Of a DNA stretch of 20,022 nt, positions 1 through 20,022 are shown in pieces (the first letter of the stretch is position 1; every line of letters starts with the position of its first letter). Below the pieces are notes generated by a model. The model was not told the origin of the DNA. It saw nothing but the letters and a program-made list of their open reading frames with translations, and did no database searches. Origin of the DNA: a virus. The stretch spans positions 1 through 20,022 of IMG/VR virus record IMGVR_UViG_3300024264_001880. One strand, given 5' to 3'. Both the position numbers and the translations under genes were made by a program.

Positions 1-2
1 TT

Positions 3-8
3 TGTCAA
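3..8 (-). promoter_or_regulatory. -35 box of an early-type promoter, cut by window edge
   Basis: The minus strand reads AAGGTTGACAAA here, the same -35 context as the ten complete promoters in this window. The -10 box would lie left of base 1, so only half the promoter is visible. It would drive a gene outside the window. Confidence 0.6.
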
Positions 9-27
9 CCTTTTTTGCATTTTTTTT

Positions 28-255
28 TCAATTTGTTTCAAATATTAGAGTTTTAAGTTTTTTTTCAGTTGGGATAAACCCAAGTGTTTGTTGGATTAAT
101 TCTTCAAGGTGGTCAAAATTACCAGAAGAGAATCGAATGAGTTGTTTAGAGGCTTTAGATTCAATAAGTTTGTAAGTACAACCATGTGAAATTGCAAATT
201 GGTCGAGTAAGTCTAGAGATTTAGTAGGGATGTGAAGTTGTATGTTATAGACCAT
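28..255 (-). CDS. Hypothetical small protein (75 aa)
   Basis: I do not recognise this 75-aa protein. It is soluble, with no membrane segment. The N-terminal part alternates hydrophobic and polar residues (MVYNIQLHIP), and the centre and C-terminal part look helical (FDHLEELIQQTLGF). The start is supported by a purine-rich ribosome site (AAAGGAAAG) about 5 bases upstream of the ATG. A perfect early-type promoter lies just before it, and another -35 box lies after its stop, so it probably forms a one-gene transcription unit. Small proteins made alone from strong early promoters in T4-like phages are often host-modifying factors. That is a suggestion from position only. Confidence 0.7.
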   Translation of the reverse strand: MVYNIQLHIPTKSLDLLDQFAISHGCTYKLIESKASKQLIRFSSGNFDHLEELIQQTLGFIPTEKKLKTLIFETN

Positions 256-285
256 GTTTCTTTCCTTTCATTTGATTAGGGGTAT

Positions 286-314
286 ATTATAACATAACAA
301 AATCGTTTTGTCAA
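286..314 (-). promoter_or_regulatory. Strong early sigma70-type promoter
   Basis: On the minus strand TTGACA (314-309), a 17-bp spacer and TATAAT (291-286) with an extended TG match the host sigma70 consensus perfectly. The predicted start is near 279, leaving a short leader before the 75-aa gene. The promoter is almost identical over 33 bp to the one in front of the bS21 gene (14098-14126). Confidence 0.9.
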
Positions 315-338
315 CATTTATTTTAAATTTGTTTCAAA

Positions 339-767
339 TTAAGCTGCAATCTTTGCAAGACGTTCTTTTCTGTAATTCAAAGCATCATCTCCAAGATAGA
401 TGTTACCATCTTTTGCTCTAAACAATGTAGCTAATGAAGCTTCATCATCTTTTGCTCTTTGAATAAGTGAGAACTCAGCTTGTTCTAAAGTGATTCCACC
501 AATTTGTACAAAGTCAAGTAGCATATCCACAAAAGGGATTTCGCCATTTGATTGCCAAACTGTAAGGCCATCTACTTGAGCAGTCTGTTCAAATTGCATC
601 TCAATGCTTTTTGAGAAGATGTTACCCTGTGGGTCAGCTCTCAGTTGGTCGGTGAATAGAACTTCACCTGTGAAAGTTTTGTTTTCGTCATACTGTGAAG
701 CGAAGCCAAAACGTTGTTTAGTGACAATGTCACCATTGATTGTTACTTCGTTTGGAAGAATATTCAT
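339..767 (-). CDS. Hypothetical protein (142 aa)
   Basis: No family recognised. This is a 142-aa soluble protein, mildly acidic, ending in a basic helix (LNYRKERLAKIAA). The middle (residues 85-115) looks helical. Its start codon overlaps the stop of the upstream gene in a TAATG junction, which implies translational coupling. It is the second gene of a two-gene unit read from the promoter at 1113-1141. No motif suggests an enzyme. A structural or host-interaction role cannot be told apart from the sequence. Confidence 0.75.
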   Translation of the reverse strand: MNILPNEVTINGDIVTKQRFGFASQYDENKTFTGEVLFTDQLRADPQGNIFSKSIEMQFEQTAQVDGLTVWQSNGEIPFVDMLLDFVQIGGITLEQAEFSLIQRAKDDEASLATLFRAKDGNIYLGDDALNYRKERLAKIAA

Positions 768-1078
768 TATGCAGCCCTCTTGTTGTATCGGCCTCGGCCT
801 GACCAGCCGACTCTTTGGACAGCTTCCATTGGAGAAGTTTCTGATGAAACTTTAAGGTATTCCTCAACTGTATAGTTATCAACTAAGCAATTGATGTAAG
901 ATTTATATGGCTTTGAGCCGTACTTGAATCTTGCAATAAAAGATGGCTTTACTTTACCTACCCAAGATGGGTGACAGTCAGGATGTACTTCGTCCATAGT
1001 CTTAGAACCGATGTAATCGCCTCTGTACATAAGGTACATTCCGTCCCATGTAAATTCTGTTTTGTCAAATTTTGTCAT
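767..1078 (-). CDS. Hypothetical protein (103 aa)
   Basis: I do not recognise a family. The 103-aa protein is rich in aromatic and basic residues (MYLMYRGDYIG near residues 14-24; GWSGRGRYNKR at the C-terminus) and has no membrane segment. The start has a good ribosome site (AAAGGAAT) 4-5 bases upstream and follows an early promoter at 1113-1141 by about 30 bases of leader. The downstream gene is coupled through a 1-base overlap. The basic glycine/arginine tail could bind nucleic acid, but that is only inferred from composition. Confidence 0.75.
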   Translation of the reverse strand: MTKFDKTEFTWDGMYLMYRGDYIGSKTMDEVHPDCHPSWVGKVKPSFIARFKYGSKPYKSYINCLVDNYTVEEYLKVSSETSPMEAVQRVGWSGRGRYNKRAA

Positions 1079-1112
1079 AATAATTCCTTTCCATTTAATT
1101 TAATATGAGTCT

Positions 1113-1141
1113 ATTGTAACACGCTATTAGGCAAATGTCAA
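1113..1141 (-). promoter_or_regulatory. Strong early sigma70-type promoter
   Basis: On the minus strand TTGACA (1141-1136), 17-bp spacer, TGT then TACAAT (1118-1113). An A-rich stretch (AAAAAAAGTTGAAATT on the plus strand nearby) lies further upstream. Predicted start near 1106, feeding the genes at 1078 and 767. Confidence 0.85.
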
Positions 1142-1184
1142 CCCTTTTCGTAAAAAAAGTTGAAATTGTTTTAAATTATTTGAA

Positions 1185-1268
1185 TTATATGAGGAAAATG
1201 AGGCAAAATAGACCTACCCACCATAACCAGTGGGCAGATTTTATTTCTTCGATGATTTTCTTAATCAC
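1185..1268 (-). CDS. Possible 27-aa membrane peptide, GTG start
   Basis: A short frame (MIKKIIEEIKSAHW then LWWVGLFCLIFLI) begins with GTG overlapping the TGA stop of the HD-domain gene (GTGA, 4 bases). It has a charged, amphipathic N-terminus followed by about 13 hydrophobic residues running to the stop, so it would be a single-span or membrane-associated peptide. The same design (GTG ATT AA..., overlap with the upstream stop, basic start then a hydrophobic tail) is seen for the gene at 16921-17091. It is very short and chance is not excluded. The start has no ribosome site of its own, so translation would depend on coupling. Confidence 0.4.
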   Translation of the reverse strand: MIKKIIEEIKSAHWLWWVGLFCLIFLI

Positions 1269-1792
1269 TTCTTATCCCAGTTCTCGTTGAGCACGGTTTG
1301 GGCTTTATATAGAAGATTAGCATCAGCTTTTGTTAAGATGTTCAACATATATTGCTTTTCATGTTTGAAAGCTTTATGGAAGAACTTTTGGTCATGCTTG
1401 ATTATAGATTCAGCATTAGACAAAAGGTCTGCTATTTTAATTGTTTGGGCCTCGGGTGGTCCTAAAGCAAAATGGTCAGCATCCATCTTCTTACGAAACG
1501 CACGGTTTCCGTCTTCCTTATCGGAGACGTTTGTGCAATAGTGTACATATTCGGCAACAGTATAGCCAAATTTTTCTTTGATATCTCTTAATGTAACTGG
1601 AGTATCTTCTACAACATCGTGTAGTAAAGCTGCAGCTATCATTTCTGTTGTAGCTTCAACTTCTTTTTCTAGAATATCTGCAACATGAATTGGGTGAACA
1701 ACATAAGGTTCACCAGTATATTTTCTGCGTTGATCGCCATGTGCTTCTATAGCAAACATTGTAGCGTCACTTATTACTTTTCTGTCTATCAT
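1265..1792 (-). CDS. HD-domain phosphohydrolase, ppGpp hydrolase-like
   Basis: A 175-aa protein of the HD superfamily, most like the hydrolase domain of RelA/SpoT and the stand-alone small alarmone hydrolases (MESH1 type). The signature is clear: FAIEAHGDQRRKYTGEPYVVHP (residues 13-34), with the first histidine at 33, then LLHDVVEDT with the metal-binding His58-Asp59, and IKIADLLSN near residue 124, matching the VKLADKL.N motif. Such enzymes remove the 3'-pyrophosphate of (p)ppGpp in the cytoplasm. Another HD phosphohydrolase activity on nucleotides remains possible. No synthetase domain is present. The ATG at 1792 lies only 7 bases after the -10 box of its promoter, so the mRNA would be leaderless. 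A longer frame back to 1828 runs through the promoter and is unlikely to be translated. Confidence 0.85.
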   Translation of the reverse strand: MIDRKVISDATMFAIEAHGDQRRKYTGEPYVVHPIHVADILEKEVEATTEMIAAALLHDVVEDTPVTLRDIKEKFGYTVAEYVHYCTNVSDKEDGNRAFRKKMDADHFALGPPEAQTIKIADLLSNAESIIKHDQKFFHKAFKHEKQYMLNILTKADANLLYKAQTVLNENWDKK

Positions 1793-1799
1793 ACTCGTT

Positions 1800-1828
1800 A
1801 TTATAACATGCTTTAAGTAGTTTGTCAA
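1800..1828 (-). promoter_or_regulatory. Strong early promoter, leaderless arrangement
   Basis: On the minus strand TTGACA (1828-1823), a 17-bp spacer and TATAAT (1805-1800) preceded by TG. Predicted start is at 1793 or 1792. The HD gene ATG occupies 1792-1790, so there is no room for a Shine-Dalgarno site. Confidence 0.9.
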
Positions 1829-1831
1829 CCC

Positions 1832-2179
1832 CTAATGTATTGTTTGGTTTCCATTCTCAAATAGTATTTCTAACATATCTGCAGATTCTTTTATGTGGCC
1901 AGATTTAACTATATCGACAACACTTGGAAATTCTGAATCAGTCATAACTTGAAGTGTTGTTAATCTTCTTTGTTTAGAAGGTGCAAACATATCTCTTGCA
2001 AAACTTTCTGCTGCACGTTCAGTTCTAAATGAACATGCTGTTGTTAAATTGAATGGATTATTTGTTGCAAAACATGCAAAGACTCTACCATCACCTTCGT
2101 AACCTAACTCTTCGCCATCGTAGGTACCAAGGAATACTCCCATCTCTTCATCAGCTAAAATGTATCTTTTCTTTTTCAT
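1832..2179 (-). CDS. Hypothetical protein (115 aa)
   Basis: Unrecognised 115-aa soluble protein. It begins with a lysine-rich stretch (MKKKRYILADEEMGVFLGTY) and has a central part with scattered aromatic residues and a possible strand-rich fold. The start overlaps the 3' end of the MGME1-like exonuclease gene by 29 bases, so the two are probably translated together in the unit read from 4882-4910. The T4-like phage context and position right behind a nuclease do not define a role. The internal methionine at residue 13 is an alternative start with less overlap. Confidence 0.7.
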   Translation of the reverse strand: MKKKRYILADEEMGVFLGTYDGEELGYEGDGRVFACFATNNPFNLTTACSFRTERAAESFARDMFAPSKQRRLTTLQVMTDSEFPSVVDIVKSGHIKESADMLEILFENGNQTIH

Positions 2180-2840
2180 GCAGTTCTGAGTATTTCTCCC
2201 TTACAGCTTTGAAGTGGTCCAAATATTCATTCGTATCAAATACAAATGTTTGTGGATCGTTATCATCTACACCAATAAAAACAACTCCTTTATTGACTTC
2301 TTGTCCAGTCATTTCAGTAAAAGCTTTTGCATAGAATGCGACCTGCATGAAATAACCTGTAATGTCGGATTCCTTTTTAAGCCTACGAGACGTTTTAAAA
2401 TCAATTACGGCAAGTTCTCCTTCCCATTCTCCAATACAATCTACTTGACCTGCAGTCTGTAGTTCGTCACTATAAAGAAAACATTCTTGGAACCAAACAT
2501 TACTAATCTTGTCATCTAGTACTGGTTTCATAGAATTGAACATATACATGTTAGAAGGTTGTACACCTTCTTTCCAATCTTCTTTGTTATCTATATAGTT
2601 TTCACAGATTTTATGAACTGCAGTCCCACGCCTTGAAGCTTGAGATGATATGCGATTTGCAACATCTTCTCCTACTCTCTTACGCCATGCAATAATTCCT
2701 GCTTTACTTAAGATACTAAGTACTGTTGTTACTGAAGGATAGGCTTCACCTGTGGGGGTGAAATATCGTCTGCCTTCTTCTGTTGTTTTTCTTGTTAATT
2801 TTGGTAAATCAATACCATGTTCAAAATGCTTAAAAGCCAT
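2151..2840 (-). CDS. PD-(D/E)XK exonuclease, MGME1/RecB-like
   Basis: A 229-aa nuclease of the PD-(D/E)XK superfamily, of the type often annotated in T4-like marine phages as an MGME1-like or RecB-family exonuclease. Catalytic elements are visible in order: an H/E pair in RRGTAVHKICENYI (residues 70-83), Asp134 in AGQVDCIG, the core Asp147-Phe-Lys149 in LAVIDFKTSRR, and a downstream QVAFYA motif (166-171) like the Q-xxx-Y motif of the RecB nuclease family. The N-terminus (PSVTTVLSILSK, 35-46) is the usual lead-in. It probably degrades single-stranded or flapped DNA during replication, recombination or host-DNA breakdown. It follows a small hypothetical gene and PhoH in the same direction. Confidence 0.85.
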   Translation of the reverse strand: MAFKHFEHGIDLPKLTRKTTEEGRRYFTPTGEAYPSVTTVLSILSKAGIIAWRKRVGEDVANRISSQASRRGTAVHKICENYIDNKEDWKEGVQPSNMYMFNSMKPVLDDKISNVWFQECFLYSDELQTAGQVDCIGEWEGELAVIDFKTSRRLKKESDITGYFMQVAFYAKAFTEMTGQEVNKGVVFIGVDDNDPQTFVFDTNEYLDHFKAVREKYSELHEKEKIHFS

Positions 2841-2863
2841 AATGTATTTTCCGTTCTATTGTT

Positions 2864-3112
2864 CTAGGCTATATCAACTGTTCTGGAATCACCTAAAAAC
2901 TTTTCTCTAAAGGAATCTGCATCAGCTGCGATTTCAAACATAAATGTATATTCATCAGCTTCAACATCAAGAGCGTGGGTGTAAGATTTTTCATCTACAT
3001 TTCCTTGAATCCAATCAAAACATTCTGATTGAATCCCGCCACTTACTTTCACTCTAAAGACTTGTTTGGTTAACCATTTTAGTCTATAGTCGTCTATTGT
3101 TTGTTGTATCAT
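2864..3112 (-). CDS. Hypothetical protein (82 aa)
   Basis: No family recognised. It is an acidic 82-aa soluble protein (pattern like FRVKVSGGIQSECFDWIQGN then DVEADEYTFMFEIAADADSF) that looks beta-rich in the first half, with a short C-terminal helix. It sits between PhoH and the exonuclease. The gap in front of it carries a very stable C(UUCG)G hairpin (3137-3154), and the ribosome site is the weak AAGG 10-13 bases before the ATG. Its expression level may therefore be set by processing at that hairpin, but this is inference. Confidence 0.7.
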   Translation of the reverse strand: MIQQTIDDYRLKWLTKQVFRVKVSGGIQSECFDWIQGNVDEKSYTHALDVEADEYTFMFEIAADADSFREKFLGDSRTVDIA

Positions 3113-3136
3113 AATTATTTTACCTTAAAGGATTTT

Positions 3137-3154
3137 GGAGGACCGAAGTCCTCC
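3137..3154 (-). promoter_or_regulatory. Intergenic UUCG-tetraloop RNA hairpin
   Basis: The minus-strand RNA reads GGAGGAC-UUCG-GUCCUCC, a perfect 7-bp stem capped by the exceptionally stable C(UUCG)G loop. It lies between the PhoH stop and the next start. It is followed by AAAAUCC rather than a U-run, so it is not a standard terminator. C(UUCG)G hairpins were first noticed between T4 genes, where they can stabilise or punctuate mRNA. Confidence 0.8.
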
Positions 3155-3174
3155 CTGTAATCTCCTTTTATTTA

Positions 3175-3951
3175 TTATGCGACTGCATAGTTTTGTGCAC
3201 CATCGGTAATCTGACGCACTGTTCTATTACTTGTTTCTTTCGCAATAATATATTCTTTTACCAATCCGCTTCGTACGATATCTTCAATTCCAAACTTAAT
3301 TACGCTGAAACTGTCGATTCTATTTAAAACCTTCGTAAAACTTTGAAGGCCAGAAATATCATTTCGATGTCGGTTACCTGCTAAATCATCTTGAGCTGTG
3401 TCACCACAAAAGATAATTTTACTAGTTTCACCAACTCGAGTGATAATACTATCGAGCTCGTGGTACGTCATACTTTGACATTCGTCTACAATAATAATTG
3501 AGTTATCGAATGTTAATCCTCTCACAAATGATGAAGTCATAAACCTAACTTGATTTTTCTGCTTCAGTATATCCCAAGCATCTCCTCTACTGAATAAATC
3601 ATTTACGATATCAGAATAAGGCGTAGCATAAACAGCTTCCTTTTGAGCTTGTGAACCTGGCATAAAACCTTGTTCTCTAGTTTGAACTGCAGAGCGTACA
3701 ATTATTACTTGGTCATATTCATCTTTGTTCATAATATCATTTAGTCCTAAGTAAAGTGCACACATTGTTTTACCAGTTCCTGCTGTGCCAACCGCAGCTA
3801 TATTATAGCCATTTCGATAATCAGAAAATAATTCCGCCTGAGTATCTGTGATTGGTTGAATGGGACGCATACTAAACTTCCGGTCTAGTGTTCCATTCTT
3901 AGTAGCAGTTTTTCTTCTCTCCTTTTGCGAGATACGACGTTTGTTGGACAT
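3175..3951 (-). CDS. phoH: PhoH-like P-loop ATPase
   Basis: A 258-aa PhoH-family protein, close to the usual phage PhoH length. It has a Walker A motif GTAGTGKT (residues 55-62), a Walker B motif SIIIVDECQSM (151-161), and later conserved stretches (FCGDTAQDDL; SGLQSFTKVL) as in PhoH/helicase-like ATPases. The biochemical role is unsettled: ATPase activity is known for the family, and RNA helicase/ribonuclease activity where it is fused to PIN domains. It is widespread in marine T4-like phages. I chose the ATG at 3951 because AAGGAG lies 8 bases upstream. A TTG two codons earlier is weaker. The basic N-terminus (KRRISQKERRKTATKNG) may contact RNA. Confidence 0.92.
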   Translation of the reverse strand: MSNKRRISQKERRKTATKNGTLDRKFSMRPIQPITDTQAELFSDYRNGYNIAAVGTAGTGKTMCALYLGLNDIMNKDEYDQVIIVRSAVQTREQGFMPGSQAQKEAVYATPYSDIVNDLFSRGDAWDILKQKNQVRFMTSSFVRGLTFDNSIIIVDECQSMTYHELDSIITRVGETSKIIFCGDTAQDDLAGNRHRNDISGLQSFTKVLNRIDSFSVIKFGIEDIVRSGLVKEYIIAKETSNRTVRQITDGAQNYAVA

Positions 3952-3983
3952 ATACAATCTCCTTGTTGATGGAAGATAAATTT

Positions 3984-4229
3984 CTATTTCCAGTCATTTA
4001 TCTTGTTTCCTGTGTAACTTTTGTTTTGTTTCATAGACGAAAGTATATCACGAAAACCTTGGTCAGGTTTCATTCGACCAAGTCTTGCGGCTTCAATCAC
4101 GGGGTTTGTCGCAGATATGATTTGTTTAAGATGGGGATTATCTTTAAGGTAAGGTTCTCTTTCCGAGAGTTTTAGAAATTTCTCGAAGGTTTCACCTGTA
4201 TCGGTGTTTTTAAATTCGTATGTTGGCAT
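3984..4229 (-). CDS. FmdB-like small phage protein (81 aa)
   Basis: The first 40 residues (MPTYEFKNTDTGETFEKFLK, then SEREPYLKDNP) match the start of FmdB-type small proteins common in marine T4-like phages. The FmdB zinc-ribbon cysteines are entirely absent, so no zinc site can form. The C-terminal half is basic and probably helical (ARLGRMKPDQGFRDILSSMK). Role unknown; in the cellular family members are putative regulators. It stands between the HAD nucleotidase and PhoH genes in one transcription unit and has only a weak ribosome site (GGAT). Confidence 0.75.
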   Translation of the reverse strand: MPTYEFKNTDTGETFEKFLKLSEREPYLKDNPHLKQIISATNPVIEAARLGRMKPDQGFRDILSSMKQNKSYTGNKINDWK

Positions 4230-4263
4230 TAACTAACTATCCAATTTATCATAAGTTTATTTA

Positions 4264-4851
4264 TTATGAGCCGGTCACCATTTCGTAAATTTCTTTCCAA
4301 TTTTTTACTTTTGGAATGGAATCGTTTTGGTAACCAACATTAAATAAATGTTCAATAAGTACTGACCTGAGTCCTAAGTCATAACCACATTCTGCATTCA
4401 GTGGTTTATCTTCGACCCAAATGCAGCCACTATCTTTATAAGGTAGTAGACCATCATCTTTGTCAGCTCCGCAATCTAGACAGACTATCTTTTCAAATAC
4501 AGACGGACCAAAGAGTTTCTCTAAGTTCTGCTGTCTGAGTTTTCCTGCATAGAAGTCAGTACTTAGACTTGTAATACAATGGAAAATATAGCCTTCTTCA
4601 TGTAATCTTTTAACGTACTTAATAGCATCTCTTAAACCAGGAAGGAATCCAATCCTTGCTGATTCGTTAAACTGCCTTACAAGTACTCTACTTTCGGCTT
4701 TAGTAAGGTCAAACATCTCAGCGATGTCATATACGCCTTCTTTAACAACTTCGTAGTTATTCTCAGCCATCCATTTGACGAATGAGTATTTCCAATCTAG
4801 TAGGACACCATCGCAATCTACTAGTATTAATTTTTCTGTTCTATGGTCCAT
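4264..4851 (-). CDS. HAD-family phosphatase, 5'(3')-deoxyribonucleotidase-like
   Basis: A 195-aa haloacid dehalogenase-fold hydrolase. Motif I is VDCDGVLLDW (nucleophile Asp12, general acid Asp14), motif II is HCITSLS in the middle, and motif IV is VEDKPLNAECGYD near residues 157-169. The DxDGVLLDW form and total length resemble the NT5C 5'(3')-deoxyribonucleotidases, which dephosphorylate dNMPs, and phage HAD proteins of the same size. The exact substrate cannot be read from sequence. It is the first gene behind the promoter at 4882-4910, with a good ribosome site (AAGGAT). A nucleotide-pool or DNA-end-phosphatase role would fit the nearby dNMP kinase and nucleases. Confidence 0.82.
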   Translation of the reverse strand: MDHRTEKLILVDCDGVLLDWKYSFVKWMAENNYEVVKEGVYDIAEMFDLTKAESRVLVRQFNESARIGFLPGLRDAIKYVKRLHEEGYIFHCITSLSTDFYAGKLRQQNLEKLFGPSVFEKIVCLDCGADKDDGLLPYKDSGCIWVEDKPLNAECGYDLGLRSVLIEHLFNVGYQNDSIPKVKNWKEIYEMVTGS

Positions 4852-4881
4852 AATTTATCCTTTTCCTATTCATTATAATGT

Positions 4882-4910
4882 ATTGTAACATGTTTTAATG
4901 TATTTGTCAA
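4882..4910 (-). promoter_or_regulatory. Strong early sigma70-type promoter
   Basis: On the minus strand TTGACA (4910-4905), 17-bp spacer, TGT then TACAAT (4887-4882). Predicted start near 4875, giving a ~24-base leader with AAGGAT before the HAD gene. Its -35 lies only 4 bases past the stop of the sulfotransferase-like gene. Confidence 0.88.
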
Positions 4911-4913
4911 CCT

Positions 4914-5714
4914 TTATTTGAATAGTCCTTCAATGTCCCAGTTGTCAACATACTGGTCAATCTCAGGCTCACCAGTCCACTTTATTTCTCTGTTATAGGG
5001 ATTATATTGGTCCCCAGAAAAGTAATCTTCATAACAAACCAGTTCTCCTGGTACAAGCTTGTACATTTCTGCCATATACTTATAATTATCAACAAGTTGG
5101 TTAACAAGAGCTTCTATCGACATAGTTGTTTTGGCATGAAATACTGGGTCATCTGGGTCCATTGTAGCTTTGTATGGCTCTGGAGTTTGACCAGCTCCAC
5201 CAAGATGTAATTGATACATTCGTTCAACATGATCGCTTTCTTTCGTTTCATATGTTAAAGGTATTTTTGTAATAAAACCTGTTTGGCCAAATGAACCATC
5301 ACGCCGAACAGCTAACCAACTTTTAATTTGAGCTCTAAAATCACGACGATAAAGATAATAGACCTTATCAGCATGCTCTAGAATAGTTTGTATCTGAAAC
5401 ATATCGACATCTGTTTTGTAATGATATCTTTTGTTGAAATGAGTTGGCATAATTTTATAACATGCTTTCTCGTTACCAAGTCTTAACTCATCAAATATGT
5501 TCCAATTACTTAAAGCATGGGTTACAATATTGTGGTCTTTATATGAGTATTTTGCAGTGAAGTCGGCAGTGTTTAATAGTTTGCCAATACCATGTGGTTT
5601 CTCATGCGAGAATAATTCACCTTTATAAGGTAAGTCAAACTCTTTTGCTTTTTTCAATGTGAAACTGGTACTACCTGTTCTGAAATTAGTCAGGATAGCT
5701 ACATTAGTCGCCAT
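4914..5714 (-). CDS. Sulfotransferase-like protein
   Basis: A 266-aa protein with the layout of PAPS-dependent sulfotransferases. An N-terminal phosphosulfate-binding loop follows the first strand (AILTNFRTGSTSF, residues 6-18; compare the RTGST/RSGTT loops of Stf0 and related families). A second site (KVYYLYRRDFRAQIKSWLA, 117-135) matches the 3'-phosphate-binding R...S element. The rest is unremarkable and soluble. The acceptor is unknown; host surface glycans, phage glycans and small molecules are all possible. It overlaps the preceding 47-aa gene by 11 bases and ends the unit read from 7196-7224. The two glycosyltransferases 2-4 kb upstream suggest a shared decoration function. The family call is moderate. 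Confidence 0.7.
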   Translation of the reverse strand: MATNVAILTNFRTGSTSFTLKKAKEFDLPYKGELFSHEKPHGIGKLLNTADFTAKYSYKDHNIVTHALSNWNIFDELRLGNEKACYKIMPTHFNKRYHYKTDVDMFQIQTILEHADKVYYLYRRDFRAQIKSWLAVRRDGSFGQTGFITKIPLTYETKESDHVERMYQLHLGGAGQTPEPYKATMDPDDPVFHAKTTMSIEALVNQLVDNYKYMAEMYKLVPGELVCYEDYFSGDQYNPYNREIKWTGEPEIDQYVDNWDIEGLFK

Positions 5715-5847
5715 ACTTATCTTTTAGTCTTTGTTTACGTTGGGTTTGTTTTCGCTTATTTTTACGTTTTTCGTTTAGACGGTTTTCTTTACTGGGGCTA
5801 GTTCCCCACCCGTCACCTTTGCGATACTCTTTAAATCGCTTCGGCAT
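5704..5847 (-). CDS. Small basic protein (47 aa)
   Basis: The frame runs MPKRFKEYRKGDGWGTSPSK through a K/R-rich tail (ENRLNEKRKNKRKQTQRKQR) and ends YGD. A clear ribosome site (AAGGAAT, about 6 bases before ATG) supports it, and it fills the gap between the DUF6433-like and sulfotransferase genes with an 11-base overlap into the latter. About 40 percent of residues are Lys or Arg, so it probably binds nucleic acid or is a disordered ribosome- or DNA-associated peptide. The function is unknown. I have not seen evidence for a frameshift or truncation. Confidence 0.7.
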   Translation of the reverse strand: MPKRFKEYRKGDGWGTSPSKENRLNEKRKNKRKQTQRKQRLKDKYGD

Positions 5848-5860
5848 TGCTACATTCCTT

Positions 5861-6304
5861 CTATCGCATATCCATCGGAGAGGTGAAAAGGTCTGGGAAA
5901 GCTTCTTCTAAAGTAGCTTTGGTTAATCCTTTAACCTTTGTGTGAGATAACATATTGTTAGCTAACAGTTCAGCATCTTCATTGTCAACAGCTTCTAAAA
6001 GACTAATAAACAACTCTTCTCGCTTTACTGGTTTCATGCTATCATAACCACCGCCTTTGAAGAATATTTTTAAACGTCTTGCTTCTCTATAAAGCATAGT
6101 TTTTGCTTCATCTTCAAATTCGTTTGGTTTCCAAGGTGGAGGGCTATCGGGTAAAAGAAACTCAATGGTTTCATCGTAAATTAAACGAAGTACATTACGA
6201 AAAGGTACGTTATCGTTTTGTTGTAGCCATGCTACTTTATCTGCTTTTGTTTTCTTTTTAGGAAGTTCAGATAGAACCTCCGTCATTGATAATCTAATTG
6301 CCAT
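5861..6304 (-). CDS. DUF6433-like conserved marine phage protein
   Basis: A 147-aa soluble, mostly helical protein. The pattern MAIRLSMTEVLSELPKKKTK, a NVLRLIYDETIEFLLPDSPPPW segment split by a short helix, and a closing LTKATLEEAFPDLF match a conserved family found next to replication genes in T4-like cyanophages and relatives, which I believe is DUF6433. No catalytic motif is visible and its function is unestablished. It follows RNase H directly (a 1-base gap) with an AGGAT ribosome site, so it is expressed with it and may take part in replication. The family name is from memory of the sequence pattern. Confidence 0.75.
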   Translation of the reverse strand: MAIRLSMTEVLSELPKKKTKADKVAWLQQNDNVPFRNVLRLIYDETIEFLLPDSPPPWKPNEFEDEAKTMLYREARRLKIFFKGGGYDSMKPVKREELFISLLEAVDNEDAELLANNMLSHTKVKGLTKATLEEAFPDLFTSPMDMR

Positions 6305-6305
6305 T

Positions 6306-7163
6306 TTAAAAATCCTGTATATCTGTAATCAAGTTTTTCAACTTTTTCTTAACAAAGAAGTTAAAGAGATGTTCGCGACCAACTTCTTTTGCATTATTAA
6401 ATTGCTCAAGAATCTCATCTTTGAAATTTTGAGGAACCAAGCTCAGGTCTATCATTTGCTTGTTTCTGTTTAAACGCAGTTTTGTTTCTTCGTCCATTGT
6501 TTCTGGCTCAGTTAAAAACTGTGTAATTCTTTTCTTAGTCATTGGTCTTTGTCTTTCACCGACAGCTAAGCAATTGTCAGCACTTAGTATATTAGGGATG
6601 CCATCTCCAACATCACCTTTTAGAATGTGCTCTTCCAAATATTTATCAGGATCGTTATGTCTTACCCATTTCTTTAGAACGGGATTATATTGGTCCACGT
6701 TACCATAAGTTTGTAATTGAATAAAGTCTTTGTCACCAGAGAGTACTAATATCTTTTCAGCACCAGTATTCATTACTGTACCATGTTCATGTACAAGAGT
6801 AGCAATAATATCATCTGCCTCACATCGCTCTATACTAATAACTTTGTAAGGAAAAAATTCTTCAATCTCTGCTCTAATACCATGGATAACTTCAAAGAGT
6901 TTATTCCAATCCATATCAGAAGCATCACGACCTTTTTTACGATTAGCTTTATAGTAGGGGAAGTAGTCTCGTCTCCAAACGTTTGGGTTATCGCAACAGA
7001 GTACAATTTCGCCATACTCTTTGTGAAACTTTTTACGATTGAAACGAACTGAGTTTAAGAACATATGACGAATAAGATTTTCGTCTGGTTCCACGTTGTG
7101 ATGATTTCCTATACTTGCGAATAGTGAAGCCATCATTACTTGATTGTAGTCTAGTAATATCAT
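6306..7163 (-). CDS. rnh: T4 RNase H-like 5'-3' exonuclease/flap nuclease
   Basis: A 285-aa nuclease of the FEN/5'-nuclease superfamily, close to T4 RNase H in length (305). Acidic metal ligands appear in order: Asp5 (MILLDYN), Asp58 (VLCCDNPNVWRRDYFPYYKANR region), Glu115/Asp117/Asp118 (ERCEADDII), Asp144/Asp146 (LSGDKDFIQL), and the helix-hairpin-helix zone LKGDVGDGIPN near 183-193. It would remove RNA primers and 5' flaps at Okazaki fragments, working with the phage DNA ligase encoded at 12013-13137. It is the first gene after the promoter at 7196-7224, with GGAT before the ATG. The identification is strong. Confidence 0.93.
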   Translation of the reverse strand: MILLDYNQVMMASLFASIGNHHNVEPDENLIRHMFLNSVRFNRKKFHKEYGEIVLCCDNPNVWRRDYFPYYKANRKKGRDASDMDWNKLFEVIHGIRAEIEEFFPYKVISIERCEADDIIATLVHEHGTVMNTGAEKILVLSGDKDFIQLQTYGNVDQYNPVLKKWVRHNDPDKYLEEHILKGDVGDGIPNILSADNCLAVGERQRPMTKKRITQFLTEPETMDEETKLRLNRNKQMIDLSLVPQNFKDEILEQFNNAKEVGREHLFNFFVKKKLKNLITDIQDF

Positions 7164-7195
7164 ATTTTATCCATAATTTAATTTAAGTGAGGTAT

Positions 7196-7224
7196 ATTAT
7201 ATCACACTTCGTCGTCGTTGTCAA
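7196..7224 (-). promoter_or_regulatory. Strong early promoter overlapping a gene end
   Basis: On the minus strand TTGACA (7224-7219), 17-bp spacer, TGA then TATAAT (7201-7196). The -35 and the spacer lie inside the last codons of the 127-aa gene, whose stop is at 7202. Predicted start near 7189; it drives rnh. Confidence 0.88.
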
Positions 7225-7585
7225 CCCCTAAGTCTGTTAGATTGGTCTTTAAACCACCAACAGTATGAGCTCCATCCGACTCAAGTACTACTACATTAGT
7301 TAAAGCAAACTCTTGAAGTGGATGTTCCACTCCCAATGTTTGTAAATGTAGAGCTTTGATCGCCTCAAATATTAGAATCATATTAGGAAAATACTTTTCC
7401 ATATCTGAATCAAAATCACAATTAGCACGAGCCATTTCGTGTAATACATTTTCCCAAATAATTTCTGCTAAATCATTTGCATAATTTTCTTTATATGCAG
7501 AAATCTTTTCACCAACTTCAGCTGCCGTCATCGGCGGGTCTGAAATTAGTCTTGGAAATTGTACAACGTTATCCTTGTCCGCCAT
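7202..7585 (-). CDS. Conserved hypothetical phage protein (127 aa)
   Basis: A 127-aa acidic, mainly helical protein (MADKDNVVQFPRLISDPPMT, then a long helix ISAYKENYANDLAEIIWENV, and an acidic tail DNDDEV). I recall similar proteins in T4-like marine phages but no function. Its start overlaps the end of the glycosyltransferase gene by 17 bases and uses AAGGAA as a ribosome site. The final codons double as the -35 region of the rnh promoter, so the acidic tail may be partly fixed by promoter constraints. Confidence 0.75.
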   Translation of the reverse strand: MADKDNVVQFPRLISDPPMTAAEVGEKISAYKENYANDLAEIIWENVLHEMARANCDFDSDMEKYFPNMILIFEAIKALHLQTLGVEHPLQEFALTNVVVLESDGAHTVGGLKTNLTDLGVDNDDEV

Positions 7586-8531
7586 TAGTTAAGTTCCTTA
7601 AAATTGTGTTCCACATTACTTGGAATGATTGAACACTGTTTCTTGCTAGATTGAATCTATCAGAATATGTAAAACCATTAAAATAGTTTTCATTCTGTTT
7701 CATACTTTCTAACACTTGTCTTGCTACTGAGAATGCATAGTTAGCGTGAACCTGTGGGTCCTCATTCCAATCATACATAATAGTTGCATTTTGTGCTGTT
7801 TCAGGTAATGCACCATAATTTGGATGGATACAAATAACCTGACTTTTAATTGCTTCAATAAGTGCAATACAACTTGTTTCTTTCCAAATATTTGGATATA
7901 GGAAAATATGAGCATCATCAAGTGCTGCTAAAACTTCTTCGTTAGATTTAACTCCGTGATATGTCATATTTGGATGTGCTTCAATGTTTGTAAATAAACC
8001 TTTATAAGCTTCGTTACGTTGTTCCCATCCATAAATTTCAAAACCAGAATAAACATCTAAATGAATATTTGGATATTGTTTAGCAAGAGCATCAAAGATT
8101 GGTACTAATAATTCCAATCCACGATGTGGTGTTGTATGATAAACAAACTTGATTGTATCTAATGGCTTTTCTTTTGGAGCAAATTGTTTTTCAATTGCAT
8201 TATAAATCACTGTACATTTACTATAAGGCATACCAAATCTTACAATGTATTGGTCACGTTGCCATGCTGATACAAAAACAAAATGGTCAAACTTTTCCCA
8301 ACCACCATCTGCAAGAATCTTATTCTCTGGGTCTTCAGCTAAGTCGTGGCACCATAAGATATTTAATACATCATCTTTCAGTTCACGAGGTCTGCTCAAA
8401 TGAACAGCTACCTTATCTTGTAAATCTTTATCTACGAGGTCAACAAAACGTTGCCTCATCATTTCAGTTCCACCATTTGCATTGGCAGATTGTTCTGAAT
8501 TAATTACTTCACCTTTATACACGCAACTCAT
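7569..8531 (-). CDS. GT-B fold glycosyltransferase (GT4-like)
   Basis: A 320-aa glycosyltransferase of GT-B type. The C-terminal nucleotide-sugar domain is recognisable: FVYHTTPHRGLELLVPIFDA around residue 130, the HIFLYPNIWKETSCIALIEA block, and IKSQVICIHPNYGALPETA, the E-x7-E style donor-binding region of GT4/GT1 enzymes. The N-terminus has an acceptor-side pattern (NANGGTEMMRQRFVDL). I chose the ATG at 8531 because GGAG lies about 8 bases upstream. The sugar and acceptor are unknown: phage DNA, capsid, or host envelope are all possible. It overlaps a 59-aa gene upstream and belongs to the unit read from 10172-10199. Confidence 0.85.
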   Translation of the reverse strand: MSCVYKGEVINSEQSANANGGTEMMRQRFVDLVDKDLQDKVAVHLSRPRELKDDVLNILWCHDLAEDPENKILADGGWEKFDHFVFVSAWQRDQYIVRFGMPYSKCTVIYNAIEKQFAPKEKPLDTIKFVYHTTPHRGLELLVPIFDALAKQYPNIHLDVYSGFEIYGWEQRNEAYKGLFTNIEAHPNMTYHGVKSNEEVLAALDDAHIFLYPNIWKETSCIALIEAIKSQVICIHPNYGALPETAQNATIMYDWNEDPQVHANYAFSVARQVLESMKQNENYFNGFTYSDRFNLARNSVQSFQVMWNTILRNLTNGGQG

Positions 8532-8694
8532 TTTTACTCTCCAGTTTTGCATTCACTGATTCTTTTAAAGAATCCGCATAATCTCTTAATGTGTTAATTG
8601 TTGTGTGAACATGACCAGTTGCTGTTGGTCTAATTTGTTTTTCTAAATCGCTAATCACAATTTGTACTGCACACAGTTTTTCTAAATCATTCAT
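8515..8694 (-). CDS. Small helical hypothetical protein (59 aa)
   Basis: A 59-aa protein, predicted almost wholly helical (MNDLEKLCAVQIVISDLEKQ then INTLRDYADSLKESVNAKLE) and likely to form a coiled coil. The ATG at 8694 is preferred because AGGAAG lies 6 bases before it. An in-frame ATG at 8709 is possible but lacks a site. It overlaps both neighbours (the GT25-like gene by 8 bases, the GT4-like gene by 17), so it is locked into the glycosyltransferase unit and may be a partner of one of the enzymes. No family recognised. Confidence 0.7.
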   Translation of the reverse strand: MNDLEKLCAVQIVISDLEKQIRPTATGHVHTTINTLRDYADSLKESVNAKLESKNELRV

Positions 8695-9484
8695 ATTTCG
8701 CTTCCTCATAAATGTTGTCTAATGATTTTGTCGACCCTTTTTTTCTCCACCAATCTGTTAAGAATTCGTATGAGTAAATAGCAGAGTCTGCTTGTTTGTT
8801 ATAATAATATATATTCTTTGAACGGAAGTCAATCACATTCTGATTGAACAATGGGAATGTATACACTGGTCCAAATCCATGCATCACGTTGTTTTCAAAT
8901 GATGGTGGAGCACCAAGTGGCATCTTATAATGGATTGCAAGTGCTTCATTGTTTTCTGTTTCAATAAAATAATAATCAATAATCTTTTTGGCATATTCTC
9001 TTTTGAGAGCATAACATTGTAAGCCATGGTCCCAAAGTCTACGACGACGAAGCATCATTGGTGGATATTCAATAGTCTGTTCGTAAGGATACTCAAATAC
9101 ATTACACAGATGTAATGCTCCCCACTCTACTTCGATTCCTTCAATGAATTCCATTAAAGTAAAGTTCCAATGTTCTACAGGCTCAAAGTCAACATCATCT
9201 TCAAAGAATAAACCAATCTCTTCGTTCGTATTATCGTACCACCATTTAATTGTTAATAGATGAGATGATGTAACGCCTTTGGTCATTTCTGCCAATAATC
9301 TTGGCTCACCAATAATTTCTATGGAATCTTTATTGTATCTTTCGTAAACATGCACATTGATATCAGAAACTCCAAGCTTACTAAACTCGTTTTCTGTATA
9401 TGCTTTACGGTCGGGACAATCAATCAGATTGATTATGTTCGGCTTCGGTATGTTCTGTAATTTGCTCAAGGTTGTTATCTTCAT
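8687..9484 (-). CDS. Glycosyltransferase, GT25-like
   Basis: A 265-aa protein like the GT25 (LPS/collagen galactosyltransferase) family. It opens with a strand-loop INLIDCPDRKAYTENEF (residues 18-34), then GVTSSHLLTIKWWYDN (70-85), where GT25 enzymes have G.xxSH, and an FFEDDVDFE metal/donor motif (93-101). A conserved histidine/aspartate (WDHGLQCYAL) follows. It may add a sugar to a phage or host glycan. The start overlaps the end of the dNMP kinase gene by 65 bases and lacks a good ribosome site. A TTG at codon 6 is an alternative start. It works alongside the GT4-like gene in the same unit. Confidence 0.8.
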   Translation of the reverse strand: MKITTLSKLQNIPKPNIINLIDCPDRKAYTENEFSKLGVSDINVHVYERYNKDSIEIIGEPRLLAEMTKGVTSSHLLTIKWWYDNTNEEIGLFFEDDVDFEPVEHWNFTLMEFIEGIEVEWGALHLCNVFEYPYEQTIEYPPMMLRRRRLWDHGLQCYALKREYAKKIIDYYFIETENNEALAIHYKMPLGAPPSFENNVMHGFGPVYTFPLFNQNVIDFRSKNIYYYNKQADSAIYSYEFLTDWWRKKGSTKSLDNIYEEAKYE

Positions 9485-10094
9485 TTAACTCATTGTAAAT
9501 ATCAGTTAGAATACTATGGAAGTTTCTGACTGAGCCATTATTATGTACACGATATGTATTGATGTTCATTTCTTCTTCAAGAACATAAGCACTGTCAATA
9601 GGTGTTTCGTAGTTAATTGCATATTCTTTTATTAGATTACCATTAAAGTACCTACGGCTATCACTTGAATAGTCATGGCCATCTCTTGTGATTTGAACAA
9701 TAACAATATTTTCTTTACCGACTCTTTCGATGAGTGGTTCAAGTTCTTCTACAAATCCGCCATCTGCTACAGCGTAATGTATTCCATCTTCAATTTCTTC
9801 ACTAACCATTTTACCAAAATAGTTTAAACCTTTTTGTGGCTTGATAATATCTTCGGAAACATGAATCATTGCTTCTCTACGAGAATAGTTTTGCAAAGCA
9901 AATTCTTTAATCTCTTTACGCTCTCTGTCTTCGTAGCCTTCCATAAACCATTTCTTTTGAACACCAAAATGCTCAATGGTTTCTTTAAATAACTGGTGCT
10001 TAAAACTTAATGCTTTAAAACCAAACATCTCTTTATATAAAGATGCAGCTTCGTCTTTACCACTAGCTGGTGGTCCGTTAAATATTACTATCAT
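9420..10094 (-). CDS. Deoxynucleoside monophosphate kinase-like (T4 gp1 type)
   Basis: A 224-aa P-loop kinase with Walker A GPPASGKD (residues 7-14) in MIVIFNGPPASGKDEAASLY. A central VADGGFVEELEPLIERVGKE matches the region after the core strand in phage dNMP kinases, and the length is near that of T4 gp1 (241). It would convert dNMPs from degraded host DNA into dNDPs for phage synthesis. The start at 10094 is set by GGAAAGGAT just upstream. It overlaps the resolvase gene by 17 bases and is preceded by the promoter at 10172-10199. The lid and base-binding residues are not diagnostic enough to name the nucleotide preference. Confidence 0.78.
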   Translation of the reverse strand: MIVIFNGPPASGKDEAASLYKEMFGFKALSFKHQLFKETIEHFGVQKKWFMEGYEDRERKEIKEFALQNYSRREAMIHVSEDIIKPQKGLNYFGKMVSEEIEDGIHYAVADGGFVEELEPLIERVGKENIVIVQITRDGHDYSSDSRRYFNGNLIKEYAINYETPIDSAYVLEEEMNINTYRVHNNGSVRNFHSILTDIYNELNEDNNLEQITEHTEAEHNQSD

Positions 10095-10638
10095 TATCCT
10101 TTCCGTTAAAATGTTCGAATTTTGCGATGAAGTAAGCATCAACAATATCTGAAATTGGATTATATCCCTTTATTATATCAAGTTTGACACGAATGTCAAC
10201 CCCTGTTTCTTCTTTAAAAGAATCCAACATCATGTCTTTGTTTGCATTACCTTTACCTGTTGCAAACTTTTTAATTTCTGTAGGAGCAGGAACGCTATAA
10301 GGTATTCCTTGCTTCCATAATTTGTGTTTTAAGAGTCCACAGTTTTCTGCGATTTGGAAGACTCTTCCGACTGCACCAAAGGCATATCCTTCAATAGCAA
10401 CTCTACTACATCCGGCGGCAGATATCCACTGTAAACTCCACTCGGCCAGATTATTGAAGCGTTCACAGTCTTCGCTCCACTCAGGATATACTGAACAATT
10501 GTAGTTTTCAGCTTCTCTAATTTTTTTCTCATTTGGTACCATGTAATAAAATTTGCAATTCTCGTATTTCCATTCTTCACCTGAATGCACACAAACTGCT
10601 GGACTTGTTAAACTGTAATCTACTCCCGCAACGACCAT
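10078..10638 (-). CDS. RuvC-like Holliday junction resolvase
   Basis: A 186-aa RNase H-fold nuclease of the RuvC group. The four acidic positions are visible: Asp7 (VAGVDYSLTSPA), Glu83 (RVAIEGYAFG), and the pair Asp164/Asp167 (ISDIVDAYFIA). A basic loop PTEIKKFATGKGNANKDMM (119-137) corresponds to RuvC's DNA-contact segment. It probably cuts branched DNA before packaging, filling the role of T4 gp49 with an unrelated fold. The gene carries a strong internal promoter (10172-10199) for the dNMP kinase. Its ribosome site is GAGGAG, and a T4 late-promoter-like TATAAATA lies just upstream (10661-10668). Confidence 0.85.
   Translation of the reverse strand: MVVAGVDYSLTSPAVCVHSGEEWKYENCKFYYMVPNEKKIREAENYNCSVYPEWSEDCERFNNLAEWSLQWISAAGCSRVAIEGYAFGAVGRVFQIAENCGLLKHKLWKQGIPYSVPAPTEIKKFATGKGNANKDMMLDSFKEETGVDIRVKLDIIKGYNPISDIVDAYFIAKFEHFNGKDNDSNI
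10172..10199 (-). promoter_or_regulatory. Strong early promoter inside the resolvase gene
   Basis: On the minus strand TTGACA (10199-10194), 16-bp spacer, TGA then TATAAT (10177-10172), with GGGG before the -35. It is the only one of the set with a 16-bp spacer. It lies wholly within coding sequence and would drive the dNMP kinase and the genes behind it. Confidence 0.85.
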
Positions 10639-10660
10639 AATATACTCCTCATTAAAGGAT

Positions 10661-10668
10661 TATTTATA
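10661..10668 (-). promoter_or_regulatory. T4 late-promoter-like TATAAATA box
   Basis: The minus strand carries TATAAATA in the 30-base gap between the SleB-like gene and the resolvase gene. This is the exact T4 late -10 consensus, which needs no -35. Related AATAAATA boxes occur in three other gaps (3169, 4258, 18985). A short AT-rich motif can arise by chance in such DNA. Confidence 0.4.
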
Positions 10669-11220
10669 TTAGTCGGCACGATAAAATATGTGAGAACCTA
10701 TAGTTCCTACTTGTTGTAGACTTGGAGCCCAGTATGGACTTATAAAAGTTGTGTGATAATGTGTTGAGCCTTCTGTCAATCCACGAAACTTATTTTCGTT
10801 AATAATTTGTGATGCAATTAAAACAGATTCACTCCAAGAGTCAGCATCTAAAGGTGTATCACTTTTACCATCGCAATACCAACTGAACTGACAACGATTA
10901 CGCACAGGTACGAGTTCATTAGGGTCTTTCCAAGAAGGTTTATGTTGTCCTTGGTATATTACCCCACATATTGTTTGTGGGTATCTATCGTCTCGTACTC
11001 TATTTAGAACCACATCAGCAACTGCAAATTTACCTGCTAAATTTTCTGAACGAGATTCGTGGTAAATATTCATTGCCATACAGTGTTCGCTTTCTGATAA
11101 GACATAATCATAGTCAATGTTTGGTTGTGCTTTTAAATCATAAGCAAAACTCATCACAAGCATTATAACTACTGTTATCCATAGAGGCATAAAGTTCTTA
11201 TCAAAATTACTTAGTTTCAT
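10669..11220 (-). CDS. SleB/Hydrolase_2 family cell-wall hydrolase
   Basis: A 183-aa protein with an N-terminal membrane segment (about residues 12-27: PLWITVVIMLVMSFAY) and a Hydrolase_2 (SleB/CwlJ) catalytic domain after it. The domain has the signature MAMNIYHESRSENLAGKFAV with the likely catalytic Glu55, then VLNRVRDDRYPQTICGVIYQ and the closing STHYHTTFISPYW. These are peptidoglycan hydrolases. The uncleaved-looking anchor suggests a signal-arrest-release type endolysin or a protein secreted by the host Sec system, so lysis is the likely role. The ribosome site is poor (GAG 14 bases upstream). It belongs to the unit from 13577-13605. Confidence 0.87.
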   Translation of the reverse strand: MKLSNFDKNFMPLWITVVIMLVMSFAYDLKAQPNIDYDYVLSESEHCMAMNIYHESRSENLAGKFAVADVVLNRVRDDRYPQTICGVIYQGQHKPSWKDPNELVPVRNRCQFSWYCDGKSDTPLDADSWSESVLIASQIINENKFRGLTEGSTHYHTTFISPYWAPSLQQVGTIGSHIFYRAD

Positions 11221-11221
11221 T

Positions 11222-11494
11222 TTATGTTTTACTCAGATAAGCATTAAGTAAATCATCGCCTTCGAGTTTAGTACCAAAGACATGAATGAGCTTTCCATTT
11301 TGGAATCTTTCGATATGTCCATCTGGATAAGAGAGATCTTGTACCATTCCATCGTCAGTATGTTTTTGAGTTTCTTCTGTTTCATACCACATACTTTTTA
11401 AACTATGCATATGTAATCCTGTGGATTTTTGGTTCCATTCTTCTGCTTCAATTGCTTTAGCAAATTTGTCTACCATTTCGGTGTGTTCAGTCAT
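11222..11494 (-). CDS. Hypothetical protein (90 aa)
   Basis: An unrecognised 90-aa acidic protein. It starts with a helix (MTEHTEMVDKFAKAIEAEEW) and its second half looks like small strands (YPDGHIERFQNGKLIHVFG). Three ATGs follow each other. The one at 11494 has the best spacing (7 bases) from GGAGAG; the first in-frame ATG is at 11509. The gene overlaps the preceding one by a few bases. No function can be proposed. Confidence 0.7.
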   Translation of the reverse strand: MTEHTEMVDKFAKAIEAEEWNQKSTGLHMHSLKSMWYETEETQKHTDDGMVQDLSYPDGHIERFQNGKLIHVFGTKLEGDDLLNAYLSKT

Positions 11495-11732
11495 CATCAT
11501 TCTCTCCATGTATTTCTTTATTTAAATCTTCAAGTGCTTCTTCAAGGTCTTTTAAGTGAGGATATCTTGTATATGCAGGATGTGCATACTTTTCAATATC
11601 ACGAGTATCTCCTTCAAGCCCTAGATCTTTATCGTCTTTTTTACCAAAGATCTTATCCCAATTATCTGAGTATGCTTTATCATCTCGATTTGTTCTTCGG
11701 CCTGAGCCTTTACCACCATGCCACTTACTCAT
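11487..11732 (-). CDS. Hypothetical charged protein (81 aa)
   Basis: An 81-aa charged protein beginning MSKWHGGKGSGRRTNRDDKA and ending in an acidic helix (LKDLEEALEDLNKEIHGENDDD). The basic, glycine-rich start and acidic end suggest a disordered or RNA-binding protein. Similar MSKWHGGKGS starts occur in phage small proteins, as I recall, without a known role. It overlaps the previous stop in an ATGA junction. The next upstream gene also starts MSKW, so the two may share ancestry at the N-terminus, though the rest differs. Confidence 0.7.
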   Translation of the reverse strand: MSKWHGGKGSGRRTNRDDKAYSDNWDKIFGKKDDKDLGLEGDTRDIEKYAHPAYTRYPHLKDLEEALEDLNKEIHGENDDD

Positions 11733-12013
11733 AATGTTCCCAACTGACTCATTGCTTTATGTATTCTATCTAACTCTGGGTCATTTAAATGCCCATAGAT
11801 TCCGACATCTCCTGAGAAAGAATATTCACTCATAAAATCAAGTGGTGGTTCCACAAAATCTTCTGTCTCTCTATCCATAAAAGCAACTTCCCATAAGTTT
11901 GCTTTGTACCCATAAGAACCTGTAAATCTTACAGCTGATACTATGTAATCATCATAGTCAAATTGTATACGTTCACCATCATGCCATGGCTTTCTCTCTG
12001 GCCATTTACTCAT
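11729..12013 (-). CDS. Hypothetical protein (94 aa)
   Basis: A 94-aa acidic protein with many aromatic residues (GERIQFDYDDYIVSAVRFTG; ANLWEVAFMDRETEDF), likely a small beta-rich fold with a C-terminal helix. No family recognised. The start overlaps the ligase stop by one base (TAATG), and a strong ribosome site (GAGGGAAG) lies in the ligase tail, so it is coupled to the ligase. The first four residues (MSKW) repeat in the next gene. Confidence 0.7.
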   Translation of the reverse strand: MSKWPERKPWHDGERIQFDYDDYIVSAVRFTGSYGYKANLWEVAFMDRETEDFVEPPLDFMSEYSFSGDVGIYGHLNDPELDRIHKAMSQLGTL

Positions 12014-13137
12014 TAGTCTTCCCTCTGGCCGAAGCCATAATCAATTACAACTGGGAATCTTGGAATTCCATCGGGCGTCTCGTTGAAGTATCTTAATGTA
12101 GCCCAATCTGGAGTATTACCATCGTTCCACAATTTTTCTAGTACTTTTTGTGTACCTCTTACTCCTGCTCCGAAGTTTGTTCCATCAGGTTTACGTAATA
12201 CAAAATGTTTTACATAACCAGCCCAGTTACCTTTACCTTCTAACATTGACACAACTTGAAATTCATCAGTAATAAACTCTTTACGTTTGAGTAAGAATTT
12301 ACTTCTTTTGTTTTCGTAAGCTTTATCAATTCGTACCATTTGGCCTTCATAGCCATCTTCCATCCACGTTGAGTATAATTCATCAAGGCTATCTTGAGTT
12401 TGAGTTAAGATAGTTTCAACCACTTTCACAGAATCAAGCTTGGAAAGTGTCATACCAAGTTTAAAAAACCTGCCAGAGAAGATTAAATCCTTGTGAGAAG
12501 TGTCATACATGTCATAAACATGGTATTGTACAAGCTTTTTAGCTTCTAAAGTGTCATACTCTGTAGTTTTTTGTTTACGAACAAGAGATGTAATCTTATT
12601 AAAATCATCTTTAAGCTCGTGATTATATAGTTCACCATCAAATGTAAACTCTGGATGTTTATCAAAAATTGGTTTAATCTCTTCCCATATATGTGGGCAA
12701 CTTGTGATTGGCTTATTTGCTCTTGTCCAAAGTCCACTCTTATTCGCAATACAGCGTATACCATCAAGCTTTGGTTGAGCAATAACAGGAAAGATATCAT
12801 CATTCTTTTTGTAACCACCAGCTAGCATTGGTTTAAATGCTGTATAAGAGTCAATGTCTTTGATATCTTTAAAATACTCTTTTTCAAGTTTGCGATCGTA
12901 AATGCTCATTGCTTCAGATATTGCTTGAGTATGAGCTGTAGTAGAATTTGCACGACCAACATTTTTTGCAACTGTCTTTTTCCAACCAGAAGTTACAAGC
13001 TTTCCATCTTGTATTCCTGCTGTACTTCTTGTTGCAGCATCATCATCAGAGTTCCAACCATACTCGATAGTCAATTCACGAACTTTACCTTTCGTATCTC
13101 TCTTATATAATGTTGGTAATGAAGATATATTTTGCAT
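12013..13137 (-). CDS. ATP-dependent DNA ligase
   Basis: A 374-aa nucleotidyltransferase-type DNA ligase. Motif I is QPKLDGIR with the AMP-accepting Lys123, motif III is FTFDGELYN (164-172), motif IV is EGQMVRID (264-271), and motif V is FLLKRKEF (281-288). An OB-like tail follows (DEFQVVSMLEGKGNWAGYVK). The first 90 residues form a module (PTLYKRDTKGKVRELTIEYG, then GWKKTVAKNVGRANSTT) that precedes ligase domains in several phages. It seals nicks after RNase H removes Okazaki primers. It has an AGGAAAG ribosome site and lies 1 base after the 136-aa gene. The C-terminal codons contain a short UUCG hairpin. Confidence 0.92.
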   Translation of the reverse strand: MQNISSLPTLYKRDTKGKVRELTIEYGWNSDDDAATRSTAGIQDGKLVTSGWKKTVAKNVGRANSTTAHTQAISEAMSIYDRKLEKEYFKDIKDIDSYTAFKPMLAGGYKKNDDIFPVIAQPKLDGIRCIANKSGLWTRANKPITSCPHIWEEIKPIFDKHPEFTFDGELYNHELKDDFNKITSLVRKQKTTEYDTLEAKKLVQYHVYDMYDTSHKDLIFSGRFFKLGMTLSKLDSVKVVETILTQTQDSLDELYSTWMEDGYEGQMVRIDKAYENKRSKFLLKRKEFITDEFQVVSMLEGKGNWAGYVKHFVLRKPDGTNFGAGVRGTQKVLEKLWNDGNTPDWATLRYFNETPDGIPRFPVVIDYGFGQRED

Positions 13138-13138
13138 G

Positions 13139-13549
13139 TTACTTTCCTATATGTTTTACGTCTGAGCGTGGTATTACTTGATATGCTCCTTTGTTATATG
13201 CAGGAGCTACTGTGAAGTTTTTACTTTGTTCTGCTTTCCAAGAGTGGTCGACAGATTTAACGGGTTTAGTTAATGGTGCTGATGGATAACGCTCACGATG
13301 ATTTTCTAAAGTCTGTCTCCAGTCATTAGTTACTTCGAGTGGTTTGAAAGAAGATTGGATTTTAGTACGACCATAAGCATAGTCAATATACTGTTGTAAT
13401 GTGTCGTATCGTAAGTCATGCATACCTTTACGTTTCATGCCACGATTGTGCTGTCGCCATTGCAGTTCCAGCTCTTGCATCTTTGCTTTTGTGATTTTGA
13501 CTTTACGCTTCTTAGAGCTTATTGCCGATAATCCTCTAGCTAATCCCAT
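13139..13549 (-). CDS. Conserved basic hypothetical phage protein (136 aa)
   Basis: A 136-aa basic protein starting MGLARGLSAISSKKRKVKIT, with a helical middle (MQELELQWRQHNRGMKRKGM) and a looser C-terminus. I recall similar proteins in T4-like cyanophages, always small and basic, with no assigned role. The Lys/Arg excess suggests nucleic-acid binding. It is the first gene of the unit read from the promoter at 13577-13605 and has a GAGGT ribosome site. Being first before the ligase suggests an early role. Confidence 0.75.
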   Translation of the reverse strand: MGLARGLSAISSKKRKVKITKAKMQELELQWRQHNRGMKRKGMHDLRYDTLQQYIDYAYGRTKIQSSFKPLEVTNDWRQTLENHRERYPSAPLTKPVKSVDHSWKAEQSKNFTVAPAYNKGAYQVIPRSDVKHIGK

Positions 13550-13576
13550 AAAATAAACCTCATAATATAAAGAACT

Positions 13577-13605
13577 ATTATAACACGTTCTGTAGCATTT
13601 GTCAA
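13577..13605 (-). promoter_or_regulatory. Strong early sigma70-type promoter
   Basis: On the minus strand TTGACA (13605-13600), 17-bp spacer, TGT then TATAAT (13582-13577). Predicted start near 13570, about 20 bases before the 136-aa gene. The -35 begins only 12 bases after the closing stem of the RNA element at 13617-13790. Confidence 0.92.
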
Positions 13606-13616
13606 CCCCTAAGGGA

Positions 13617-13790
13617 AAATTGGTGGTCGATTATTTGGCGTTCCTTTCCTGTGCAGTATGGTACTCTCCGTGGAGACGTATCGACAGTTCGGGTGTTGCT
13701 CCCTAATTCAGTAGGCCGTCGTGGGTCTTAAATGGTAGAGCTATTAACTCCGTGATTCCATCTCGCCGTCATGGTTTATCCCACCAATTT
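13617..13790 (-). ncRNA. Candidate structured RNA downstream of bS21 (~174 nt)
   Basis: This stretch has no credible reading frame, and its first line is about 50 percent GC against roughly 30-35 percent in coding lines. The ends are perfect complements: 13617-13626 (AAATTGGTGG) and 13781-13790 (CCACCAATTT), a 10-bp closing stem. Inside are a TCTCC/GGAGA hairpin (13662-13680, flanked by TAC/GTA) and a CCTA/TAGG hairpin (13702-13715). It starts 10 bases after the bS21 stop, and no plus-strand promoter is visible. I therefore place it on the minus strand as a 3' element of the bS21 transcript, possibly processed out. The strand is an inference: the plus strand would end in a U-run after the closing stem. 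I matched it to no RNA family. Confidence 0.6.
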
Positions 13791-13799
13791 TTTTAACTT

Positions 13800-14090
13800 T
13801 TACCTTCTAGCTTTGTAGCTATATGTTAATCTTTCTTGTGATGCCTTTTTGAGCCATCTCTTTCTGCCCTCTGCAGCTTTACGCTTTCTTTTTGCAGTTG
13901 GCTTTTCATAAAATTCTCTAGCTCTTAGTTCTTTTACGATCCCAGCTTTTTCAATCTGTTTTCTAAATTTTCTAAGTGCTATATCAAAAGGCATATCACT
14001 TTGAGGCCTTCTATCTTTTGGATGTCTTGGCCCTGGTCTCAAATCAACGGTTCTACCGTTAATTGGTTTATTTTTATTATTGTATCTCAT
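13800..14090 (-). CDS. rpsU: Ribosomal protein bS21 homolog
   Basis: A 96-aa protein whose second half is a clear bS21: [20 protein letters not shown], then [20 protein letters not shown] and a basic tail. An N-terminal extension of about 32 residues ([20 protein letters not shown]...) is longer than usual for bacterial bS21 (about 65-75 aa in all). bS21 sits on the 30S platform near the anti-Shine-Dalgarno end of 16S rRNA. Phage copies are thought to exchange into host ribosomes and favour phage mRNA. The ATG at 14090 lies 7 bases from the -10 box of its promoter, so its mRNA is predicted to be leaderless. Structured RNA elements lie on both sides. Confidence 0.92.
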
Positions 14091-14097
14091 AGGTATT

Positions 14098-14126
14098 ATT
14101 ATAACATAACAAAAACGATTTGTCAA
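14098..14126 (-). promoter_or_regulatory. Strong early promoter of bS21, leaderless arrangement
   Basis: On the minus strand TTGACA (14126-14121), 17-bp spacer, TGT then TATAAT (14103-14098). The predicted start falls at 14091 or 14090 and the start codon occupies 14090-14088. No Shine-Dalgarno site can fit. Confidence 0.92.
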
Positions 14127-14186
14127 CATGTTTTTGTAATTAATTTAAAATGTTTCTTATAATATATTTTGTATACTATAAGAAAC

Positions 14187-14215
14187 AAAAAAGAGAGCCC
14201 TTGTGAGGCCCTCTT
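14187..14215 (-). terminator. Rho-independent terminator of the large ncRNA
   Basis: The minus-strand RNA forms AAGAGGGCCU-CACAA-GGGCUCUCUU, a 10-bp stem (two G-U pairs) with a 5-base loop, followed directly by UUUUG. Arms are at 14215-14206 and 14200-14191. This is the clearest intrinsic terminator in the window and fixes the 3' end of the RNA at about 14187. Confidence 0.92.
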
Positions 14216-14750
14216 CGTAAATCAGTTTGGGGCGGTGAACCTTTATTAACGGGATTCGTCAAGTAGTGTAGAATCGTTAATCGTTGTTCTGCCGCTACCC
14301 CGAGCTTAAAGCCCCTATTATTGAAACTTAAAGTCGACTGACTGGCCTAGGACTTACGTCTTACTTTGTTAATATCAGTATTCCAAGTAGGGGTAGCAAT
14401 TAAGCCTCCTAAATTTCCTAAAGATAAAGACCCTTGACCGCTAAGTCATTGTGTCGTTATAAATCGCAAAATCTATAACCTGTCTCGTTTCAGCACTGCG
14501 GGGTTTCTCTCCCACTATGGTATCAAGCGTTTCCTCATACCCTGGCTCGTCTCAGTCTATATTGATTTGTTCTATCCCGCCATATTATCACTTTCCAGCG
14601 CGGTCTTCCTCAAGCTACCGTACGGGGTGTCCACCTTTAATCTTGCCTCTGAACGATCGATAAAGTCGTCATCTCGTGCAAACTGTCTCCGCGGTATCTA
14701 ACATACGTTTTGTTAGTTTCTCTTACCACCGGGGGTGTTTCCCTCAATAT
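14187..14750 (-). ncRNA. Candidate large structured ncRNA (~564 nt)
   Basis: About 560 bases hold no protein gene but have a perfect promoter at one end (start near 14750) and an intrinsic terminator at the other. GC is about 40-48 percent by line, above the coding DNA. Stems I can pair by eye are CTAACA/TGTTAG (14698-14716), CGGT..ACCG with an inner CTT/AAG near 14600-14621, GTTATA/TATAAC (14456-14479), a 96-base-spaced GCTACCCC/GGGGTAGC domain stem (14294-14301 with 14390-14397), and TTAACG+ATTC/GAAT+CGTTAA (14246-14280). Several 6-8 base palindromes are present (CCGTACGG, AGTCGACT, CCGCGG, CGATCG). Size, phage setting and ornateness recall the GOLLD, ROOL and OLE classes, but I cannot match a consensus. 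I found no tmRNA, RNase P or intron hallmarks. Confidence 0.8.
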
Positions 14751-14756
14751 AAGATA

Positions 14757-14785
14757 ATTATATCAAGTTGTTTCGTCTTTGTCAA
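14757..14785 (-). promoter_or_regulatory. Strong promoter of the large ncRNA
   Basis: On the minus strand TTGACA (14785-14780), 17-bp spacer, TGA then TATAAT (14762-14757), with AAAAAAGGG upstream. Predicted start near 14750, where the structured, GC-richer sequence begins. Confidence 0.92.
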
Positions 14786-14805
14786 CCCTTTTTTGAAAAT
14801 AATTT

Positions 14806-14843
14806 AAAAAAGTTTTGATTAGAATGTCCAATCATTGATGATT
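14806..14843 (-). promoter_or_regulatory. Possible attenuator between tandem promoters
   Basis: A transcript from the upstream promoter (start near 14850) would contain two alternative hairpins sharing four bases. One is AAUCA-UCAA-UGAUU (14843-14830). The other is GAUUGGA-CAU-UCUAAUC (14833-14817), followed after AAAAC by six U (14811-14806). The second resembles a weak terminator and the first could compete with it. Stems are AT-rich and short, so this is tentative. Confidence 0.35.
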
Positions 14844-14856
14844 AATTATAAGAGTT

Positions 14857-14885
14857 ATTATAACACGCTATATTGTATTTGTCAA
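14857..14885 (-). promoter_or_regulatory. Second strong promoter, exactly 100 bp upstream
   Basis: On the minus strand TTGACA (14885-14880), 17-bp spacer, TGT then TATAAT (14862-14857). Every element sits exactly 100 bp from the matching element of the promoter at 14757-14785. Predicted start near 14850; it would add about 100 bases of leader to the ncRNA or make a very short RNA. Confidence 0.9.
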
Positions 14886-14903
14886 CCCTTTTATGAAAAA
14901 CAT

Positions 14904-14956
14904 TTTTATGTCCACTAAAGTGCGAGACTTCTACACTTTTATGTCCACTAAAGTGC
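14904..14956. repeat. 20-bp direct repeat pair, 33-bp period
   Basis: The sequence TTTTATGTCCACTAAAGTGC occurs at 14904-14923 and again, identically, at 14937-14956. Each copy contains CACTAAAGTG, an inverted repeat (CACT-AA-AGTG). The pair lies between the thermonuclease stop and the first of the tandem promoters, centred about 60-100 bp upstream of its start. That is where an activator or repressor could bind. The 33-bp period is close to three helical turns, so both copies face the same side of the DNA. Confidence 0.75.
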
Positions 14957-14957
14957 A

Positions 14958-15452
14958 TTAACTCTTCTTGTTTTGTTTTTCCATATAGGCTGAACACTTG
15001 TCATAAGCTTTTTGGTCAACAACACCTTCTGATAATAGCTTCTGTCTATTCTTTAAATGTGCTGATTGTGTATCTTCTTTGCTTCCACCAGTATATGGAA
15101 CACAATGGCCTTCTTTTGCCATAATTTCTGTAGCCATACACCATCTATCTTCTTTGCCGTAATAAACACTAAAGTCACCAAGGATTCTACCAAACTTCCC
15201 TTTGGCATCTTCTCCACCTCGACCTTTAAATGTCTTTAATACAACATCTTTCTTTAATAATTCTTTTAATGCTTTCTTCGCTGCAAGTCCAAATAGTTTT
15301 TCAACCTTGTCACGCGTACGAGACTCTGGTGTATCAATGCCCATAATACGAACACGCTCGTTACGAAGCCAAATACCAAACCCTAAGTCAATGTCGACAT
15401 CAACTGTATCTCCATCTACCACTTTAATTAATTTTGCTTTATACTCATACAT
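14958..15452 (-). CDS. Thermonuclease (staphylococcal nuclease family)
   Basis: A 164-aa SNase-domain protein. The pattern LIKVVDGDTVDVDIDLGFG (residues 8-26) gives the calcium-binding aspartates, VRIMGIDTPESR supplies Arg35 and Glu43, and GKFGRILGD supplies the second catalytic arginine (Arg89). All catalytic positions of the family are kept. There is no signal peptide, so it acts in the cytoplasm or on release at lysis, probably degrading host DNA or RNA to nucleotides. An AGGAGA site lies 8-9 bases before the ATG. It ends the long gene run from 20 kb, just before the RNA island. Confidence 0.9.
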   Translation of the reverse strand: MYEYKAKLIKVVDGDTVDVDIDLGFGIWLRNERVRIMGIDTPESRTRDKVEKLFGLAAKKALKELLKKDVVLKTFKGRGGEDAKGKFGRILGDFSVYYGKEDRWCMATEIMAKEGHCVPYTGGSKEDTQSAHLKNRQKLLSEGVVDQKAYDKCSAYMEKQNKKS

Positions 15453-15540
15453 TATATGATTCTCCTGTTAGTTGAAGATATTTATCTTCTTTTGCACCAA
15501 ACACGAATCCACCATTTGAAGTACTTTCGTCCTTCACCAT
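15445..15540 (-). CDS. Possible 31-aa peptide
   Basis: A short frame (MVKDESTSNGGFVFGAKEDK, then YLQLTGESYNV) fills most of the gap before the thermonuclease gene and overlaps its start by 8 bases (ATGTATGA). The ribosome site is weak and the frame carries the GAAGATA inverted repeat. No family recognised. It may be only a leader region. Confidence 0.35.
   Translation of the reverse strand: MVKDESTSNGGFVFGAKEDKYLQLTGESYNV
15474..15489. repeat. Perfect 7-bp inverted repeat before thermonuclease
   Basis: The plus strand reads GAAGATA-TT-TATCTTC, a perfect 7-bp dyad with a 2-base centre, ending about 21 bases upstream of the thermonuclease ATG. It could be a protein operator or an mRNA hairpin next to the ribosome site. 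Confidence 0.5.
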
Positions 15541-15560
15541 AAGCTGCCGACTCTAATCTA

Positions 15561-15686
15561 TTATATAACAAATTCAATAAAAGCTACTATTGAAATAGCT
15601 AACCACATTGCTAATCCGATAACCAGAATTAACAAAATAGAAGCTTGTCCTATCTTGTCGAGGAAATGCTGTAGCCAATCCCACAT
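15561..15686 (-). CDS. Small membrane protein (41 aa)
   Basis: The frame MWDWLQHFLDKIGQ is followed by one hydrophobic segment (ASILLILVIGLAMWLAISIV) and a short tail. The arrangement suggests a single-span inner-membrane protein. It starts 2 bases after the stop of the 47-aa basic gene, and the ribosome site (AAGG in the basic gene's end) overlaps that gene. Small one-span proteins in this part of a T4-like genome could be lysis regulators or host-membrane effectors, but nothing specific is shown. Confidence 0.65.
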   Translation of the reverse strand: MWDWLQHFLDKIGQASILLILVIGLAMWLAISIVAFIEFVI

Positions 15687-15688
15687 AA

Positions 15689-15832
15689 TTATTTACCTTG
15701 TCCGCGATACTTTTTAAATCCACGCTTTTTGGACTTATTCATCGTTGACATACTTTTTGGTCTTTTACCAATGCTCGTACCTTTTTTCACCCCGTTGTGA
15801 GATGTAGAGAACGCGCTAGTCTTTACTGCCAT
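15689..15832 (-). CDS. Small basic protein (47 aa)
   Basis: A 47-aa basic protein (MAVKTSAFSTSHNGVKKGTS, IGKRPKSMSTMNKSKKRGFK, ending KYRGQGK). It is probably disordered and RNA- or DNA-binding, like several ribosome-associated tails. It overlaps the glutaredoxin stop by 17 bases, and AAAGGAAAAAAGAT lies before its ATG as a ribosome site. The serine, lysine and glycine-rich composition resembles nothing I can name. Confidence 0.65.
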   Translation of the reverse strand: MAVKTSAFSTSHNGVKKGTSIGKRPKSMSTMNKSKKRGFKKYRGQGK

Positions 15833-16076
15833 ATCTTTTTTCCTTTAAAAATTCTAATAGAGATGTATAATCTCCTATGTATTCATTATCAACAAAAATG
15901 TTTGGGATTACATTAGTATTTGCTTTACCTTCAACACACTCTAAGTAATATTTACGAATAGAGCGATCGTAGTATTCATAATCAATACCAAATTTATCAC
16001 ATTCTTTTCTTGCTTTATCACATACGCCACAATCTCTTTGGCCGTATATTTTAATCTTTTGTTGGGGCTTTTGCAT
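15816..16076 (-). CDS. Glutaredoxin
   Basis: An 86-aa thioredoxin-fold protein. The redox site is Cys16-Gly-Val-Cys19 in IYGQRDCGVCDKAR, where classical glutaredoxins have CPYC. The cis-proline loop is NVIPNIFV (Pro58), and the glutathione-side motif is NEYIGDYTSLLEFL. It would reduce ribonucleotide reductase or other disulfides using glutathione. T4-like phages commonly carry such a protein for dNTP synthesis. The ATG at 16076 gives the usual length; the longer frame would run deep into the neighbouring gene. It overlaps that gene by 26 bases. The CGVC site is unusual but both cysteines are present. Confidence 0.85.
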   Translation of the reverse strand: MQKPQQKIKIYGQRDCGVCDKARKECDKFGIDYEYYDRSIRKYYLECVEGKANTNVIPNIFVDNEYIGDYTSLLEFLKEKRYGSKD

Positions 16077-16380
16077 TCCACTTAGATACGAATTGTAGTT
16101 TCTTTTCTCTATCCCAATCTTTTGCAAGCTCAGGATTCTCTTTGTCAAACCATCTAAGCATATGGTCTTCGTCGATAATATCAACTGATGCAATGGTTTC
16201 ACCTAACCATCTTTGACTGAATTCGTTTACCTCTTCGCAAGTTACAACGTCACTGGCCCACTCTTCTGCGAGCTTATCAGTGAGTTTTACATCAGGATTG
16301 GTTTCTTGCAAACCATCCATCGGAATCATATATGTTTGTCTAAAGCTAGACACACATTCCACTTTTACATACTTCTTCAT
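16051..16380 (-). CDS. Hypothetical acidic protein (109 aa)
   Basis: A 109-aa acidic, tryptophan-rich protein (MKKYVKVECVSSFRQTYMIP; then LAEEWASDVVTCEEVNEFSQ; DHMLRWFDKENPELAKDWDR). It is probably a soluble mixed alpha/beta fold. The start at 16380 is set by GAGG 6 bases upstream. An in-frame TTG at 16392 is inferior. No family recognised. It is translated with the glutaredoxin, which it overlaps. Confidence 0.72.
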   Translation of the reverse strand: MKKYVKVECVSSFRQTYMIPMDGLQETNPDVKLTDKLAEEWASDVVTCEEVNEFSQRWLGETIASVDIIDEDHMLRWFDKENPELAKDWDREKKLQFVSKWNAKAPTKD

Positions 16381-16396
16381 AATATACCTCAATAAA

Positions 16397-16576
16397 TTAT
16401 ATAAACAATAAACCTATAAAAAATCCAATATTCAACCCAATCGAACATACCAAAACAAAATCCTTAGTAAAACTCTTTTGTTCGAACTCGTATATTTTAA
16501 TCTTGTTCCATGCTCCAAGTCTTGCTGACTTTACGTGCTCTTTCCATCTCGGTATTACCCTCGATGCCCCTGCCAT
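16397..16576 (-). CDS. Likely small membrane protein (59 aa) overlapping its neighbour
   Basis: The frame MAGASRVIPRWKEHVKSARL then GAWNKIKIYEFEQKSF ends in a hydrophobic segment (VLVCSIGLNIGFFIGLLFI). The basic soluble start plus C-terminal span fits a tail-anchored protein. Its first 80 bases overlap the 60-aa gene at 16497-16679 in another frame; the rest fills a gap no other gene explains. There is no clear ribosome site before the ATG, so it may be translated by re-initiation, or start later. The protein-like composition through the gap is the main support. Confidence 0.55.
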   Translation of the reverse strand: MAGASRVIPRWKEHVKSARLGAWNKIKIYEFEQKSFTKDFVLVCSIGLNIGFFIGLLFI

Positions 16577-16679
16577 TTGTATTTGGCTTTTTAATTTCTA
16601 CTCTAGAAGAATGTGGTGCTCCAAATTCTCTTTCGTAAACTGTTTGTCCCTTATCTGGGCTCTCATAAATTTTTGTCAT
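16497..16679 (-). CDS. Hypothetical protein (60 aa)
   Basis: A 60-aa protein starting MTKIYESPDKGQTVYEREFG then APHSSRVEIKKPN. This N-terminal pattern looks like small conserved proteins of T4-like marine phages, from memory, with no known role. The C-terminal part is charged and shares DNA with the overlapping 59-aa frame. The ATG at 16679 is 8 bases after GGAG. An ATG two codons upstream (16685) is too close to that site. Confidence 0.65.
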   Translation of the reverse strand: MTKIYESPDKGQTVYEREFGAPHSSRVEIKKPNTNGRGIEGNTEMERARKVSKTWSMEQD

Positions 16680-16921
16680 TGCCATAACTCCAATCCAAAA
16701 AGGTTGTTCTGTAGAGGTTTATCAAAAACTTCCATGTCTTTATAAGCCTCGTTTTCTACTTGCTTTTCGTAAAAAGCTCTAAGTTCTTTGTATACACTTC
16801 GTATCTGCACTGGCATTACACCACCTTGCATAATACAGCATTCAATCTCATTAGCAAGTTTTCTTGCCAATCTAATTTCTTCTGCGGTTCCACGATCGTG
16901 GGTTTCAAAATCATTATTCAT
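16676..16921 (-). CDS. Hypothetical helical protein (81 aa)
   Basis: An 81-aa protein, largely helical (TAEEIRLARKLANEIECCIM; QIRSVYKELRAFYEKQVENE), with two adjacent cysteines at about residues 28-29. It starts in a TAATG overlap with the preceding gene and has a good GAGGAA ribosome site. The function is unknown. A small helical phage protein in a coupled cluster could be an inhibitor or scaffold, but that is a guess. Confidence 0.7.
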   Translation of the reverse strand: MNNDFETHDRGTAEEIRLARKLANEIECCIMQGGVMPVQIRSVYKELRAFYEKQVENEAYKDMEVFDKPLQNNLFGLELWQ

Positions 16922-17091
16922 TATATATTCCTCAAAATAATACTAGTTAAATATAACAGTAATAATACTGTTCCTAAAAAGCTTCCAGCCAATATAAATC
17001 CAAATAACAATATTCTACCAAACGTTGGTTCGAAAGGTTTATTTGGTAATTTACCTACACCGACTAGTGCTTTTAAAACTTCTTTAATCAC
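16921..17091 (-). CDS. Small membrane protein (56 aa), GTG start
   Basis: The frame MIKEVLKALVGVGKLPNKPF then EPTFGRILLFGFILAGSFLG and TVLLLLYLTSIILRNI has an amphipathic start and one long or two short membrane spans. The GTG shares a base with the preceding TAG stop (TAGTG), and the stop overlaps the next ATG (TAATG), so it is coupled at both ends. No strong ribosome site is present. Codon-phase continuity through an otherwise empty gap supports it. Confidence 0.65.
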   Translation of the reverse strand: MIKEVLKALVGVGKLPNKPFEPTFGRILLFGFILAGSFLGTVLLLLYLTSIILRNI

Positions 17092-17273
17092 TAAAATAAA
17101 ATATCATTCAATGCAAATACAGCCAACATCATACCAAATACTGTGATTTGTATAATAGCTGGAATAACAACGAACATGACCATAGGGTCAAAGTCCATTC
17201 GCATCCAATAATCGTCTTTGTGCCAATCTTCTACTTGCTTTGGCGTAGCTTCTTTATAATTTAATTTTTCCAT
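17091..17273 (-). CDS. Small membrane protein (60 aa)
   Basis: A 60-aa protein: a soluble charged N-terminus (MEKLNYKEATPKQVEDWHKD, DYWMRMDFD) and a hydrophobic C-terminal part (PMVMFVVIPAIIQITVFGMM, LAVFALNDILF). It is probably anchored in the host inner membrane by one C-terminal span. It overlaps the upstream gene by 13 bases. Function unknown. Confidence 0.7.
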   Translation of the reverse strand: MEKLNYKEATPKQVEDWHKDDYWMRMDFDPMVMFVVIPAIIQITVFGMMLAVFALNDILF

Positions 17274-17464
17274 AATCCATCTAATATTTCTTCGACTTCT
17301 GGGTAGGAATCCATCTCGTCGACTATCATATCAATTTCATCTAAGCGATCGAGTTCTTCAGCTAACCGATATGCGTAATGTTGTCTATGTAATTCTTGCA
17401 TAAACATGTTTACTCTTAACCATCTTTGGTAATTAAAATCTTGGTCACCTGAATATTCGCTCAT
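17261..17464 (-). CDS. Hypothetical acidic protein (67 aa)
   Basis: A 67-aa protein: a mixed N-terminal helix rich in aromatic residues (DFNYQRWLRVNMFMQELHRQ) and a strongly acidic second half (AEELDRLDEIDMIVDEMDSY, PEVEEILDGL). Acidic small phage proteins sometimes mimic DNA or bind RNA polymerase, but nothing specific is visible here. Its start shares one base with the stop of the YbaN-like gene. Confidence 0.7.
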   Translation of the reverse strand: MSEYSGDQDFNYQRWLRVNMFMQELHRQHYAYRLAEELDRLDEIDMIVDEMDSYPEVEEILDGLWKN

Positions 17465-17880
17465 TACTTAAATAATCCTATCTTCTCTCCGGCTTTAATT
17501 CTACGGTCATATTCCTCAGGTGAGTCTGGATATCTCCACCCCCATGCTGCTCCTAGTGCCATAAAGGTACCAGAATAAGCTACTGCTTTCCAGTTTCCTG
17601 TGAATACAATCATACACAATAAAGCAAATGCCATAAATCCTAACATCATGTACTTTGCTTTTCTTGGGAATACTTTCTTTGTTTCCCAATTTGTTAAGAA
17701 TGGTCCAAATAATTTATGGTTATATAACCAATTGTGCATTCTATCTGAACTCTTTGCAAAACAATATGCTGCAAATACTGCTGGAATACTAAATGGTATC
17801 CCTGGTAGAATCACTCCTACGTAAGCAACTCCTAAACTTAAAAATCCTAATCCACCCCATGCTAACTTTTTCATGTTCAT
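17464..17880 (-). CDS. YbaN/DUF454 family inner-membrane protein
   Basis: A 138-aa membrane protein. The first part (LGFLSLGVAYVGVILPGIPF, then SIPAVFAAYCFAKSSDRMHN) and WLYNHKLFGPFLTNWETKKV match the conserved DUF454 (YbaN) block, in which GIVLPLLPTTPFLL is followed by AS..F..SS...H.WL..H...G. Three to four membrane spans are expected (about 8-40 and 75-110). The cellular family's role is not known; in proteobacteria ybaN-like genes sit near heme or iron functions in places, which is intriguing beside ALAS, but I would not rely on it. The C-terminal tail is cytoplasmic and basic. Its ATG overlaps the GroES stop (ATGA). Confidence 0.8.
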   Translation of the reverse strand: MNMKKLAWGGLGFLSLGVAYVGVILPGIPFSIPAVFAAYCFAKSSDRMHNWLYNHKLFGPFLTNWETKKVFPRKAKYMMLGFMAFALLCMIVFTGNWKAVAYSGTFMALGAAWGWRYPDSPEEYDRRIKAGEKIGLFK

Positions 17881-18146
17881 GTTAATATCGCCTTGATGTG
17901 TTCTGCAGATACTATAACTGCATCTTGTCCACCTATACGCACTGGCATAGCTTTATCCCAAGATAGATATACTGTATCACCTTTGTTTAAGTGTGCTGCA
18001 CTTGTGGCAGGACCTACTGCAATTACAACACCAGGTTCTGATGCTGTTGCTTTAACTTCAGATGATAATATAATACCACCTTCTGTTTTATTTTCTTTTG
18101 GAGCAGCTGCTACTAACACTTGCTCACCTATCATTTGAATACTCAT
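17877..18146 (-). CDS. groES: GroES-type co-chaperonin
   Basis: An 89-aa protein of GroES type. It starts SIQMIGEQVLVAAAPKENKT and has the mobile loop EGGIILSSEV (about 22-31), equivalent to the GGIVL loop that docks on GroEL. PGVVIAVGP (38-46) and KGDTVYLSWDKA (55-66) are family motifs. It would replace or alter the host co-chaperonin during capsid folding, the job of T4 gp31, but here with real GroES sequence. At 89 aa it is slightly shorter than the bacterial ~95. It starts inside an ATGA overlap with the membrane/coiled-coil gene. Confidence 0.9.
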   Translation of the reverse strand: MSIQMIGEQVLVAAAPKENKTEGGIILSSEVKATASEPGVVIAVGPATSAAHLNKGDTVYLSWDKAMPVRIGGQDAVIVSAEHIKAILT

Positions 18147-18979
18147 ATTTTTCGTCTCGTTACCGCAGATTTAAGTCCACTACTTTTTTCACTACGTTGT
18201 TCTTCTATTTCCATATTCATAATCTGTTTTTCGTCAATCAAAGGTTTAGCAGGAGCCTCACGTTCACGTTTAAATGCAGCTGTTGATACAATCAATAGCA
18301 TTATTGCAAGTGGGTCAAATACGAATATAATTGTTAAAATAATCCAACGAACAGCATTATCGTAATATGATTCGGCATCATCACCGTATATCATATCAGC
18401 GATATATTTTACTGGTCCCAATTCTGCTTCTTGGTCCAATTGCTGTCTTAGTATTGGCATCTTTTGTTCGTTAAGCGATACAATCTCATCTACTAAAATA
18501 TCAATATTAGCATTGATTTCGTTACGCTCTGGTGTTTGTACTTTATTGACATAGTTTCTATCTTTCGGTTGACTTGTCTGAAGTACATAATCTAAACTCT
18601 CTAACCTACCAGTGAGATTGTCTAGTTGTAATTGTTTACCATCTAATCTTTTATCTACAATACTTGCTTCAAGGCTATAACTATCACCAGTAATTGATGC
18701 ATCGATATGTGCTTTTGAAAGATATCCAAAGATACCCATGCTTGTTATAAGCATTAATACGACAACTGCTGTGGTAAAATAGGCTCGAACCATGTTATTG
18801 ATTCTATCCCATTCGTAATGTAACCATGCAGCTGATACGATTTTTCCGAACTCTAAAACACTTGCCATAAAAGCAATGCTTAATGCAGCACCACTAAAAA
18901 TAGTCATTAGTCCAATGATACTAAAGTATGCAGCAGTTGTTGCGAGAGTCAAAGATGTAAATAAGGTTAACCATTTCAT
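18143..18979 (-). CDS. Membrane protein with a coiled-coil domain
   Basis: A 278-aa integral membrane protein. Three spans lie near the N-terminus (about residues 8-28, 30-52, 66-88). A long helical, probably coiled-coil stretch follows (100-185: DKRLDGKQLQLDNLTGRLES ... NIDILVDEIVSLNEQ), then a fourth span (212-235: WIILTIIFVFDPLAIMLLIV) and a basic tail. I recall homologs in T4-like marine phages, without a function. The region between spans 3 and 4 would lie in the periplasm if the N-terminus is inside. A role in superinfection exclusion or host-membrane remodelling is plausible but not shown. The ATG lacks a strong ribosome site. Confidence 0.8.
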   Translation of the reverse strand: MKWLTLFTSLTLATTAAYFSIIGLMTIFSGAALSIAFMASVLEFGKIVSAAWLHYEWDRINNMVRAYFTTAVVVLMLITSMGIFGYLSKAHIDASITGDSYSLEASIVDKRLDGKQLQLDNLTGRLESLDYVLQTSQPKDRNYVNKVQTPERNEINANIDILVDEIVSLNEQKMPILRQQLDQEAELGPVKYIADMIYGDDAESYYDNAVRWIILTIIFVFDPLAIMLLIVSTAAFKREREAPAKPLIDEKQIMNMEIEEQRSEKSSGLKSAVTRRKI

Positions 18980-18984
18980 AATAT

Positions 18985-18992
18985 TATTTATT
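18985..18992 (-). promoter_or_regulatory. Possible late-promoter box (AATAAATA)
   Basis: The minus strand has AATAAATA in the 28-base gap after the ALAS stop, one base off the T4 late consensus. The same 8-mer is found at 3169-3176 and 4258-4265, also at gene junctions. Such AT-rich words are common by chance in this DNA. Confidence 0.25.
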
Positions 18993-19007
18993 TCTACAGA
19001 GAATATT

Positions 19008-20022
19008 TCATATTTGTTGGAATGTATCCTCTAATGCTTCAACTAATTCGTACATCATAGTTGTTGTGTGAATCGGAGTTGGAGTAATCCTCAATCGTTC
19101 TGTTCCAACATCTACTGTTGGACTATTAATTGGCTGAATATAAATTCCATGTTTGTTTAAAAGATAATCCGACATCTCTTTACATCGTTTTGCTTCACCA
19201 ACCATTATTGGAATAATATGAGTACAAGCTTCAGGATGTACTTCTAACCCAGCTTCAATTACCATATCTTTAATAATTTTACTATTTCGCTGATGAGTTT
19301 CTCTTACTTCATTATGTTCCATTAAAAATCTTATTGATGCAATACTACCTGCGCACATTACTGGACTTAAACTTGTTGTGAATATAAATCCACTTGCTAC
19401 ACTTCGAATAGCATCAAGAACAGTAGCACCACCAGCAATGTAACCTCCATGGCCACCAAACGCTTTTCCCAAGGTTCCATTTATAATATCTACCCTATCT
19501 GATAATCCTAATTTTTCACAATAACCTGCACCAGTATCACCGTATAAACCTACTGCATGAACTTCGTCAATATAAGTTATTGCATTGTACTTATCTGCTA
19601 AATCACAGATTTCTTTAATTGGTGCAACATCACCGTCCATACTATAAACACTTTCAAATACTATACATGGAGTTTGGAAATTCTCTTGACATGTTTTCAA
19701 TGCCGATTCCAATTCTTCCATATTATTATGTTCCCATATAATCTTATCTGCTCGACTATGTTTAATTCCCATAATCAATGAGGCATGATTTTTATTATCT
19801 GAAACAAAACAAATATTTGGAATAATACGACTGAGAGCGATCATGCTCCATTCGTTAGCTACATAAGCTGAAGTGAATAATAAACCACGTTCTTTCTTAT
19901 GTAATTGTGACAATACATTTTCCAGTGTTACATGGTAATGGGAGGTACCCCCAATATTACGAGTACCTCCACTACCTGAACCTGTTTTATCCAACGCAGT
20001 TTGCATAGCGTCAATAACATAC
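19008..20022 (-). CDS. hemA: 5-aminolevulinate synthase (ALAS), 5' end outside window
   Basis: A PLP enzyme of the alpha-oxoamine synthase family that condenses glycine and succinyl-CoA to 5-aminolevulinate, the first step of heme synthesis by the Shemin route. Diagnostic features from the first visible Met (20006): [17 protein letters not shown] (10-26; the GGTRNI form is typical of ALAS, unlike GGSR in BioF), [14 protein letters not shown], the PLP-contacting DEVHAVG (147-153), the PLP lysine at about 181 in [10 protein letters not shown], and [11 protein letters not shown] near the C-terminus with the substrate-binding arginine. The frame is open to the window edge (..VIDAMQTAL), so some N-terminal residues are missing. 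No disruption is visible and it looks functional. Shemin-pathway genes have been reported in aquatic phages, as I recall. Confidence 0.93.

Follow-up and report, generated by a model that had tools for sequence, protein, structure and literature searches.

A family of large structured noncoding RNAs in marine T4-like phages and its possible self-assembly

To our knowledge, few noncoding RNAs of very large size and ornate fold have been described, and we know of no function for the two that belong to phages, GOLLD and ROOL. GOLLD, from phages and prophages, exceeds 800 nt in many members and forms a 14-mer nanocage. ROOL, also from phages and prophages, measures 659 nt in env-120 and assembles into an octameric nanocage with a conserved kissing loop. 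The OLE RNA of Bacillota is about 600 nt long, forms a dimer, and binds bS21 (PMC12054373; PMC12286853). The structures of all three RNAs have been solved (PMC12286853). In the same work, loop L9.3 of OLE illustrates how copies of an RNA pair via a loop whose inner bases change yet remain palindromic, and the argument rests on the inability of neighbouring bases of one chain to pair together (PMC12286853).

The DNA analysed here, referred to as the window, is a 20,022-nt stretch of a virus record in IMG/VR, and a large RNA is predicted on its minus strand (Table 1). The original prediction described a gene-sized, ornate noncoding RNA with a perfect sigma70 promoter and an intrinsic terminator of its own. 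Both elements are present, and the terminator stem is longer than the 10 bp first given. The G+C content, said to be well above that of the surroundings, is 0.445 for positions 14187–14750 compared with 0.356 for the whole window, and this region is the maximum among all 564-nt stretches of the window. The absence of a credible protein frame has also been confirmed: no ORF of at least 50 aa is found inside 14187–14750, the longest stop-free stretch in the RNA region (87 codons) is ordinary for shuffled sequences (mean 80, 95th percentile 115), and no conserved reading frame through the RNA was found among the relatives. Folding of the single sequence gives z = -1.68, which is marginal and weak evidence alone. 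Unlike single-sequence folding, the comparative evidence for a structured RNA is decisive.

The promoter arrangement is conserved in the family. All 30 distinct upstream sequences of the relatives contain TATAAT and a 17-nt spacer, and the distance from the end of the -10 box to UAUUGA is exactly 7 nt in every one of them, while the upstream sequence outside the promoter elements varies. Because this distance is fixed, transcription is inferred to start within the first one or two bases of helix P1. The putative 5' end, which has not been mapped, would therefore lie at or beside the U of UAUUGA (14749).

Table 1. Predicted features of the RNA locus, in coordinates of the window
Feature	Position	Strand	Basis or remark
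Whole RNA, ~563 nt	14187..14749	minus	5' end inferred from promoter distance, 3' end from terminator
Sigma70 promoter, TTGACA-17-TATAAT	14757..14785	minus	12/12 consensus matches
Intrinsic terminator	14187..14216 (stem 14216-14190)	minus	11 pairs, 5-nt loop, U run
Helix P1	UAUUGA 14749-14744 with UCAAUA 14565-14560 (end of D2)	minus	pairing
Domain 1 (D1): P0 (GGG/CCC), P2, P2b, P3, P4	14629..14749	minus	model R2, covariation
Hairpin P2b (CUAAC...GUUAG)	14698..14716	minus	candidate symmetric kissing loop, ACGU at 14708-14705
Domain 2 (D2): P5 (CCCR/YGGG), P6, P7 with GGAA tetraloop	14557..14636	minus	model R3
Domain 3-4 (D34): P9 closing P10 to P16	14335..14556	minus	model R1
Helix P9, long-range	ACUG 14556-14553 with CAGU 14344-14341	minus	
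Hairpin P10, conserved 13-nt loop GNNGAAACNCUNN	14519..14541	minus	5-bp stem
Hairpin P12, 9 bp	14456..14479	minus	both partners vary in 9/9 pairs when relatives are compared
3' domain D5: element C and M3 hairpin, 13-nt loop UACACUACUUGAC	14246..14315	minus	covarying stems
bS21 (PF01165), downstream gene, not part of the RNA	13800..14090	minus	Pfam E 3e-16
bS21 promoter	14126-14098	minus	12/12 consensus, separate from RNA promoter

With the bS21 gene next to the RNA as bait, 54 loci on viral contigs were obtained, the closest of which (L002–L010) also bear the RNA, and conserved words taken from these were used to collect further loci. A final scan with a degenerate pattern added only four loci, which suggests that the family is restricted to a single phage group. 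The nucleotide profile search gave 71 loci, which correspond to 61 distinct IMG/VR contigs, the window's own included, once loci cut twice from one contig are merged. At a similarity cut-off of 97.5%, 23 distinct cores remain, and the most divergent domains show only about 45–60% identity among relatives. Chance matches to the search pattern (e.g., L057, L058, and L106–L111) served as a negative control and do not match the RNA models. Bacterial genomes were scanned with a short, unspecific pattern, and none of the resulting loci is a relative of the RNA.

The T4-type major capsid gene gp23 has been found in 12 of the 15 records tested, one of the 12 being HTVC008M, an isolate without the RNA that was included as a control. 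In most family records gp23 lies on the opposite strand, no more than about 1–2 kb from the RNA. A search of 13 RNA-bearing records showed no more than one copy of the RNA in any of them. This single copy in T4-like phages, the invariant promoter geometry, and the covariation presented below support the strong selection that had been postulated. No isolate phage was found with the RNA. BLASTN against isolate phages matched only promoter-like or tRNA pieces, and the RNA model has no match in the whole genomes of HTVC008M, RcXuper, and DSS3P8, an absence that proves little given so few genomes. For the DNA ligase, the nearest isolate proteins come from phages of Alphaproteobacteria (45–49% identity); this similarity is only a hint of a possible alphaproteobacterial host, and the host has not been identified.

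No match to the RNA is found in Rfam 15 at the gathering score, or for classes A, B, and C, L104, and L141 at E values up to 5–10. Membership of GOLLD, ROOL, or OLE is thus rejected by the Rfam models even under permissive settings, and no intron or ribozyme family matches either. The likeness to GOLLD and ROOL that had been suggested holds as an analogy between large phage RNAs often located at tRNA islands, but not as membership of either family. Literature searches, which covered only open-access publications, returned no description of this RNA. The features that this RNA shares with GOLLD are its large size and ornate, noncoding character, its phage origin, its frequent proximity to tRNA islands, a contrast between a better conserved part and a more variable one, and self-complementary covariation in one loop. 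Unlike GOLLD, it has a core of only 403–487 nt (range of the 23 distinct cores) and an invariant 5' start, and whole domains can be swapped or lost, as in L096. It resembles ROOL in its total length of about 560 nt, in being encoded by phages near tRNA genes, and in not being an mRNA leader, but the helices, hosts, and phages are different, the phages here being marine and T4-like. With OLE it shares a loop tetranucleotide that switches between palindromes, in the kissing loop of OLE and in P2b here, and a link to bS21 in the window's lineage. On the other hand, this RNA is viral and not cellular, and no OLE-associated protein genes have been seen beside it.

Automatic whole-length alignment and RNAalifold were rejected since they misaligned swapped domains. 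Instead, sequence pairs in a single class guided the drawing of the helices by hand, and the remaining classes served to test them. The resulting layout has three parts, namely the 5' and central domains and a 3' hairpin. Helix P1 connects the 5'-terminal UAUUGA to a UCAAUA located about 185 nt downstream, and the D1 model, R2, matches all 25 relatives searched. In the central domain, P10 is followed in RNA order by P11, P12, and then P13, P14, P15, and P16. P10 is 97.5% paired, and four of its five pairs are changed on both sides. Model R1, which was made from the central domain of class A only, matches classes B and C with E values of 1e-12 to 1e-23, despite their differing P9, P12, P15, and P16 sequences. 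The 8-bp domain stem between GCTACCCC and GGGGTAGC that had been proposed is not conserved, as both halves occur together only in the window. GCTACCCC belongs to the local helix P16 and is kept without the partner element in L007 and L079, and GGGGTAGC is kept without GCTACCCC in L003, L006, and others.

Compensatory changes have been observed at 35 of the 47 pairs of D34. The paired cells changed on both sides number 181 in D34 and 141 in D1, compared with 49.8 and 44.1 in shuffles. The alignment rows of D1 and D34 were fitted to the models, which is a bias in favour of structure; in the unfitted alignment of D2, 15 such cells are found compared with 4.1 in shuffles. Shifting the 3' partners by 1–3 columns lowers the pairing from 92% to 29–46%, and this control destroys the signal in D34, D1, and D2. 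Because shuffles ignore relatedness, a tree-based null was also used, in which substitutions were simulated on the tree of each domain (500 simulations) while preserving the column rates and, for every branch, how many changes occurred and of what kind. The double-changed cells of D34, D1, and D2 (181, 141, and 57) lie far above the means of this null (31.8, 19.9, and 6.0) and above its maxima (68, 43, and 21). Compensatory events on the same branch number 51, 32, and 18 in the three domains, compared with means of 3.6, 2.2, and 1.0, giving a total of about 100 against about 7 under the null. In the per-pair test, all 12 column pairs with E<0.05 fall within drawn helices, and 5 of the 11 pairs of D2 are individually significant. 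The weaker helices P9b, P9c, and P11 have 75–83% of their cells paired. P0 and P1 are invariant among the relatives and, as neither varies, have no support from covariation. Covariation beyond phylogeny is thus found in the predicted helices across 23–25 distinct relatives and supports the predicted ornate noncoding RNA, whose transcript is inferred from sequence alone. That these loci form a structured noncoding RNA family absent from Rfam is a prediction from sequence comparison alone, but one that we regard as close to certain.

The 3' side of the RNA is more variable in its arrangement. In seven loci (L084, L112, L119, L129, L282, L291, and L296), the core is followed by an ordinary terminator and then by a new promoter. 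Other loci have, after the core, a hairpin domain (M3) whose 13-nt loop is conserved. In the hemC lineages, the M3 hairpin itself is the terminator-like stem, and in the window it sits inside element C with a separate terminator after it. The M3 stems covary in 14 distinct forms (UUAAC/GUUAA or AUCUC/GAGAU; AAUUC/GAAUU or AAAGA/UCUUU), and D5 together with the terminator of the window gives a folding z of -4.09. Element C and M3 also occur without the core in L062, L066, and L071, where they come after a short ORF and are followed by another folded element and then tRNA-Glu; the 3' part is therefore a module that does not depend on the core. A further conserved element, GGTAGTTTGAAATCCCTGATTAGTCATCAGG..., lies between the M3 hairpin and tRNA-Glu in L056 (1590-1750), L104 (1200-1360), and similar loci. 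It is apparently structured and has a terminator-like stem at its end, directly before the tRNA.

Whole domains have been exchanged between lineages. L104 and L074 are 93% identical in domain 2 but only 61% and 55% identical in domains 1 and 34. L099 shares domain 1 with L141 (88%) and domains 2 and 34 with L097 (96% and 93%), and L067 and L075 have identical first domains with different central domains. In L096 the central domain is lost, and the retained 5' domain is accompanied by a stub of domain 2 and by the closing UCAAUA. These swaps and the loss in L096 indicate that the domains are real structural units that recombine.

Four palindromes of the window had been proposed as contacts between copies of the RNA. 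They are not conserved, as each occurs in at most 4 of the 23 distinct relatives, and the self-complementary signature is found in a different loop, that of P2b. In every relative with this hairpin, the loop tetranucleotide is ACGU (window and L094), CGCG (L003, L007, L093, L099, and L141), or UGCA (L076, L079, L084, L104, L112, and others), always at the same place in the loop. Self-complementary P2b loops make up six of eight distinct forms, compared with 2.0 in shuffles, and 2 of 500 shuffles reach as high. P2b shows the largest excess over shuffles among the ten hairpin loops examined, and allowing for ten loops the significance becomes about 0.04, so the palindrome signal is only suggestive. 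The lineages of L006, L056, L067, L074, L075, and L082 lack the hairpin; consequently, the P2b loop cannot be essential for every member. By analogy with OLE, copies of the RNA probably associate through this loop, an inference made without oligomer data.

Based on these observations, a mechanism can be proposed. The fixed distance from a host-type sigma70 promoter suggests that the host polymerase would probably make the RNA early and strongly. In the predicted fold, the first nucleotides of the RNA close the 5' domain (P1), the central domain is closed by P9, and the terminator is either preceded by a 3' hairpin domain or formed by it. One copy of the RNA is retained per genome while its sequence, its neighbours, and even its domains change, and the RNA is inferred to act in trans as a stable scaffold and not as a leader. 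Copies would then associate via the P2b loop, whose four central bases change yet stay self-complementary, and the RNA would work like the ornate, homo-oligomeric GOLLD, ROOL, and OLE. We give an even chance to the joint statement that these large, structured noncoding RNAs form a new family and that they act as a self-assembling scaffold. The scaffold role taken by itself falls slightly short of that; the function is inferred, without transcript, abundance, or oligomer data.

The neighbouring genes bear on two of the other explanations. Downstream of the RNA, different lineages have bS21, a hemC-like gene (presumably so, as it was recognised by eye from the protein sequence without a profile search), tRNA-Glu, a tail protein, or others. 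Many members have tRNA-Glu directly after the RNA, and genes for tRNA-Leu, Ile, Ser, and Pro are near it in some; no tRNA genes are present in the window. A cis-acting leader or attenuator would account for the position of the RNA, which precedes bS21 in the window and hemC or other genes in other lineages, and in L007 and L008 an ORF comes directly after it. However, in the window the RNA terminator and the perfect bS21 promoter separate the two, the downstream genes are completely different between lineages, and L084, L112, L119, and L129 are among the loci with their own terminator and a new promoter after it. The changing neighbours and the terminators argue against a leader function, which was already disfavoured and which we consider very improbable. 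Another possibility considered is an OLE-like role, in which the RNA would bind phage or host bS21 and thereby control how much of it reaches the ribosomes. In the window, L003, L006, L007, and L085, a phage bS21 gene is located shortly downstream of the RNA, record G001 (156 kb) has both, though about 30 kb apart, and bS21 is a known partner of OLE RNA (PMC12054373; PMC12286853). Adjacency to bS21 was nevertheless rejected as a family-wide feature, since most other loci have no bS21 nearby and lie instead by hemC, gp23, or tRNA genes. Furthermore, many phages with the same bS21 have no RNA at that place, and no conserved mimic of the anti-Shine-Dalgarno has been found, the AGGAGG in P16 of the window being lineage-specific. 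On sequence evidence alone, a bS21 partner seems distinctly unlikely.

An early host-type promoter and conserved purine-rich loops would also fit an abundant early RNA that acts as a decoy or regulator of a host factor (RNA polymerase, as with 6S RNA, or else an RNase or a defence system that senses RNA), and an arms race would fit the rapid variation and domain swapping. This is unlikely, given that no bulged hairpin resembling an open complex has been identified, Rfam gives no match, and a decoy has no obvious need for three large, strictly covarying domains. The size of the RNA, its intricate fold, and its movement between genomic locations might suggest a ribozyme or a mobile, intron-like element, but the RNA matches no Rfam intron or ribozyme, does not interrupt genes, and has its start exactly at a promoter, and we have seen no gene for a nuclease or reverse transcriptase associated with it, leaving very little room for this explanation. 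Returning to the scaffold, the frequent tRNA neighbours and the bS21 gene in the window's lineage suggest that its target or cargo, not yet identified, is connected with translation. More specifically, the RNA may form a self-assembling particle via P2b, unrelated in sequence to GOLLD, ROOL, and OLE, that exchanges its domains like a kit and holds or blocks a component of translation, i.e., phage tRNAs, bS21, or ribosomal subunits. This specific form is possible but doubtful.

A further, unrelated family in abundant ocean phages provides an independent system for asking why phages invest in such RNAs, and lets the question of self-assembly as a repeated solution be tested. The family offers a solid secondary structure, many natural variants, exchanged domains, and the deletion variant L096, which has the 5' domain only. 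The alignment is ready for a new RNA family entry.

Additional elements have been observed around the RNA. Between the RNA and bS21, L006 (2700-2728), L010 (2900-2953), and L085 have a small ORF for a membrane protein, whose VVGYTDHGIPIKKKEIK-like tail is conserved; the terminator takes its place in the window. A second conserved noncoding element of about 170 nt, RNA2, is located just downstream of bS21 (13790-13620, minus strand). Its 41-nt GACGGCGAGATGGAATCACGGAGTTAATAGCTCTACCATTT is unchanged in L003, L006, L007, L011, L027, and L029, where bS21 is only 64–90% identical. RNA2 has its own perfect promoter in L006–L010, some of its pairs covary, and it has no match in Rfam at either the gathering score or permissive settings. 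Upstream of the RNA, also on the minus strand, two copies of the direct repeat GCACTTTAGTGGACATAAAA (14957-14901) are followed by a second perfect sigma70 promoter (14885-14857). This promoter is about 100 nt upstream of the RNA promoter, has no gene after it, and is missing from L003. The gene at 19008-20021 (minus), truncated where the window stops, specifies a PLP enzyme of the alpha-oxoamine synthase type (PF00155), and a hemC-like gene is found beside the RNA in L076 and L092–L105. These two genes point to haem or related metabolism as a possible theme of the phages. The window also encodes a phage Cpn10 (GroES-like) co-chaperonin (PF00166) at 17877-18146 on the minus strand.
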